A stretch of 64,000 nucleotides of DNA from Flavobacterium sp. NRK1 (GTDB lineage: Bacteria > Bacteroidota > Bacteroidia > Flavobacteriales > Flavobacteriaceae), in the NCBI RefSeq assembly GCF_024054175.1, contig NZ_JAMXLA010000001.1, positions 3,318,140-3,382,139 on the forward strand, written 5' to 3'. The notes below the pieces were generated by a model that had not been told where the DNA came from, searched no databases, and was given only the letters and a program-made list of their open reading frames with translations. Below, piece after piece: positions 1-64,000 of the stretch. Each line of letters starts with the position of its first letter. The first letter of the stretch is position 1. The translations under genes and the position numbers were made by a program.

Positions 1-1258
1 CCCCCCCCTGACTTTTAACAAGATGACTTTGGATATAATAAGCACCTTTCAGAACAATTATTGTTTCTTTGTGAATTTTCTGAAGTGGTGTTATCTGTGT
101 ATAGCCTAACTGAGTTGTGCCCGTCTTTACTTCTATACGTTGAAAATGATACGAATCTTCTTCTGGGATATTCTCATCATCATGCCCCTGTTCAGCATGT
201 TCACTATGATCAGGTTCCTTATGCTCATCTTCTAATATAAAAATATATTCCCTGCCCTCTGCTCTTACAACAGCCTCCGAAGGTATAGCCTCTACCCGGT
301 GTGTTCCTACGTCAATAAGAGCATTTACATACATACCCGGAATGAGTGATTGTCCCGTATTTACAATATCGGCGTGAACAGCTACCGATTTGGTATCATT
401 CTCAAAAGACTTGCTTACATTAAATACTTTTCCTATGATTTCAGTATTATCCTGATTTGTAAGCACAAAACGAACAGTTTGTCCCGGTTTTACTTTTGAG
501 AGGTCTTTTTCATATACCAAAAGGTCTACATGAAGTTTGGAATTATCTACAATAGTAAGCAATGGTTTACCGGGTTCAGCACTGCTGCTTAGTGTTATAT
601 TAATTTCAGTTACATGCCCTGAAATGGGTGAAGTTACATACATTAGGGAGTTAACACTAGTTTTGCTTAAATTAAGAAGCGAAAGCTGTTTGTCAAGAGA
701 ATTAAATTTTGCCTTTTCAATTTCATAATCTGACTTAGTGCGCTGGAATATTTTTTTCGAATTTACATTCTCCTTACTAAGTATTTTTTGACGCTCAAAA
801 TCCAGTTTTAAAAACTCCAGATTACTTTTAGAGGTAAGATAAGCCTCCTGCAGGCGGGCAAATTCAGGGCTTTCCAACACCGCTAATATCTGTCCTTTTT
901 TTACCTGCTCTCCCTCAATAACTTTGATTGATGTGACTATACCGCCCATATGCACAGAAACATCTGCCTGGTTCTGTGGTGGGAGTTTTGTATAGCCATT
1001 GGCATTAACCACTTCACTAAGATTCTTTAATGAAAAGCCACCCAATTCAATTGAAGCATTTTCAAACTGTGCCTTGCTAAGCTCCACCTCTTTCACTGCT
1101 GTGTTTTCTTCTTCTTTTACAGCTTCCTTATTTTTCTGATGCTTATGATCATGAGCAGTTTCCTCTGCTGGTTTGCGCAAAAAGAAATAATCGAGAGCAA
1201 AAACAACCGCAATTCCCAGGAGGATATAAAGTATAGTTCTAAAATTTATCTTTTTCAT
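1..1258 (-). CDS. RND heavy-metal efflux periplasmic adaptor (CusB/CzcB family), C-terminus cut by window edge
   Basis: Membrane-fusion subunit that would link the inner-membrane RND pump to the outer-membrane channel in a heavy-metal efflux complex. The frame opens at an ATG at 1256-1258 and stays open to base 1, so about 419 residues are visible and the true C-terminus lies outside. It begins with an N-terminal membrane anchor (about residues 8-27). A short His-rich segment follows (HDHKH, about 36-40), then lipoyl/hairpin and beta-barrel regions with typical phrases such as SPISGHV and IPGMYVNA. A second His/Glu/Asp-rich insertion lies near residues 342-362 and could bind metal. The start codon is 3 bases beyond the pump gene's stop, so the two are one transcript. 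A run of eight C lies at the very window edge. Family call is firm; the metal is not known. Confidence 0.88.
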   Translation of the reverse strand, partial: MKKINFRTILYILLGIAVVFALDYFFLRKPAEETAHDHKHQKNKEAVKEEENTAVKEVELSKAQFENASIELGGFSLKNLSEVVNANGYTKLPPQNQADVSVHMGGIVTSIKVIEGEQVKKGQILAVLESPEFARLQEAYLTSKSNLEFLKLDFERQKILSKENVNSKKIFQRTKSDYEIEKAKFNSLDKQLSLLNLSKTSVNSLMYVTSPISGHVTEINITLSSSAEPGKPLLTIVDNSKLHVDLLVYEKDLSKVKPGQTVRFVLTNQDNTEIIGKVFNVSKSFENDTKSVAVHADIVNTGQSLIPGMYVNALIDVGTHRVEAIPSEAVVRAEGREYIFILEDEHKEPDHSEHAEQGHDDENIPEEDSYHFQRIEVKTGTTQLGYTQITPLQKIHKETIIVLKGAYYIQSHLVKSQGG

Positions 1259-1261
1259 TTT

Positions 1262-4200
1262 CTATTGGTTTAAAAGGTATTGCAGGTTAATTACTGCCTG
1301 ATTGTGTTTATTAATTGCATTAAGATAATTAAGCCTTATACCAAGGGCTGTTTCCAGTCCCTGTACATATTCTATATAAGAAATATCGCCATTTAAATAG
1401 GCTTTTGAAGCATTATTTTCAATGATACCTGCGTTAGGAAGTGCAGTATTTATATAATATCGGATAAGGGATTCAAAAGTTGTAAGCTGTTCAATCTGCT
1501 GACTATAAGCACTCTGAATCTGTTCCTTCATATAATCTGCATGTGCCTCCTGCGCGTGTGTATTAATCTTGGCTGCTTTAATTCTTGAAGAAGTACTACC
1601 TGCAAATATAGGTATGCCAATTCCTATTGAGAAACCGGTAAAACGTAATGCGCCATCATAATTTACGGTATTGCCGTTTACTTCCTGTGGCCCTCGTATG
1701 GACTGCATAAAATAACCGGCACTAACTTCAGGCCATAAAGCAGACTTTTCAATACGGGCATTAGCTTTTGCTATATCACTTTCCTTGCGGGCCAGCTTAA
1801 GGTTTGCATTGTTTTGAACCATAGTTGAGTCTGACAATTCAAAAGCCGGCAGAGATACAAATGCTGAATCGCTGAGTGTGAAATCATCTTTCAGACTCAA
1901 CAGCGTTTTTATCTTATATTTTTCAATCTTCATTAAAGCATCATTTTGAAGTAATTGCTGTTCCAGTTCCTGCTGCTTGGCGTTGGCTGTGGTACTTTCA
2001 AGCGAGCCGGTTTCTCCTGTACGAAATTTCAGGTCGGAAGCCCGAACAAATTTCTTCATATGATCGTTTTGCTTCTTAAGGGCTTTATTTACGTGTAAGT
2101 AATAAAGCAACGCATTCCAAGATTGCCGTACACTTAATATCATATCCTGCTTATCACCTGTATAACGCAGTTCTGCTGCAAGAGCATTTTCATTAAGAAG
2201 CTTCTTTTTAGGCCCATAGGTAAAAGGACTGAAAGTTTGGGAAATGGTAATATTCTTATCCTGCTGTACTGTGTTTAGTTGTCCGAAAGTACCGGAAATA
2301 TTAGTTTTTGGCAGGTCAAAAGCCGTTCCTTTTAACTGTGAATGCATTTTGCTTTCTAAAGAAGCTGCCTGCAATCCTTTGTTATTTTGCAAAGCAATGT
2401 TTATTGCTTTATTCAGGTTCAACGGTTCTGTGGATTGTCCGCGGACTCCAAAAATGGAAAATAAGAGTACAATTACAGTGATTACTTTCGTATCCGGCAT
2501 TTTTCTGAATCCTTTTTCAAAGTAATAATAAAGAATAGGCAATACAATAAGAGTAAGCAGGGTTGCCGTTACCAGCCCGCCTATTACTACTGTTGCCAGA
2601 GGTTTTTGTACTTCTGCACCGGCTCCTGTACTTAAAGCCATAGGTAGAAAACCTAGTGAGGCTACCATAGCAGTAAGAATAACAGGTCTTAATCGTACTT
2701 TGGTACCTTCTTTAATACGTTCATAAATATTATCCATTCCTTCTTTTTTAAGCTGATTAAAATAAGCGATAAGCACAATACCATTAAGCACAGCTACACC
2801 GAACAAAGTAATGAAGCCTACACCTGCTGAAATACTGAAAGGCATATTTCTTATCCAAAGTGCAAAAACACCGCCAATGGCTGCCAGTGGAATAGCAGTA
2901 AATATGAGTATAGACTGCTTTACAGACCTGAATGTGAAATACAATAAGATAAATATCAAACCGAGGGCTATAGGTACAGCAACCATAAGCCGTTTATTAG
3001 CTTCCAGCAGATTTTCAAACTGTCCGCCGTAAGTTATATAGTAACCAGCGGGAAGTATAAGATTTTCTGATAATTTCTCCTGAATACGGCTTACCACGCT
3101 TTCCACATCTTCCCCCCTTACATTAAAGCCTACTACAATTCTTCTTCTTCCGTCTTCACGGCTTATCTGCATCGGACCCTCTTCATATTTTATATCTGCT
3201 ACCTGTTCGAGGGGAATCTGGCTGCCGGATGGCAGGGTTACATACATAGATTTTAGGTTGTTTATGTCCTGTCGGTTTTCAGGTTTAAGGCGTACTACAA
3301 GATCAAAACGCTTTTCCCCCTCATAAACGGTACCTGCTGCCTCTCCGGCAAACCCCATACGGACCACACGGTTCAGCTCTCCTATGTTTAGTCCGTAAAG
3401 TGCCAGGCGATCTTTATTGTAACGTACTGTTACCTGTGGAAGTCCCGCCACTCTCTCTGCACGTGCATCGGAAACACCTTCAATACCCTGTATTACCTGC
3501 ATTACTTCGTCACCTTTGGAAACAAGCATATCAATATCTTCACCAAATATCTTAATAGCTACATCACTCCTTACACCTGTCATCAATTCATTCATACGCA
3601 TTTGTACCGGCTGAGAAAACTCTGTTATTGCTCCGGGTATCTGTTCCAGCGCTTCCTCCATTTTTTCCATAAGTTCTTCTTTGGTTTCAGCAGAGGTCCA
3701 TAGTTTTTTATCTTTTAATATTATTATCATATCGCCGGCCTCAATAGGCATAGGATCGGTAGGTATTTCCGCACTGCCTATTTTGGTTACAATCATTTCT
3801 ATCTCCGGAAAACGTTCTTTAAGAATTTTTTCTGCTTTAGTGGTTGCTTCCACTTCCTGAGACAGCGAACTTCCGGAAGCAATAATGAGGTGGGTAGCAA
3901 TGTCACCTTCATCTAGTGTAGGAATGAATTCTCCCCCAAGAGAATTAAAAATAAACAAGGCTATTATAAATATCCCAACAAATACACTTATAATGATCCC
4001 TTTAAACTGAAGTGCAGTGTTTAACACAGGCTGATAAATAGTATAAATGGTGTTAAGTATTCTGTCACTGATATTAGGTTTGTGCCCTGTTTCTTTTTTA
4101 AGCACCCAAGCACTCATCATTGGCACATAGGTTAGCGAAAGCAGGAAGGCCCCCAGTATTGCAAAAGAAACCGTCTGGGCCATTGGCCCGAACATTTTCC

Positions 4201-5605
4201 CCTCTACGCCCACAAGGGCAAGTATAGGAAGATAAACTATAAGTATAATTATTTCTCCAAATGCAGCACTGCTTCGTATTTTAGAGGCAGCAGTATAAAC
4301 TTCATCATTCATTTGATTGGAAGTTAACTGCTGTTTTTTCATAGCCTCCAGTCTTTGAATAATTGCCTCAACTATAATAACGGCACCATCTACTATTATC
4401 CCAAAATCAATAGCACCAAGGCTCATCAGATTGCCGCTTACACCAAAAAGGCGCATCATAGTAATAGCAAACAAAAGTGAAAGTGGAATAACAGATGCCA
4501 CAACCAGGCCTGCACGCCAGTTGCCTAATAGCAGCACTAATACAAATATTACAATCAGCGCTCCTTCTATCAGATTGGTACGTACTGTTCCAATAGCATT
4601 GTCTACCAGCTTTGTTCTGTCAAGAAAAGGTTCTACAGACACACCTTCCGGTAATGATTTTTTTATCTGCTCCATTTTTTCTTTTACCCGGGCAACAACT
4701 TCACCACTGTTCTCCCCTTTCAGCATCATTACCATGCCGCTTACTTCTTCTCCTTTTCCGTCTTTTGTTACCGCACCATAGCGTATACTGCTGCCTATTT
4801 GGGCCGTAGCTACATCACGCACCAGTATAGGAATACCATTTTTATTTTTAATTACAATTTTTTTAATATCTTCAATACTGCTTACCATACCTACTCCGCG
4901 GATAAAATAGGCATAGGGCTTCTTATCGATATAAGCTCCTCCCGTATTCTCATTATTCTGTTCAAGAGCGTCAAAAATTTCGGTTATGGTTACATCCATA
5001 CTCTTTAGCCTGTCAGGATCAACAGCTATCTCATACTGCTTTAACAAACCTCCCAAAGTATTTACTTCGGCTACACCAGGTGTTCCTGTTAACTGTGGTT
5101 TTATAATCCAGTCCTGAATAGTACGCAGTTCTATAGCGCTATACTTGTCCTCATAACCTTTTTCAGGAAATACAACATATTGATAAATTTCCCCAAGACC
5201 TGTACTGATAGGAGCCATTTCAGGGCTGCCTAAACGCTTGGGAATTATATTTTCTGCTTGCCGCAGCCTTTCAGAAATCTGTGCACGAGCCCAGTAAATA
5301 TCAGTATCTTCTTTAAAAACCACTGTGACTACGCTAAGACCGAAACGACTTATAGAACGTAGTTCTACAATTTGGGGAATGGACTTTACTGAAAGCTCTA
5401 TAGGATAGGTAATAAACTGTTCTACATCCTGTGTTGCCAGTGTAGGTGAAGTTGTTATGATTTGCACCTGATTATTAGTAATATCAGGAAGGGCATCAAT
5501 TGAGAGGTTGTTAAGCGAATAACTTCCCACAGCTATTAATGCCAAAGTAAACAGCCCAACAATAAACTTATTGTTGATGCTGAAATGAATAATCTTATCT
5601 AACAT
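1262..5605 (-). CDS. CusA/CzcA-family heavy-metal RND pump fused to a TolC-like outer-membrane channel
   Basis: Proton-driven inner-membrane exporter of metal ions with the outer-membrane factor in the same 1447-residue chain. Residues 1 to about 1030 are a full RND pump: N-terminal TM helix, two large periplasmic loops and 12 predicted TM segments. The TM4 motif DFGIIVDGAVIIVEA near residue 400 matches the charged HME-type motif of divalent-cation pumps (CzcA) more than the Cu/Ag type. From residue 1036 a new Met-led hydrophobic segment looks like a signal peptide (VITVIVLLFSIFGVRGQ). It is followed by about 400 residues of CzcC/TolC-like coiled coil. Fusions of this kind are known in Bacteroidota. 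The adaptor gene follows after 3 bases. Substrate is inferred from motif and neighbours only. Confidence 0.92.
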   Translation of the reverse strand: MLDKIIHFSINNKFIVGLFTLALIAVGSYSLNNLSIDALPDITNNQVQIITTSPTLATQDVEQFITYPIELSVKSIPQIVELRSISRFGLSVVTVVFKEDTDIYWARAQISERLRQAENIIPKRLGSPEMAPISTGLGEIYQYVVFPEKGYEDKYSAIELRTIQDWIIKPQLTGTPGVAEVNTLGGLLKQYEIAVDPDRLKSMDVTITEIFDALEQNNENTGGAYIDKKPYAYFIRGVGMVSSIEDIKKIVIKNKNGIPILVRDVATAQIGSSIRYGAVTKDGKGEEVSGMVMMLKGENSGEVVARVKEKMEQIKKSLPEGVSVEPFLDRTKLVDNAIGTVRTNLIEGALIVIFVLVLLLGNWRAGLVVASVIPLSLLFAITMMRLFGVSGNLMSLGAIDFGIIVDGAVIIVEAIIQRLEAMKKQQLTSNQMNDEVYTAASKIRSSAAFGEIIILIVYLPILALVGVEGKMFGPMAQTVSFAILGAFLLSLTYVPMMSAWVLKKETGHKPNISDRILNTIYTIYQPVLNTALQFKGIIISVFVGIFIIALFIFNSLGGEFIPTLDEGDIATHLIIASGSSLSQEVEATTKAEKILKERFPEIEMIVTKIGSAEIPTDPMPIEAGDMIIILKDKKLWTSAETKEELMEKMEEALEQIPGAITEFSQPVQMRMNELMTGVRSDVAIKIFGEDIDMLVSKGDEVMQVIQGIEGVSDARAERVAGLPQVTVRYNKDRLALYGLNIGELNRVVRMGFAGEAAGTVYEGEKRFDLVVRLKPENRQDINNLKSMYVTLPSGSQIPLEQVADIKYEEGPMQISREDGRRRIVVGFNVRGEDVESVVSRIQEKLSENLILPAGYYITYGGQFENLLEANKRLMVAVPIALGLIFILLYFTFRSVKQSILIFTAIPLAAIGGVFALWIRNMPFSISAGVGFITLFGVAVLNGIVLIAYFNQLKKEGMDNIYERIKEGTKVRLRPVILTAMVASLGFLPMALSTGAGAEVQKPLATVVIGGLVTATLLTLIVLPILYYYFEKGFRKMPDTKVITVIVLLFSIFGVRGQSTEPLNLNKAINIALQNNKGLQAASLESKMHSQLKGTAFDLPKTNISGTFGQLNTVQQDKNITISQTFSPFTYGPKKKLLNENALAAELRYTGDKQDMILSVRQSWNALLYYLHVNKALKKQNDHMKKFVRASDLKFRTGETGSLESTTANAKQQELEQQLLQNDALMKIEKYKIKTLLSLKDDFTLSDSAFVSLPAFELSDSTMVQNNANLKLARKESDIAKANARIEKSALWPEVSAGYFMQSIRGPQEVNGNTVNYDGALRFTGFSIGIGIPIFAGSTSSRIKAAKINTHAQEAHADYMKEQIQSAYSQQIEQLTTFESLIRYYINTALPNAGIIENNASKAYLNGDISYIEYVQGLETALGIRLNYLNAINKHNQAVINLQYLLNQ

Positions 5606-5688
5606 CGAATTGTTTTACTATAATGACTACTATGTTAAAGTCCGGCTTAATGCCAAACACTTACAGCCGGTTCATCACCGGCACATCA

Positions 5689-6015
5689 TTATACCAATTG
5701 GGGCGGCTGCCAGATAGAACCTTTGAACAAAGATTGTAATGATTGATAGAAAACAGGTTCCTGAAACGAAGTTGGAACAGGAATAAAAAATGTTATATCA
5801 AAAGGAGAATGTACAATTACAGCTGCCACACAACTGCCACAAACACAAAAAGGCGTACAAATTTCAATATCATCATGATGGCCGGCATGACTTTGTTCAA
5901 TCTGACTGTGTTTTAAAACTACATTTTTAGTATGTGCATCACTACAAGGAAATACCATTAATACCAGTAAATATACTGATAGAAAATAAGTTGCTATTTG
6001 CTTTAAATTTTGCAC
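5689..6015 (-). CDS. Small Cys/His-rich secreted protein upstream of the metal pump (DUF6660-like)
   Basis: A 108-residue protein starting at GTG (6013-6015); no in-frame ATG is available nearby. An N-terminal hydrophobic segment (about residues 8-24, ending near FPCSDA) suggests export or anchoring. The centre holds HAGHHDD followed by CTPFCVCGSC, a cluster of potential metal ligands, then a hydrophobic stretch and a Pro/Gln-rich tail. It precedes the RND pump on the same strand with an 83-base gap, so a role in metal sensing, binding or delivery is plausible. I recall a DUF6660 family in the same position in other flavobacteria, but the assignment is from memory. Confidence 0.65.
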   Translation of the reverse strand: MQNLKQIATYFLSVYLLVLMVFPCSDAHTKNVVLKHSQIEQSHAGHHDDIEICTPFCVCGSCVAAVIVHSPFDITFFIPVPTSFQEPVFYQSLQSLFKGSIWQPPQLV

Positions 6016-6273
6016 GGGCTAAAATTAATAAATATAATTCAGTTGGGTTTAAATTGTTTCTAATTTTTATATAAAGCTAAACTTACAGATTTTACTTTAA
6101 TACTATATTACATCAATATAAAAGAGCATAATATCAGGATATTAGATAAGCTAAAGTTAATACAATTGACAATTTTTTAAGAGATAATGATTGTAAATTT
6201 AACGTGACAAGTAAAAAAAATGCTTAAAAAATAGTAGCAATACCTCATGTATTAACCAACTAAAAATCTTACA

Positions 6274-8430
6274 ATGAAGAAAAATGACACACCTACAACA
6301 GAAAATGCAAAATTAAAAGACCTGGAAAAAAACAAAGAATACAGCGAAAACCAGTTTATTACTACTGATCAGGGTGTTAAGATAAATGACGATCACAACA
6401 CCCTAAAAGCCGGAGAACGCGGGCCTTCCCTACTGGAAGATTTTATAATGCGTGAAAAGATTACACACTTTGATCATGAACGTATTCCTGAACGCATTGT
6501 ACATGCAAGAGGTTCTGCTGCTCACGGATATTTTGAATCGTATGGTAATATAAATCAATATACTAAAGCTGGATTTTTAAACGATACTACTATAAAAACT
6601 CCTGTATTTGCGCGTTTTTCTACGGTAGCAGGATTTAGGGGCTCAACAGACCTTGCGCGCGATGTACGTGGATTTGCTGTTAAATTTTACACTCAGGAAG
6701 GTAATTTTGACTTAGTCGGAAATAATATGCCAGTATTCTTCATTCAGGATGCTATGAAGTTTCCTGACCTTATACATGCTGTGAAACCGGAGCCGCATAA
6801 TGAAATTCCACAGGCAGCTTCTGCTCATGATACGTTTTGGGATTTTATTTCCTTAATGCCTGAATCTATGCATATGATAATGTGGGTTATGAGTGACCGT
6901 GCCATTCCGAGAAGTTTAAGGATGATGGAAGGTTTCGGTATTCATACTTTCCGCCTTGTAAATGAAAAAAATATGTCAGTGTTTGTGAAATTTCACTGGA
7001 AACCCAAATTAGGTACTCATGCTGTTGTATGGGATGAAGCATTAAAAATATCCGGTAATGATCCTGATTTCCATAGAAGAGATTTATGGGAAGCTATTGA
7101 AAATGGAAATTATCCTGAATGGGAACTTGGAGTACAGATAGTGCCGGAAGAAGATGAACACAAATTCAATTTTGACCTGCTTGATCCTACTAAAATTATT
7201 CCTGAAGAATTGGTTCCTGTAACTAAGATCGGACGTATGGTACTTAACAGAAATCCTGATAACTTTTTTGCCGAAACAGAACAGGTGGCGTTTCACCCCG
7301 GGCATTTAGTTCCCGGTATTGACTTCTCTAATGACCCTTTACTACAGGGCAGGCTGTTTTCATATACAGATACTCAGCTATCACGACTGGGAAGTCCAAA
7401 TTTTCATGAAATTCCTATCAACAGGTCTATTGCCCCTATGCATAATAACCAGAGGGACGGCCATATGAGACAGGAAATAAATGTGGGACGTACAAGTTAT
7501 AGCCCTAATTCATTAGGTGGCGGATGCCCTTTTCAGGCAAAAATGGCTGAGGGAGGTTTTGTAAGTGTAAATGAAAGGGTTGAAGCTCACAAAGTACGCG
7601 AACGCAGTGAAAGTTTCGCCGATCATTTTAGCCAGGCGGCTTTGTTTTATAACAGTCAGACCGAAGTAGAACAAAATCATATTATAAATGCTTTACGTTT
7701 TGAACTTAGTAAAGTAGAAACTGTTGCTATTCGTGAAAGAATGCTTGGTTTACTATCTCAGGTAGATAAAAAACTTGCTAATAAAGTTGCTGAAGGTTTA
7801 GGAATTGCGGTACCATCCCAGCCTGAAAAGCCTTTAAATCATGGCATAGGCGCCGATACCGATACAAAGAAACATGAGCCAAAACCGATTGACAAAAGTT
7901 ATAAGCCTTCGGATGCTTTAAGTATGCTAAAAAATCCAACTGTTACTAATACCATTGAAACCAGGCAAGTAGCTTTTATTTGCACAGATGGTGTTAGCGA
8001 AACATCAGTTAATAACCTTAAAAAGGCATTGGAATCACAGGGTGCAATGGCGATGATTATTGGCCCACATGCCGGCAATATAAAAACTGATAAGGGTAAA
8101 GAAATTAAGGCCGATCATACATTTTTTTCTTCGTCTTCTGTATTATTTGATGCAGTATATATTCCTGCATCACCTAATGCTGCGATGTTAGAGAATAACT
8201 ATAATGTTTTAGAATTTATAAGCAATGCTTACAGGCATTGTAAAGTAATTGGTGCTGATATTGAAGTTCAGCAGCTTTTGGAAAAAGCGATTGGTAAAAA
8301 GCCTGCTGATAAAAAAGATGCAGCTATGTTAGGCATAGTAATTAATAACGACAAAAATTTTGCTGATAATTTTATCAAAGAGCTTGGAAAACATCGTATC
8401 TGGGAAAGAGAAGAAAAAACAATGCAGTAA
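6274..8430 (+). CDS. katE: Large-subunit (clade 2, HPII-type) catalase
   Basis: Heme catalase that dismutates hydrogen peroxide in the cytoplasm. At 718 residues it has the clade-2 size: a catalase core to about residue 500, then a flavodoxin/GATase1-like C-terminal domain (about 555-715) typical of HPII. Catalytic and heme-binding signatures are present: the distal His in VHARGSAAHGYFE, the Asn in LVGNNMPVFFIQD, and the proximal Tyr in RLFSYTDTQLSRLG. The N-terminal extension contains the common phrase SLLEDFIMREKI. The gene stands alone, with its own terminator 6 bases after the stop. No exact TAnnTTTG promoter was found upstream; the nearest is TAAATTTA at 6194-6201. The family assignment is secure. 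Confidence 0.96.
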   Translation: MKKNDTPTTENAKLKDLEKNKEYSENQFITTDQGVKINDDHNTLKAGERGPSLLEDFIMREKITHFDHERIPERIVHARGSAAHGYFESYGNINQYTKAGFLNDTTIKTPVFARFSTVAGFRGSTDLARDVRGFAVKFYTQEGNFDLVGNNMPVFFIQDAMKFPDLIHAVKPEPHNEIPQAASAHDTFWDFISLMPESMHMIMWVMSDRAIPRSLRMMEGFGIHTFRLVNEKNMSVFVKFHWKPKLGTHAVVWDEALKISGNDPDFHRRDLWEAIENGNYPEWELGVQIVPEEDEHKFNFDLLDPTKIIPEELVPVTKIGRMVLNRNPDNFFAETEQVAFHPGHLVPGIDFSNDPLLQGRLFSYTDTQLSRLGSPNFHEIPINRSIAPMHNNQRDGHMRQEINVGRTSYSPNSLGGGCPFQAKMAEGGFVSVNERVEAHKVRERSESFADHFSQAALFYNSQTEVEQNHIINALRFELSKVETVAIRERMLGLLSQVDKKLANKVAEGLGIAVPSQPEKPLNHGIGADTDTKKHEPKPIDKSYKPSDALSMLKNPTVTNTIETRQVAFICTDGVSETSVNNLKKALESQGAMAMIIGPHAGNIKTDKGKEIKADHTFFSSSSVLFDAVYIPASPNAAMLENNYNVLEFISNAYRHCKVIGADIEVQQLLEKAIGKKPADKKDAAMLGIVINNDKNFADNFIKELGKHRIWEREEKTMQ

Positions 8431-8436
8431 TAATCC

Positions 8437-8465
8437 GGAGGAAGGCATCGCCTTCCTCCTTTTAT
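8437..8465 (+). terminator. Rho-independent terminator after katE
   Basis: A perfect 10-bp stem (GGAGGAAGGC at 8437-8446 with GCCTTCCTCC at 8450-8459), a 3-base ATC loop and a T-rich tail. It lies between katE and the next same-strand gene, so that gene probably has its own start of transcription or depends on read-through. Confidence 0.88.
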
Positions 8466-8475
8466 ATATTATAAT

Positions 8476-8955
8476 ATGAAAACTACAGAAAAGCTAATTA
8501 TAGCCGGAATTGTTGGTACTACATTTATGACTTTATATAGTTATTACATTTCTAAAAAGGAAAATGAGAAATACCTGGAACCCGAAATGATTAATGAACT
8601 TATTGACAATTCTAAAAATTTACCAAATGTAAATAATGAAAGATATCATCCTGCAGGATGGGGATTGCATTATGTTACAGGAATTAGCTTTATGGCTGTT
8701 TACTGGTTATTATGGAAAAGAGCTTTAACACATCCTACCATAAGTAAAATTTTAATTATTGGCTCTTTAAGCGGAGTTGTGGGAATTATTGTATGGAAAA
8801 TTATTTTTTCACAACACGAGAAGCCGCCACATAATGATCGTTATGGTTATTACAAACAATTATTTACAGCTCATATTATTTTCTCATTTTTTGCTTTAAG
8901 TACATATAAACTATGCAATAAAGCCGATAATTATACTATAGAAAATAAGCATTAA
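8476..8955 (+). CDS. Hypothetical four-TM membrane protein
   Basis: A 159-residue protein that I do not recognise. It has four hydrophobic segments, at about residues 7-25, 66-83, 91-110 and 130-145. A charged loop of roughly 40 residues between the first two contains ENEKYLEPE and a Trp/Gly-rich WGLHYVTG. An HEKPPHNDRYGYYKQ loop lies before the last segment. It begins 45 bases after the katE stop, beyond that gene's terminator, and ends at a convergent terminator. No catalytic motif is visible. The normal-looking composition and clean start suggest a real gene. Confidence 0.7.
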   Translation: MKTTEKLIIAGIVGTTFMTLYSYYISKKENEKYLEPEMINELIDNSKNLPNVNNERYHPAGWGLHYVTGISFMAVYWLLWKRALTHPTISKILIIGSLSGVVGIIVWKIIFSQHEKPPHNDRYGYYKQLFTAHIIFSFFALSTYKLCNKADNYTIENKH

Positions 8956-8987
8956 AAAAACTCTTGCTAATAAGCTGGAAGAATATT

Positions 8988-9023
8988 AAAGGCAATCCCA
9001 ATTAAACAGGATTGCCTTTTTTT
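8988..9023. terminator. Terminator between convergent genes
   Basis: An 11-bp stem AAAGGCAATCC (8988-8998) pairs with GGATTGCCTTT (9009-9019), with a 10-base loop and a T run after it. It sits exactly between the membrane protein gene on the plus strand and the DinB-like gene on the minus strand. The best U-tract serves the plus-strand gene. Confidence 0.8.
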
Positions 9024-9024
9024 G

Positions 9025-9543
9025 TTATAAGTAACGTTCCTTAAAAACATTAATATGATGATTCTGATGGCCTATAATAAGAAAACCAAACGCGCGGACA
9101 GACACTGTATAGCCTGAAGCAACACCTTTTCTTAGCATAGCATTTACAGGAAATGATTTGAACATCATAATATTTGCATGACGTAAAGCAGATATTTCGG
9201 TTAACAGATCATTTATAGATCTTTTTGAACCTTCAGCATTATCAGCATATAAATTTTCATCAAAGCCAGGTAATATGGTTTCATCGCCACGTGAAAAGCG
9301 TAAAGCCCTGTAAGCGAATATTCTTTCAGAATCAATTAAATGCTGAAGTATATCTTTTATAGTCCATTTTCCTTCTGCATAACGATAGTCATATTTATCC
9401 ATAGGAATTTCCCTGACAAAGTGGATTAAATTATGAACACTTATCTCAAGCTCTTCAGTAAGTGTATAAGCCGGATCAACTAATTTAATATATGATTCCT
9501 GATAAGGCGCATATTCGTCAGTCTGTATATCGGTAATTTTCAT
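9025..9543 (-). CDS. DinB/YfiT-like superfamily metalloprotein
   Basis: A 172-residue protein of the DinB_2 four-helix-bundle superfamily. Some characterised members are metal-dependent thiol S-transferases, but most are unassigned. The expected metal-binding His positions can be seen: one in the second helix (ILQHLIDSERIFAYRALRFS) and a pair near the C-terminus (IGHQNHHINVFKERYL). A WTIKDILQHL phrase, typical of the family, precedes the first. The ATG lies 3 bases from the stop of ppc on the same strand, so the two are co-transcribed. Substrate and thiol partner cannot be told from sequence. Confidence 0.85.
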   Translation of the reverse strand: MKITDIQTDEYAPYQESYIKLVDPAYTLTEELEISVHNLIHFVREIPMDKYDYRYAEGKWTIKDILQHLIDSERIFAYRALRFSRGDETILPGFDENLYADNAEGSKRSINDLLTEISALRHANIMMFKSFPVNAMLRKGVASGYTVSVRAFGFLIIGHQNHHINVFKERYL

Positions 9544-9546
9544 TTT

Positions 9547-12123
9547 TTAAGCAGAATTTCTACTGGCATTAATATTTCCAAAAAGGGAACGGGTTACAAT
9601 TTTTTCAAATACATCCAGCTTATCGGCATTCTCATCACCTTTTTTCATCTGCCTTATTTTTGTTAATGCATATTGTTGAATGGTAAGCAAAGGTAATACA
9701 ATATGCTCTCTTAATTTAATTGAAGCTTTACCATCAGGGTAATTTTCCATTAATTCGCTATATCCCGAAATTTTAAGTAACAGTCGTTTCGTTTCAAGAA
9801 ATTCTTCATAAATAATTTCCCAAAATTCACCAAATTCTTCGTCTTCTTTCATATAAGCCGTAAGCGGAAAAAATGATTTAGATAATGACATCATACTGTT
9901 TTCAAGAAGTGTTCTGAAAAACAGTGAATTATCATACAGGTTCTGAATTTTTTCCCATTCACCAGATTTTTCATAATGTGCTAATGCATACCCTACACCG
10001 TAAAAGCCCGGTACATTCTGCTTAAGCTGGCTCCATGATCCTACAAATGGTATTGCTCTTAATTCTCCGAAATCCAGCGAAGCTGATTTACTTCTCTTGG
10101 AAGGACGGCTGCCAATATTAGTTTTGGCATAGTAGTTTAGCGTACTCATCTGATCCAGATAAGGTAAGAATTTTGGATGCTGTTTAAAAGCAGTATATTT
10201 TTCGTAACCCAATTCAGAGAGATGCTTCATAATTTCACGCTGTTCCGGGGTAAATTGTTTTTTTTCTTTTTCAAATACACCATTTGTAATACCGGCACTT
10301 AATAAATTTTCAAGATTAAAACGACAGCTGTCTAATATGCCGAAATTAGAACTTATTGTTTGTCCCTGTATTGTAATCTGTATTTCATTATTATCTATTG
10401 TAGCTCCCTGAGATGCGTAGTACTTATGAGTTTTCCCCCCGCCCCTTGCCGGTGGTCCGCCACGCCCATCAAAAAACACAACTTTAATACCATGTTCACG
10501 GGCCATTAAAGTAAGATTTTCTTTTGCGGTATAAATACTCCAGTTTGCCATTAAATATCCCCCGTCTTTAGTACCGTCAGAAAAACCAAGCATAATGGTT
10601 TGTTTGTTACCGCGTGATTTAAGGTGTTTTGCATATACTTCATTTTCATAAAGCAATTTCATTATAGTGTCTGCTTCCTTAAGATCCTCCACAGTTTCAA
10701 ATAAAGGGACTATATCTACAGGAGGATTTTTAAAATCCAGTAACGTAAATAATGTAAGCAGCTCAAGTACATTTAAAGCGCTTTCGTTATTGCTTATTAT
10801 ATACCTATTAACTCCAAGTTCGCCATTGCTTTGCTGGATAGTTTTTATAGTTATTATCGATTCTAATGTCTTTTTAGTATCTTCATTTTCAAAATCAGAT
10901 GGTTTAATACTACCTTTTAGTGTGTTAAGTATTTTAATTTTCTCAAGCTCATCTAACTTGCCATAATCTGACAGATCCTTGTTAGTTTTGCTTAAATAAT
11001 TTATTACATCAGAAAAAACAGAATCGTGTATTCTGCTATTCTGGCGAATATCCAGAGAAGCAAAGTGATAGCCAAAAAGATTTACCTTATTAATTAATTC
11101 GTCAATTTCATCAGAATACAAGGACTGATGCTCATTAACGATCAAATCACGAATTGAAGACAGCTCTTTTTTAAGCTCTTCCAGTGTAATATAAATCTCC
11201 CCCTGTGAATAGAAAACTGAGCGGTATAATTTTACTTCAATGTCAGTTATTTTTTCTTCAACACCAACAAAAGTAAGTTTCCTTTTAAGGTTTCTTATAT
11301 CTCTGTAATAACACTTAAGAATAGAATTCCTAAGCCTGTCGGCTACTTTAAGTGTAATCTCAGTAGTTACAAACGGATTTCCATCACGATCTCCACCCGG
11401 CCAGAAACCAAATGACAAAACGGGATGCTTTAAAGTACCTTCTTTAAAAATTGCATTCTGTACATATGAAGACATATCACCCGCAGCCTTATAAAATACA
11501 TTTTCCAGATACCAGATAAGACTTACTGCTTCATCATAAGGTGTAGGCTTCTCTTTTTTTATAAAAGGAGTTTTACCCAATTGTGATAACAGATTTTTAA
11601 TCTCTCCCAGATTATTATTTTTAATGGCTTCAGTTAAATCGGTAATAATACCTAATACAGACCCGGGATAAAATTGGGTTGGATGCGCTGTTAAAACAGC
11701 ACGCACCTGAAAGTCATCAAGAAAATCTCTTAATTCATCCATTAAACCCAGATTTTCAGCTTTATCACGGCTATGACGCAGCGAGCCATTACCTTCAAGA
11801 TTATTAAGATTGGTAAAAGCAGCATCTTCTATAGCATCAAAAAGCACTATTTGCCTTTCTACATACTGAATGAAACGGAACATCATCCCTATTTTCTCTT
11901 CCTCTGAAGTATCAGTAAGGTACTTATCGGCAAATTCATTAAATATTTGTTCAGGGCTTTTATTTTCTTTATAGCCTTCTTCACATAGTTCAGAAAATAA
12001 AGGCAATAAACTACCTGTATTATCTATAGCCCTAAAGGGCAAGGTCATGAATATACTATTAAAAAGCTGGTATTTTAGCTGCACTTGTTCATTAAAGCGC
12101 TCTATTCTGGTAGCAGGATACAT
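9547..12123 (-). CDS. ppc: Phosphoenolpyruvate carboxylase
   Basis: Carboxylates phosphoenolpyruvate with bicarbonate to give oxaloacetate, replenishing the TCA cycle. The 858-residue chain carries the diagnostic motifs in order: VLTAHPTQ with the catalytic His (about residue 146), GGDRDGNPFVT, GFSDGTKDGGY and the glycine-rich loop FFDGRGGPPARGGG. The C-terminus ends in a RSLFGNINASRNSA-type tail, as expected for the family. It is followed after 3 bases by the DinB-like gene and is insulated from the upstream lrp gene by a terminator. Confidence 0.96.
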   Translation of the reverse strand: MYPATRIERFNEQVQLKYQLFNSIFMTLPFRAIDNTGSLLPLFSELCEEGYKENKSPEQIFNEFADKYLTDTSEEEKIGMMFRFIQYVERQIVLFDAIEDAAFTNLNNLEGNGSLRHSRDKAENLGLMDELRDFLDDFQVRAVLTAHPTQFYPGSVLGIITDLTEAIKNNNLGEIKNLLSQLGKTPFIKKEKPTPYDEAVSLIWYLENVFYKAAGDMSSYVQNAIFKEGTLKHPVLSFGFWPGGDRDGNPFVTTEITLKVADRLRNSILKCYYRDIRNLKRKLTFVGVEEKITDIEVKLYRSVFYSQGEIYITLEELKKELSSIRDLIVNEHQSLYSDEIDELINKVNLFGYHFASLDIRQNSRIHDSVFSDVINYLSKTNKDLSDYGKLDELEKIKILNTLKGSIKPSDFENEDTKKTLESIITIKTIQQSNGELGVNRYIISNNESALNVLELLTLFTLLDFKNPPVDIVPLFETVEDLKEADTIMKLLYENEVYAKHLKSRGNKQTIMLGFSDGTKDGGYLMANWSIYTAKENLTLMAREHGIKVVFFDGRGGPPARGGGKTHKYYASQGATIDNNEIQITIQGQTISSNFGILDSCRFNLENLLSAGITNGVFEKEKKQFTPEQREIMKHLSELGYEKYTAFKQHPKFLPYLDQMSTLNYYAKTNIGSRPSKRSKSASLDFGELRAIPFVGSWSQLKQNVPGFYGVGYALAHYEKSGEWEKIQNLYDNSLFFRTLLENSMMSLSKSFFPLTAYMKEDEEFGEFWEIIYEEFLETKRLLLKISGYSELMENYPDGKASIKLREHIVLPLLTIQQYALTKIRQMKKGDENADKLDVFEKIVTRSLFGNINASRNSA

Positions 12124-12150
12124 AAGATGTTTTTTATTGGATTGAATTTA

Positions 12151-12184
12151 ATAAAAAAACCCTCATGTATATTACATGAGGGTT
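12151..12184 (-). terminator. Terminator after the lrp gene
   Basis: A 12-bp perfect stem (AACCCTCATGTA at 12158-12169 with TACATGAGGGTT at 12173-12184) and a 3-base loop. A run of seven A at 12152-12158 reads as a U-tract on the minus strand. It separates lrp from ppc. Confidence 0.88.
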
Positions 12185-12204
12185 ATAAAATTTTCATAAA
12201 AACC

Positions 12205-12684
12205 TTACAGGTCTTTAAATATTGTATGCATCAGTCTTTTTTTGTCATTGATGCTCTCTTCTAACGAAATCATTGTTTCAGTTCTGTAAACTCCTTCAAT
12301 ATCATCAATCATGAAGATAACCTCTTTAGCATGTTTTGTATCTTTAGCCCTGATCTTGCAAAAGATATTAAATTTACCGGTTGTAACGTGAGCTACAGTA
12401 ACAAAAGGAATTTCGTTTATTCTTTCAAGCACAAATTTAGTTTGTGAAGTATTATGAAGGAAAACCCCAACATAAGCAATGAATGAATAGCCTAATTTTT
12501 CGTAATCAAGTGTTAATGAAGATCCCATTATAATACCTGCATCTTCCATTTTCTTAACCCTCACATGGACAGTTCCTGCAGAGATCAATAGTTTTTTTGC
12601 AATATCAGTAAACGGAACCCTTGTGTTGTCAATCAGCATATCCAGTATCTGATGGTCAACTTCATCTAAACGAAATTTGCTCAT
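12205..12684 (-). CDS. Lrp/AsnC-family transcriptional regulator
   Basis: A 159-residue feast/famine regulator that would bind DNA as a multimer and respond to an amino acid or related ligand. The N-terminus is an AsnC-type winged helix-turn-helix (LDEVDHQILDMLIDNTRVPFTDIAKKL; recognition region ISAGTVHVRVKKMEDAGI, about residues 34-51). The C-terminal half is a RAM ligand domain with alternating strands (FIAYVGVFL, VTVAHVTTGKFNIFCKI). A strong terminator ends it 20 bases downstream, and 86 bases separate it from the M14 peptidase upstream on the same strand. The effector is not predictable. Confidence 0.92.
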   Translation of the reverse strand: MSKFRLDEVDHQILDMLIDNTRVPFTDIAKKLLISAGTVHVRVKKMEDAGIIMGSSLTLDYEKLGYSFIAYVGVFLHNTSQTKFVLERINEIPFVTVAHVTTGKFNIFCKIRAKDTKHAKEVIFMIDDIEGVYRTETMISLEESINDKKRLMHTIFKDL

Positions 12685-12770
12685 AAATGTGTCTTTTAAG
12701 GTTATATTGGTTTCTCTAATTCAATTTTTTAAAACCGTTATTAAAAAAATTCATTTATAAGGATATTTTA

Positions 12771-13928
12771 CTACTCTATTTCTACTCCGTTAACAAATTT
12801 CCTGTTTAAATCAACAGAAAAATCTGCTTCATTTCCAATTATTGGCATTTTATTAAGCTCATCATCAAGAAATTCTGCACCAAAAGCATCAAATTCTTTG
12901 TGTGCATGCAACCCTTCCAAATTACCTATTTCGCTAATAATAGCTCGAAAAATTACAGAATTCTCAAATAGCACTTCCTTATATTGTGATGCAAAATTCG
13001 TTATTTTTTCTTTATTTTCATAATTTATTTTGACATTTTTGTACATGATATCATAAAATATAATCTTATTTTGAGGAATATTGAAATATTCTTCCTTTTT
13101 GTTAACAACTATAACGTTTTCGTAAATAGCATTAAATCCTGATAATAATGCAAAAAAGATGAATTTTCTTGTTTGCTCTCGCTCATAGTCATCCTGAAAA
13201 TGTCCTGCTTCAAAAAGTATGGTTGGTACATTTAATGACTGGAACATATCCCCGATACAGTTTATATTAAAAGAATCATCAAACCTACCCACCTGCCCGG
13301 GTATAAATTGTTGGAGTGTTTCATTCATTGCCGCTATAACATTTATAGCTTTTAAACGGGTATTATTTATATCTCTTTCATTATTATAAGACGGGGCTAA
13401 GAAAGATACTGTAGCCGGCTTAGGAATATCTCCTACACCAAAAATAGTCCGCTGATCATGCATATTATAACAGTAGTCGGGCTTAAATTCCTCAAAAATA
13501 TTTCTAAGTAATTTGCTTTCTGGTTGCGATAAATTAACTGAGTCACGATTAAGATCTACTTTAAATGCATTCTCTCTAGTATAAAGTTTTGCACCATCAG
13601 GATTAAGTATAGGAATAATTAGAAAAGTAAAAGTTGCTTTTAACCGCACAGCAAATTCATTATCTCCTTTAAGAAAATTAAGAAAATCAAAAATAGCTTT
13701 CGTAGTTGTCGATTCATTGCCATGCATCTGAGACCACATATAAATTTTTATTTTCCCACTCCCTGCTTTTACGCTATAGATAGGCTCATGAAGAACAGAC
13801 GTGCCGATAACACTTACTGCGAAAACTTTTTTTAATTCATTTAAAACAGGTTCAATATGATTATTGGTAATATATCTGCCATATAATCTCTCCTCCTTGT
13901 TATCTATAAATATTTGCCTTAAATCCAT
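12771..13928 (-). CDS. M14-family zinc carboxypeptidase-like protein
   Basis: A 385-residue member of the M14 metallopeptidase family. Zinc ligands appear as H-x-x-E in QMHGNEST (about residues 88-91) and a later His in YNMHDQRTIFG. DLNRD supplies the conserved Asn-Arg substrate-binding pair, and a candidate catalytic Glu lies in FEAGHFQDDYERE. There is no signal peptide, so it probably acts in the cytoplasm on small peptides or amino-acid conjugates. It is divergent from the XRE regulator and its start lies 16 bases from the nearest TTAC-N4-GTAA site. That site contains a minus-strand TACTTTTG -7 element, suggesting that the regulator controls it. Confidence 0.88.
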   Translation of the reverse strand: MDLRQIFIDNKEERLYGRYITNNHIEPVLNELKKVFAVSVIGTSVLHEPIYSVKAGSGKIKIYMWSQMHGNESTTTKAIFDFLNFLKGDNEFAVRLKATFTFLIIPILNPDGAKLYTRENAFKVDLNRDSVNLSQPESKLLRNIFEEFKPDYCYNMHDQRTIFGVGDIPKPATVSFLAPSYNNERDINNTRLKAINVIAAMNETLQQFIPGQVGRFDDSFNINCIGDMFQSLNVPTILFEAGHFQDDYEREQTRKFIFFALLSGFNAIYENVIVVNKKEEYFNIPQNKIIFYDIMYKNVKINYENKEKITNFASQYKEVLFENSVIFRAIISEIGNLEGLHAHKEFDAFGAEFLDDELNKMPIIGNEADFSVDLNRKFVNGVEIE

Positions 13929-13943
13929 GTATCTTAAATTTGA

Positions 13944-14215
13944 TTACAAAAGTAAACATCTTAAAAGTTACAATTGTAAATACATCTAATTGTTTAATAA
14001 TTTACTTTTGTAAACAGGCCTATTTTATTATCTTACAAATTAATCAATCACTGTTAAATACATATATTAAGCACTAATAAATCAGTGTATTATATATTGG
14101 AATTTAAAGTTTTAATACAGTTAATTTTTATATTTTTACCTCTGGTATTTTTTGCACAAATAAATTGTTTACATTTGTAATATCACAAATATATTTAAAT
14201 AAGTTACAATGGTAA
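13944..14215. promoter_or_regulatory. Cluster of five TTAC-N4-GTAA operator-like palindromes
   Basis: Five perfect copies of TTAC-N4-GTAA lie at 13944-13955, 13968-13979, 14002-14013, 14169-14180 and 14204-14215. They fill the divergent region between the M14 peptidase and the XRE regulator. The first contains a minus-strand -7 element (TACTTTTG) placed for the peptidase. The third and fourth contain plus-strand TACTTTTG and TACATTTG. The fifth spans the regulator's own ATG. This is the pattern expected of a repressor that occludes both promoters. That the XRE protein is the binder is inference. Confidence 0.75.
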
Positions 14216-14694
14216 ACACTGAAGATTTTGTAAAACGTCTTGAAATTATATTAGAATTTTATGGGCTGTCTGCTTCTGTTTTTGCAGATAAAATGAGTGT
14301 ACAACGTTCGGCATTATCACATTTAATGTCCGGCAGAAACAAACCCAGCCTTGATTTTGTGATGAAGATTATTGACAACTTTCCTGAAGTAGACTTTTAC
14401 TGGCTGGTAAATGGAGCTGGTAATTTTCCAAAGTCTGAAGCTGTACAAGAAACTGATAAAAAAGAGTATGACTCTCCTCCTCCTATTTCAGCCAAAGGAG
14501 CAGTTTCACTAGATTTATTTTCTTCTGAAGATAAAACAAGTGAACCAGAAATAAAAAAGGAATTGGATATAAAACCTGATACAGGCAAAACTGTTGAGTC
14601 TGTAAACAATAAAAAAGCTAATGAAAATTCTATAGAAAGAATTGTTATTTTTTACAATAATGGAACTTATAAAGAATATATCTCAGGCAATTAA
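14209..14694 (+). CDS. XRE-family helix-turn-helix regulator
   Basis: A 161-residue DNA-binding protein. Residues about 5-65 form a lambda-repressor-like helix-turn-helix (VFADKMSVQRSALSHLMSGR gives the two core helices), followed by a conserved DFYWLVNGAGNFPK. The middle is a Pro/Ser/Lys-rich linker with no clear fold. The last 15 residues form a small conserved-looking tail (RIVIFYNNGTYKEY). There is no peptidase or ligand domain. Its start codon lies inside the fifth TTAC-N4-GTAA palindrome and another copy covers a -7 element upstream, so autoregulation is likely. A prophage origin is not supported: no phage genes are nearby. Confidence 0.88.
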   Translation: MVNTEDFVKRLEIILEFYGLSASVFADKMSVQRSALSHLMSGRNKPSLDFVMKIIDNFPEVDFYWLVNGAGNFPKSEAVQETDKKEYDSPPPISAKGAVSLDLFSSEDKTSEPEIKKELDIKPDTGKTVESVNNKKANENSIERIVIFYNNGTYKEYISGN

Positions 14695-14729
14695 AAAACC
14701 CCGATAGCTTTATAAAAAGCTGACCGGGG
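14693..14729 (-). terminator. Probable terminator for the acyltransferase transcript
   Basis: A two-part stem: CCCCG (14699-14703) with CGGGG (14725-14729), a small internal loop, then AGCTTT (14706-14711) with AAAGCT (14716-14721) and an ATAA loop. The A6 at 14693-14698 reads as a U-tract on the minus strand. The rest of the 206-base gap up to 14900 holds a weaker TCCCC/GGGGA hairpin near 14774-14790 and nothing else I can support. Confidence 0.55.
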
Positions 14730-14900
14730 CCATTAACCAATAAAACAAACACAAATTATCTTTAATAAGATAATCCCCTTTTTCCGGGGAATGATATTCA
14801 ATATATACTTTATTGGTAATAAGGTATCATTCGTATTTCTCTTGATGTAAAATTACTAAGAGTAGTTGTTAAATTGTTTAAACACTTAGTTAAACTATTC

Positions 14901-15452
14901 TTAATCATTTTTATAACTATATTCAGGAATATATCCGGCAACATCTTTATAATGTTTTTCTAACACCTTCATATCCCAATCTCTATCACCTGATAAATAA
15001 TAAGGTTCAGCGATTTTTACGGTTTTATTGCCATAGTCAAATGCTACAGCAATTACAGGCACATTAGCTTTTAATGCTATGTAGTAGAATCCTGTTTTCC
15101 ATACTTCAACTTTCTTTCTTGTCCCTTCCGGCGCAATCGCAAGCCTGAAAATATCACGCCCGTTAAAAATTCCGGCAATTGCATCCACTTTGTTTTCATT
15201 TTTTTGCCTGTTCAACGGAGCACCACCCATCCAACGGAAATAAGCACCAAACGGAAATCTGAAAAGCTCTTTTTTTGCTACGAAATTCATTTCAAGCCCT
15301 ATACTTCCCCTGGCGAATACTCCAATTACAAAATCCATCCAGCTTGTGTGAGGCACTACGATAATAACGCATTTTTTTACTTCAGGATGCATCACACCTT
15401 CTATCTGCCAATGCAATAGCCTGAAAAATATAAATTGATATATTTTTTTCAT
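14901..15452 (-). CDS. 1-acylglycerol-3-phosphate O-acyltransferase-like (PlsC family)
   Basis: Membrane-associated acyltransferase, probably acting in phospholipid or lipid remodelling. The catalytic H-x4-D motif is present as HTSWMD and the second block as APEGTRKK. Between them lies a phosphate-binding region with GGAPLNR. The start was placed at the ATG at 15450-15452 (MKKIYQFIFFRLLHW), giving 183 residues, because family members begin this way. An upstream in-frame ATG at 15512 would add 20 untypical residues and overlap the divergent methyltransferase-like gene. The short size fits the small flavobacterial PlsC-like paralogues rather than the main PlsC. Acyl donor and acceptor are unknown. 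Confidence 0.87.
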   Translation of the reverse strand: MKKIYQFIFFRLLHWQIEGVMHPEVKKCVIIVVPHTSWMDFVIGVFARGSIGLEMNFVAKKELFRFPFGAYFRWMGGAPLNRQKNENKVDAIAGIFNGRDIFRLAIAPEGTRKKVEVWKTGFYYIALKANVPVIAVAFDYGNKTVKIAEPYYLSGDRDWDMKVLEKHYKDVAGYIPEYSYKND

Positions 15453-15511
15453 ATTCTTCTCAAAACAGAGCTGTAAAAATAATATATATTTACTGCCGAA
15501 AAATATATCCA

Positions 15512-16174
15512 ATGCTTAAAAGACTCCTCAGTTTTTTTGTACCTATAAACATTTACAAGAAAAATTCTGCTATCAGTAATAAACTGGAAGTTACGTATAA
15601 CAATGGACAGCTTATACTTGATTCTAAAAACACCAACTACTCTTATGGCAGCCTGCAGCGAATACTCCGTAAAGGCCTTAATTACATCGGGTACGAAAGA
15701 ATACGAGGTTTTGAAAATGTTTTGGTATTGGGAGTAGCTGCAGGAAGTGTTATAAAAACCCTTGCAGAAGAAATACAATTTAAAGGAAAAATAACAGGTG
15801 TAGAAATAGATCCTGCAGCTATAGAAATTGCTAATACTTATTTTGACCTAAATAAAATAAAGAATCTGGAAATTGTAATAGATGATGCTTTTGAGTTTGT
15901 TTTAAAAACAAAAGAAAAGTATGACCTTATTATTATAGATATTTTTCAGGATACGAAAATGCCTAACTTTTTATTTGAAGATTTTTTCATTAACAGAGTT
16001 AACTATTTACTTAATGTAAATGGATTTATATTATTTAATACCATGACATTAACTGAAAAAGATTTTGAACGAAATAAAAATTATAAATCACGTTTCGATA
16101 ATAATTATTCTTTACGAATGTACCCTAAAGTTGAGGTTCATAATGAGCTATACACTATTAAAAAACTTGCATAA
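15512..16174 (+). CDS. Spermidine-synthase-like / SAM-dependent methyltransferase-fold protein
   Basis: A 220-residue Rossmann-fold protein of the spermidine synthase superfamily. The nucleotide-binding strand-loop is VLVLGVAAGSVIKTL (about residues 70-84), the acidic end of the next strand is GVEIDPAAIEIA, and IDDAFEFV and YDLIIIDIF follow. The N-terminus has a short beta region before the Rossmann core, like the spermidine synthase N-domain but reduced. No polyamine genes are adjacent, and many such short proteins are not true spermidine synthases, so the substrate stays open. It is divergent from the acyltransferase and convergent with kdsB over a shared terminator. Confidence 0.8.
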   Translation: MLKRLLSFFVPINIYKKNSAISNKLEVTYNNGQLILDSKNTNYSYGSLQRILRKGLNYIGYERIRGFENVLVLGVAAGSVIKTLAEEIQFKGKITGVEIDPAAIEIANTYFDLNKIKNLEIVIDDAFEFVLKTKEKYDLIIIDIFQDTKMPNFLFEDFFINRVNYLLNVNGFILFNTMTLTEKDFERNKNYKSRFDNNYSLRMYPKVEVHNELYTIKKLA

Positions 16175-16182
16175 AAATAATA

Positions 16183-16222
16183 AATGGTAAAGCAATATTT
16201 TTTAAGATATTGCTTTACCATT
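16183..16222. terminator. Bidirectional terminator, 16-bp perfect stem
   Basis: AATGGTAAAGCAATAT (16183-16198) pairs perfectly with ATATTGCTTTACCATT (16207-16222) around an 8-base loop. It lies between the convergent spermidine-synthase-like gene and kdsB and ends on the base before the kdsB stop codon. Confidence 0.8.
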
Positions 16223-16954
16223 CTATTTGTTTAGCATTTTTCTTGCTTTCTCTAAATCTTCCGGAGTATCTATACCAATACCTGCATGACTGGTTTCTAC
16301 CATTTTTATTTTCTTGCCATATTCAAGGTAACGAAGCTGTTCCAGTTTTTCTGAGGCTTCCAGTGATTGCATTGGTAAATTATAAAAATCTAACAAAGCA
16401 TGTTTCCTGAAAGCATAAATTCCTATATGCCTGAAATACCTTACTCCTGCTTCCTTATCTCTTGGATACGGAATTACTGAACGTGAAAAGTATAGTGCAA
16501 ACTTCTTTTGGTCTACAATAACTTTTACATTATTAGGATTTTCGATATCTTCCCAATCTGTTATATGCATCATAACAGATGCAAGGTCAATTTCATGAGC
16601 GGTATCACTTTTAAAAACCTCCAATAGATCAGCTAATGGTTCTTTATTTATAAACGGCTCATCGCCCTGAACATTAACTACAATATCTACATCAAGATTT
16701 TCAACAGCTTCACCAATCCTGTCGCTTCCGCTTTCATGCTCTTTTACACTCATAATGGCTTTACCGCCATTAGTTATTATTTCATTAAAAATAATATCAG
16801 AGTCAGTTACCACGAAAACATCATCAAACAGCCCGGTTTCCAGTGCTGCCTGATATGTTCTGGTAATAATGGTTTTACCACCCAGATCCTGCATTAATTT
16901 TGCAGGAAAACGGGTTGAGGCATATCGTGCGGGTATTACAGCTATTATTTTCAT
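16223..16954 (-). CDS. kdsB: 3-deoxy-manno-octulosonate cytidylyltransferase
   Basis: Activates Kdo with CTP to CMP-Kdo for lipopolysaccharide inner-core synthesis, in the cytoplasm. The 243-residue length is standard. The N-terminal nucleotide-binding block [18 protein letters not shown], the VVTDSD strand and the [10 protein letters not shown] metal/nucleotide motif are all present, as is the dimer region [12 protein letters not shown]. It follows the RecD-like helicase gene on the same strand with an 11-base gap and is probably co-transcribed with it. Confidence 0.95.
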
Positions 16955-16965
16955 TATATTACAAT

Positions 16966-18387
16966 TTATTCTTCAAAATAATCATCTTTAAAACCTATAA
17001 GGTACAATCTGTCTTTTGCCCTTGTTACAGCAGTATATAACCAGCGTATATAATCTTTAGTAATACCATCAGGCAAATACGGTTGTTCTATAAATACAGT
17101 ATTCCATTGTCCACCCTGAGATTTATGACAGGTTATGGCATATGAAAATTTAACCTGTAGTGCATTAAAATGGGGGTTGTTTTTAACCTTTAGAAACTTT
17201 TTATATTGTGCTTCACCTTCATAGTCTTTCATTACCTCCTGATACAATCTATTAGATTCTTCATAAGTAAGAGATGGCGACTCACTTTCTACAGTATCCA
17301 GTAATAAATAGGTTTCAAGCGGAACCTGGTTAGGATAATCAACCATTCTTACCTTTACTTTTGCAAATTTAAATCCGTAAAGCTCCTCGATCCTGAATAT
17401 TTCAAGTATTTCAATAATATCTCCGTTTGCAATAAATCCGGCTTCACTTTTTTCATTAAGCCAAAAATAATTATTCTTAACTACCATCATAAAATCTCCT
17501 GTAGAAAGTTCGCTTTCTCTTGATAATATTCTGGTACGTATTTGCTGATTATACTGATTAGCCCTTTTGTTAGAACGCACAATAAAAGCAGTATCTTCAA
17601 TACTATAATTATTGTATGCCTGATTTATGGCATCCTGAATATCGTAGCCATCAGTTAGTCTTATAATATCTCTAAACCCTCTTAATTTAAACTGAAAGGT
17701 ATCAATGAAAGATGACTTTAATATTTCTCTTAATTCAGTTGCATTATATAATATTCCTGAATTTTCTTCCTGACGCATTACTTCATCAAGCTCAATATGA
17801 TGAACATCCTTAAAATAATGCAATGAAAGGGAATCTATATCTAATGCCGGGCTGAGATCAGAATTTACAGGAGGCAACTGTGCAGTATCTCCAATTAATA
17901 TCATTTTACAATTATTGCCGGAATATACGTATGACATCAAATCATCCAATAATGACCCATTTTCATACATTTTAGATTCCTGTACAGTATCAGAGATCAT
18001 CGAAGCTTCATCAACAATAAAAATTGTATTGGTAAATTTATTGGGTTGAAGCGTAAATCCTATATTGCCTCCACTACCCTTTTTAGGAAAATAAATACGC
18101 TTATGGATCGTAAAAGCCGGTTTATTGGAATATCCTGCAATTACTTTAGCCGCACGCCCTGTAGGTGCAAGTAAGACATATTTTTTATTAGCTTCTATTA
18201 AATGGTTTACAATAGTAGAAATTATTGTAGTTTTCCCAGTACCGGCATACCCTTTTAGTACAAACAATTCGTCTTTTGAAACGTTAGTAATAAAGTCTGC
18301 TGCTTTTTGCAAAAAAATATCCTGTTTTATCGTAGGATCAAAAGGAAATTTTTGACGGAGCAATTTATAAAATGTAGCAGAATTCAT
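16966..18387 (-). CDS. RecD/TraA-like superfamily 1B DNA helicase
   Basis: A 473-residue ATP-dependent 5'-3' helicase-like protein. Visible motifs are Walker A in GYAGTGKTT (about residues 45-53), Walker B in FIVDEASMI, motif III in GDTAQLPPV, and the C-terminal UvrD_C_2 block [14 protein letters not shown] with the arginine-finger region [11 protein letters not shown]. It lacks the long N-terminal domain of RecD2, so it resembles the short stand-alone RecD-like helicases common in Bacteroidota. No RecBC partner is nearby. A -7 element (TATCTTTG) lies about 30 bases upstream on the minus strand. Confidence 0.9.
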
Positions 18388-18417
18388 TAAAAAAGTGAAG
18401 TATGATATTTATTAGCC

Positions 18418-18425
18418 CAAAGATA
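18418..18425 (-). promoter_or_regulatory. Bacteroidota -7 element for the RecD-like helicase gene
   Basis: TATCTTTG on the minus strand, an exact TAnnTTTG, 30 bases before the ATG. No clear -33 TTG is seen. Confidence 0.45.
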
Positions 18426-18468
18426 ACATGAATTTAAAGATGAGCCCGTACTAAACCAAAAAAGAATG

Positions 18469-18476
18469 TAAATTTG
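18469..18476 (+). promoter_or_regulatory. Bacteroidota -7 element for the DUF3822-rsmD operon
   Basis: TAAATTTG, an exact TAnnTTTG, ends 18 bases before the ATG, implying a leader of roughly 13 bases. The -33 TTG is not obvious. Confidence 0.5.
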
Positions 18477-18494
18477 CAATGAAACTACGTATTA

Positions 18495-19298
18495 ATGAAC
18501 AACACCATAACTTCACGTAATTATAAAAAGCTGGCACTGCAGGTTTCTGCTAATGGTATGTCTTTTTGTTGCTTTGATACCCTAAACAGAGAGATAACAC
18601 ATTGCGTAACTGCTGATTTTTCTAAATACATTCCTTTAGAAGAAGAATTATGGAAAGCCTTTGTTAATAACCCTTTACTAACAAATCCTTTTGATGAAAT
18701 TGTAGTATTGCACAACAATAGTTTTAACACATTTGTACCAACTGCACTTTTTGACAATAAATATCCGGGAAGCTACCTTCAGTATAATACTAAGGTTTTT
18801 GAAACTGATTTTTTTGCTGTAGATGAACTGGATAGCTATGAGCTGAATAATGTATACGTACCTATGATGAACGTAAATAATTTTCTTATAGACCAGTTTG
18901 GTGCTTTTGAATATAAAAATGCTAATAGCGTACTGGTTTCAAAACTATTAGATGCATCTAAAAATATTGATGAAAAGCAGGTTTATGTACACTTTCAGGA
19001 TTCAAATTTTGAAATAGTGGTTGTTAGAAATCAAAAACTTTTATTATATAATTCCTTTGAATATAAAACACCTGAAGATTTTTTATACTTTTTGCTTTTC
19101 ACAATGGAACAGCTTTTTCTTAATCCTGAAACAGCAGCAGTATATCTATTAGGAAAAGTAACTGAAAACGACGATAATTACACATTAGCTTATACTTATA
19201 TCAGAAATATATCTTTATTTAACTCCCAGCCATTACAGCAAAAATGGAACATTACTAAAGATAATGCTTTACAACACTTTATACTATTTAACTCATGA
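18495..19298 (+). CDS. DUF3822 family protein
   Basis: A 267-residue cytoplasmic protein of a family found in Bacteroidota, usually just before rsmD. No enzyme motif stands out. The chain has two similar alternating strand/helix halves (for example KKLALQVSANGMSFCCFD near the start and KQVYVHFQDSNFEIVVV in the middle), which suggests a duplicated ASKHA-like or related fold, though this is only an impression. Its TGA overlaps the rsmD ATG (ATGA), so translation is coupled. The role is unknown; the conserved pairing with rsmD is the main clue. Confidence 0.8.
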   Translation: MNNTITSRNYKKLALQVSANGMSFCCFDTLNREITHCVTADFSKYIPLEEELWKAFVNNPLLTNPFDEIVVLHNNSFNTFVPTALFDNKYPGSYLQYNTKVFETDFFAVDELDSYELNNVYVPMMNVNNFLIDQFGAFEYKNANSVLVSKLLDASKNIDEKQVYVHFQDSNFEIVVVRNQKLLLYNSFEYKTPEDFLYFLLFTMEQLFLNPETAAVYLLGKVTENDDNYTLAYTYIRNISLFNSQPLQQKWNITKDNALQHFILFNS

Positions 19299-19879
19299 GG
19301 ATCATTTCAGGAAAATATAAAGGGAGAAGGATAACTGCTCCAAAAAACCTTCCGGTGCGCCCCACGACGGATATGTCTAAAGAGTCGTTGTTTAATATAT
19401 TAAATAATCGTTTTGATTTTGAAGGCCTTAAAATACTCGATCTTTTTTCCGGCACTGGGAATATAAGCTATGAGTTTGCTTCACGAGGTGCAGCAAGTGT
19501 TACTTCTGTTGATGCTGATTTTGGGTGTATAAAATTTATAAAACAAACCAGTGCTGAGTTTGAGTTTGATATAATGGCCCAAAAAAGTGATGTAATTAAG
19601 TTTTTAAAAACCAACAAATCATCATATGATATAATTTTTGCTGATCCACCCTATAACCTAGATCAGAAAGTTTTTGAAGAAATAGTTACCCTTGTTTTAG
19701 AAAACGAACTTTTACAGCTTGATGGAATGATGATTATAGAGCATTCCAAGCATACAAACCTTAGCCATATGATGAATTTTTCTTTCCAGAAGAACTATGG
19801 TGGCTCGGTTTTTTCTTTTTTTGAATTTGATGAAGAAATAGAAGACGATATTATTGCCGATGAAGAAGATTATATGTAA
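19295..19879 (+). CDS. rsmD: RsmD-family 16S rRNA (guanine-966-N2)-methyltransferase
   Basis: SAM-dependent methyltransferase that modifies 16S rRNA during 30S assembly. The 194-residue chain opens with MRIISGKYKGRRI, typical of RsmD, and has PTTDMSKESLFNIL, the SAM-binding LDLFSGTGNISYEFASRGA and the catalytic ADPPYNL (motif IV, D-P-P-Y). A short acidic tail (EEIEDDIIADEED) is lineage-specific. It overlaps DUF3822 by 4 bases. Confidence 0.94.
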   Translation: MRIISGKYKGRRITAPKNLPVRPTTDMSKESLFNILNNRFDFEGLKILDLFSGTGNISYEFASRGAASVTSVDADFGCIKFIKQTSAEFEFDIMAQKSDVIKFLKTNKSSYDIIFADPPYNLDQKVFEEIVTLVLENELLQLDGMMIIEHSKHTNLSHMMNFSFQKNYGGSVFSFFEFDEEIEDDIIADEEDYM

Positions 19880-19923
19880 TTTTCCTGCAAAATAATTGTT
19901 AAAAAACTACTCTTCAATTTCAA

Positions 19924-20469
19924 ATGAAAAAATTCTTTATGCTGGTATTAATACTGGCAGCATTTCCTGCAATTTCACAAACCTATATTAAATTTAATGC
20001 TCCTACAACTTTATTGGGCATACCACAAATTGGTATAGAAACAAGCCTTGCAAAAAAAGTAACTTTTCAGGGTGACGTATTAGGTGCATATTGGGAATCT
20101 GTAAACAATGCTCCTTTTAAAACATTAATGGTTTTTAGTGAAGTACGATACCATTTTAATGAAAACGATAAAGGCCTTTACGTTGGTGGCCATGTGGGTG
20201 GTGCCATATTTGAACTCCAAAAATGGAATTATCTTAATACTGATAAATACCAAAAAGGAGAAGCTTTCTTTTTAGGTATTACTATTGGCTATCAGGTAAA
20301 AATTAATGATAAATGGATGATTGACATGTTTATCGGCGGTGGTAACCAGCAGGCTCACTATAAAGGCCGTTACTTATCAAACAATGAACCCTACGAATTT
20401 GCCAAATACAATAAAAGCGGCGAATGGCTTCCTTACCGTGGCGGTATAATGTTTTGCTATAAGCTGTAA
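19924..20469 (+). CDS. DUF3575-like secreted beta-rich envelope protein
   Basis: A 181-residue protein with a signal peptide (MKKFFMLVLILAAFPAISQ, cleavage after residue 19). Alternating strands with aromatic ends follow, as in small outer-membrane beta-barrels (IGIETSLAKKVTFQGDVLG, GLYVGGHVGGAIFEL, AFFLGITIGYQVKI). It ends in an aromatic-containing strand, CYKL. This matches DUF3575-type proteins of Bacteroidota. It starts 44 bases after rsmD and ends next to the 3' end of rnpB on the other strand. Confidence 0.75.
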   Translation: MKKFFMLVLILAAFPAISQTYIKFNAPTTLLGIPQIGIETSLAKKVTFQGDVLGAYWESVNNAPFKTLMVFSEVRYHFNENDKGLYVGGHVGGAIFELQKWNYLNTDKYQKGEAFFLGITIGYQVKINDKWMIDMFIGGGNQQAHYKGRYLSNNEPYEFAKYNKSGEWLPYRGGIMFCYKL

Positions 20470-20474
20470 AAAAA

Positions 20475-20784
20475 GCAGGCCTGTAAGCCGGATTCTGTAA
20501 CCCCGCCCAAAAGCGGGGTTTCTTATCATTTATCTAGTCCTTACATTACTGTAAAGGATCAATCTGCCTACCCCCCGGCATTGGGCGGGCAGCCCTTAAT
20601 TGCCGGTATACATGGCATTTCACCGCATAGAGTTTACCTGGTTTCACTACAGCATTACCTGTACATACTTTCTGTTGCACTTGTCCTCTCCTATTTAAAT
20701 AGAATGACGGGTGTTACCCGCTATGCTGCCCTATGGTGTCCGGACTTTCCTCCCTCTCTTTGAGACGGCGATAAGACGGCCTGC
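20475..20784 (-). ncRNA. rnpB: RNase P RNA
   Basis: Catalytic RNA of RNase P, which matures tRNA 5' ends. On the minus strand the conserved cores are present in order: GAGGAAAGTCCGGACACC near the 5' end, GGTAACACCCGTC, GAGAGGACAAGTGCAACAGA, GTGAAACCAGGTAAACTC and the 3' ACAGAATCCGGCTTACAGG. The P1 stem is GCAGGCC (5', 20778-20784) with GGCCTGC (3', 20475-20481). A run of A at 20468-20474 gives the U-tract terminator. The architecture is type A. An upstream TATCTTTG at 20790-20797 places the start of transcription close to the P1 5' edge. Confidence 0.96.
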
Positions 20785-20789
20785 GGCTG

Positions 20790-20797
20790 CAAAGATA
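20790..20797 (-). promoter_or_regulatory. -7 element of the rnpB promoter
   Basis: TATCTTTG on the minus strand, an exact TAnnTTTG, ends 6 bases before the inferred 5' end of the RNA. The remaining bases to 20950 hold a short AAATGT-TTA-ACATTT inverted repeat near 20862-20876 and nothing else clear. Confidence 0.6.
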
Positions 20798-20950
20798 CTC
20801 TTTACTTTTAAAGCCCGAAATTTAAAAGTATAAAGTAATTTACGGCCTCGTGCTGTGTGAGAAAATGTTTAACATTTCCTTGGCGGGGTTAAAAAAATGA
20901 AATATTTAATTTTAAGCATATAAAACAAACTAACTTAAATATTTTATACC

Positions 20951-21253
20951 ATGGACAGACAAATGTATCATTATGCCACAGTTTCTAAGGCATTACAGGA
21001 ATTAAGCGATAAAGGTTTTACAACAGATTTTAATCTTGAAGAAGATAGAATTAAAAATCATTGTGAAGATTTTGAGATTGAGCACATCTATCGATACGAA
21101 GGCGAAAGCGACCCGGGAGATGAAGCAACTGTTTATGGAATAAAAGCAAAAACAGGTGAAAAAGGCGTGTATGTTGTAAGTCCAGGTGCTTATAGCGAAA
21201 ATAGCGCTGCAAAAGTATTACTTGATATGAGCATAAAAGGCAGAGCCAATTAA
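20951..21253 (+). CDS. Small conserved protein, [12 protein letters not shown] family
   Basis: A 100-residue soluble protein. The pattern of an N-terminal [27 protein letters not shown], then [15 protein letters not shown] and [21 protein letters not shown], recalls a family of about 100 residues widespread in Bacteroidota. That family is often labelled phosphoribosylpyrophosphate synthetase without real similarity to Prs. No catalytic site is visible. It ends 6 bases before the topoisomerase IB gene and is probably in one operon with it. Function is unknown. Confidence 0.72.
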
Positions 21254-21259
21254 AAAGCC

Positions 21260-22333
21260 ATGAACAGGCTGGAGAAAAAACTTGAAAAAATAGGGAGTAA
21301 TCCTAAAGTCACTGCTAAAGCTGTTGGCCTTCGTTATTGTTTAAAATCTGATAAAGGTTTTTACAGAAAACGTAAGGGTAATGGCTTTAGTTATATAGAT
21401 GAATCAGGACACACCGTTAAGGATAGGTATATATTAGAACGTATTAAAAAACTGGTAATTCCGCCCGCTTGGGAAAACGTATGGATATCACCATATGAAA
21501 ATGGACATTTACAGGTAACCGGTACAGATGCTAAAGGAAGAAAACAATACCGTTATCATCCGGAATGGAACAGAATCAGAAACCAGTCAAAGTTTTACCG
21601 GTTAAGGCGGTTTGCACATGCTTTACCCTTAATTAGAGAACATGTTGAAAAAGATCTGAAAAGAAAAGGTTTGCCTTATGAAAAGGTAATTGCCTTAGTA
21701 ATAAAACTTATTGAGTTAACAAATATCCGTATTGGCAACGACGCTTATAAAAAATTATACGGTTCATTTGGACTTACAACACTTCGGGATAAACATGTGA
21801 AATTTGAAGGAGCTTCTGTATCTTTTGATTTTATAGGAAAAAAAGGTGTCAAACATAAAATAAAATTGCAAAGCAAAAAGTTAGCTAATCTTGTAAAAAA
21901 ATGCAAAGAAATTCCGGGTCATGAACTATTTCAATATTATGATGATGATGGGAAACGCCATACTATTGGGTCTGCAGATGTAAATAATTATATAAAAGAT
22001 ATTACAGGAGAAGATTTTACTGCAAAAGACTTCCGCGCCTGGGCAGGCAGCTTAAATGCATTATGTGCCTTTATAGACATAGGGAATTATAATAATGATA
22101 CTGATTGTAAGCGAAAAGTAGTTGCCGTATTGGATTCCGTTGCTGAAAAATTAGGTAATACCCGTACTGTTTGTAAAAAATACTACGTTCATCCAACTGT
22201 TATTGCAGCTTATGAAAAAGGCACTATAAGTAAATATGCATATGCCGAAGATAATGATATAGAACTTAATCCTAATGAAAAAGCTTTATTAGACTTACTT
22301 ATTTCTGAAGATATAGCAGAAGTGATTATTTAA
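21260..22333 (+). CDS. Type IB DNA topoisomerase (poxvirus/bacterial type)
   Basis: Relaxes supercoils through a 3'-phosphotyrosyl intermediate. The 357-residue chain has the N-terminal Topo_IB_N region (WENVWISPYENGHLQVTGTDAKGRKQYRYH), the catalytic domain block LIELTNIRIGNDAY, the active-site KDFRAWAGS with a catalytic Arg, and the nucleophile region CKKYYVHP, where the Tyr before VHP is the expected active residue. Length is standard for bacterial TopIB, a minority enzyme in bacteria usually of accessory distribution. It is paired with the small upstream protein (6-base gap). Confidence 0.93.
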   Translation: MNRLEKKLEKIGSNPKVTAKAVGLRYCLKSDKGFYRKRKGNGFSYIDESGHTVKDRYILERIKKLVIPPAWENVWISPYENGHLQVTGTDAKGRKQYRYHPEWNRIRNQSKFYRLRRFAHALPLIREHVEKDLKRKGLPYEKVIALVIKLIELTNIRIGNDAYKKLYGSFGLTTLRDKHVKFEGASVSFDFIGKKGVKHKIKLQSKKLANLVKKCKEIPGHELFQYYDDDGKRHTIGSADVNNYIKDITGEDFTAKDFRAWAGSLNALCAFIDIGNYNNDTDCKRKVVAVLDSVAEKLGNTRTVCKKYYVHPTVIAAYEKGTISKYAYAEDNDIELNPNEKALLDLLISEDIAEVII

Positions 22334-22387
22334 CTATAAAAGCAAATTATTACGCTATAATATTGGTGTCACTGCTGTAAAAAATTT

Positions 22388-22395
22388 TATATTTG
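22388..22395 (+). promoter_or_regulatory. -7 element for dnaX
   Basis: TATATTTG, an exact TAnnTTTG, ends 16 bases before the dnaX ATG. Confidence 0.5.
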
Positions 22396-22411
22396 TATCT
22401 CTTTACAGCCT

Positions 22412-23497
22412 ATGGAACAGTTTATAGTATCAGCCAGAAAGTACCGACCGCAAACATTTAAGGATGTTGTTGGGCAACAAGCTATTACCAATACGCTGCT
22501 AAATGCCATAGAAAACAATCACCTGGCACAAGCTTTATTATTTACAGGTCCGCGCGGAGTAGGAAAAACTACTTGTGCACGAATATTAGCCCGAAAAATA
22601 AATCAGGAAGGTTATGATGACCCTTATGAAGATTTTGCATTTAATGTATTTGAACTGGATGCAGCTTCTAATAACTCAGTAGATGATATACGCAACCTTA
22701 TAGATCAGGTTCGCATACCTCCGCAAACAGGTAAATACAAGGTATATATTATTGATGAGGTACATATGCTCTCCCAGGCTGCATTTAATGCCTTTTTAAA
22801 AACACTTGAAGAGCCGCCAAGACACGCCATATTTATATTGGCAACCACAGAGAAGCATAAAATTATACCTACCATCTTATCAAGATGTCAGATATTTGAT
22901 TTTAAAAGAATCACCGTTAAAGATGCTAAAGAACATCTTGCAGAAGTTGCCACAAACCAGGGGATTACTTTTGAAGATGATGCATTGCATATTATAGCTC
23001 AAAAAGCTGATGGTGCAATGCGTGATGCCTTATCCATATTTGACAGGGTTGTTAGTTACTGCGGTAAGAATCTTACCCGTCAGGCCGTAACTGAAAACTT
23101 AAATGTACTTGATTACGAATATTACATAAATGTAACTAATCTTATTCTTGAAAACCGCATTCCTGAATTACTGCTGACGTACAATGAGATTTTAGCAAAA
23201 GGATTTGACGGGCATCATTTTATAGCAGGGCTTGCCTCTCATTTCCGCGATTTGCTTGTAAGTAAAAATCCTGCAACGCTAATTTTATTGGAAGCTGGTG
23301 AAATAGCTCAGAATTTATATGGTGAACAATCACAAAAAGCAAGTCAGGATTTTTTATTAAAAGCCATAGATATTGCCAATGATTGTGATTTGAAGTACAA
23401 ATCAAGTCAGAATCAAAGGCTGCTTGTAGAGCTATGCCTTATGCAGCTTGCCTCCATCACTTTTGATGGAGAAAAAAAAAAGCTGACCAATTTATAA
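22412..23497 (+). CDS. dnaX: DNA polymerase III gamma/tau, zero-frame product (gamma-like, 361 aa)
   Basis: Clamp-loader ATPase of the replicative polymerase. The N-terminal AAA+ module is complete: Walker A GPRGVGKTTCARI (about residues 46-58), a DAASNNSVDDIR segment, Walker B VYIIDEVHMLS, sensor 1 ATTEKHK and the SRC arginine-finger motif, followed by domain III helices. The usual zinc-binding Cys cluster after Walker A is missing. In the zero frame translation stops five codons after an A10 run, giving a gamma-length product. The tau C-terminus continues in the -1 frame, open without interruption to 24162. A -1 shift would give a 583-residue protein. The alternative is a sequencing or natural indel in the A run. 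Confidence 0.93.
   Translation: MEQFIVSARKYRPQTFKDVVGQQAITNTLLNAIENNHLAQALLFTGPRGVGKTTCARILARKINQEGYDDPYEDFAFNVFELDAASNNSVDDIRNLIDQVRIPPQTGKYKVYIIDEVHMLSQAAFNAFLKTLEEPPRHAIFILATTEKHKIIPTILSRCQIFDFKRITVKDAKEHLAEVATNQGITFEDDALHIIAQKADGAMRDALSIFDRVVSYCGKNLTRQAVTENLNVLDYEYYINVTNLILENRIPELLLTYNEILAKGFDGHHFIAGLASHFRDLLVSKNPATLILLEAGEIAQNLYGEQSQKASQDFLLKAIDIANDCDLKYKSSQNQRLLVELCLMQLASITFDGEKKKLTNL
23472..23482 (+). other. Slippery site A10-G in dnaX
   Basis: Ten A followed by G. In zero-frame codons it reads GAA AAA AAA AAG, so it contains the heptamer A AAA AAG used by E. coli dnaX for -1 frameshifting. The run length also suits RNA polymerase slippage, as in Thermus dnaX. GGAG just upstream (23468-23471) may be chance. 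Only a weak AT hairpin lies downstream. Confidence 0.7.
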
Positions 23498-24162
23498 TTC
23501 CTCCCCATTATTTTAAAAATAATCCCACAGTAGCAAAAACAAATGTTGCACCGGAGCAAACTGTTGCCCAAACTGAAAACACAGTTACCGTAACAGAAAG
23601 TAAATCTACGGTAATTACCCCGCTGCCTGCTGATAAACTTGAGGTAGATGAGCCGGAAATCATAAAACCTCCCGTAATTACAAAGGTTGATGATGATGGT
23701 AGTCCTAAAGTATCGGCTTTTTCACTGGCAGGTTTACGTCAAAAAAAAGAACTGCTGGAAAGTCAGAAGGCAATGGTAAGGCAGACTGATGAATTACCAA
23801 GAGAGCCTTTTAGTGAAACTGATATGCTGCTGCAGTGGAATAAGTTCGCGAAACGCCTTAGCGATTCCGGTCAGAAAATTATGGCTACCTATATGCAAAT
23901 TAATGATCCTGTACTTGAAGGAACAATCATTAAGCTGGAATTGCCTAACGAAGGATCTAAAGTAGATTTTGACAACGGAAAGCACGAATTATTAGGTTAT
24001 TTACGTGGTAAATTACATAATCACGACATTACTATTGAAGTAAACGTAAATGAAGTGGTTTCAACAAAACATGCCTTTACCCCTCTTGAAAAATTTGAAA
24101 AACTTAAAGCCATTAATCCTTCTGTTGAAACTTTAAGAAAAATGTTTGATCTGGACATTTAA
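23482..24162 (+). CDS. dnaX: DnaX tau-specific C-terminal part, reached by -1 frameshift
   Basis: An open frame of 226 codons in the -1 frame relative to the upstream dnaX, beginning exactly at the end of the A10 run. It starts ADQFIIPPHYFK, continues with a Thr/Val/Pro-rich linker (about 60 residues), then a folded C-terminal domain (LLQWNKFAKRLSDSGQKI to LRKMFDLDI). The domain has the look of the flavobacterial tau C-terminus that contacts the polymerase. The first internal ATG (23773) would give only 129 residues and lies past the linker, so independent initiation is unlikely. The sequence shows normal codon use and no decay, which argues that the region is translated. Confidence 0.82.
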   Translation, partial: ADQFIIPPHYFKNNPTVAKTNVAPEQTVAQTENTVTVTESKSTVITPLPADKLEVDEPEIIKPPVITKVDDDGSPKVSAFSLAGLRQKKELLESQKAMVRQTDELPREPFSETDMLLQWNKFAKRLSDSGQKIMATYMQINDPVLEGTIIKLELPNEGSKVDFDNGKHELLGYLRGKLHNHDITIEVNVNEVVSTKHAFTPLEKFEKLKAINPSVETLRKMFDLDI

Positions 24163-24168
24163 TATATT

Positions 24169-24771
24169 ATGAAATTTCTCTATATCTTTTTCGTTTTGGG
24201 TTTTACATGTTTAGGGCAATCTCCTGAAAAACCAGGCTACCTCTTTAATGAAAAAGGTGAAATGATTACTCAGGATGTTTTTTCTAAAAAAACAAAAAGC
24301 AATAAGTATACATGGATTGCTTATGAAACCAAGGACTCAATAAATGCCAGGCTTATTTTAATAGAAGAATACGGAGAAATAAGTACAGAAAAAAGGAATC
24401 AGGTTTTAAATTATTTAAAAAAAATAACAGGATCAACCATTAATGAAGACCAGACTCTGGTTATAAATTTTGCATTTAAAAAGTCTATGCCTAACCAACC
24501 GCATTGCCTGGATTATTATAGTTCTGTAAAATCCTATAGAAACTTTTTTAAACGTAAAAAACAATTTATACAATTTTATATTACTGAAAAAGGATTTGTT
24601 TATCCTAAAGATTTTGTATTTGAAGATAATAATGATATTATAAGAAAATTACTTTTCCCTTTCGGATCAGGATGTAATTACATCATAATCAAACCTGACG
24701 GAAAATTTTACAGACAAATGGGTGAGCATCACCAAGATCAAATTCCTTCTAAAGTAAAAGCAGACTGGTGA
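24169..24771 (+). CDS. Hypothetical secreted protein
   Basis: A 200-residue protein that I do not recognise. It has a probable signal peptide (MKFLYIFFVLGFTCLGQS). The body is mixed alpha/beta, rich in Lys, Phe and Tyr, with two Cys (in PHCLDYY and GSGCNYI) that could form a disulphide in the periplasm. A repeated KPGYLFNEKGE / ITEKGFVY phrase recalls secreted proteins with short beta-hairpins. It starts 6 bases after the end of dnaX, so it may be co-transcribed. Confidence 0.7.
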   Translation: MKFLYIFFVLGFTCLGQSPEKPGYLFNEKGEMITQDVFSKKTKSNKYTWIAYETKDSINARLILIEEYGEISTEKRNQVLNYLKKITGSTINEDQTLVINFAFKKSMPNQPHCLDYYSSVKSYRNFFKRKKQFIQFYITEKGFVYPKDFVFEDNNDIIRKLLFPFGSGCNYIIIKPDGKFYRQMGEHHQDQIPSKVKADW

Positions 24772-24860
24772 TAAAGTTTAAATAACTAAACTAATTTTAG
24801 TCAATCCTATTACAACATTAAAACATTATGTATTTTTATATATAATCTAAATGTACTTAT

Positions 24861-25760
24861 ATGCTGGTTGACAAACGGGTTCCTTTTCTTTACCTTTTAA
24901 AAATGGTAAAATATGAAATGCTTATTGTACTCTTTTTAGGCATTGGCATACATTTCCTGACTGAAAAAATTTATGATTATCTTCCTGAAATGCCCCTCAC
25001 AATAGCAACATTTTTGGGTACGGCAATATCGGTATTATTATCATTTAAAATGAGCCAGTCTTATGACCGCTGGTGGGAAGCAAGAAAAATTTGGGGAGCT
25101 ATAGTGAACGATTCCAGAAGCCTGGTTTTACAATTACAGGCATTTATAAAAACTGAAAATGCAGACAGCCACATAATAAAAACAATTTCTTATAGGCAAA
25201 TTGCGTGGTGCTATTCGCTTGGACAATCATTAAGAGGGTTAAATCCATTACAAAATTGCGAGGCCTTTCTATCAGAAGAAGAATTAAATAAAGTTGCTAA
25301 GTTCAGTAATAAACCTTTAGGTATATTACAATTAAATACAGGAGAAATAAGCTCGTTGAGAAAACAAAATGCGCTAAGCGATTTTGAGCATATACAATTA
25401 AATACTACTTGTGTACGCTTTTCAGACAGTATGGGAGCAGCCGAAAGAATTAATTCGACAGTATTTCCTACTACCTACAGAATGTTTTTACATTTTACTA
25501 TTTATCTGTTTGTAACTATACTGTCTGTTGCGTTAAAAAATGTAAAACTAGGATACGAAATACCCTTGCTTTTAGTTATTTCCCTTGTATTTTTTATGCT
25601 TGAAAAAACAGCTTTTCATTTGCAGGACCCTTTCAGAAACAGGCCTAGTGACACTTCTGTAACTGCTATAGCAAGAACAATAGAAATAAATATAAGGCAA
25701 CTTCTTAAGGAAGAAAATGTACCGGAGCCTATTACAAAAGATGAATTTTATATTATGTAA
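24861..25760 (+). CDS. Bestrophin-family (RFP-TM) anion channel
   Basis: A 299-residue integral membrane protein of the bestrophin/UPF0187 family, whose characterised members are pentameric anion or cation channels. Family marks are the N-terminal LVDKRVPFLYLLKMVKYE, the long early helices (about 20-35 and 44-62) and the hallmark SFKMSQSYDRWWEARKIWG just after the second helix, then SRSLVLQ. Two further TM segments (about 210-250) follow and the late region has PFRNRPSDTSV. It converges head-on with the macrodomain gene with no intervening base and no visible terminator. Confidence 0.9.
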   Translation: MLVDKRVPFLYLLKMVKYEMLIVLFLGIGIHFLTEKIYDYLPEMPLTIATFLGTAISVLLSFKMSQSYDRWWEARKIWGAIVNDSRSLVLQLQAFIKTENADSHIIKTISYRQIAWCYSLGQSLRGLNPLQNCEAFLSEEELNKVAKFSNKPLGILQLNTGEISSLRKQNALSDFEHIQLNTTCVRFSDSMGAAERINSTVFPTTYRMFLHFTIYLFVTILSVALKNVKLGYEIPLLLVISLVFFMLEKTAFHLQDPFRNRPSDTSVTAIARTIEINIRQLLKEENVPEPITKDEFYIM

Positions 25761-26279
25761 TTACAGATTTAATAAATCTTTGTAGAGTTTATAATTCTCA
25801 TCATCAAAACAAACAAAAACTACTTCTTTTATATCTTCATTTTCCTCTAAAAAATGTTTTACAGTAGTAACAGCTATAGTAGCTGCTTTGTCTTTTGGAA
25901 ATTGATAAATACCTGTACTGATATTAGGAAAAGCTATAGTTTGAATATTGTTTTGCAGAGCAATTTTTAAGCAGCTTAGATACGATTTTGCCAACAATTG
26001 TTCTTTCTCAGCTTTATCACCACTCCAAACAGGACCAACGGTATGTATAACATAATCTGCAGGCAGATTTCCTCCCGTGGTTATTACTGCATCACCAGTA
26101 TTGCATCCACCCTGACGATTACGGATAGCCATACATTCTTCTAAAATTGCTTTTCCACCGGCTCTATGAATAGCTCCATCAACTCCCCCTCCGCCAAGTA
26201 AAGAAGAATTAGCTGCATTTACTATTGCTGCAACTTCTATTTTAGTTATATCACCCTTAATGAGTTTAATTTTTTGCAT
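25761..26279 (-). CDS. Macrodomain protein, O-acetyl-ADP-ribose deacetylase type
   Basis: A 172-residue single macrodomain of the YmdB/MacroD type, expected to bind ADP-ribose and remove O-acetyl or mono-ADP-ribosyl groups. The key blocks are [26 protein letters not shown], where the Asn and the Gly-rich loop contact the distal ribose, [19 protein letters not shown], and [17 protein letters not shown]. It starts 6 bases after the Ppx/GppA gene and appears to be the last gene of the polyphosphate operon. Confidence 0.93.
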
Positions 26280-26285
26280 ACATTG

Positions 26286-27176
26286 CTATATCTTATCATA
26301 ATACATTGCCTTTACAATACCATCAGACAATCCTATTTTTGGAACGTAAATATTACGTGCTCCACTCCATTTCATAGCATTCAGATAAATTCTTGCTGCA
26401 TATATAATAACGTCTGCACGGTCAGGATTCAACCCTAATTCTGCGATGCGTTGTTCATACGTAAGTCCATTAAGAAATTGATACTGGCTGTTCACATAGA
26501 AATATGATAATGGCTTTTCCTGTTGTTTGCCGGACATTTTAAATAATTTATTAATATTTCCTCCGGAACCAATAAGCGTAATAGTTTCATAAGGCGCTGT
26601 AACGGTTTTAATCCATTTTTCAATTTCTATCCATACAACCTCATTTACCATATTATTTAACAGTCTTACTGTACCATTTTTAAATGATTTGGAAGCCACT
26701 ATTTTACCATTAGAAAATAAAGAGAACTCTGTACTTCCCCCTCCTACGTCAACATACAAATAGGTTTGGTCAGTTTTTACAAGATGATGTAAATCTGTTG
26801 AAGCAATAATAGCTGCTTCTTTTTTACCATCTATAATGTCTATTTTAATTCCTGATTCCTGTTCAATTATATCAGCAACTTCCTTACCATTGAAAGCTTC
26901 ACGCATAGCCGAAGTTGCACAGGCCATATATTTTTCTACCTTATGCACTTTCATTAGCAGCTTATAAGCTTTCATGGCATCTACCATTCGCTCAATATTT
27001 TCATCTGTAATTTCACCCACCGTAAAAGCATCCTGCCCTAAACGTATAGGCACCCTCACTAATGAGCTTTTATTAAACTGAGGTTCTTTACCCTCCTGCT
27101 CTACGATATTAGACACTAATAGCCTCATGGCATTAGAGCCAATATCTATCGCAGCATATTTTTTTATTGTAATCAT
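26286..27176 (-). CDS. Ppx/GppA-family exopolyphosphatase-like protein
   Basis: A 296-residue ASKHA-fold phosphatase. Expected blocks are YAAIDIGSNAMRLLV (phosphate 1), ATSAMREAFN, the YVDVGGGSTEFSLF phosphate-2 loop and ITLIGSGGNINKL. It is the short form, lacking the C-terminal HD-like domain of E. coli Ppx. Being 29 bases from ppk and on the same strand, it would degrade polyphosphate (or pppGpp) made or used by its neighbours. The distinction between Ppx and GppA cannot be made from sequence alone. Confidence 0.9.
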   Translation of the reverse strand: MITIKKYAAIDIGSNAMRLLVSNIVEQEGKEPQFNKSSLVRVPIRLGQDAFTVGEITDENIERMVDAMKAYKLLMKVHKVEKYMACATSAMREAFNGKEVADIIEQESGIKIDIIDGKKEAAIIASTDLHHLVKTDQTYLYVDVGGGSTEFSLFSNGKIVASKSFKNGTVRLLNNMVNEVVWIEIEKWIKTVTAPYETITLIGSGGNINKLFKMSGKQQEKPLSYFYVNSQYQFLNGLTYEQRIAELGLNPDRADVIIYAARIYLNAMKWSGARNIYVPKIGLSDGIVKAMYYDKI

Positions 27177-27205
27177 TCGTTAAATGCCTCAAAAACCAAA
27201 AACTA

Positions 27206-29323
27206 TCATTTTCCGGTTACATGTTCATAAATAACTTCCAGTTTATCTCGATAATAATTGTACGTCTCTAACTGTGCACGAAATACTTTTTCATTAGGAC
27301 GTTTCCTATATTTATTTTCAAGTGTTTCAGAATGTAATCTTGCCTTAACATTTGCCTTCCATCCAATATCAAAGGTTTCAAGAAGTTCAGTTTTAATTTC
27401 AGGATCATATACAGGGCATGTTACTTCAACCCTTGCATCCAGATTTCTGGTCATAAAATCTGCCGAAGAGATAAATATTTCCGGATCCCCGCAATTAGCA
27501 AACATATATACCCTTGAATGTTCCAGATAGTTATCTACAATACTTATTGCTTCAATATTTTCACTCATCCCGGGTACTCCCGGTATAAGACAGCATATAC
27601 CCCTGATAATTAACTGAATTTTTACTCCTTCCCTGCTCGCCTCATAAAGCTTATCAATCATCTTAAAATCGGTAAGGCTATTCATTTTAAGTTTTATATA
27701 AGCTTCTTTTCCGGCAATAGCATTAAGTATTTCCCTATCTATGAGCTTATAAAACTTAGACCTGGTATAATGTGGAGATACAAAAAGATGCTTATAACGA
27801 TGTACTCTGTAATTTACTTCAAAAAATTCAAATATTCTCTGAACTTCCTTCAATATCTGCTGATGGCTTGTAAACAGCGTAACATCAGTGTATACCTTAG
27901 CAGTAGATTCGTTAAAATTACCTGTAGAAATAAATCCGTAACGCCTAATTCTATTATTTTCCAGACGCTCAATAACACATATCTTGCTATGAACTTTAAG
28001 ACCTTTAACACCAAAAATAAGATTTATGCCTTCAGTTTGCATCTGTTCTGCATAAGATATATTACTCGCCTCATCAAAACGTGCCTGTAACTCTATTTGT
28101 ACAGTTACTTTTTTACCATTCTTAGCAGCATTTATAAGTGAACTAATAATCTGAGAGTTTTTAGCAAGTCTATATAAAGTAATGCTTATGGATGTTACTT
28201 TCGGATCCAAAGCTGCCTCACGAAGAAACTTAATTACATATGCAAAAGACTGATATGGAGCATTTAGCAGATAATCTTTCTGTCTTATTTTGTGAAGTAT
28301 ACTACCTTCAAGACTTAAACCCGGTACAGGTAATGGTACGTTTTGCTTATATAACAGATCATTTCTCCCAAGGTTGGGGAAATTCATGTAATCGCGCCTG
28401 TTATGATACCTTCCCCCTGGAATAATACTATCTGATGAATCAATTTCCATTCTTGTCTGGAAAAAATCCAGTGTATCCTGCTCTATTGCCTGATCATAAA
28501 CAAAACGCACAGGTTCACCTATACGCCTGTCCTTAACGCTGGTCGAAATCTTTTCCATAAGACTTTTACTCTGGTCGCTGTCAATTTCAAGCTGTGCATC
28601 ACGGGTAATTTTTATCATATGGGCAGAAATGCTCTCATACTTAAAAATATTAAATATACTGTGCAGATTGAACCTGATAACATCATCCAGCATAATTATA
28701 TACTGCTTCTCACTTTTAGAAGGTAATATAACAAACCTGTTTATTGTTTTAGGAATTTCAATTACAGCATAACGTACTTCCTGCACAGGTTGGTCAGATC
28801 CATGAAAAACCTTTGGCTTCATCACGAGTTTAACTGCCAGATAGCCCGAAGTGTCTTTAAGCAGCGGAAACTCATCAAGATCATTTAAAATAATCGTAAC
28901 AAGTTCCGGGCTTACTTTTTGTATAAAAAAATCTTTTACATAAATTTCCTGCTCTTTGGTAAGCTGGTTTTCATTTACCATAAAGATATTTTCCTTCTCA
29001 AGCTCTTTTTCAATTACGCTTAAAATACGAAGACTCTCTGATTGCTGTTCAATAACAATTTCGGTAATTTCCGTAAGAAGTTTTTGAGCAGTTATACCGC
29101 CAAGTATTTTTTCGCCCGTTTGTCCTTCAAGGCTTAAACGACGAATAGCCGCATAGCGCACCCTGAAAAATTCATCAAAATTATTGGAAAATATCCCTAA
29201 AAATCTAAGTCTGTCTAATAATGGTACCTTATCATCTCCTGCTTCCTGCAATACTCTGGCGTTAAATGCCAGCCAGCTTTTTTCCCTGTCAATATACCTG
29301 TTTACCGGTGAGTGGTGGATCAT
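27206..29323 (-). CDS. ppk1: Polyphosphate kinase 1
   Basis: Reversibly polymerises the gamma phosphate of ATP into inorganic polyphosphate. The 705-residue chain has the four PPK1 domains in order: N domain (YIDREKSWLAFNARVLQEA), head, and two phospholipase-D-like C domains. LKVHSKICVI carries the expected autophosphorylated His, GFISTGNFNESTAKVYTD the associated loop, and SSADFMTRNLDARVEV the last block. Its start overlaps the end of sixA by 35 bases; there is no later Met before the conserved YIDRE, so the overlap is real. Confidence 0.96.
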   Translation of the reverse strand: MIHHSPVNRYIDREKSWLAFNARVLQEAGDDKVPLLDRLRFLGIFSNNFDEFFRVRYAAIRRLSLEGQTGEKILGGITAQKLLTEITEIVIEQQSESLRILSVIEKELEKENIFMVNENQLTKEQEIYVKDFFIQKVSPELVTIILNDLDEFPLLKDTSGYLAVKLVMKPKVFHGSDQPVQEVRYAVIEIPKTINRFVILPSKSEKQYIIMLDDVIRFNLHSIFNIFKYESISAHMIKITRDAQLEIDSDQSKSLMEKISTSVKDRRIGEPVRFVYDQAIEQDTLDFFQTRMEIDSSDSIIPGGRYHNRRDYMNFPNLGRNDLLYKQNVPLPVPGLSLEGSILHKIRQKDYLLNAPYQSFAYVIKFLREAALDPKVTSISITLYRLAKNSQIISSLINAAKNGKKVTVQIELQARFDEASNISYAEQMQTEGINLIFGVKGLKVHSKICVIERLENNRIRRYGFISTGNFNESTAKVYTDVTLFTSHQQILKEVQRIFEFFEVNYRVHRYKHLFVSPHYTRSKFYKLIDREILNAIAGKEAYIKLKMNSLTDFKMIDKLYEASREGVKIQLIIRGICCLIPGVPGMSENIEAISIVDNYLEHSRVYMFANCGDPEIFISSADFMTRNLDARVEVTCPVYDPEIKTELLETFDIGWKANVKARLHSETLENKYRKRPNEKVFRAQLETYNYYRDKLEVIYEHVTGK

Positions 29324-29810
29324 GTTTTTTTAATTCGCTTGGAAATAATACTTTTTCTATCTTTCCCTTTCGGATGTCTTTCCAGTCATTTTGCTGAAAG
29401 GAAAGGGATACAAAACCAGCAGTAGGTACATTATCTACAGCATGGCTCCCAAAGGTATTAACAAAATTAGTAATAGCGTCGTTATGTCCAAAAAGAATTA
29501 AGTTATCAAATTGGTTATTGCAGCTTTTTATTACATTTTCAAGGCTTTTCCCATCAAATGTGTATAAATCATCCTTAAACTCTATGGTATCAAGAGGTAT
29601 AGAAAGGCTTTCTGCAAATATATAAGCAGTATTTTTTGCTCTTTTAGCTGTACTGCTCCAAACAATATAGGATTTTGGTAAATGACCTTCTACCTGCGAA
29701 GCCACCAAATGCGCATCATTAATCCCTCGCTTGGATAGGGGGCGGTCTTTGTCCATCAGTGGTGCCTCCCAACTCGACTTGGCATGCCTGATAAGGATTA
29801 AATTTTTCAT
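29289..29810 (-). CDS. SixA-like histidine phosphatase
   Basis: A 173-residue phosphohistidine phosphatase of the histidine-acid-phosphatase/phosphoglycerate mutase clan. The catalytic LIRHAKSSWEAP (RHxK/RHG-type) is at the N-terminus, with DRPLSKRG next, SSTAKRAKNTA, and the second catalytic His in LFGHNDAITNFV. SixA-type enzymes act on phosphohistidine in phosphorelay or PTS proteins, though other substrates are possible. The 3' end overlaps ppk by 35 bases, so the two are translated from one mRNA. PPK1 itself works through a phosphohistidine, which makes the pairing suggestive. Confidence 0.88.
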   Translation of the reverse strand: MKNLILIRHAKSSWEAPLMDKDRPLSKRGINDAHLVASQVEGHLPKSYIVWSSTAKRAKNTAYIFAESLSIPLDTIEFKDDLYTFDGKSLENVIKSCNNQFDNLILFGHNDAITNFVNTFGSHAVDNVPTAGFVSLSFQQNDWKDIRKGKIEKVLFPSELKKHDPPLTGKQVY

Positions 29811-29898
29811 ACGCTAAGATTTTAATAGTTATGTATCAGTCTTTTAAATATCTAAAAAAAAACAAAGCCTTAATCCTTAAATTATGTTAAATTTTATC

Positions 29899-30543
29899 TT
29901 ACGGAGCCAAACGTTCTTTAGTCCATGAAAAATCACTATTAAGTTTATATCGTATACGATCATGAAGCCTGTTAGGGCGCCCCTGCCAAAATTCAATTTC
30001 TATAGGCCTTACAAGATATCCTCCCCAGTATTCAGGCCGTGGAATATCTTTACCTTCAAATTCCTTCTCAAGCTTTTTTAAATTATTTTCAATAAAATCT
30101 CTTGACGGAATAACCTGGCTTTGAGGTGAAACCCTTGCTCCTAACTTACTCCCTGCCGGACGGCTCTCAAAGTAGCCATCAGATATATTATTTATAACTT
30201 TTTCAGCTTTTCCTTTTATTATTACCTGGCGTTCCATTCCTTCCCAAAAGAAAGAAAGGCAGACATGGGGATTAGCAGCTATAGCCTTACCTTTTTCGGA
30301 TTCATAATTTGTAAAAAAAATAAAACCTTCATAAGTATATTGTTTAAGCAGTACAACCCTGTTTTTAGGAAACCCGTCTAAACCAAAAGTAGAAACAGTC
30401 ATAGCATTTACTTCACCCGGCCCATCATATTCCTCTACTTCAATAAACCATTTTTTAAAGAGGTTAATTGGATCATACGGCAGATTGTTTTCTATAAGTT
30501 CACTCTTCTCATAAGATCTACGATAATTACTTAAATCCGTCAT
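29899..30543 (-). CDS. pdxH: Pyridoxamine 5'-phosphate oxidase
   Basis: FMN enzyme that oxidises pyridoxine or pyridoxamine phosphate to pyridoxal 5'-phosphate. The 214-residue length is standard. Family blocks are NRVVLLKQYTYEGFIFFTNYESEKGKAI for FMN binding, SRPAGSKLGARVSPQSQVIPSR, and the C-terminal WGGYLVRPIEIEFWQGRPNRLHDRI with the PLP-phosphate-binding Arg and His. It lies between rnz and sixA on the same strand with gaps of 48 and 88 bases. Confidence 0.96.
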   Translation of the reverse strand: MTDLSNYRRSYEKSELIENNLPYDPINLFKKWFIEVEEYDGPGEVNAMTVSTFGLDGFPKNRVVLLKQYTYEGFIFFTNYESEKGKAIAANPHVCLSFFWEGMERQVIIKGKAEKVINNISDGYFESRPAGSKLGARVSPQSQVIPSRDFIENNLKKLEKEFEGKDIPRPEYWGGYLVRPIEIEFWQGRPNRLHDRIRYKLNSDFSWTKERLAP

Positions 30544-30591
30544 GATATGAAGTTTTAAAATTTAGTAAATAAAAATAAATCAGAATTCCGA

Positions 30592-31500
30592 TTAATTAAA
30601 TTCAAACAACTTTCCGTCGTCAGCCAATTGTGTATTGGCAAATATAGTTTCTGCCTCTTCTTTAAAAGGTTCTATAGCACCATAACGGGTAGAAAAGTGT
30701 CCTAAAATTAAATTCTTAGCGTTAGCTTTTAAAGCAATTGTTGCTGCCTGTTTTGCGGTAGAATGCATTGTTTTTTCACAAAGATGTTGTTCAGATTCCA
30801 AAAAAGTACTTTCATGATACAATACATCCACATCTCTTATCAAAGATATAATTGTTTCATCATACATAGTATCAGAACAAAAGGCATAGCTTTTAGGAGG
30901 ATATGGATCAAAAGTAAGCAGTTCGTTATTAATAATCCTCCCATCTTCAAGTTTCATATCACTACCGCTCTTTATTTTATTGTAATAACATGTTTCTATT
31001 CCATATTGTTTAACAGCATCCAGATTAAGCTTTCTGTCACCCGTTTTTTCCTGAAAAAGATATCCATTAGTATAAACCCTGTGTTTAAGAGGTATGGTAC
31101 TTACAATAACCTTCTCATCTTCAAAAACAACCTGAGGCTCTTTACTATCCAGCTCATGAAAATAAAGATTATAACTGGTCCACGAGGCCGAAAGCCGTAG
31201 TTGCAAAAGAGTAACTTCTTTAACTCCTTTAGGACCGTAAACGTGTAGGTCAGCCTGACGGTTAAGCAACGAAAATGTAGAAATTAAACCAATAAGCCCA
31301 TAAAAATGATCTCCGTGAAGGTGAGATATAAATACATGATTTATACGGGAAAACTTGAGCTTATGCTTTCTTAACTGTACCTGTGTGCCTTCCCCACAGT
31401 CTATAAGAAACATCCTGTTTTTCATCTCCAAAACCTGAGATGTAGGATTGGTCATAGTTCGGGGTGTAGCGGCATAACAGCCAAGAATAGTTAAGTTCAT
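30592..31500 (-). CDS. rnz: Ribonuclease Z (tRNA 3' endonuclease)
   Basis: Zinc endonuclease that removes the 3' trailer of tRNA precursors. A 302-residue metallo-beta-lactamase fold with the key motif SHLHGDHFYGL (HxHxDH), preceded by FLIDCGEGTQVQLRK. CSDTMYDE gives the bridging Asp, VDVLYHESTFL the next block, and MHSTAKQAA plus LGHFSTRY the late zinc ligands. The short exosite arm lies between. Together with the RNase P RNA at 20.6 kb, this window encodes parts of both tRNA end-processing activities, though not linked. Confidence 0.95.
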   Translation of the reverse strand: MNLTILGCYAATPRTMTNPTSQVLEMKNRMFLIDCGEGTQVQLRKHKLKFSRINHVFISHLHGDHFYGLIGLISTFSLLNRQADLHVYGPKGVKEVTLLQLRLSASWTSYNLYFHELDSKEPQVVFEDEKVIVSTIPLKHRVYTNGYLFQEKTGDRKLNLDAVKQYGIETCYYNKIKSGSDMKLEDGRIINNELLTFDPYPPKSYAFCSDTMYDETIISLIRDVDVLYHESTFLESEQHLCEKTMHSTAKQAATIALKANAKNLILGHFSTRYGAIEPFKEEAETIFANTQLADDGKLFEFN

Positions 31501-31570
31501 TCTTATCTTGTTTAGGTTTCAGGCTATAAAGTTTCAAGCTTTACTATTACCTGAAAATCTAAATAGTTAA

Positions 31571-31903
31571 TTAAAATCCGAGATCTCTTTCTATCTCTTC
31601 CATTTCTATAATATCATTGCCTTCAAGAAGTGTAGGCACAATTATCATTTCTTCGGGCATATCATTAAAATCAATACCTGAGACAACAAGCACAAAGGAT
31701 TTTTTAGCCTTTCTGTGTTTGTTGGATAAAGGCAGAAACGAAAGAATAGCTTTTAAATCTACATCCGGATTCTGGCTGAGATCCAGTATAATATTAAAAT
31801 CTTTAAAGCTATTATATTCAGTTGTTATTTTATCCCGAAAAGCAAAAATATCTCCCTGAGTTTCTTTTATAATAACGGTATGTCCTTTTTCTTCTACTTT
31901 CAT
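31571..31903 (-). CDS. Small STAS-like protein
   Basis: A 110-residue soluble protein with alternating short strands and helices: VEEKGHTVIIKETQGD, FNIILDLSQNPD, and KSFVLVVSGIDFND. It resembles the STAS / anti-sigma antagonist fold, with an acidic C-terminus. No phosphorylatable Ser/Thr motif typical of SpoIIAA is clear. In related genomes it sits beside rnz and is sometimes mislabelled ribonuclease Z; that is recalled, not checked. It lies 70 bases before rnz on the same strand. The spacer contains only a degenerate TTTCAGG/TTTCAAG-rich stretch. Confidence 0.68.
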   Translation of the reverse strand: MKVEEKGHTVIIKETQGDIFAFRDKITTEYNSFKDFNIILDLSQNPDVDLKAILSFLPLSNKHRKAKKSFVLVVSGIDFNDMPEEMIIVPTLLEGNDIIEMEEIERDLGF

Positions 31904-31998
31904 TTTTCAAAAGGTTGCTGATTGCAGATTAGCTAAGATACAAAGTTGAAAAAGAACGCACTCTGCTCTTTACTAAAATTTAATAAATACTATAAACT

Positions 31999-32928
31999 TT
32001 ACTGCTTAATTTTTGATGCAAGCAGATATATAACTGCCATTCTAATAGCTACACCATTCTCCACCTGCTCTAAAATTACAGATTGCTGAGAATCGGCCAC
32101 ATCACTTGTTATCTCTACTCCCCTGTTAATTGGGCCCGGGTGCATTATAACAATTTCTTTATTTAAAGAATCCAGCAATGCTTTATCTACTCCGTATTGC
32201 TGGGCATACTCTCTGGTAGATGGAAAGTAATTAACATCAAGCCTTTCATTCTGTACCCTAAGCATATTGGCTACATCTGCCCATTCCAATGCTTTACGCA
32301 GATTTGGTTCTACCTTTACCCCAAGTGATTCTACATATTTAGGTATAAGCGTTTTGGGGCCGCAAACTTTAACTTCTGCACCCTGCATCTGCAAAGCAAA
32401 TATATTAGAAAGTGCCACCCTTGAATGAAGTATATCACCTACAATAACTACTTTTTTACCACCTACATCTCCCAGCTTTTCCCTTATTGTATAAGAATCC
32501 AGCAATCCCTGCGTAGGATGTTCATGAGCTCCGTCACCTGCATTTACAATGCTTGCGTTTACATTTCTCGAAAGAAAGTGTGCTGCACCTGGTCTTTCAT
32601 GCCTCATAACTACCATATCAACCTTCATAGAAAGAATGTTATTTACAGTATCTATAAGCGTTTCCCCTTTTTTAACCGAAGACTGTGCTGCAGAAAAACT
32701 TATTACATCGGCAGAAAGTCTTTTTTGAGCCAGCTCGAAAGACAATTTAGTCCTTGTACTGTTTTCAAAAAATATATTAGCTATTGTAATATCCCTAAGT
32801 GAAGGAACTTTTTTAATTGGTCGGTTTATTACTTCTTTAAATTGATCGGCAGTTTCAAAAATAAGTTCAATATCGTTTTTGTTGATATATTTTATACCTA
32901 ATAAATGATTAACGCTTAATTCTTTCAT
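31999..32928 (-). CDS. pyrB: Aspartate carbamoyltransferase, catalytic subunit
   Basis: First committed step of pyrimidine synthesis, joining carbamoyl phosphate and aspartate. The 309-residue catalytic chain has the carbamoyl-phosphate loop FFENSTRTKLSFELA, the SVKKGETLIDT 80s-loop, the HPTQGLLDSYTI block and the HPGPINRGVE 240s region. No pyrI regulatory chain is nearby. It follows pyrR with a 24-base gap, so the pair is one operon. Confidence 0.96.
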   Translation of the reverse strand: MKELSVNHLLGIKYINKNDIELIFETADQFKEVINRPIKKVPSLRDITIANIFFENSTRTKLSFELAQKRLSADVISFSAAQSSVKKGETLIDTVNNILSMKVDMVVMRHERPGAAHFLSRNVNASIVNAGDGAHEHPTQGLLDSYTIREKLGDVGGKKVVIVGDILHSRVALSNIFALQMQGAEVKVCGPKTLIPKYVESLGVKVEPNLRKALEWADVANMLRVQNERLDVNYFPSTREYAQQYGVDKALLDSLNKEIVIMHPGPINRGVEITSDVADSQQSVILEQVENGVAIRMAVIYLLASKIKQ

Positions 32929-32952
32929 TGTAATTACTGTTGCAGTTAAGCC

Positions 32953-33486
32953 TTATATTAAATAAACACTGTCTTCTCCGTCATTTTCTTTCCACGATAC
33001 TTTTACTTTTTCGTCGTTAATAGCATCAACCTGTCTGCCTCTGTAATCAGGCTGTATAGGAAGGTGACGGCTAAAACGGCGGTCAATAAGCACCAGCAGT
33101 TCAATTTCAGATGGCCTGCCAAACGATTGTATTGCTGTAAGTGCTGCACGAATGCTTCGCCCTGTATAAAGCACATCATCAATAAAAACCACTTTCTTGT
33201 TTTCTACCAAAAAGTCTATTTCTGTCCTGTTCGCTTCAAGAGGTTTATCAGACCTGCGGAAATCGTCCCTGAAAAAAGTTATATCAAGAAATCCAAGTTC
33301 TATGCCTGACACATTATACTCCAGTTCTAATAACTGTTTAATACGTTCTGCAAGAAATCGTCCGCGTGGCTGAAGCCCAATAAGTACGGTATCTGAAAAA
33401 TCGAGATGCTTTTCAATTAACTGGCAGGCCAAACGGTGTAGGATGATATTGACTTCTCTTGAAGTAAGCAATATTTTATGGCTCAT
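32953..33486 (-). CDS. pyrR: PyrR: pyrimidine operon regulator / uracil phosphoribosyltransferase
   Basis: A 177-residue type-I PRTase-fold protein. The PRPP-binding signature is VVFIDDVLYTGRSIRAAL. Other PyrR blocks are LIGLQPRGRFLAERI, DITFFRDDF and LLVLIDRRFSRHLPIQPDYRGR. In Firmicutes PyrR attenuates pyr operons by binding UMP and RNA, and it has weak UPRTase activity. Here no anti-terminator structure is evident in the short leader, so regulation by RNA binding is not shown. It heads the pyrR-pyrB pair. Confidence 0.95.
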   Translation of the reverse strand: MSHKILLTSREVNIILHRLACQLIEKHLDFSDTVLIGLQPRGRFLAERIKQLLELEYNVSGIELGFLDITFFRDDFRRSDKPLEANRTEIDFLVENKKVVFIDDVLYTGRSIRAALTAIQSFGRPSEIELLVLIDRRFSRHLPIQPDYRGRQVDAINDEKVKVSWKENDGEDSVYLI

Positions 33487-33699
33487 AATGCGGTATTGTG
33501 TTTGGTTTGTAAAAGTAGGGAAAAATTGGATTTAGAAAAAATAAGAATACGATTAATTAGTATTCCATCCTTTCTTTTTTGATTGAGAGGAAACCAGCAG
33601 GAGACAATTCTTAATTTTAAGATAATTAGTTTAATATTAACTAAATACTTCACATTCCTAAACTAATTTTATACATATAACCATTAAGAACAAAAAATT

Positions 33700-33867
33700 A
33701 TGAAAAACAGGATATTTAAATTGGGACTGATTGCTTTATTATTAGGCAGCCTTACAAGTTGTGAAGCTATTGGAGATATATTCCAGGCAGGCGTAGGCGT
33801 AGGTATTTTTCTGGTAATAGCCGTTGTGGTAATTATTATATGGGTAATAAGCCGTTTCAGAAAATAA
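33700..33867 (+). CDS. 55-residue lipoprotein with one TM segment
   Basis: A short gene: ATG at 33700, TAA at 33865-33867. The signal region LIALLLGSLTSC ends in a lipobox Cys (residue 21), followed by EAIGDIFQAG and a strongly hydrophobic segment (about 32-50), then a basic SRFRK end. I recall very similar 50-60 residue proteins throughout Flavobacteriaceae, often mislabelled phosphatidate cytidylyltransferase. A perfect 12-bp terminator stem follows 10 bases after the stop, supporting a real gene. The preceding 213 bases hold no other gene. Function is unknown. Confidence 0.8.
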   Translation: MKNRIFKLGLIALLLGSLTSCEAIGDIFQAGVGVGIFLVIAVVVIIIWVISRFRK

Positions 33868-33877
33868 AACAATAACA

Positions 33878-33912
33878 AAAATCCCGTAAACATCAGCTTA
33901 CGGGATTTTATA
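33878..33912. terminator. Bidirectional terminator
   Basis: AAAATCCCGTAA (33878-33889) pairs with TTACGGGATTTT (33898-33909) around an 8-base loop, with A and T runs on both sides. It serves the small lipoprotein gene and the convergent ABC-F gene. Confidence 0.85.
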
Positions 33913-35595
<1,683 letters not shown>

Positions 35596-35650
35596 TTATA
35601 ATTCAATTTTTTTTAACGGTCTTTTAACTACCCGCAGCACATAATAAAAA

Positions 35651-35658
35651 TATTTTTG
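35651..35658 (+). promoter_or_regulatory. -7 element for the thioredoxin-fold lipoprotein
   Basis: TATTTTTG, an exact TAnnTTTG, ends 20 bases before the ATG at 35679. Confidence 0.45.
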
Positions 35659-35678
35659 TTAAATATTAACATCACCTT

Positions 35679-37064
35679 ATGCTCAATTTTTGTAAAAACT
35701 TATTACTGCTGTTTACTCTGGCAGTGTTGGTATCATGTAAAAATGATAGTGATGATTATACTGCATATTTTGGAGGAATTGTAAGCAACCCTTCAACACG
35801 CTATATAATTTTAAGCCGGGACAATAAAGTAATTGATACTATTCCGCTTGACGAACATAATCACTTCTTTAAAAAGTTTGATTCTTTAACTCCGGGACTA
35901 TACAGCTTTAAACACGATCCTGATTATCAGTACATATATTTCGATAAAAATGACAGCCTTATAATCAGTATAGATGCATTAAATTTTGATGAATCAATTG
36001 TTTTTAACGGACGTGGAAAAAAGAAAAACAATTTCATGATGGAATTGTATCTAATGAACGAAAAAGACAGAAAGCGTTTCCCTGATATTTACAAAAACAA
36101 TATAGCCCAGTTTACTTCCATCTGTGATTCTGCTTATAAAGCTAAAGAAGTATTTTACAAAAAGCAGAAAAAACAAAGTAAGTGGAGCAATGATTTTGAT
36201 TTTTACGCAAAAGCAAGACTTGATCTAAATTATTACACTAAAAACGAACGCTACGCCTATATACATAACATTCAGACAGGTGAAGATATAAGACCGCAGC
36301 TACCGGAAAACTATTATGACTTTAGAAAGAAGGTAAATTTAAACGATCCTAAATTAATTTACTTTTCTCCTTTTGCCAGATATATAACTTCAATGCTTAA
36401 CAATATGGCTTCGGAAAGACATGATACTGCATTGGCACTTGAAAGTAAATCTCTGGAAGAAAATATAGATAAACTACAAATTGCAGATTCTATTTTTACT
36501 AATAAACAGGTGAAAAACGAAGTACTGGACAATATCGCTTTTGCATATATATTAGAGGATGAAAATATTGCTAATAACGAAAAATTCTTTGACGAATACA
36601 CAAAGTTATCAGGCAGTAAAGATAATGACATAAAAAAAATGGGTAGGGCAATTAAAATACTTAAACCGGGCAATCCGATTCCTGCTATAACTCTGGTTGA
36701 TAAAAAAGACAGGTCGTTCAATATAAATACAGACATTACCAGGCAAACCGTTATTTTTTTCTGGACTGCCTGTGCACAGTTACAACTGAATATGATGCAT
36801 GAAAAAGTAAAAAAATTAAAAAAGGAATACCCCGATATAAATTTTATTGCCGTAAATGTAGATGAAGAAGCAGAATGGAAAAAAATGATGAGCGAGTATA
36901 GGTTTAGAGCTGCAAAGCCTCTTCATGCCGAGAACTTTAACGAACTAAAATTTAAATGGGTACTTACTAAAATAAACCGTACCATAATTTTAAATCCTGA
37001 CGGTACTATTAAAAATGCTTTTACCAATCTTATGGATCCCAAGTTTACTGAGTATTTGAAGTAA
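35679..37064 (+). CDS. TlpA/ResA-like thioredoxin-fold lipoprotein lacking CxxC
   Basis: A 461-residue envelope lipoprotein: signal peptide with lipobox VLVSC (Cys at about residue 20), then a DUF4369-like beta region (IVSNPSTRYIILSRDNKVIDTIPLDEHNHFF). A long helical middle follows, then a C-terminal thioredoxin-like domain (about 325-461: IPAITLVDKKDRSFNI, TVIFFWTACAQLQ, INFIAVNVDEE, RTIILNPDGTI). The site where TlpA proteins carry WCxxC reads WTACAQLQ, so the redox pair is absent. It is therefore unlikely to be a thiol-disulphide reductase. A binding or chaperone role is a guess. Confidence 0.82.
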   Translation: MLNFCKNLLLLFTLAVLVSCKNDSDDYTAYFGGIVSNPSTRYIILSRDNKVIDTIPLDEHNHFFKKFDSLTPGLYSFKHDPDYQYIYFDKNDSLIISIDALNFDESIVFNGRGKKKNNFMMELYLMNEKDRKRFPDIYKNNIAQFTSICDSAYKAKEVFYKKQKKQSKWSNDFDFYAKARLDLNYYTKNERYAYIHNIQTGEDIRPQLPENYYDFRKKVNLNDPKLIYFSPFARYITSMLNNMASERHDTALALESKSLEENIDKLQIADSIFTNKQVKNEVLDNIAFAYILEDENIANNEKFFDEYTKLSGSKDNDIKKMGRAIKILKPGNPIPAITLVDKKDRSFNINTDITRQTVIFFWTACAQLQLNMMHEKVKKLKKEYPDINFIAVNVDEEAEWKKMMSEYRFRAAKPLHAENFNELKFKWVLTKINRTIILNPDGTIKNAFTNLMDPKFTEYLK

Positions 37065-37086
37065 GTTTAGAAGTTATTACATAGTG

Positions 37087-37159
37087 TCAAAGTTGCAAAA
37101 TAGCAAAGTCAACTCTCTGAAGCTTGTCACTCCATTACTCTGTCACTTTGCAACTTTGA
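37087..37159. repeat. Inverted repeat, 13-bp arms
   Basis: TCAAAGTTGCAAA (37087-37099) is repeated as its exact complement TTTGCAACTTTGA (37147-37159), separated by 47 bases. It lies between two convergent genes and could end transcription, but the loop is long and there is no U-tract. The wording resembles degenerate spacer repeats I associate with flavobacterial intergenic DNA. Confidence 0.6.
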
Positions 37160-37163
37160 ATAA

Positions 37164-37640
37164 TTACCTAATCGGAATCCATATCTCCTCTTCTGAATCA
37201 GGATCTCCATTTTTGTATTTAGGTCCGAGTATCTCAAAATGCGGGCGGTCATCCAATTCATACCCCGAAGCCGGCAGCCATTCACTAAAAATATAGCTGA
37301 AGACATCAAACCCGTTATTGTGTGCGCCTTTATAAAAGAAAACAGCATATTGCCCACTGGGAAGCGTTAAAGCCTCCATTTCCTGAGGAATAGTATTAAA
37401 GTCTGACACCTCTACAGCAGCCCATTTTTTAAATTCAGTATGAGGATTAAACTTCACAAAAAATTCCTTGTCATAAATTTGTAAAGAATACATGTGATCT
37501 GTATTTATACTGTTCACTATATTTTTACGTTCCGGCATAAAACTGTTCCATAAATCGAATGTTTTATTATTGGCAAACGTCATGGTAAGGTGTTTACCAA
37601 TAAGTTTTTTAGCGGGTATGGTTTGTATGGTTGGGGTCAT
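37164..37640 (-). CDS. GyrI-like / AraC effector-binding domain protein
   Basis: A 158-residue stand-alone small-molecule-binding domain (SHS2-duplication fold). Typical phrases are TIPAKKLIGKHLTMTF at the start, FKKWAAVEVSD, LPSGQYAVFFYKGAHN and a C-terminal YELDDRPHFEILGPKY with an EEEIWIPIR end. The conserved Glu near the C-terminus (EEEIWIP) is the residue that usually contacts cationic ligands in this family. Some such proteins inhibit gyrase or hydrolyse cyclopropane-type compounds; nothing here distinguishes these. It is 20 bases downstream of the secreted YD-repeat-like gene. Confidence 0.85.
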   Translation of the reverse strand: MTPTIQTIPAKKLIGKHLTMTFANNKTFDLWNSFMPERKNIVNSINTDHMYSLQIYDKEFFVKFNPHTEFKKWAAVEVSDFNTIPQEMEALTLPSGQYAVFFYKGAHNNGFDVFSYIFSEWLPASGYELDDRPHFEILGPKYKNGDPDSEEEIWIPIR

Positions 37641-37660
37641 TGATTATTAAATTGATAAAA

Positions 37661-38584
37661 TTAGAAATATTCGTAAGTATATCTCCAAATATTAAACAAC
37701 TTATCTGCTAAATATAACCTCTTTTCAACTATATCTCCATGATTATTATAAGTATAACTATAATTACTAACAACATCCCATTTCCTGTATTTTATTATAT
37801 CTCCCCTTTTATTATAATAAATATCTTCTGAACCGCTATCCATATAAATATATTTAGCATTAACTAAAGTATCATTCTCATAAGTATATTTTTCAGTTGC
37901 CATAACGACTGGGACTTTCTCGATATATCCTATTCGTGAAACTTGAATTAGCTTATTTTTTCTATCGTAAGTCTTGAATTCTCTTGACGTTAATTCTCCA
38001 GTAGCTGAATAACTATCTACCGTAATAAGTGTATCGTTTTTAAATTCTTTTTCAATAAAATTATTATCTAACTCTTTTACTATTTTTTCTCTTATCAGAT
38101 CAGAGTCAGAATAAAAAAACTCCTCTATTGTACCAAGATTGCTAATTTCAGATGTTTGAATTAAATGTTTCTGCTTATCATACTTGTAGATCTTAGTTAT
38201 AAAGTTTGAAAAATCTCCAATAGTCTTATCATTACTATCAATTTCAGTCTTTAATCTTGATATATTATCTCCTACATATTCAAAAATTTTAGAAGTAGAA
38301 GTTTTACCATATTTATAGCGAAAAAAAGTGTTTACCTTGACAATTTTGGATTTTTTGTAATTTATTTTTTTCCATTTTTCAAATCTTTCTGCTTTTAACT
38401 TAGTTGAAGTTAAAAACCCATTATTGTCAAACACATAAGTTTCTATATCATTATTTAATGAATCTAGAATTTTAACTTTCTTAACCTTACTATAATATTT
38501 CAAACTTGTATTAGTAATATATTCTTGAGCAGATAGATTAGTTAATATGAATAAGCTTAATAAAAGGGAGATTGTTTTAAACAT
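37661..38584 (-). CDS. Secreted protein with YD/RHS-like beta repeats
   Basis: A 307-residue protein with a signal peptide (MFKTISLLLSLFILTNLSAQ). The rest is a run of short beta-hairpins with spaced Tyr-Asp/Asn-Gly phrases (VFDNNGFL, IYKYDKQKHLI, TYDRKNKLIQV, YTYNNHGDIVEKR). These resemble degenerate RHS/YD repeats. It is much too short to be a full RHS toxin shell and has no core or toxin domain. A minus-strand TACATTTG element (38603-38610) lies 18 bases before the ATG. The role is unknown. Confidence 0.75.
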   Translation of the reverse strand: MFKTISLLLSLFILTNLSAQEYITNTSLKYYSKVKKVKILDSLNNDIETYVFDNNGFLTSTKLKAERFEKWKKINYKKSKIVKVNTFFRYKYGKTSTSKIFEYVGDNISRLKTEIDSNDKTIGDFSNFITKIYKYDKQKHLIQTSEISNLGTIEEFFYSDSDLIREKIVKELDNNFIEKEFKNDTLITVDSYSATGELTSREFKTYDRKNKLIQVSRIGYIEKVPVVMATEKYTYENDTLVNAKYIYMDSGSEDIYYNKRGDIIKYRKWDVVSNYSYTYNNHGDIVEKRLYLADKLFNIWRYTYEYF

Positions 38585-38602
38585 ATGAACATTTTTTCAT
38601 TT

Positions 38603-38610
38603 CAAATGTA
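38603..38610 (-). promoter_or_regulatory. -7 element for the secreted YD-repeat-like gene
   Basis: TACATTTG on the minus strand, an exact TAnnTTTG, 18 bases before the ATG. Confidence 0.45.
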
Positions 38611-38689
38611 AAAATATCTTTCAACTTATATCTACCACTTTAACAATTTCTTACCCAAACCCTCTGTATAAAAATAGCTTAAAAATGAG

Positions 38690-38697
38690 TACCTTTG
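38690..38697 (+). promoter_or_regulatory. -7 element for uvrA
   Basis: TACCTTTG, an exact TAnnTTTG, ends 18 bases before the ATG at 38716. It overlaps an in-frame TTG at 38695, which is therefore unlikely to be the start codon. Confidence 0.5.
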
Positions 38698-38715
38698 CGT
38701 TTTGCACAAAATGCT

Positions 38716-41547
38716 ATGCTAGATACTACCGATAATATAGAAGTGTTAGGCGCCCGTGCGCATAACCTTAAAAATATAGATGTTACCATACCGCGTGAAA
38801 AACTTGTTGTAATTACCGGGCTTTCGGGCTCCGGAAAATCATCTCTGGCTTTTGACACTATTTATGCTGAAGGGCAGCGCCGCTACATAGAAACCTTTTC
38901 AGCCTATGCCCGCCAGTTCCTTGGCGGACTGGAACGCCCTGATGTTGACAAGATAGACGGTCTTAGCCCCGTTATTGCGATAGAGCAGAAAACAACCAGT
39001 AAAAGTCCGCGTTCTACAGTTGGTACCATTACTGAGATCTATGACTTCCTGCGTCTTCTTTATGCACGTGGTGCTGATGCTTACAGCTATGTGACAGGTG
39101 AAAAGATGGTAAGCTATAGTGATGACCAGATAAAAGAACTTATCGTAGAAAAGTTTAACGGCAAACGTATTACTATTCTTGCGCCTATTGTTCGTACCCG
39201 TAAAGGGCATTACCGTGAACTGTTTGAGCAGATATCCAAACAGGGATTCCTTAAAGTACGTGTGGATGGCGAGATAAAAGATATTGAGCCGGGCATGAAG
39301 CTTGACAGGTATAAAAACCACGATATAGAAACGGTTATAGACCGTATGGCAGTAGATACTTCTGCCGATACAGATAAGCGCCTTGCGGACAGTATTAAAA
39401 CAGCAATGTATCATGGGGAAGATGTTATGATGGTAATTGAACATGATACTAATGAAGTTCGTTATTACAGCCGTAATTTAATGTGTCCTTCATCAGGCAT
39501 CTCCTACCCTAATCCTGAACCTAATAATTTTTCTTTCAACTCCCCTAAGGGAGCCTGTCCTAACTGTAATGGCTTAGGCACTATTAACGAAATTAATCTT
39601 AGAAAAATAATTCCAAATCCCAAACTTACTATCAAACAGGGAGGTTTTGCGCCTCTTGGTGAATATAAAAGCTCCTGGATATTTAAGCAGCTTGAGATTA
39701 TTGGCGAGAAATATGGTTTTAAGCTAACTGATGCGATTGAGAAAATTCCGGAGGAAGCCATAACAATGATAATGAATGGCGGTAAGGAAAAATTTACTGT
39801 CAATTCTAAAACATTAGGCGTAAATCGTGAGTATAAAATAGATTTTGAGGGTATTGCCAATTTCATAAAAAATCAGCATGACGAAAGCGGATCGGCTTCG
39901 CTTAAACGCTGGGCAAAAGATTTTATGGATGAAATAGACTGCCCTGTTTGTAATGGCACAAGGCTTAGAAAAGAATCGCTTTACTTTAAGGTAAACGGGC
40001 TTAATATAGCCGAACTGTCTGCTATGGATATTGCTGACCTTGCGGATTGGTTTGAAAACCTTGACAGCAATCTCACTGAAAAACAGAAGGTAATAGCACT
40101 GGAAATTATAAAAGAAATTAAAGCACGTTTAAGCTTTTTAGTTGATGTTGGGCTTAACTACCTGTCTCTTAATCGCGGGTCGGGAACGCTTTCGGGTGGA
40201 GAAGCACAGCGCATAAGGTTGGCAACACAAATAGGCTCTCAGCTCGTCGGTGTGCTTTACATTCTTGACGAACCAAGTATAGGACTGCACCAACGTGATA
40301 ACGAGAAACTTATACGGTCATTAGAGGCGCTTAGAGATATAGGCAACTCGGTTATTGTTGTAGAACACGACAAAGACATGATTGAACGTGCAGATTATGT
40401 AATTGATATTGGCCCGGCTGCAGGCCGTTTTGGCGGGCAGATAGTAAGTGAAGGAACTCCTGCCGAATTGCTTAAGGAGCACACGCTTACAGCAGCGTAC
40501 CTTAACGGAGAAAAGGAAATAGCAGTACCAAAAAAGCGCCGCGAAGGAAATGGAAAAACGCTTAAACTTACAGGCGCTACAGGAAACAATCTAAAAAATG
40601 TTTCTATAGAAATACCTTTAGGTAAAATGATATGCGTTACAGGTGTTTCGGGCAGTGGGAAATCCACACTTATTAATGGAACCCTGTACCCTATTCTTAA
40701 TGCCCACTTTTTTAATGGCGTTAAAAAGCCCCAGCCTTACAAAAAAATTGAAGGGCTAGAACATATTGATAAAGTTATAGATATAGACCAATCACCCATA
40801 GGGCGTACACCGCGTTCAAACCCTGCAACATATACCGACGTATTTTCAGAAATACGCTCATTATTTACACAAACACCGGAAGCAATGATACGTGGTTATA
40901 AACCCGGACGTTTTAGCTTTAATGTTAGCGGCGGGCGTTGTGAAACCTGTGAAGGTTCAGGACTTCGCGTTATTGAGATGAGTTTTCTTCCCGATGTATA
41001 TGTAGAGTGTGAAACCTGTCAGGGTAAACGCTTTAACCGTGAAACTCTTGAGATACGTTATAAAGGGAAATCTATTGCAGATGTTCTTGATATGACTGTA
41101 GATGAAGCAGTTCCATTTTTTGAGAATATCCCTAAAATTTACAGGAAAATAAAAACCATTCAGGACGTAGGCCTTGGTTATATAACATTAGGTCAGCAAA
41201 GTACCACCCTGTCAGGTGGTGAGGCGCAGCGGATAAAACTTGCTTCTGAACTATCTAAAAAAGATACCGGTAATACTTTTTATATACTTGATGAGCCTAC
41301 TACAGGCCTGCATTTTGAAGACATAAGAGTACTGATGGAAGTAATTAACAAATTAGTTGATAAAGGAAACACCGTACTTATTATAGAGCATAATATGGAC
41401 GTTATAAAACTTGCCGATTACATTATAGATATTGGATATGAAGGCGGTAAAGGCGGGGGCCAGCTTATTGCCAAAGGCACACCTGAAGAAGTGGCTAAAA
41501 ACAAAAAAAGCTACACTGCCCAATTCTTAAAAAAAGAATTATCTTAG
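38716..41547 (+). CDS. uvrA: Excinuclease ABC subunit A
   Basis: Damage-recognition ATPase of nucleotide excision repair. The start was set at the ATG at 38716 ([20 protein letters not shown]; 943 residues). Two ABC modules are complete: Walker [17 protein letters not shown] and [17 protein letters not shown]; signatures [12 protein letters not shown] and [12 protein letters not shown]. Cys-rich zinc modules are CPNCNGLG (first insertion), CPVCNGTR, and CETCEGSG with CETCQGKR in the second half. The UvrB-binding region ([20 protein letters not shown]) is present. It is followed 30 bases later by the LOG-family gene on the same strand. Confidence 0.97.
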
Positions 41548-41577
41548 AAGCCATTAAATTATTACCACAGCAAAGCC

Positions 41578-42300
41578 ATGAGAGAAAAATTTGAAAACGA
41601 CCACGAATGGATTAATGAAAGCCTTAAACAAAAATCATGGCATGAGATAAGAAGTAATGATTCCTGGGTTATTTTTAAGGTAATGTCGGAATTTGTAAAT
41701 GGTTACGAAACCATGGCCAGAATAGGCCCTTGTGTATCAATATTTGGTTCTGCAAGAACACAACCTGAAAATAAATATTATAAGCTGGCTGAAAAGATAG
41801 CCGAAAAAATAACACGTGCCGGATATGGAATTATTACCGGTGGCGGCCCGGGTATAATGGAAGCAGGCAATAAAGGTGCTTCTCAGGGAGGCGGCCCGTC
41901 AGTAGGACTAAATATTGAGCTTCCTTTTGAACAGCACTTTAACCCTTATATAGATAATGACAAAAATGTGAATTTTGATTACTTTTTTGTTCGTAAAGTA
42001 ATGTTTGTAAAGTACTCCCAGGGTTTTGTAGTTATGCCGGGGGGCTTTGGTACACTGGATGAAATGTTTGAGGCAATTACGCTTATTCAAACTAAGAAAA
42101 TTGCTAAGTTTCCTATTATACTTGTTGGCTCTGAATTTTGGGGAGGACTTATGGAGTGGATTAAAAATGTAATGGTTGAGCAAAATAAAAATGCCAACCC
42201 TGAAGATCTAAACCTGATAAAAGTAGTAGATACTGCTGATGAAGTACTTGAGGTAATTGATGCATTTTATAAAAAATACAGTCTTAGTCCTAACTTCTAA
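41578..42300 (+). CDS. LOG-family nucleotide 5'-monophosphate phosphoribohydrolase
   Basis: A 240-residue Rossmann-fold protein of the LOG (Lonely Guy)/TIGR00730 family. Characterised members release the base from cytokinin or purine nucleoside monophosphates. The two hallmark blocks are GGGPGIMEAGNKGA (about residues 88-101) and MPGGFGTLDEMFEAITLIQTKK (about 155-176), carrying the catalytic Arg/Glu environment (PGGxGTxxE equivalent, with Asp-Glu here). In bacteria the physiological substrate is often AMP or a related nucleotide. It is probably co-transcribed with uvrA. Confidence 0.92.
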   Translation: MREKFENDHEWINESLKQKSWHEIRSNDSWVIFKVMSEFVNGYETMARIGPCVSIFGSARTQPENKYYKLAEKIAEKITRAGYGIITGGGPGIMEAGNKGASQGGGPSVGLNIELPFEQHFNPYIDNDKNVNFDYFFVRKVMFVKYSQGFVVMPGGFGTLDEMFEAITLIQTKKIAKFPIILVGSEFWGGLMEWIKNVMVEQNKNANPEDLNLIKVVDTADEVLEVIDAFYKKYSLSPNF

Positions 42301-42413
42301 TATAGGGATTATTACTTATTTTAACATTAGCACAGGCAACCTATACCCTGCTTTTACATCTAAATTCAAACCTAATAAACATTGTGTAACTGCCATTAAA
42401 TCTTTACAATAAT

Positions 42414-45245
42414 TTGAATATAACAGCGAGGTTATTTTTCTTATTTCTACTGATGATTTCAGTACAACTGCATGCACAGCATTTGAACAAAATGTTTGTG
42501 GAAGCAGATACTGAAAAACAGATACTTAAAGTAAAACAGGAAATAATATATCATAACCAAACTGCTGATACATTAAAAGAATTTATACTTAACGACTGGA
42601 ATAATGCCTACTCCGGTAAAGAAACGCCTTTAGCAAAACGATTTTCAGATGAATACATAAGGGCTTTTCATTTGGCCAGTGATAATGACCGTGGCTTTAC
42701 AACCATATATTCAGTTATAGACCAGAACAACCTCAATTTAAACTGGAGCAGGCCTTCTAAGCACCCTGACCTTGTTGATGTAAAACTTAAAAATCCCATT
42801 TATCCCAATCAAAAGTTTAAGCTTATAATCACCTATCAGGTAAAGATACCTAACGAAAGATTTACAAAATTTGGTTATGATGACAAAACTCTTTCATTTA
42901 ACCTTAAAGACTGGTACCTAACCCCGGCACGTGTAGAAAACAATAAATTTTTAAGATATAGCAATGAAAACCTGGATGATATAGCCAATGCCGTTGCTAA
43001 CTATGAGATTACTTTATCTGTACCTAAAGGAACTATTATAACTACTGATCTTGATGACAGTAAATTACAAAAAGATACTGTTGACCAGTATTTGCTTACA
43101 GGTAAAAATCGCATGGGCTTCACTCTTGTATTAGAGACCAAAAACACTTTTGACGTATATAATAACACTTTTGCACAGGTTAGCTGCAACCTTAAGGACA
43201 ATCGGGTTACAGAAATACAAAAAGCCTATCTCATAAATCAGATCACTGAATATATAGGGAATAATTTAGGAAAATACCCTTTCGAAAAAATTATGGTAAC
43301 CCAGGCTGAATATGAACGCAGCCCCATGTATGGGTTAAATCAGTTACCGGCCTTTTTAAATCCCTACCCCGATTCATTTATGTTTGAAATAAGGTTTCTT
43401 AAAACATATATCAATGCTTATTTAAAAAACACACTTAAACTTGATCCGCGCAAAGATAACTGGCTGTATGATGGTATTCAGATAGACCTGATGCGAAAAT
43501 ATATAAATGAGTATCATACTGATAGAAAAATGATGGGACAGCTATCAAGCTGGGGAATACTTAAAGGGCATAACCTGTTTAATCTGAGTTTTAATGAACA
43601 ATACAGTTATATATACCTGCTAACTGCCAGAAAGAATTTAGACCAGCCGATTGGCGATCCTAAAAACACTTTTATTAAGTTTAATGAGCAAATATCCGGT
43701 AAATACAGGGCAGGCCTTAGCATAAAATATCTTGATGATTATTTGGGTGACAGTATAGTACCAAAAACTATAATGGACTTTTATAGCCTGAATGTTAGTA
43801 CTTCAAAAACAAACAGAAAAGATTTTGAAAACATTTTAAAATCTAAAACAACAAAAGATACAGACTGGTTTTTTAAAACTGTAGTTGGATCAAGAGATCT
43901 GATCGATTTTAAATTTGCTGATGTAAAAGAACAAAAAGATTCATTAAAAGTTACTATCAAAAACCGAACAGGTACTAATGTACCTGTTTCGTTATATGGT
44001 TTAGATAAAGATACTATTGTTTTTAAACAATGGATAGAAAATATAAGTAAAGACAGCACTTTTACTGTTGCACGCCTTAATGCAGACAGGCTTGCATTAA
44101 ATTATAATAATGAAATTCCTGAATATAACAGAAGAAATAACTGGAGAAGGTTAGACAAGTTCTTTCCTAATAATAAGCCTTTAAAATTTACTTTTTTTCA
44201 GGATATTGAAGACCCACATTATAATCAGGTATTTTATGTTCCCAGTTTTACCTATAATTTATATGATGGTTTTTCTCCGGGTCTGAGGCTGCATAACAAA
44301 TCTTTACTGGAAAAACCTTTTATTTTTGATATTGAGCCGACTTATTCAATAAATACAGGTGAATTGATAGGTTCATTTTCTTTATTGCTCAATAATTATA
44401 TCAGAGACCAGTCATTATACAGTATCAGATATCTGGTTGGCGGCTCTACTTATCACTATGCTCCCGATGCCCGATATATAAAATTTAACCCTGCTGTAAT
44501 TTTCCGTCTTAGAGAAGACGATTATCGTCAAAACAAAAAACAAACAATTGTTTTAAGACAGGTAATGGTAAACAGGGAGAAATCTGCCTATGTGAACACC
44601 GATAACCAAAATGAAAACTATTCTGTTTTTAATGCAAGATTCAGTAAATATGAATCGGAGATAATACGCCATTATAGCTTTTATACTGATGTACAAATAG
44701 CCGGTGCTTTTGGAAAACTTTCAGGTGAAATACAATATCGAAGGCTGTTTAATGATAACAGGAGAATAAACCTTCGCTTATTTGCAGGTGCATTTTTGTA
44801 CCGCGATACAAACTCAGAATTTTTTAGCTTTGGGCTGGACCGCCCTACAGATTATATGTTCGACTATAACTTTTACGGGCGTTCTGAAACAACTGGTTTA
44901 TTTAGTCAGCAATATATTATGGCAGAAGGCGGATTTAAGTCTAAACTCGATACAAGATATGCTAATCAATGGATGACAACCTTAAACGCCAGTTTTAATA
45001 TCTGGAACTGGATAGAGGTTTACGGCGATGCAGGTGTTTTTAAAAATCATTATTCTGATGCTAAGTTTGCTTATGACAGTGGAATTCGCCTTAACCTGCT
45101 TCCAGATTATTTCGAATTATATTTTCCCGCCTATTCAAGCAAGGGATTTGAGCCATCTCAGGGAAGGTATATTGAAAAAGTACGCTTTGTAGTAACTATA
45201 AGTCCAAGTACATTAATCGGGCTCTTTACCAGAAAATGGCTCTAA
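42414..45245 (+). CDS. M1-aminopeptidase-like pseudoenzyme with C-terminal outer-membrane barrel
   Basis: A 943-residue envelope protein. It starts at TTG (42414), which gives a good signal peptide (NITARLFFLFLLMISVQLHA); the next ATG would cut into it. Residues about 25-230 resemble the M1 N-terminal beta domain, and 260-480 the helical peptidase domain. The catalytic HExxH position reads FEIRF (about 323-327) and the downstream zinc-ligand block reads WLYDGIQ instead of W-x-x-E-G. GLNQLP stands in the GxMEN position. It therefore appears unable to bind the catalytic zinc. The last 350 residues are alternating aromatic strands like a beta-barrel, ending RKWL. Confidence 0.8.
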   Translation: MNITARLFFLFLLMISVQLHAQHLNKMFVEADTEKQILKVKQEIIYHNQTADTLKEFILNDWNNAYSGKETPLAKRFSDEYIRAFHLASDNDRGFTTIYSVIDQNNLNLNWSRPSKHPDLVDVKLKNPIYPNQKFKLIITYQVKIPNERFTKFGYDDKTLSFNLKDWYLTPARVENNKFLRYSNENLDDIANAVANYEITLSVPKGTIITTDLDDSKLQKDTVDQYLLTGKNRMGFTLVLETKNTFDVYNNTFAQVSCNLKDNRVTEIQKAYLINQITEYIGNNLGKYPFEKIMVTQAEYERSPMYGLNQLPAFLNPYPDSFMFEIRFLKTYINAYLKNTLKLDPRKDNWLYDGIQIDLMRKYINEYHTDRKMMGQLSSWGILKGHNLFNLSFNEQYSYIYLLTARKNLDQPIGDPKNTFIKFNEQISGKYRAGLSIKYLDDYLGDSIVPKTIMDFYSLNVSTSKTNRKDFENILKSKTTKDTDWFFKTVVGSRDLIDFKFADVKEQKDSLKVTIKNRTGTNVPVSLYGLDKDTIVFKQWIENISKDSTFTVARLNADRLALNYNNEIPEYNRRNNWRRLDKFFPNNKPLKFTFFQDIEDPHYNQVFYVPSFTYNLYDGFSPGLRLHNKSLLEKPFIFDIEPTYSINTGELIGSFSLLLNNYIRDQSLYSIRYLVGGSTYHYAPDARYIKFNPAVIFRLREDDYRQNKKQTIVLRQVMVNREKSAYVNTDNQNENYSVFNARFSKYESEIIRHYSFYTDVQIAGAFGKLSGEIQYRRLFNDNRRINLRLFAGAFLYRDTNSEFFSFGLDRPTDYMFDYNFYGRSETTGLFSQQYIMAEGGFKSKLDTRYANQWMTTLNASFNIWNWIEVYGDAGVFKNHYSDAKFAYDSGIRLNLLPDYFELYFPAYSSKGFEPSQGRYIEKVRFVVTISPSTLIGLFTRKWL

Positions 45246-45395
45246 AAAGTAATTACTCCAATAAAATTACACAAAACATAGTTTTTACGTTATTTTATTA
45301 AAATAAAATCATCCAAAACATCTTTAACTAAAGTTTTATTATCAAATATGAAATCATTTTTTCCAGATGTTCTTATGATATGTCATTCTTTTAAT

Positions 45396-45403
45396 TAAAT
45401 TTG
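45396..45403 (+). promoter_or_regulatory. -7 element for the 2-oxoacid dehydrogenase gene
   Basis: TAAATTTG, an exact TAnnTTTG, ends 21 bases before the ATG at 45425 and overlaps the in-frame TTG at 45401, ruling that out as start. Confidence 0.5.
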
Positions 45404-45424
45404 TATTCATACAAAACCGGTTTT

Positions 45425-47830
45425 ATGACAGATACAGAAATAAAAAAATCGATTTCATTTGAAGATTTCAGAACAGAGGTTCTAAATGATTATAAAATTG
45501 CTGTTACCAGCAGGGAATGCAGCCTGTTAGGGCGACGTGAAGTACTTACAGGTAAGGCTAAATTTGGAATTTTTGGAGACGGAAAAGAAGTGCCGCAGCT
45601 TGCTATGGCAAAGGCCTTTAAAAATGGGGATTTCCGTTCAGGTTATTACCGTGACCAGACTTTTATGATGGCAATAGGACAATTGAATATTCAGCAGTTC
45701 TTTGCCGGGCTTTACGGACATAGTGATCTGGAGCACGACCCTATGTCTGCCGGAAGGCAAATGGGTGGACATTTTGCAACTCACAGCCTTGATGAAAACG
45801 GAAATTGGAAAAATCTTACGCTGCAAAAAAATTCGAGCGCAGATATATCGCCAACAGCGGGACAAATGCCAAGATTACTTGGTTTAGCGCAGGCATCTAA
45901 AATATACCGAAACGTATCCGGAATTGAAAATAAAACCAATTTTTCTATAAATGGCAACGAAATAGCCTGGGGTACAATTGGTAATGCAAGTACATCTGAA
46001 GGATTATTCTTTGAAACTATTAATGCTGCAGGAGTATTACAGGTACCAATGGTAATAAGCGTTTGGGATGATGAATATGGAATTTCTGTACATGCACGTT
46101 ATCAAACAACCAAAGAAAATATTTCAGAAGTGCTTAAAGGTTTTCAGCGTGATGAAAACAGTAAAGGATATGAAATAATTACTGTAAGAGGATGGGATTA
46201 CCCTGAACTGGTATCGGCTTACGAAAAAGCAGCAGAAATTGCGCGTACCGAACATGTACCTGTTTTAATACATGTTTACGAACTGACACAACCGCAGGGG
46301 CACTCAACTTCCGGGTCACATGAACGTTATAAAAATGCCGACCGTCTTTCATGGGAAAGCGAATATGACTGTATTGTCCAGATGAAAAAATGGATGATAG
46401 AAAATAATATTGCGTCTGCCGAAGAGCTTGCTGTTATTGATGAAGAGGCTAAAAAGAATGTTTTAGAAGGTAAAAAAGCCGCTTGGGCTGCATATGTAAA
46501 TCCTATTAAAGACGAACAAAAAGAGCTTATAACCTTATTAAATTCAATTGCTGCACAAAGCCCAAATAAAGTATTTATAGAAAAATACATCTCTGAGCTT
46601 TCATCTATAAAAGAACCTATAAGAAAAGATATATTAGTTACCGCCAGAAAAGTGCTACGCCTTATTCTAAAAGAAAACGGTAAAACATCACTTCCTAAAT
46701 GGATAACATCATATATAGAAAAAATACAGCCAAAATTTAGTTCTCACCTGTTTTCTGAATCAGAAAAAAACGCACTGAATGTAAAAGAAGTATTACCGGA
46801 ATATGGAGATAATACTGAAGATGCTGATGGACGCATGATAATGCGTGACAATTTTGATGCAATATTCAGCAAGTATCCTGAAGCACTGGTTTTTGGTGAA
46901 GACTGTGGTAATATAGGTGATGTTAATCAGGGACTTGAAGGCATGCAGGAAAAATACGGTGATTTTAGGGTTTGTGATGCCGGTATTCGTGAAGCCACTA
47001 TCCTAGGCCAGGGTATAGGTATGGCAATGAGAGGGCTTCGACCTATTGCCGAGATACAATACCTTGACTATTTATTATATGCTATACAAATAATGAGCGA
47101 TGACCTTGCAACACTGCAATACAGAACTGCAGGAAGACAAAAGGCACCGCTTATAATCCGAACACGCGGCCACAGGCTTGAAGGCATCTGGCATTCAGGA
47201 TCACCTATGGGTATGATCATTAACGCAGTACGCGGAATCCATGTTCTTGTTCCAAGAAACATGACAAAAGCAGCAGGTTTTTATAATACCCTTCTTACTA
47301 CAGATGAACCTGCATTAGTAATTGAATGTCTTAACGGGTACCGCCTTAAAGAAAAAATGCCTGAAAATCTTGGTGAGTTTAAAACGCCACTTGGTGTTGT
47401 AGAAACCATTAAAGAAGGAAAGGACATTACACTTGTTTCTTATGGTTCTACCCTACGCCTTGTTGAACAGGCAGCTAAAGAACTTTTAGAAATAGGTATA
47501 GATGCTGAAATAATAGATATTCAATCATTACTGCCTTTTGATATTAGCCATGATATTGTAAAAAGCGTTGCAAAAACGAACAGGCTTTTAGTTATAGATG
47601 AAGATGTACCCGGAGGAGCTTCTGCTTACATTCTTCAGCAAATAGTAGATGTTCAGGATGCTTATAAGCATTTAGACAGTAAGCCTGAAACATTAACTGC
47701 AAAAGCACATCGCCCTTCTTACGGTACTGATGGCGACTACTTTTCTAAGCCGTCTGTAGAAGATATATTTGAAAAAGTATATTCAATAATGAATGAGGTA
47801 AAACCGAATGAATTTCCTGAGCTTTATTAG
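45425..47830 (+). CDS. Branched-chain 2-oxoacid dehydrogenase E1, alpha-beta fusion
   Basis: Thiamine-diphosphate E1 component, probably of the branched-chain 2-oxoacid (2-oxoisovalerate) dehydrogenase complex, with alpha and beta subunits in one 801-residue chain. The alpha part has FRSGYYRDQTFMMAIG, HYATH-like GGHFATHS, and the TPP motif WGTIGNASTSEGLFFE with VWDDEYGIS. The beta part begins near residue 460 (IMRDNFDAIFSKYPEALVFGEDCG) and has GIREATILGQGIGMAMRGLRPIAEIQ. C-terminal transketolase-like sequence LVIDEDVPGG follows. No E2 or E3 gene is adjacent. The ATG at 45425 was chosen because a promoter element covers the upstream TTG. Confidence 0.93.
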   Translation: MTDTEIKKSISFEDFRTEVLNDYKIAVTSRECSLLGRREVLTGKAKFGIFGDGKEVPQLAMAKAFKNGDFRSGYYRDQTFMMAIGQLNIQQFFAGLYGHSDLEHDPMSAGRQMGGHFATHSLDENGNWKNLTLQKNSSADISPTAGQMPRLLGLAQASKIYRNVSGIENKTNFSINGNEIAWGTIGNASTSEGLFFETINAAGVLQVPMVISVWDDEYGISVHARYQTTKENISEVLKGFQRDENSKGYEIITVRGWDYPELVSAYEKAAEIARTEHVPVLIHVYELTQPQGHSTSGSHERYKNADRLSWESEYDCIVQMKKWMIENNIASAEELAVIDEEAKKNVLEGKKAAWAAYVNPIKDEQKELITLLNSIAAQSPNKVFIEKYISELSSIKEPIRKDILVTARKVLRLILKENGKTSLPKWITSYIEKIQPKFSSHLFSESEKNALNVKEVLPEYGDNTEDADGRMIMRDNFDAIFSKYPEALVFGEDCGNIGDVNQGLEGMQEKYGDFRVCDAGIREATILGQGIGMAMRGLRPIAEIQYLDYLLYAIQIMSDDLATLQYRTAGRQKAPLIIRTRGHRLEGIWHSGSPMGMIINAVRGIHVLVPRNMTKAAGFYNTLLTTDEPALVIECLNGYRLKEKMPENLGEFKTPLGVVETIKEGKDITLVSYGSTLRLVEQAAKELLEIGIDAEIIDIQSLLPFDISHDIVKSVAKTNRLLVIDEDVPGGASAYILQQIVDVQDAYKHLDSKPETLTAKAHRPSYGTDGDYFSKPSVEDIFEKVYSIMNEVKPNEFPELY

Positions 47831-47857
47831 AATTCTAAAGTAAAATAAATACCTTAA

Positions 47858-47894
47858 AAACTCCCGGATACAAATTGTATTCGGGAGTTTTATT
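47858..47894 (+). terminator. Terminator after the E1 fusion gene
   Basis: AAACTCCCGGATACA (47858-47872) pairs with TGTATTCGGGAGTTT (47876-47890), with one G-U pair and a 3-base loop, followed by a T-rich tail. Confidence 0.88.
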
Positions 47895-47937
47895 TTAATA
47901 CTATCTTAAACCGCTCTACACCTTTAAGTATAGCAAT

Positions 47938-47962
47938 AAAAAAAGCCCCTCAATTGAGGAGC
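47938..47962 (-). terminator. Terminator after the OmpA lipoprotein gene
   Basis: On the minus strand GCTCCTC pairs with GAGGGGC around AATT (47945-47962), with A7 at 47938-47944 giving the U-tract. It lies 23 bases past the stop. Confidence 0.82.
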
Positions 47963-47985
47963 ATTTTTATTCTATAAGAAATATA

Positions 47986-48822
47986 TTATTTACCAGTTTG
48001 GTTTTTCATTTCTTTTTCAATCATATCGTAGAACTGATCTATTTTTGGTAGAACAAGAATTCTTGTTCTTCTGTTTGTGGCTCTGCCTTCAGCAGTATCA
48101 TTTGACGTAAGCGGAATATATTCACCACGACCTGATGCTACTAAACGTTTAGGATCGATACCAAAATCATTCTGAAGAATTCTAACAATAGAAGTGGCAC
48201 GTTTAACGCTTAGATCCCAGTTATCCTGTAACACAGGGTTTTTAATAGGCACATTATCAGTATGTCCTTCAACCATACACTCAAAATCAGGCTTGTCTTT
48301 TACAATTTTAGCAACTTTGCCTAAAATTTCTTTAGCTCTGTCGCTTACCTGATAGCTGCCGCTCTTAAACAGAAGTTTATCAGCTATAGAAATGTAAACC
48401 ACACCTTTCTCTACATTAACTTCAATATCCGGATCATTAACACCTACTGCTCTCTTAATACTTGTAACAAGTGCAAGAGTTACAGAATCCTTACGTGTAA
48501 GTGCGTCCTGAAGCCTTGAGATCTTTAGATCTTTTTCTTTAAGGCTTTCTAAAGATTTCTCTATTGTAGCCGCTCCTTTAGAGGTTAAAGTGGCAAGATT
48601 GTCTTTTGTACTAATAAGGTCTGTATTCGTTTTTCTTAAGTCATCCAGATTACGGGCCATTGCATCTCTTTCAGCAAGGCATGTATTAAGCTTAATAGTA
48701 GCACTATTTAGCAAATCCTGGATCTCTTTGTTTTTAGCTTCCAGCTCGGCAATCTTCTTTTTAGAACCGCAGGAAGTCAGCGTCATAGCTGCTAAGGTAA
48801 GTACTAGAATGGCTCTTTTCAT
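47986..48822 (-). CDS. OmpA-family peptidoglycan-binding lipoprotein
   Basis: A 278-residue envelope lipoprotein. The start was set at MKRAILVLTLAAMTLTSC, whose lipobox LTSC places the acylated Cys at residue 18; an ATG 9 bases upstream is also possible. A coiled coil of about 90 residues (KKIAELEAKNKEIQDLLNS onward) is followed by a C-terminal OmpA domain. That domain carries MVEGHTDNVPI, LSVKRATSIVRIL, ASGRGEYIP and TNRRTRI, with the Asp and Arg expected to hold peptidoglycan diaminopimelate. It probably tethers the outer membrane to the cell wall. Its own terminator follows. Confidence 0.92.
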   Translation of the reverse strand: MKRAILVLTLAAMTLTSCGSKKKIAELEAKNKEIQDLLNSATIKLNTCLAERDAMARNLDDLRKTNTDLISTKDNLATLTSKGAATIEKSLESLKEKDLKISRLQDALTRKDSVTLALVTSIKRAVGVNDPDIEVNVEKGVVYISIADKLLFKSGSYQVSDRAKEILGKVAKIVKDKPDFECMVEGHTDNVPIKNPVLQDNWDLSVKRATSIVRILQNDFGIDPKRLVASGRGEYIPLTSNDTAEGRATNRRTRILVLPKIDQFYDMIEKEMKNQTGK

Positions 48823-48885
48823 AAAAGTCAAATTTAAATTTCTAACAAAATTAAGGATTAATTAAAAAAACGGTTACAGTTTTGT

Positions 48886-49893
48886 CTATAAACTATTGTT
48901 AAATTTTGAATCAAATATCCTGCCTTTTTTTACAAAATACAAGTAAACAATACTCTTTACTTTATAGTAATTCTTATATTTCTTTGACTCTCTTTTATTT
49001 AGAAAATAAAAAAGTTTTAAATAAAAATAAAAATGTGCTTTTAGTACTGCCCAAAAGTGTAAAAACTGGCCTTGAGACACAAATTTAATACCTGCGAGGC
49101 CATCTTGCCAAAGCCTTACAAATAGTACCGGAAACAATTTGCCTGCTGGTAAATTCTTAAGCATCATCCATAATGAGTTCCTGAAATTCAAAAAGGTTTT
49201 TCGAGGATTGCTATTAGCAAGAGTAGCTCCTCCAACATGATAAATTACAGACTCGCTGCAAAAACGGACTTTATAATTTTTATTAAACGCCCGCCAGCAT
49301 AAATCAATTTCTTCCTGATGTGCAAAGAAATCTTCATCAAACCCTCGCAATTCCCTATAAACATCTTTGCGTATAAAAAAACAGGCACCAGACGCCCAGA
49401 ATATTTCACTTGTGTCATCGTACTGTCCCCTATCCTCTTCGATAGTTTCAAAAATACGGCCCCTGCAAAAAGGAAAACCATATTTATCTATAAATCCACC
49501 TGCCGCACCTGCATATTCAAAACATGTTTTATTTTTGTAATCAAGAATCTTTGGCTGAACTATAGCTGTTTCACTATCTTTTTCAAATAGTTCTATTACT
49601 GGTTCCAGCCATCCTTCTGTAACTTCAACATCAGAGTTTACCAAAGCATATATATCTTCTTCAACAAAAGCGAGCGATTCGTTATAACCTTTAGCATAAC
49701 CAAAATTGCTGGTGTTTTCTATTATTTTTATATCAGGATAATTTTTACGGATAAAAGCAACAGAATCATCAGTAGATGCATTATCAGCTACATAGATTTC
49801 AGCCTCGGGAGAATATTTGGTAACAGATGGTAAAAACTTTTCAAGAAGGGCTTTTCCGTTCCAGTTTAAAATTACAACAGCTATGTTTTTCAT
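48886..49893 (-). CDS. GT2-family glycosyltransferase
   Basis: A 335-residue family 2 glycosyltransferase of the rhamnosyltransferase type, likely acting at the inner face of the cytoplasmic membrane on a polysaccharide or glycolipid. The GT-A fold is shown by VVILNWNGKALLEKFLPS, VADNASTDDSV and the metal-binding ALVNSDVEV (DxD-like). The acceptor/catalytic region is FDEDFFAHQEEIDLCWRA (ED-type base). The last 70 residues are rich in aromatic and basic residues with a hydrophobic segment. Its start overlaps the end of the HSDR_N-like gene by 4 bases. Confidence 0.91.
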   Translation of the reverse strand: MKNIAVVILNWNGKALLEKFLPSVTKYSPEAEIYVADNASTDDSVAFIRKNYPDIKIIENTSNFGYAKGYNESLAFVEEDIYALVNSDVEVTEGWLEPVIELFEKDSETAIVQPKILDYKNKTCFEYAGAAGGFIDKYGFPFCRGRIFETIEEDRGQYDDTSEIFWASGACFFIRKDVYRELRGFDEDFFAHQEEIDLCWRAFNKNYKVRFCSESVIYHVGGATLANSNPRKTFLNFRNSLWMMLKNLPAGKLFPVLFVRLWQDGLAGIKFVSQGQFLHFWAVLKAHFYFYLKLFYFLNKRESKKYKNYYKVKSIVYLYFVKKGRIFDSKFNNSL

Positions 49894-50342
49894 AGATTGG
49901 GTGTATATACGGGCAGGTCTTCCAGAAAAAAATATTTTTCCTGTTCATAGTCCATTTGGCAAAAATAATGATTTAGACCATTTGTAACCATCATATGCAC
50001 TGCATTTAATGACATATTATAACGTGCTATCTGATCAAAAGTATTTTGTGATATCGCAACTGCCGGAGCTTTACATTCAACCAGCAAAAAAATACTCCCG
50101 TCAGGATTAAAGATCACTACGTCATAACGTTTAATCAATCCATTGATTTTAATTATTTTCTCTACATTAATATAAGATTTTGGGTAGTTTTTTTCTTCTA
50201 AAAGATATCTCACTACATGTTGGCGTACCCATTCTTCGGGAGTAAGTATGATAAATTTTTTACGTATCTCATCAAAAATAGCGACCTTATTTTCACTATT
50301 TTTGAATCGGAATGTATAGTTTTTAAAGTTTAGCTTCTGCAT
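49890..50342 (-). CDS. HSDR_N-type PD-(D/E)xK nuclease-like protein
   Basis: A 150-residue stand-alone domain like the N-terminus of type I restriction R subunits (HSDR_N_2). The nuclease-fold core can be traced: TPEEWVRQHVVRYLLEE, a metal-binding Asp in RYDVVIFN and the E-x-K in LLVECKAP, followed by a conserved Gln/Tyr helix (ISQNTFDQIARYN). No helicase, methylase or specificity gene is adjacent, so it is not a restriction system; such solitary genes are common in Bacteroidota. A TAAATTTG element at 50347-50354 ends 4 bases before the ATG, implying an almost leaderless mRNA. Confidence 0.88.
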   Translation of the reverse strand: MQKLNFKNYTFRFKNSENKVAIFDEIRKKFIILTPEEWVRQHVVRYLLEEKNYPKSYINVEKIIKINGLIKRYDVVIFNPDGSIFLLVECKAPAVAISQNTFDQIARYNMSLNAVHMMVTNGLNHYFCQMDYEQEKYFFLEDLPVYTPNL

Positions 50343-50346
50343 TTGG

Positions 50347-50354
50347 CAAATTTA
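50347..50354 (-). promoter_or_regulatory. -7 element directly before the HSDR_N-like gene
   Basis: TAAATTTG on the minus strand, an exact TAnnTTTG, 4 bases from the ATG. If used, transcription starts at or next to the A of the start codon. Confidence 0.4.
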
Positions 50355-50400
50355 CTTTTTTTCGGCTGTATATAATTCATTTCATTTAAATACCACTATT

Positions 50401-51405
50401 TTGGACGAAGTTATAAAGATTGTAAACGAAATAAAACAGGGCAATATTAAGCCCATTTATTTTTTTATGGGAGAAGAACCTTATTATATAGACCGGTTAA
50501 CGGAATATATAGAGGACAATGTTCTTACTGAAGATGAAAAAGGCTTTAACCAAATGGTATTGTATGGAAAAGATGTATCAATAGAAGATGTGATATCAAA
50601 TGCTAAACGATATCCGATGATGTCAGACAGGCAGGTAGTTATTGTTAAGGAAGCCCAGGAACTTTCACGCACCATTGAAAAACTGGAGAGTTATGCCGAA
50701 AATCCACAACTTTCAACTGTTTTAGTTTTCGCTTATAAATATAAAACCCTTGATAAGCGTAAAAAAGTTACCAAACTACTGGAAAAAAAAGGTGTAGTTT
50801 TTGAAAGTAAAAAAATGTATGACAATCAGGTAGCAGACTGGATAAAGCGCATACTGCAGGGAAAAAATTATACTATAGAACCTAAAGCTGCGGCAATGCT
50901 TGTAGAGTTTTTAGGCAACGATCTGAGTAAAATAAATAATGAACTTGATAAGTTAACAATAATATTACCCAAAGGCAGTACTATAACTCCGAAAACTATT
51001 GAGGATAATATAGGTATAAGCAAAGATTACAATGTATTTGAATTACGCAAATCAATTGGCGAAAGAGATCAGTTGAAAGCATACAAAATTGCCGATTATT
51101 TTTCTCAAAATCCAAAAGACAACCCATTAGTCATGACAACCGGCCTTGTATTTGGATTTTTTATCCAGTTATTACAATATCATGGGCTTAAGGACAAAAA
51201 TCCTTCAAACGTTGCAAAAACTTTGAAAGTAAATCCTTATTTTTTAAAGGATTATGATATTGCACTTCGAAACTATCCTATGAAAAAAGTTAGTGCCATT
51301 ATAGCAGCCCTAAGGGATATTGATGTTAAAAGTAAAGGCGTAGGTTCCAATTCAATATCACAACATGACTTATTAAAAGAGATGCTGGTAAAGATTTTTA
51401 ATTAA
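50401..51405 (+). CDS. holA: DNA polymerase III subunit delta
   Basis: Clamp-loader subunit that opens the sliding clamp; works with DnaX and delta-prime. The 334-residue chain starts at TTG (50401), giving MDEVIKIVNEIKQGNIKPIYFFMGEEPYYIDRL, the expected N-terminus; no ATG fits better. Domain I lacks a P-loop, as in the family. Typical blocks are KRYPMMSDRQVVIVKEAQ, LVFAYKYKTLDKRKK, LVEFLGNDLSKINNELDKL and the C-terminal collar helices NPYFLKDYDIALRNYP. It is divergent from the HSDR_N-like gene. Confidence 0.93.
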   Translation: MDEVIKIVNEIKQGNIKPIYFFMGEEPYYIDRLTEYIEDNVLTEDEKGFNQMVLYGKDVSIEDVISNAKRYPMMSDRQVVIVKEAQELSRTIEKLESYAENPQLSTVLVFAYKYKTLDKRKKVTKLLEKKGVVFESKKMYDNQVADWIKRILQGKNYTIEPKAAAMLVEFLGNDLSKINNELDKLTIILPKGSTITPKTIEDNIGISKDYNVFELRKSIGERDQLKAYKIADYFSQNPKDNPLVMTTGLVFGFFIQLLQYHGLKDKNPSNVAKTLKVNPYFLKDYDIALRNYPMKKVSAIIAALRDIDVKSKGVGSNSISQHDLLKEMLVKIFN

Positions 51406-51452
51406 CCTTTTTAATCACGATATTTGTTAGCTAAAATTTGAATGAACAAATG

Positions 51453-51632
51453 GGAATGAATAAAAATACTATTTTAGGATGGGCAACATTTATAATGATA
51501 CTTATGGGCTTCTTATTAATTGGACTTGGTGCCTTCCGTTATAATGATATAGCCGGCTGGGGATTTGCCGCCGTTGGAATAGGTTTTTTTGCCATTGCAT
51601 GGGTGTTTAGCGCTTTAAAAGGCAGGGTTTAA
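51453..51632 (+). CDS. Small two-TM membrane protein (CAL67264 family-like)
   Basis: A 59-residue protein when started at the ATG at 51453 (MNKNTILGWATF); an in-frame TTG at 51438 and an ATG at 51447 are alternatives. It has two hydrophobic helices (about 5-25 and 31-52) joined by a short FRYNDIAGW loop and a basic LKGRV end. I recall it as the CAL67264 family, restricted to Flavobacteriaceae. It lies 47 bases after holA and may be co-transcribed. Function is unknown. Confidence 0.75.
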   Translation, partial: GMNKNTILGWATFIMILMGFLLIGLGAFRYNDIAGWGFAAVGIGFFAIAWVFSALKGRV

Positions 51633-51704
51633 CTCCATTAGTACAAAACTCAAAATCTTTTCATTATAATAATCTAAACGTATAACTCATTAAGCTTTTA
51701 TCAT

Positions 51705-53774
51705 ATGGCCAAGATTAAATATCCTATCCCCGAAAATGAAAAAGAAAGAGTAAAAGCCTTACATCGTTATAATATTTTAGATACACTTCCGGAACAGGAG
51801 TTTGATGATATAGCAAAGCTAGCTTCTTTTATTTGCAAAGTACCTATTGCACACGTATCCTTTGTTGACGAAAACAGACAATGGTTTAAATCAAAAATAG
51901 GACTTGATATTTATGATATGCCACGAGAGGAAACTTTTTGTCAGTATGCCATTATGGATACTAAAATGCTGGAAGTTCCTAATGCTGCCGAACATGAGAT
52001 GTTTAAAAATCATCCTCATGTTACAGGAGATTTTCATATACGATTTTATGCAGGTGTGCCTTTAACAACCCCTGACGGATTTAATGTTGGTACATTATGT
52101 GTTGTTGATACTGAACCTAAAACTATAACCGATGAGCAGCGTATGGTACTTTCTACGCTAGCAAAACATGTAATAGTTCAGCTTGAGCTCAGAATCAAAA
52201 ATTATGATTTAAAATCGGAAGTAGAAAGGCTTGCTTTAAAAGAGCTTGAAGCTGTAAGCCATGAGCTTGAAAGCTATAAACTGGCTTTAGATCAAACATC
52301 CGGTGTAGTGGTTTTTGATAAAGCCGGTATTGTGAGTTTTGTAAATGATAATACAGAAGCCATTTCTAAATATCAAAAAGAAGAATTAATAGGTCAACAT
52401 ATTAAACAAATAAATGCTGCTTATACCAGCGAATATGTATTTGACGATTTATGGAAAACCATAAGTTCAGGTAGAATATGGCATAACGAAATTAAAAACG
52501 AAGCCAAAGACGGGACCTTCTACTGGACAGATACTGTAATTGTACCCATACCTGATAAAACTGACAGCCCTTACAAATATGTTGAAATTAAAACCGACAT
52601 AACTAATCGGAAGGAAGTTGAACAGGAATTAATTAAAGCAAAGGAAATTGCCGAAAAAGCAGTATTTACTAAAGATAGTTTTCTTGCTAATATGAGTCAT
52701 GAAATAAGGACTCCAATGAATGCAATTGTAGGGTTTGCCGATTTACTTGAGCAAACTGCTTTGACAGTACAGCAAAAAGACTACATAAAAAATGTAAAAA
52801 CTGCGGGAGACAATCTTTTAGTGATTATTAATGATATACTTGATCTTTCTAAAATTGAATCTGGAAAACTAACTATAGGCTCTGCCCCATTCAGTTTAAA
52901 AGATACAATGACACAGCTGTATAACTTGCTGAAAGTTAAAGCAGACGAGAAAAATTTAAAGTTCAGTTTAACTATTGATTCTGATGCACCTGATTATGTG
53001 ATGGGAGATAAAGGGAGGATAAATCAGATATTGCTAAACTTAACGGGGAACGCTATAAAATTTACCGAAAACGGAGAAATAAAAATCACTGTAAAAAAAA
53101 TAGCAGATTCAGCACAAAATCATACTATAAAATTTTCTGTAAAAGATTCAGGTATAGGAATACCGGTTGAAAAACTTGATACTATTTTTGAGCGGTTTAC
53201 ACAGGCAGAAGAGAGTACTACCAGAAAATTTGGCGGTACCGGATTAGGACTAAGTATTGTAAAACAACTTGTAGAATTGATGCAAGGTGAGATTAATGTA
53301 AAAAGTAAATTAGGTGAAGGTTCTGAATTTAATTTTACAGTTGACTTTTTAAAAGCTAATAATACTGCTAAACAAATTATAGATGCTGCTTCAAATTCTC
53401 ACAATATAAGAGAACTTAATATTCTATTATGTGAAGACAATCCTTTAAATCAGCATTTAGCAAAAAATATAATAAAAGGTTTTGGATTTACAGTTGATGT
53501 TGCTGAAAATGGAGAAAAAGGTCTGGATCTATTAGCTAAAAATAAATATGATATTATTCTTATGGACCTTCAAATGCCTGTAATGGACGGATATCAAACT
53601 ACAACCTATATTAGGAATGAGATTAAATCCGATATTCCTATTATTGCCATTACCGCCCACTGTTTGATAGGTGAAGAGCAGAAATGTTTAGATCTTGGCA
53701 TGAATGCTTATATGTCAAAACCTTTTAAAAGGGAAGAATTATTAAACCAAATTCAGGGATTAATCAAAAGATAA
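51705..53774 (+). CDS. Hybrid sensor histidine kinase / response regulator (GAF-PAS-HisKA-HATPase-REC)
   Basis: A 689-residue soluble two-component protein. Domain order: GAF (about 25-165, with FDDIAKLASFICKVPIAHVSFVDE and REETFCQYAI); short coiled coil; PAS/PAC (about 190-300, with FWYWTDT-like GTFYWTDTVIVPIPD); HisKA with phospho-acceptor His332 in NMSHEIRTPMNAIVG; HATPase_c with N-box NLTGNAIKFTENG, DSGIGIP and FGGTGLGLSIV; and REC (about 570-689) with CEDNPLN, phospho-acceptor Asp621 in ILMDLQMPVMDG and the late Lys in YMSKPFKR. There is no TM segment, so it senses a cytoplasmic signal. No separate output regulator is adjacent; its target is unknown. Confidence 0.94.
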   Translation: MAKIKYPIPENEKERVKALHRYNILDTLPEQEFDDIAKLASFICKVPIAHVSFVDENRQWFKSKIGLDIYDMPREETFCQYAIMDTKMLEVPNAAEHEMFKNHPHVTGDFHIRFYAGVPLTTPDGFNVGTLCVVDTEPKTITDEQRMVLSTLAKHVIVQLELRIKNYDLKSEVERLALKELEAVSHELESYKLALDQTSGVVVFDKAGIVSFVNDNTEAISKYQKEELIGQHIKQINAAYTSEYVFDDLWKTISSGRIWHNEIKNEAKDGTFYWTDTVIVPIPDKTDSPYKYVEIKTDITNRKEVEQELIKAKEIAEKAVFTKDSFLANMSHEIRTPMNAIVGFADLLEQTALTVQQKDYIKNVKTAGDNLLVIINDILDLSKIESGKLTIGSAPFSLKDTMTQLYNLLKVKADEKNLKFSLTIDSDAPDYVMGDKGRINQILLNLTGNAIKFTENGEIKITVKKIADSAQNHTIKFSVKDSGIGIPVEKLDTIFERFTQAEESTTRKFGGTGLGLSIVKQLVELMQGEINVKSKLGEGSEFNFTVDFLKANNTAKQIIDAASNSHNIRELNILLCEDNPLNQHLAKNIIKGFGFTVDVAENGEKGLDLLAKNKYDIILMDLQMPVMDGYQTTTYIRNEIKSDIPIIAITAHCLIGEEQKCLDLGMNAYMSKPFKREELLNQIQGLIKR

Positions 53775-53799
53775 GACTTTGAAGTATCAGCACTAATAG

Positions 53800-53829
53800 T
53801 TGATATTTTTTATTATTGAATTATATTTG
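53800..53829 (+). promoter_or_regulatory. Complete Bacteroidota promoter for ettA
   Basis: TTG (53800-53802), a 19-base spacer, then TATATTTG (53822-53829): both -33 and -7 elements at the expected spacing. The ATG lies 80 bases downstream, so this mRNA has a longer leader than most here. It is the best promoter match in the window. Confidence 0.68.
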
Positions 53830-53909
53830 TAATCCTAATTTATTCAGCAAGTTATATTAATAAACAGTCATATATTGATAAAAAATAAAATTAAATAAAT
53901 CAAAATTAA

Positions 53910-55604
53910 ATGTCAGACGATAAGAAAGTAATATTTTCAATGTCCCGCGTAGGAAAAACATTTCCCGGGGCTCAAAAACCAGTATTAAAAGATATCTATC
54001 TTAGTTTTTTCTATGGTGCTAAAATTGGTATTCTGGGTCTTAATGGTTCCGGTAAATCATCATTATTAAAAATTATTGCAGGTGTAGATAAAAACTATCA
54101 GGGCGATGTTGTTTTTGCTCCTGGATATTCTGTAGGATACTTAGAGCAGGAACCACAACTTGATGAGAATAAAACTGTAATTGAAGTTGTTCGTGAAGGA
54201 GTTGCTGAAACAGTAGCTTTACTGGATGAATTTAATAAAATCAACGATAGTTTCGGAGATCCTGAAGTATATGAAGATGCTGATAAAATGCAGAAGCTTA
54301 TGGATCGTCAGGCCGAACTTCAGGACAAAATCGATGCTTCGGGGGCATGGGAACTGGACACCAAACTGGAAATAGCAATGGATGCTTTGCGTACGCCTGA
54401 GCCTGATACCCCAATTAAAGTGCTTTCAGGTGGTGAAAAAAGACGTGTTGCATTATGCCGTTTACTATTACAGCAGCCTGATGTGTTACTACTGGATGAG
54501 CCAACTAACCACCTTGATGCAGAAAGTGTATTGTGGTTAGAACAGCACCTTCAGCATTATGCAGGTACTGTAATTGCCGTAACTCACGACCGTTATTTCC
54601 TTGATAATGTTGCAGGTTGGATCCTTGAACTTGACCGTGGCGAAGGTATTCCATGGAAAGGCAATTATTCTTCATGGCTTGATCAGAAAGCCAAGCGATT
54701 AGAACAGGAGGAAAAAACAGCTTCTAAACGCAGAAAAACACTTGAACGCGAACTTGACTGGGTTAGACAGGGAGCTAAAGGCCGACAGACTAAACAAAAA
54801 GCCCGTCTGCAAAATTATGACAGGTTATTAAATGAAGATCAGAAAGAGCTTGACGAAAAACTTGAAATATATATCCCTAATGGTCCAAGGCTTGGTACTA
54901 ATGTTATTGAAGCCAAAGGTGTTGCCAAAGGATATGGAGATAAGTTATTATATGACAATCTTAACTTTACCCTGCCTCAGGCCGGTATAGTTGGAATTAT
55001 AGGCCCTAACGGTGCAGGTAAAACAACTATTTTCAGAATGATTATGGGTGAGGAAACTCCAGATGCCGGAGAATTTAAAGTTGGAGAAACCGTTAAAATA
55101 GCTTATGTAGACCAATCGCACTCAAACATTAATCCTGAGAAGTCAATATGGGAAAACTTTTGTGACGGACAGGAACTTATAATGATGGGTGGCAGGCAGG
55201 TTAACTCACGTGCTTATTTAAGCAGGTTTAACTTCAGCGGCAGCGACCAGAATAAAAAAGTAGCTACGCTTTCAGGAGGAGAACGTAACAGGCTTCACTT
55301 AGCCATTACCTTAAAGGAAGAAGGAAACGTATTATTACTGGATGAGCCTACAAATGATCTTGATATTAATACATTACGTGCTCTTGAAGAAGGTTTAGAT
55401 AATTTTGCAGGTTGTGCAGTGGTAATTTCCCACGACAGATGGTTCCTTGACAGGGTGTGTACACACATTCTTGCATTTGAAGGAAATTCTGAAGTATATT
55501 TCTTTGAAGGAAGCTTCTCAGAATACGAAGAGAATAAGAAAAAACGTCTTGGAGGTGATCTAACTCCTAAACGAATAAAATACAAAAAGCTGATAAGAGG
55601 CTAA
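53910..55604 (+). CDS. ettA: Energy-dependent translational throttle protein EttA (ABC-F)
   Basis: ABC-F ATPase that binds the ribosomal E site and gates the first steps of elongation according to ATP level. The 564-residue chain begins with VIFSMSRVGKTFPGAQKPVLKDI, typical of EttA. NBD1 has Walker A GLNGSGKSS, signature LSGGEKRR and Walker [11 protein letters not shown]. The P-site linker is basic and helical (KAKRLEQEEKTASKRRKTLERELDWVRQ...). NBD2 has GPNGAGKTT, LSGGERNR and [10 protein letters not shown]. Both ATP sites look intact, in contrast to the ABC-F protein at 33.9-35.5 kb. A terminator follows 6 bases after the stop. Confidence 0.96.
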   Translation: MSDDKKVIFSMSRVGKTFPGAQKPVLKDIYLSFFYGAKIGILGLNGSGKSSLLKIIAGVDKNYQGDVVFAPGYSVGYLEQEPQLDENKTVIEVVREGVAETVALLDEFNKINDSFGDPEVYEDADKMQKLMDRQAELQDKIDASGAWELDTKLEIAMDALRTPEPDTPIKVLSGGEKRRVALCRLLLQQPDVLLLDEPTNHLDAESVLWLEQHLQHYAGTVIAVTHDRYFLDNVAGWILELDRGEGIPWKGNYSSWLDQKAKRLEQEEKTASKRRKTLERELDWVRQGAKGRQTKQKARLQNYDRLLNEDQKELDEKLEIYIPNGPRLGTNVIEAKGVAKGYGDKLLYDNLNFTLPQAGIVGIIGPNGAGKTTIFRMIMGEETPDAGEFKVGETVKIAYVDQSHSNINPEKSIWENFCDGQELIMMGGRQVNSRAYLSRFNFSGSDQNKKVATLSGGERNRLHLAITLKEEGNVLLLDEPTNDLDINTLRALEEGLDNFAGCAVVISHDRWFLDRVCTHILAFEGNSEVYFFEGSFSEYEENKKKRLGGDLTPKRIKYKKLIRG

Positions 55605-55610
55605 AAAATA

Positions 55611-55637
55611 AATCCCGCCTGAGAGCGGGATTTTTTA
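55611..55637 (+). terminator. Terminator after ettA
   Basis: AATCCCGC (55611-55618) pairs with GCGGGATT (55625-55632), 6-base loop, followed by a run of T. Confidence 0.85.
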
Positions 55638-55680
55638 TATCAACAACAGAAGTTATACGCTTACAGTTAAGATGTCTTAA

Positions 55681-55712
55681 AACAAAGAAAATCCCGCTCA
55701 GGCGGGATTTTC
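55681..55712 (-). terminator. Terminator after the OmpA porin gene
   Basis: GAAAATCCCGC (55687-55697) pairs with GCGGGATTTTC (55702-55712) around TCAG; the A-rich left flank is the U-rich tail on the minus strand. Its core ATCCCGC/GCGGGAT is the same as in the ettA terminator 70 bases away. Confidence 0.82.
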
Positions 55713-55732
55713 AATTTATATTTACTATGTAA

Positions 55733-56995
55733 TTATTGCTTAATAATAAATGTTACTCTTCTAACAACCTGGCGAGCCTGTTTGTTATTTTTATTTACTG
55801 AAGCATCTTCTCCATTACCGATAATATTAAGTCTTGAAGCATCTATACCAGAATCAACAAGTATTTTCTTAACATTTTCAGCTCTTCTTTGAGAAAGTGC
55901 CTTGTTGTAATCGCTATTTCCAATCTCATCAGCATAACCAATAACATCAGCACTAGCAGAAGGGTTATTTTTCAGATATTTAGCTAAGAAGTTAATTCCT
56001 GAAGTTGACTGTGCATTCGGCATATCTTTATTAAAGTCAAAGTAAACATTTACATAACCTTCATTAATAAGCTCTTTAACATCAGTACCACCACCCATAT
56101 TTTGGACAATTTCTTTATTTTTAGCATCTATATAAGATTCTAATTCGTCTGGCACACCATTATTGTTATTATCTATTGCTCTACCTTTAGTATCCACAGC
56201 AACACCTGTAGTTGAGTTAGGCTCAGCATCTAAATAATCAGGTACACCATCTTTGTCTGTATCATTCATCATTGTTTCAACAGATCCGATTCTGTCTTCT
56301 AATGCAGCTAACTCATCAGATTTAACATCCGTAGTCCAGTCAGCATGTTTTTCATGGCCTCCTAAATAGAACGTCAAACCAAGAGTACCATTAAGTACTA
56401 CTCCGTCAAAAGTTCTGTTATTTTGGCTCATACCATCAAAATTCCAGTTTTGGAATCCATTAGCAATACCTGTAACATCTCCTGTTAACACGATGTGATC
56501 TGATAGTTTTAACTGAGCTGTAAAACCACCTATAAGGTTAGCTCCCCAGTCTTCTCCGTCAAATCCATTATCACTTTGCAGCTGGTACACACCTCCACCG
56601 GCGTGCGCTAATAAACCTATTACACTTGTCCAGTCTTCAAAATTTAATACTCTTCCAAGGTTTACTACACCCTGGATATCTCCTCTAAGGTAAGTACTTT
56701 CAAACTCTGGGCTGTCATCATTGTTTTCAAATTTGTTATAACCAAAATCAAGTTTCAAACCAAATTTGTTGTTAAACATGTACCTTGTTCCAAGATCTAC
56801 TGTAAAAAAGTTTACACGATCTGTACGATACCCCGGTGTAAAAGTCCTAAAAGGCTTGTTTGCACCACCGCTTACTTCAATAGACCATTTATTAAAGTCA
56901 TTGTTATCGGTGGCTACATTTTCCTGCATATCCTGCGCTTTTAAATTTGCCGATGTAAGGCAAACAAATAATAAGGGGAGTGCAATTTTCTTCAT
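55733..56995 (-). CDS. OmpA-family outer-membrane protein (barrel, TSP3 repeats, OmpA domain)
   Basis: A 420-residue major-porin-like outer-membrane protein. The start was set at MKKIALPLLFVCLTSANLKAQ, a standard signal peptide; a longer open frame would run upstream into the divergent promoter region and is rejected. An N-terminal barrel domain (about 30-215; WSIEVSGGANKP, FGLKLDFGYNKF) is followed by acidic calcium-binding-like repeats (DTDKDGVPDYLD, DNNNNGVPDELE). A C-terminal OmpA domain follows (VNVYFDFNKDMP, VIGYADEIG, LSQRRAENVKKIL, RQVVRRV). It would anchor the outer membrane to peptidoglycan and form a small pore. The gene is monocistronic with its own terminator. Confidence 0.94.
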   Translation of the reverse strand: MKKIALPLLFVCLTSANLKAQDMQENVATDNNDFNKWSIEVSGGANKPFRTFTPGYRTDRVNFFTVDLGTRYMFNNKFGLKLDFGYNKFENNDDSPEFESTYLRGDIQGVVNLGRVLNFEDWTSVIGLLAHAGGGVYQLQSDNGFDGEDWGANLIGGFTAQLKLSDHIVLTGDVTGIANGFQNWNFDGMSQNNRTFDGVVLNGTLGLTFYLGGHEKHADWTTDVKSDELAALEDRIGSVETMMNDTDKDGVPDYLDAEPNSTTGVAVDTKGRAIDNNNNGVPDELESYIDAKNKEIVQNMGGGTDVKELINEGYVNVYFDFNKDMPNAQSTSGINFLAKYLKNNPSASADVIGYADEIGNSDYNKALSQRRAENVKKILVDSGIDASRLNIIGNGEDASVNKNNKQARQVVRRVTFIIKQ

Positions 56996-57089
56996 AATAT
57001 TGGCTATTGTTTTTGTTGAATTATTTTGTAAAAGTAGTAATTTAGAAAAACTAAAAAAACGCCTTAAATAAAGGAAAAACATTGCTATC

Positions 57090-58451
57090 ATGGAAAAAAC
57101 AACAAAAACCATTAACCCATTTAACAGTAAAATATTGTTAAACTATCAGTATTATAATGAGATACAGGTATCAGAGTGTTTAAATATTAGTAAGGAAATA
57201 TTTACATATTGGAAAAACCGTACCATTGAAGAAAGAGTAAATTTTATCAAAACTTTAGTATTTACTTTAACAAAACAACAACATTTGTTAGCCAAAAAGT
57301 GTACTTTAGAGATGGGAAAGCCTATAAAACAATCTATGGCTGAAGTAGAAAAATGTGGTCTTTTATGTCAATATTATATTGATAATGCCGCCACCTTTCT
57401 AAGTTCTAAGCATATTAAAACGGATGCTTCAGAAAGTTTTGTAACTCATGAACCATTAGGAGTAATTTTAGGTGTTATGCCATGGAATTTTCCCTATTGG
57501 CAGGTTTTCAGATTTGCTATTCCCGCTATATTAGCCGGTAATACAGTTGTTGTAAAACACGCTTCCAATGTTTCCGGATGTGCGCAGTTAATAGAAGATA
57601 TTTTTATTGAGGCTGGATTTCCAAAGGGAGTATATCAAAATCTTATGATTTCCAGTGATCAGGTAGAAAGTGTGATAAATAACCCTATAATAAAAGCAGT
57701 ATCACTTACAGGCAGTGAAAAAGCAGGTGCATCGGTGGCATCTGCAGCAGCAAAACAAATTAAAAAAGCAGTATTGGAACTTGGAGGAAGCAATGCTTTT
57801 ATAGTGTGTGAAGATGCCGACCTTGAAAAAGCAATCCCTATCGCTGTAAATGCCCGTATGCAAAATACAGGACAAAGCTGTATAGCCGCCAAACGATTTT
57901 TTGTACATCAATCACTTTTTAAAACCTTCGTAAATAAATTTAAAGAAAAGGTAGAAGCATTAAAAATGGGAGATCCTATGCTTGAAGAAACTGAAATTGG
58001 ACCTTTAGCCCGCATAGACCTGGCAGAAGATGTAGAAAAGCAGGTAAACAGATCGGTTAAGATGGGGGCTAAAATTATTACTGGAGGTAAAAGAAAAGAG
58101 GCTTTTTACGAGCCTACAATTTTGACAGATGTAACTACAGATATGCCTGTATTTAATGAAGAAGTATTTGGCCCGGCAGTTCCTGTGATGTCTTTTTCCA
58201 CATTTGAAGAAGCGGCTGCATTAAGTAATAAAACCAGCTTCGGCCTTGGTGTAACAATATTTACTGAAGATATTGAAGGAATTAAAAGTAAAATTCCTTT
58301 GTTTGAAGAAGGGGCTGTATTTATTAATGCTATGGTAAAATCCGACCCTGCCTTACCATTTGGTGGAGTTAAACACTCCGGCTATGGAAGGGAGCTTGCA
58401 GAAAATGGTATAAAAGAATTTGTGAATGTAAAAACAATTTATATTAAATAA
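57090..58451 (+). CDS. Aldehyde dehydrogenase, succinate-semialdehyde dehydrogenase-like
   Basis: NAD(P)-dependent aldehyde dehydrogenase of 453 residues. Family blocks are GVMPWNFPYWQVFR, TVVVKHASNVSGCAQ (cofactor Lys), SLTGSEKAGASVAS (Gly-rich turn), the catalytic Glu in LELGGSNAFIV, the nucleophilic Cys in NTGQSCIAAKRFFV, and EEVFGPAVPVMSF. The overall pattern is closest to the Sad/GabD-type succinate-semialdehyde dehydrogenases, but substrate cannot be fixed from sequence. It is divergent from the OmpA porin gene and shares a terminator with parC. Confidence 0.93.
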   Translation: MEKTTKTINPFNSKILLNYQYYNEIQVSECLNISKEIFTYWKNRTIEERVNFIKTLVFTLTKQQHLLAKKCTLEMGKPIKQSMAEVEKCGLLCQYYIDNAATFLSSKHIKTDASESFVTHEPLGVILGVMPWNFPYWQVFRFAIPAILAGNTVVVKHASNVSGCAQLIEDIFIEAGFPKGVYQNLMISSDQVESVINNPIIKAVSLTGSEKAGASVASAAAKQIKKAVLELGGSNAFIVCEDADLEKAIPIAVNARMQNTGQSCIAAKRFFVHQSLFKTFVNKFKEKVEALKMGDPMLEETEIGPLARIDLAEDVEKQVNRSVKMGAKIITGGKRKEAFYEPTILTDVTTDMPVFNEEVFGPAVPVMSFSTFEEAAALSNKTSFGLGVTIFTEDIEGIKSKIPLFEEGAVFINAMVKSDPALPFGGVKHSGYGRELAENGIKEFVNVKTIYIK

Positions 58452-58465
58452 TATAATAACAAACA

Positions 58466-58493
58466 AAAACTCACGCGTGGCGTGAGTTTTTGT
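58466..58493. terminator. Bidirectional terminator
   Basis: AAAACTCACGC (58466-58476) pairs with GCGTGAGTTTT (58480-58490) around GTG, with A and T tracts at the two ends. It ends next to the parC stop codon and serves both convergent genes. Confidence 0.88.
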
Positions 58494-61133
58494 TTAATCT
58501 AATGATAGTGTTATCTGACCATCATCATCCAGTGTTAAATTTCCATCATCAGTTATTTCCGTTTCTCCTGATACTTCCATTTCTTCAGGAATTTCTTCAA
58601 CCGGTGGATCATATGGCAATGGCTCTAAAAGATTAACCTGTTTTAATTTATCAGCTGTGAGTTGGTTGCCAAGCGCTTTTATACCTTTTACTGCAATAAA
58701 ATCTTCCATATCAATTATCTGATTTTCTTTTTGCACTCCTTTTACTTTGGCAAATACAAGTTCTGCTACAGGACGATAATCAGTAGATACTATCTCTAAT
58801 TGCGATTTTGGATTTTCTGTAATAAATGTTTCTTCTTTATTTTCATTCTCAACCAGAAAACGTTTTATAAAATAGCGTTCTTTTTCACCATCAAAATAAA
58901 TAGCAGATATTGGCTTATTAGGCATCCATTTTTCCAACACTATCATACCTTCATCAAAATGGGTTGTAAGTTCAGGAATAATGGTTTTTACTTTACCCGA
59001 CTGATTTATAATAAGCAGCCTGTCATTGGGCCTGAATTCACCAAGCAGTTCTCCCCTGCCGTCTACATTAAGGCGCTGAACTGTATCATCAAACCAAACT
59101 CTTCTTGGCTTAAGTGTAGAAATACCCTTCTCTTTAAGCTCTATTTTTTTTATAGGATATTTGGTTACAGTATTACCTCTTGAACTTCGGCCTTTAATTG
59201 CCATAGCAGCAAAATCAAGATCGAATTTAAGCTTTTTAACACTGCCAACCTGACGAAGCAATACGGTAATTACTTCTGCTTCACCATTTGGGTTACAGGA
59301 GAAATACAATACCATAGAATCTTTTGTACCAGCAGTAAGATCATATATCTTATCGCGGGTAACACCAGATACATTAAACCTTTTAATATAAGAGGGCCCC
59401 GATTTACCATCACGATAAATCATATTGTAAATGGTACGTTTATCATTTTTGTCAAAAACAGCCACATGAATGATGTCTTTACCAACAAATGTCTTGACAT
59501 CAACTTTGGTAATCATCATACTGCCATTTCGCAGAAAAACAATTACATCATCAATGTCAGAACAGTCTGCTACATATTCATCTTTTTTAAGGCCTGTACC
59601 TACAAAACCTTCTTCTCTGTTGACGTAAAGTTTAGTATTACGCAGCACTACTTTGGTAGCTTCTATATTATCAAAGCTTCTAAGTTCAGTTTTACGTTCC
59701 CGCCCTTTTCCGTACCTGTCTTTAAGGCCCTGAAAATAAGCAATAGTAAAATCTATAATATTATCAAGATGATGTTTTACCTGCTCTATTTCTCCCTCAA
59801 GTGCTTCAATCTTTTCCTGTGCCTTATCGATATCAAATTTTGAGATACGCTTAATTCGTATTTCGGTCAGTCTTACAATATCATCTTCAGTAACGGCACG
59901 CCTTAAATGTTTTGTATAAGGTTTTAACCCTTCATCAATAGCCTTTATAACTCCTTCCCAGGTCTCTTCTTCTTCAATAAGGCGATATATCCTGTTTTCT
60001 ATAAATATTCTTTCCAATGACTGAAAATGCCATTGTTCTTCCAGTTCATCAAGTTGAATCTCTAATTCCCGTTTTAAGAGATCTACAGTTCGGTGCGTTG
60101 ATATTTTAAGCATATCACTTACACCAATAAAAAGGGGCTTATGATTTTCAATAACACAGCCAAGCGGTGCTACTGAGGTTTCACAGGCGGTAAATGCAAA
60201 CAATGCATCAATAGTTTTATCCGGAGAAACTCCTGTTGGCAGATGTATTAATATTTCTACATCAGCCGCAGTATTGTCTTCAATCTTACGGATCTTTATT
60301 TTGCCTTTTTCGTTAGCTTTAAGAATACTGTCTATTAAAGTAGTAGTGTTAGTACTAAAAGGTATCTGCGTAATAACCAAAGTACTTTTATCAAGCTGGG
60401 CTATTTTTGCACGAACCCTTATCCTGCCGCCACGCATACCATCATTATAAGCTGATACATCAGCTATACCAGCAGTAGGAAAATCAGGATAAAGCGTAAA
60501 AGGTTTGTTTTTTAATATTTTTATGGAAGCATCAATCAGCTCATTAAAGTTATGCGGAAGTACTTTTGTTGATAAACCTACAGCAATACCTTCGGCACCC
60601 TGAGCTAACAATAATGGAAATTTAACCGGAAGGTTTATAGGCTCATTACGCCTTCCATCGTATGAGGATTGCCACGGTGTAATTTTAGGGCTATAGAGTA
60701 CCTCCAAAGCAAACTTAGAAAGACGCGCTTCAATATAACGGGATGCTGCAGCTCCGTCACCCGTAAGTATATTACCCCAGTTACCCTGTGTGTCAATAAG
60801 GAGGTCTTTTTGCCCTATTTGCACCATCGCATCACCAATACTAGCATCACCATGCGGGTGGTACTGCATTGTGTGCCCTACTACGTTAGCAACTTTATTA
60901 TAACGGCCATCGTCAAGCTCCTTAAGTGAATGCATAATCCTGCGCTGAACCGGTTTAAAACCATCTTCTATGGCAGGTACAGCACGCTCAAGGATAACGT
61001 AAGACGCATAATCAAGAAACCAGTCTTTGTACATACCTGTTACCTTGGTAATAGTATCGCCAGAGTCCGGATTTCCTTCCTTATCGTAAAAATGTTCTCC
61101 TTCGTTTAAAGGCTCAAAATTTTCTTCGTCCAT
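58494..61133 (-). CDS. parC: DNA topoisomerase IV subunit A
   Basis: DNA-cleaving subunit of a type IIA topoisomerase that decatenates chromosomes. The 879-residue chain has the winged-helix/tower region with LERAVPAIEDGFKPVQRRIMHSL, the catalytic Tyr in AASRYIEARLSKFA and YHPHGDASIGDAMV. It has a coiled-coil gate (about 430-490) and then a C-terminal beta-pinwheel region with weak blades. It lacks the GyrA box seen in gyrase, and it is paired with parE, which supports ParC over GyrA. An acidic tail (EEIPEEMEVSGETEITDDG) closes it. The 57-base gap to parE suggests one operon. Confidence 0.94.
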   Translation of the reverse strand: MDEENFEPLNEGEHFYDKEGNPDSGDTITKVTGMYKDWFLDYASYVILERAVPAIEDGFKPVQRRIMHSLKELDDGRYNKVANVVGHTMQYHPHGDASIGDAMVQIGQKDLLIDTQGNWGNILTGDGAAASRYIEARLSKFALEVLYSPKITPWQSSYDGRRNEPINLPVKFPLLLAQGAEGIAVGLSTKVLPHNFNELIDASIKILKNKPFTLYPDFPTAGIADVSAYNDGMRGGRIRVRAKIAQLDKSTLVITQIPFSTNTTTLIDSILKANEKGKIKIRKIEDNTAADVEILIHLPTGVSPDKTIDALFAFTACETSVAPLGCVIENHKPLFIGVSDMLKISTHRTVDLLKRELEIQLDELEEQWHFQSLERIFIENRIYRLIEEEETWEGVIKAIDEGLKPYTKHLRRAVTEDDIVRLTEIRIKRISKFDIDKAQEKIEALEGEIEQVKHHLDNIIDFTIAYFQGLKDRYGKGRERKTELRSFDNIEATKVVLRNTKLYVNREEGFVGTGLKKDEYVADCSDIDDVIVFLRNGSMMITKVDVKTFVGKDIIHVAVFDKNDKRTIYNMIYRDGKSGPSYIKRFNVSGVTRDKIYDLTAGTKDSMVLYFSCNPNGEAEVITVLLRQVGSVKKLKFDLDFAAMAIKGRSSRGNTVTKYPIKKIELKEKGISTLKPRRVWFDDTVQRLNVDGRGELLGEFRPNDRLLIINQSGKVKTIIPELTTHFDEGMIVLEKWMPNKPISAIYFDGEKERYFIKRFLVENENKEETFITENPKSQLEIVSTDYRPVAELVFAKVKGVQKENQIIDMEDFIAVKGIKALGNQLTADKLKQVNLLEPLPYDPPVEEIPEEMEVSGETEITDDGNLTLDDDGQITLSLD

Positions 61134-61190
61134 GTATTAACCTTCCGAATATATTGTGAAATTATTTTTTTTATTTTTTACCGCTATTCA

Positions 61191-63041
61191 TTATTCGATT
61201 ACATCAAGCTCAACCTTTAGGTTATTGATAATAAACTCCTGCCTGTCAGGTGTGTTCTTACCCATATAAAATTCAAGTAGAGTCTCGATAGAAGTAGCTT
61301 TATCCATTAAAACAGGGTCAAGACGAATGTCCTGACCTATAAAGTGTTTAAACTCATCAGGTGATATTTCTCCCAAACCTTTAAATCGGGTTATTTCCGG
61401 TTTACCTTTCAGTTTTTCTATAGCATCCCTGCGTTCTTCGTCAGAATAACAATATATAGTTTCTTTCTTATTTCGCACCCTGAAAAGAGGGGTCTGCAAA
61501 ATATAAAGATGGTTTTCTTTTATAAGTTCAGGGAAAAACTGCAGGAAAAAAGTAATCAACAGCAGACGGATGTGCATACCATCAACATCGGCATCGGTAG
61601 CTATTACAATATTATTGTAACGCAGGTTTTCCATTTCTTCCTCTATATCAAGCGCAGCCTGCAAAAGATTGAATTCTTCATTTTCGTAAACAATCTTCTT
61701 GCTCATGCCATAAGAGTTTAATGGCTTACCTCTAAGACTGAATACTGCCTGTGTATTTACATCCCTCGATTTGGTAATAGAACCCGAAGCTGAATCTCCC
61801 TCCGTAATAAATAATGTACTTTCAAGGCTTCGCGGATTTTTCGCATCAGTAAGATGCACCCTACAGTCTCTAAGCTTCTTATTATGAAGTGATGCTTTTT
61901 TAGCTCTGTCCCTTGCCAGCTTACGAATACCTGAAAGTTCTTTACGCTCGCGTTCTGCCTGTAATATTTTTTTAAGCAGTAAATCGGCTACTTCAGGATT
62001 ACGGTGTAAAAAGTTGTCGAGCTTATTCTTGATAAAATCATTAACAAATGTACGCACTGTGGGTGCATCCGGGCCCATATCTGTGGAGCCGAGTTTCGTT
62101 TTGGTCTGTGATTCAAAAACAGGTTCCTCAACCTTGATACTTATGGCACTGACAATTGACTTACGAATATCAGATGCTTCAAAGTTTTTATTATAAAACT
62201 CTTTTATAGTTCTAACTATAGCCTCACGGAAAGCCCCTAAGTGAGTACCTCCCTGTGTTGTATTCTGTCCGTTAACGAAAGAATAGTACTCCTCACTATA
62301 TTGCGTTTTACTGTGAGTCATAGCTATTTCAATATCCTCATCTTTAAGATGGATAATAGGATATATCCTGTCATCTTCGCTAATGGTTTCGGCGAGCAGG
62401 TCTTTAAGTCCGTCTTCGCTAAAGTATTTTTCACCGTTATAAATTATTGTAAGCCCTGTATTCAGGTAACAATAATTTTTGAGCATTTTAATAATATACT
62501 CATTACGGTATTTATAGTTTTTAAAAATAGCTTCATCAGCCGTAAAGGTTACTTTTGTTCCTTTACGCTTGCTGGTTTCAGTCTGTTCTTCTTCACTTGT
62601 AAGATTACCTGCTGAAAATTCGGCAGCTTTTATAAGGCCATCCCTTACAGACTCTACACGGAAATAGTTAGACAATGCATTTACCGCCTTTGTACCGACA
62701 CCGTTAAGACCTACTGACTTTTTAAATGCTTTTGAATCGTATTTACCACCGGTATTCATTTTAGATACTACATCTACAACTTTACCCAGGGGAATACCAC
62801 GGCCAAAGTCGCGAACACTTACGGTTTTATCTTTAAGGGTAACTTCAATAGTTTTTCCGGTACCCATAACAAACTCATCAATAGAGTTATCAATAACCTC
62901 TTTTATAAGGATATAGATACCATCATCAGGAGATGAACCATCCCCCAGCTTACCGATGTACATACCCGGACGCATACGGATATGTTCCTTCCAGTCGAGT
63001 GAACGGATGTTATCTTCAGTGTACTGATTCTGCTCCAGCAT
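61191..63041 (-). CDS. parE: DNA topoisomerase IV subunit B
   Basis: ATPase subunit of topoisomerase IV. A 616-residue GHKL/TOPRIM protein: ATP-binding N-box [38 protein letters not shown], the transducer Lys loop region QTKTKLGS, and [18 protein letters not shown] with the metal site [16 protein letters not shown]. The C-terminus ([13 protein letters not shown]) is the expected block. Length is as for short ParE/GyrB. It precedes parC on the same strand and the next gene upstream is 102 bases away. Confidence 0.95.
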
Positions 63042-63143
63042 AAAATTTATGGATTTTCTGCTAATGTAGCATTTCTGCGGAAAAAAAGAAAGCCGTAAGA
63101 CAGAAACTTATCAATACTGAGAGAAAGTCTGTTTAATTACATT

Positions 63144-64000
63144 TTATGCTTTATTTATCTTGTAAGACGCAACGGACTTTTGATTAATATAGATTGTTAA
63201 TGTTCCTACAGATTTACTGTTTAAAGGAATACTAAACGTAGCAATATCACCTTTTTTATCAGGATTTACCTCTTTAAAAATCCTGTCCCTGCTAAATGCA
63301 TAAAATATGTTATCGCCAGGCTGCAGATTTTTTATTTTAAAAACAATATTTTCAGAAGAAGCAGCTTTAAAAATGCCCTCTTTAGGAGTTATAAACTCAT
63401 AGTCTCCTAAAAGATAATTGCCATAATACAATGGCAGATTTGCAAAATCCTGTTCCGTTTTATCTGTTAATAACCATTTTTTATCATCAGGAAAATGGTT
63501 TAAAAAGAAGACATCCGGATCACTGAAAAAGTATTTATCATTAAATTTAAATACAAATTCAGGTTTCTCTCCTACAACAGTACCTGCCGCAAAGGTTGCA
63601 TCCAGTAACTTCCACTCACCTCTTATTTTAACTGCATTCCATGCATGATCACTTGCTACCGGCGCTTTACCAATGTGAGCAGGATGAGACTTAGATGATC
63701 CCGGAATTATTACAGCTTCCAAACCCAATTTATCTGCAACTACAGCAAATAAAGTAGAATATCCCTGACACACACCTTTTTTTGATTTTAAAGTCTTTTG
63801 AGCTAACTCCTGCTTCATTGCTTTTTGCTTAAGCTCTTTTTCTTCCTGAGTTCTAAAAGAGTAAGCTACAGGGCGTTCATTAACACCATAAGCAGCATAA
63901 TCATATTTAATATTAGTTGCAATCCATGTAAAGACAGCACGTGCTTTTTCATCATCACGGGTAAAATCTTTAGCTATCCGTTCAGCCAGCTTATCAGTAG
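63144..64000 (-). CDS. Transglutaminase-like cysteine-protease-fold protein, N-terminus cut by window end
   Basis: The frame is open from 63144 through the last base of the window, so the N-terminus (and any signal peptide) lies outside; about 285 residues are visible. The transglutaminase-core triad is present: Cys in KKGVCQGYSTLF, His in SDHAWNAVKI and Asp in KLLDATFAAG. The upstream visible part (IAKDFTRDDEKARAVFTWIATNIKYD) matches the usual helix before the domain. A C-terminal beta-rich region of about 110 residues follows. Such proteins in Bacteroidota are often secreted peptidases or peptide-processing enzymes. An internal ATG at 63818 is not the real start. Confidence 0.85.
   Translation of the reverse strand, partial: TDKLAERIAKDFTRDDEKARAVFTWIATNIKYDYAAYGVNERPVAYSFRTQEEKELKQKAMKQELAQKTLKSKKGVCQGYSTLFAVVADKLGLEAVIIPGSSKSHPAHIGKAPVASDHAWNAVKIRGEWKLLDATFAAGTVVGEKPEFVFKFNDKYFFSDPDVFFLNHFPDDKKWLLTDKTEQDFANLPLYYGNYLLGDYEFITPKEGIFKAASSENIVFKIKNLQPGDNIFYAFSRDRIFKEVNPDKKGDIATFSIPLNSKSVGTLTIYINQKSVASYKINKA

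Follow-up and report, generated by a model that had tools for sequence, protein, structure and literature searches.

Probable transcriptional slippage on a conserved run of ten A as the main source of two dnaX products in Flavobacterium

The dnaX gene of Flavobacterium sp. NRK1 is very probably a programmed two-product gene that works mainly by transcriptional slippage on a run of ten A (A10) at the junction of its gamma and tau parts, as judged from the sequence and its comparison with relatives. We also hold it likely, with somewhat less assurance, that dnaX of the Bacteroidia is an ancient, register-neutral slippage switch on 9–14 A. Selection would then maintain the run and the stop codons that close the two other frames, whereas the frame of tau would be free to change and would have done so many times. 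In the same proposal, a terminator-like hairpin would tune the product ratio in Flavobacteriaceae, and in members of a further family of the order the device would have given way to a ribosomal site of the E. coli kind, with its stem-loop downstream. The gene lies in a stretch of 64,000 nucleotides (the window) at 3,318,140–3,382,139 of contig 1 of a 3.63-Mb assembly. Its features, in window positions, are listed below.

22412–23497, + strand: zero frame of dnaX, encoding a gamma-like product of 361 residues with AAA+ domains I–III (open reading frame; NCBIfam PRK14971, E = 2.1e-187; TIGR02397, E = 2.6e-115).
23452–23471, + strand: predicted RNA hairpin CUCCAUCA-CUUU-UGAUGGAG, with an 8-bp stem and a 4-nt loop, its 3' arm ending directly at the A run (computed fold; conserved in the family).
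23472–23481, + strand: A10, the putative slippage run, with A_AAA_AAG in the -1 phase (at least nine A kept in 335 of 343 distinct loci).
23482–24162, + strand: C-terminal part of tau, 226 codons plus stop in the -1 frame (PRK14971 match, open frame and in-silico products).
23484–23486, + strand: TGA closing the third frame, which A9 or A12 transcripts would use, giving a gamma-like product of 357–358 residues (in-silico products).
23495–23497, + strand: zero-frame TAA that ends gamma and overlaps the tau-frame codons TTT ATA ATT (F-I-I) (sequence; codon test of the Ile).

The run is flanked by G on either side, and the zero-frame codons across it read GAA AAA AAA AAG CTG ACC AAT TTA TAA; beyond A10, the -1 frame runs on for 226 codons before the stop at 24160–24162. 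Both parts of the gene match one NCBIfam gamma/tau family, PRK14971, at positions 1–370 and 407–613 of 614 (E = 1.6e-22 for the -1-frame part), and neither the N-terminal nor the C-terminal part alone reaches the family's cut-off of 685 bits. The locus holds both the N-terminal AAA+ gamma/tau domains and the C-terminal extension of tau that mark a DnaX gamma/tau gene; a search of the tau tail against Pfam gave no match. The closest named loci are from Flavobacterium, with up to 94% identity over the N-terminal part. Within the genome itself, the family for gamma/tau domain III gave one match (E = 2.7e-4, under the family's cut-off), and a search with the N-terminal protein counted four matches, the other match listed having 32% identity and lying in a 427-residue open frame. 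Translated in silico, A11 and A8 mRNAs yield tau of 583 and 582 residues, and A9, A10 and A12 mRNAs yield products of 357, 361 and 358 residues, respectively. The preliminary description of this DNA had given a zero frame ending soon after A10 with a 361-residue gamma-like protein, a tau region open for 226 codons in the -1 frame and A_AAA_AAG in the correct phase within the run, and each of these readings is borne out. We also judge it right that tau needs a frame change at A10, that the zero and -1 frames play the opposite parts to those they have in E. coli, and that two products are to be expected.

The same description had named a homopolymer indel introduced during sequencing as the simplest alternative. 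A search of 101 genomes of the genus found the dnaX locus in 100; the tally was lowered from 101 because the best match in one assembly of 590 contigs (G031; E = 1.4e-13) is at the level of a paralogue. With three further distinct loci added, the genus set comprises 103 distinct loci, 102 of which span the site and one of which is cut by a contig end. The run is A10 or A11 in all 102 site-spanning loci, and tau lies in the -1 register in 95 of the 103, in the zero register in six and in a register that could not be called in two. A second set of 56 distinct named loci, many of them from separately sequenced strains and assigned to the genus by at least 87% identity, has tau in -1 in 53, in zero in two and in +1 in one. 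Since the state is common to relatives within the genus, that of the window is not an error, and the indel was rejected as an explanation. Homopolymers are error-prone and single odd lengths, such as A9 in one locus (L299), may well be errors; yet with the same state in 95 of 101 callable genus loci and 53 of 56 named loci, a sequencing or assembly indel, or a recent pseudogene, is refuted for the window and keeps a negligible probability overall.

The tau part itself has been preserved. It measures 209–269 codons across 94 genus loci, with a mean identity to the window of 49%, and differences per codon position 1, 2 and 3 amount to 0.38, 0.31 and 0.59 (0.15, 0.06 and 0.52 in the N-terminal part). 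Positions 1 and 2 change less than position 3, which is the pattern of a translated frame and speaks against a pseudogene. A long, conserved open frame of this kind would also suit a split gene, that is, gamma plus a separately initiated tau-tail protein. However, ATG, GTG or TTG occurs within 10 codons after the run in none of the 94 genus loci (median distance 76.5 codons), making a separate start for tau improbable, and an aromatic-Ile-Ile motif is conserved soon after the junction. A split gene is therefore as improbable as a pseudogene, and both were rejected on the shared state of the genus, the conservation of the tau part and the absence of nearby start codons.

Conservation of the run was followed over 343 loci, which are 363 minus exact duplicates; genomes were drawn evenly, one genome (G526) still occurs twice (L342 and L352), and named loci may be of the same species as others in the set. 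A run of at least nine A stands at the junction in 335 of the 343, from genus to class and in one locus elsewhere in the phylum, as A9 in 17, A10 in 295, A11 in 18, A12 in two, A13 in two and A14 in one. Set against these 335, only 14 runs of such length occur elsewhere in the same genes (~599 kb), 10 of them in the order-level set. Of the loci sampled at class level, 43 of 45 have the junction site, as do 32 of 37 at order level. The eight loci with shorter runs comprise one whose contig ends before the site (L087), five without a long run (L243, L327, L328, L331 and L359) and two with a ribosomal layout (L324 and L334). Outside the class, a junction run of at least nine A was found in 10 of 20 hand-picked loci (A9 or A10 in L401, L402, L408, L413–L416 and L418–L420), five of them with an interrupted zero frame, in addition to L364; the long run is absent from the other 10 of those 20.

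Several observations on single loci were made in the course of this survey. Two reduced genomes have lost the long run: L327 (contig of 344,793 bases) encodes a 345-residue zero-frame DnaX, in which a tau tail was looked for and none detected, and L328 has an uninterrupted gene with A7. In L087, L209, L222 and L326 the contig ends before or shortly after the dnaX junction, and a hairpin together with an A run might break assemblies. L299 (Flavobacterium sp. YO12) carries A9 with tau in +1, and L158 an in-frame A13; either may be real or an assembly error. Five metagenome bins titled Sphingobacterium, Chitinophaga, Rhizobium or Bdellovibrio (L249, L256, L266, L297 and L310) have a Flavobacterium-like dnaX with at least 88% identity and are probably mislabelled.

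The run is not tied to one reading frame. It occupies all three codon phases, in differing residue contexts, and over the 343 loci tau lies in the -1 register in 182, in zero in 149 and in +1 in six, with six unassigned; the profile used to assign registers was itself derived from 310 of these loci, and some single calls may rest on homopolymer errors in assemblies. A common form in other genera of the family is a zero-frame GAA AAA AAA AAT AGC through which tau continues, the -1 frame stopping at once at TAG. In the six genus loci with zero-frame tau, the -1 frame likewise closes, after three sense codons or fewer. Register changes were counted on a gene tree (FastTree, 329 loci) of the region upstream of the junction. 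A minimum of 28 switches between the zero and a shifted register is required, falling to 24, 18 and 11 when branches with support under 80, 90 and 95 are collapsed; these counts are rough, because the tree rests on one gene, interrupted genes are enriched in the sample and single assemblies may contain homopolymer errors. The family set consists of 29 best matches (28 outside the genus), 60 loci hand-picked among the matches listed and four further distinct ones. The 60 picks include 10 of the 13 interrupted genes listed outside the genus (L107 was already in the set and two are cut by contig ends), so that the register counts of the family over-represent interrupted genes; two further batches of 20 loci were also picked to include such genes. 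An alignment of relatives for run length and phase, proposed in the preliminary description, thus upholds the run (A10 or A11 in every site-spanning genus locus) and not a single phase or register. Close relatives with uninterrupted dnaX and no A run had been put forward there as counter-evidence; uninterrupted genes do occur (6 of 101 callable genus loci and 80 of 92 family loci), yet the A run is present in them.

Both non-tau frames stop after at most eight sense codons, counted from the first codon holding a non-A base, in 317 of 331 loci. In the 80 family loci with zero-frame tau, the tau+1 frame stops within this limit in all 80, against an expectation of 25% under synonymous shuffling of the downstream codons and 56% from other positions of the same genes. 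What makes this stop telling is that the tau+1 frame is out of reach of a -1 ribosomal shift. It arises at an Ile codon of the aromatic-Ile-Ile motif, which is ATA in 75 of the 80, with GTA or TTA (also giving TAA) in three; ATA makes up 26% of the remaining Ile codons in those genes. Closure of the other two frames is due partly to synonymous codon choice. Among genus loci with tau in -1, the tau-1 stop is found in 94 of 95 and says little, as 93% is already expected from the amino acids under the synonymous null; among order-level long-run loci with tau in -1, it falls within eight codons in only 7 of 12.

Programmed -1 ribosomal frameshifting at A_AAA_AAG, the E. coli mechanism with the roles reversed and ribosomes slipping into the tau frame, would yield the same two proteins, and as the explanation we consider it unlikely. 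It draws on the heptamer in the correct phase, on a G immediately following the run in 92 of the 95 genus loci that have tau in -1, and on GGAG directly 5' of the run in 84 of the same 95, which could act as a Shine–Dalgarno-like stimulator. The only tRNA-Lys found has anticodon UUU, with no CUU (ARAGORN over 41 tRNA matches, from 150 scored of 258 candidates). A sole tRNA-Lys with UUU is the condition that makes A_AAA_AAG slippery for E. coli ribosomes. Against a ribosomal shift, 66 of 80 family loci with zero-frame tau have T in place of G immediately after the run; in E. coli, according to a 2016 review (PMC5009743), AAG stands well ahead of AAC and AAA, and AAT is not listed in the part of it consulted. 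Runs of at least nine A are maintained though the heptamer needs seven bases, the six loci with tau in +1 are beyond the reach of a -1 shift, and the tau+1 stop persists in a frame that a -1 shift does not enter. Of the two elements of an E. coli-type site, the window has A_AAA_AAG and lacks the stable stem-loop a few bases downstream that L324 and L334 possess: the downstream fold reaches only -0.4 kcal/mol (z = 0.57). Mean z downstream is 0.08 in 50 of the 95 genus loci (control -0.30; z below -2 in two of 50 against four of 50 in the control) and -0.54 in 50 of the 80 family loci (control -0.25).

A general requirement for the -1 heptamer was rejected because the run occurs in all codon phases and tau in three registers. 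A_AAA_AAG, given earlier as the shift site, is present in phase and is probably not the operative feature, as at least nine A in any phase is what is conserved. As to the earlier view that ribosomal frameshifting and polymerase slippage were both possible, the evidence favours slippage, and the ribosome may have a share. Polymerase is favoured because at least nine A are kept in any phase, tau lies in three registers, stops close both other frames and the hairpin of the family is upstream, not downstream; the window has the Thermus-type arrangement, in which nine or more A at the junction are combined with early stops in both non-tau frames. According to Antonov et al. 2013 (PMC3711429), in the part available, ribosomal shifting goes with a conserved direction of shift, which slippage does not demand; among the dnaX relatives here the direction is not conserved. 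Joint action, with polymerase setting most of the ratio and ribosomes adding -1 shifting on the same run, overlaps with the slippage explanation and has a modest chance of being correct, better than that of a purely ribosomal shift. The points for each mechanism count towards it, and A10 holds A_AAA_AAA and A_AAA_AAG in tandem in the -1 phase; on the other side, no feature was found in long-run loci that requires a ribosomal part.

Directly 5' of the run, the window has the predicted hairpin listed above, placed as in the stem-loop-mediated slippage of Penno et al.; the fold of 23442–23471 reaches -10.8 kcal/mol (z = -2.81). The mean z of the 30 bases 5' of the run is -2.58 in 102 genus loci and -2.31 in 92 family loci, with z below -2 in 81 and 62 of them, respectively; stretches taken at random from the same genes give 9 and 4. 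Compared with synonymous versions of the same sequence, the fold is more stable at p ≤ 0.05 in 89 of 102 genus and 83 of 92 family loci (controls, 7 and 6). Codon choice in the hairpin is correspondingly skewed over 254 loci: ATC serves for 220 of 229 Ile (usage 17%), GCC for 207 of 225 Ala (usage 25%) and GGA for 228 of 239 Gly (usage 40%). Among 113 distinct hairpin sequences, 87% of cells are paired, against at most 84.5% in shuffles, and 23 cells are compensatory, against at most 11 in 500 shuffles. Slid controls have fewer paired cells (32–72% against 87%) and similar compensatory counts (9–24), which makes the synonymous test the stronger argument. These comparisons indicate that the hairpin of Flavobacteriaceae is under synonymous selection and is not a by-product of the encoded residues.

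Beyond the family, stems adjoin the run in 8 of 32 order-level and 9 of 43 class-level loci (random stretches, 4% and 6%), and only 3 of 32 and 5 of 43 pass the synonymous test (controls, 1 and 3). A general upstream hairpin, enriched over random stretches and hardly different from the synonymous-shuffle controls, was dropped, and because of this result the hairpin is claimed for Flavobacteriaceae only.

Two loci from two genera of one other family of the order (code f7), L324 and L334, have an E. coli-like layout. Both are without the long junction run, read CCA AAA AAG TAG and have tau in -1; a stem-loop starts five to six bases 3' of the heptamer, with a predicted stability of -26.5 kcal/mol (z = -5.55) in L324 and of -20.4 kcal/mol with a z of only -1.47 (15 of 200 shuffles as stable) in L334. 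By comparison, the 60 bases downstream in 331 long-run loci reach -15 kcal/mol or lower in 14 and -20 kcal/mol or lower in one. The site of L324 lies on the - strand at ~1200–1340, and this locus is listed at run length 8 because of an A8 run further downstream. The two loci would represent the E. coli-type ribosomal layout with reversed roles, an apparent switch from polymerase slippage to ribosomal frameshifting. Each mechanism seems to come with its own helper, upstream of the run for polymerase in Flavobacteriaceae and downstream for the ribosome in L324 and L334, which, as two loci, are few.

The frames, the differing registers and the conservation of run, stops and hairpin can be read directly from the sequences; from them we infer that slippage takes place on A10, that RNA polymerase and not the ribosome is the enzyme that slips, and that the hairpin has a part in setting the product ratio. 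RNA polymerase would slip on A10 and release mRNAs with varying numbers of A. Ordinary translation would then turn A11 (or A8) mRNAs into tau of 583 (or 582) residues, while A10, A9 and A12 mRNAs would terminate within about five codons and give gamma-like proteins of 357–361 residues. A nascent-RNA hairpin ending exactly where the run begins would probably stimulate slippage, as in stem-loop-mediated slippage. That process has features in common with intrinsic terminators. With all three registers being made, the register encoded in the DNA would matter little, and lineages could therefore swap gamma-encoded and tau-encoded states via indels near the run.

Should this mechanism hold, the site in 43 of 45 class and 32 of 37 order loci would make gamma production widespread in Bacteroidia and would argue that gamma is useful; a 2012 review (PMC3290774), in the part consulted, has most bacteria without dnaX frameshift signatures and possibly without gamma. 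The register swaps, with the apparent replacement of polymerase by ribosome in two loci, would be natural experiments on the evolution of recoding, and with the hairpin, stem-loop-assisted slippage would gain an example in a chromosomal housekeeping gene. As regards annotation, a gene caller restricted to a single frame would be expected to miss tau in most Flavobacterium. A search of the open-access literature returned no report of a dnaX hairpin, of class-wide conservation, of register swapping with both frames closed or of the apparent ribosomal switch in the f7 family; in endosymbionts, the consulted part of PMC3971599 only lists dnaX as present or absent.

The reversed-role, two-ORF type of dnaX is already in print. 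Antonov et al. 2013 (PMC3711429) described, in the part available, 17 genes in which tau is reached via a -1 shift, nine of them with 10 A, and proposed polymerase slippage. The window shares the two ORFs, with gamma in the zero frame, tau in -1 and A10 at the junction. The species named there for this type are three Chlorobi (Chloroherpeton and two Chlorobium), and Flavobacterium may be among the nine A10 genes; the same part of the paper has no mention of an upstream hairpin, register swapping or conserved stops in both frames. That one nucleotide can reverse the roles is stated, with dnaX as the example, in PMC5009743. The experimental precedent is dnaX of Thermus thermophilus, where slippage on A9 produces mRNAs of several run lengths (PMC1088944, PMC5009743). 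It resembles the present gene, considered here from sequence alone, in the A run at the gamma/tau junction and in the stops near the run that give gamma in the other frames; it differs in that the DNA encodes tau in the zero frame, where the window encodes gamma, and in that a hairpin, which the window has, goes unmentioned in the consulted parts of both sources. In the Roseiflexus IS630 element (Penno et al. 2015, cited in the consulted part of PMC5009743), stem-loop-mediated slippage involves a 6-bp stem with a 4-nt loop directly 5' of the slip run; the window has its stem in the same place, with 8 bp and 4 nt. The element has T5C5 as its run, and no slippage can be detected in it without the context features, whereas A10 may slip unaided and the stem would act to tune this slippage. 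With E. coli dnaX the window shares A_AAA_AAG and the encoding of gamma and tau in one gene (PMC5009743, PMC3711429, as far as consulted), but E. coli encodes tau in the zero frame and uses a downstream stem-loop as stimulator, and in the window the roles are reversed and the hairpin stands upstream, with no stable stem downstream.
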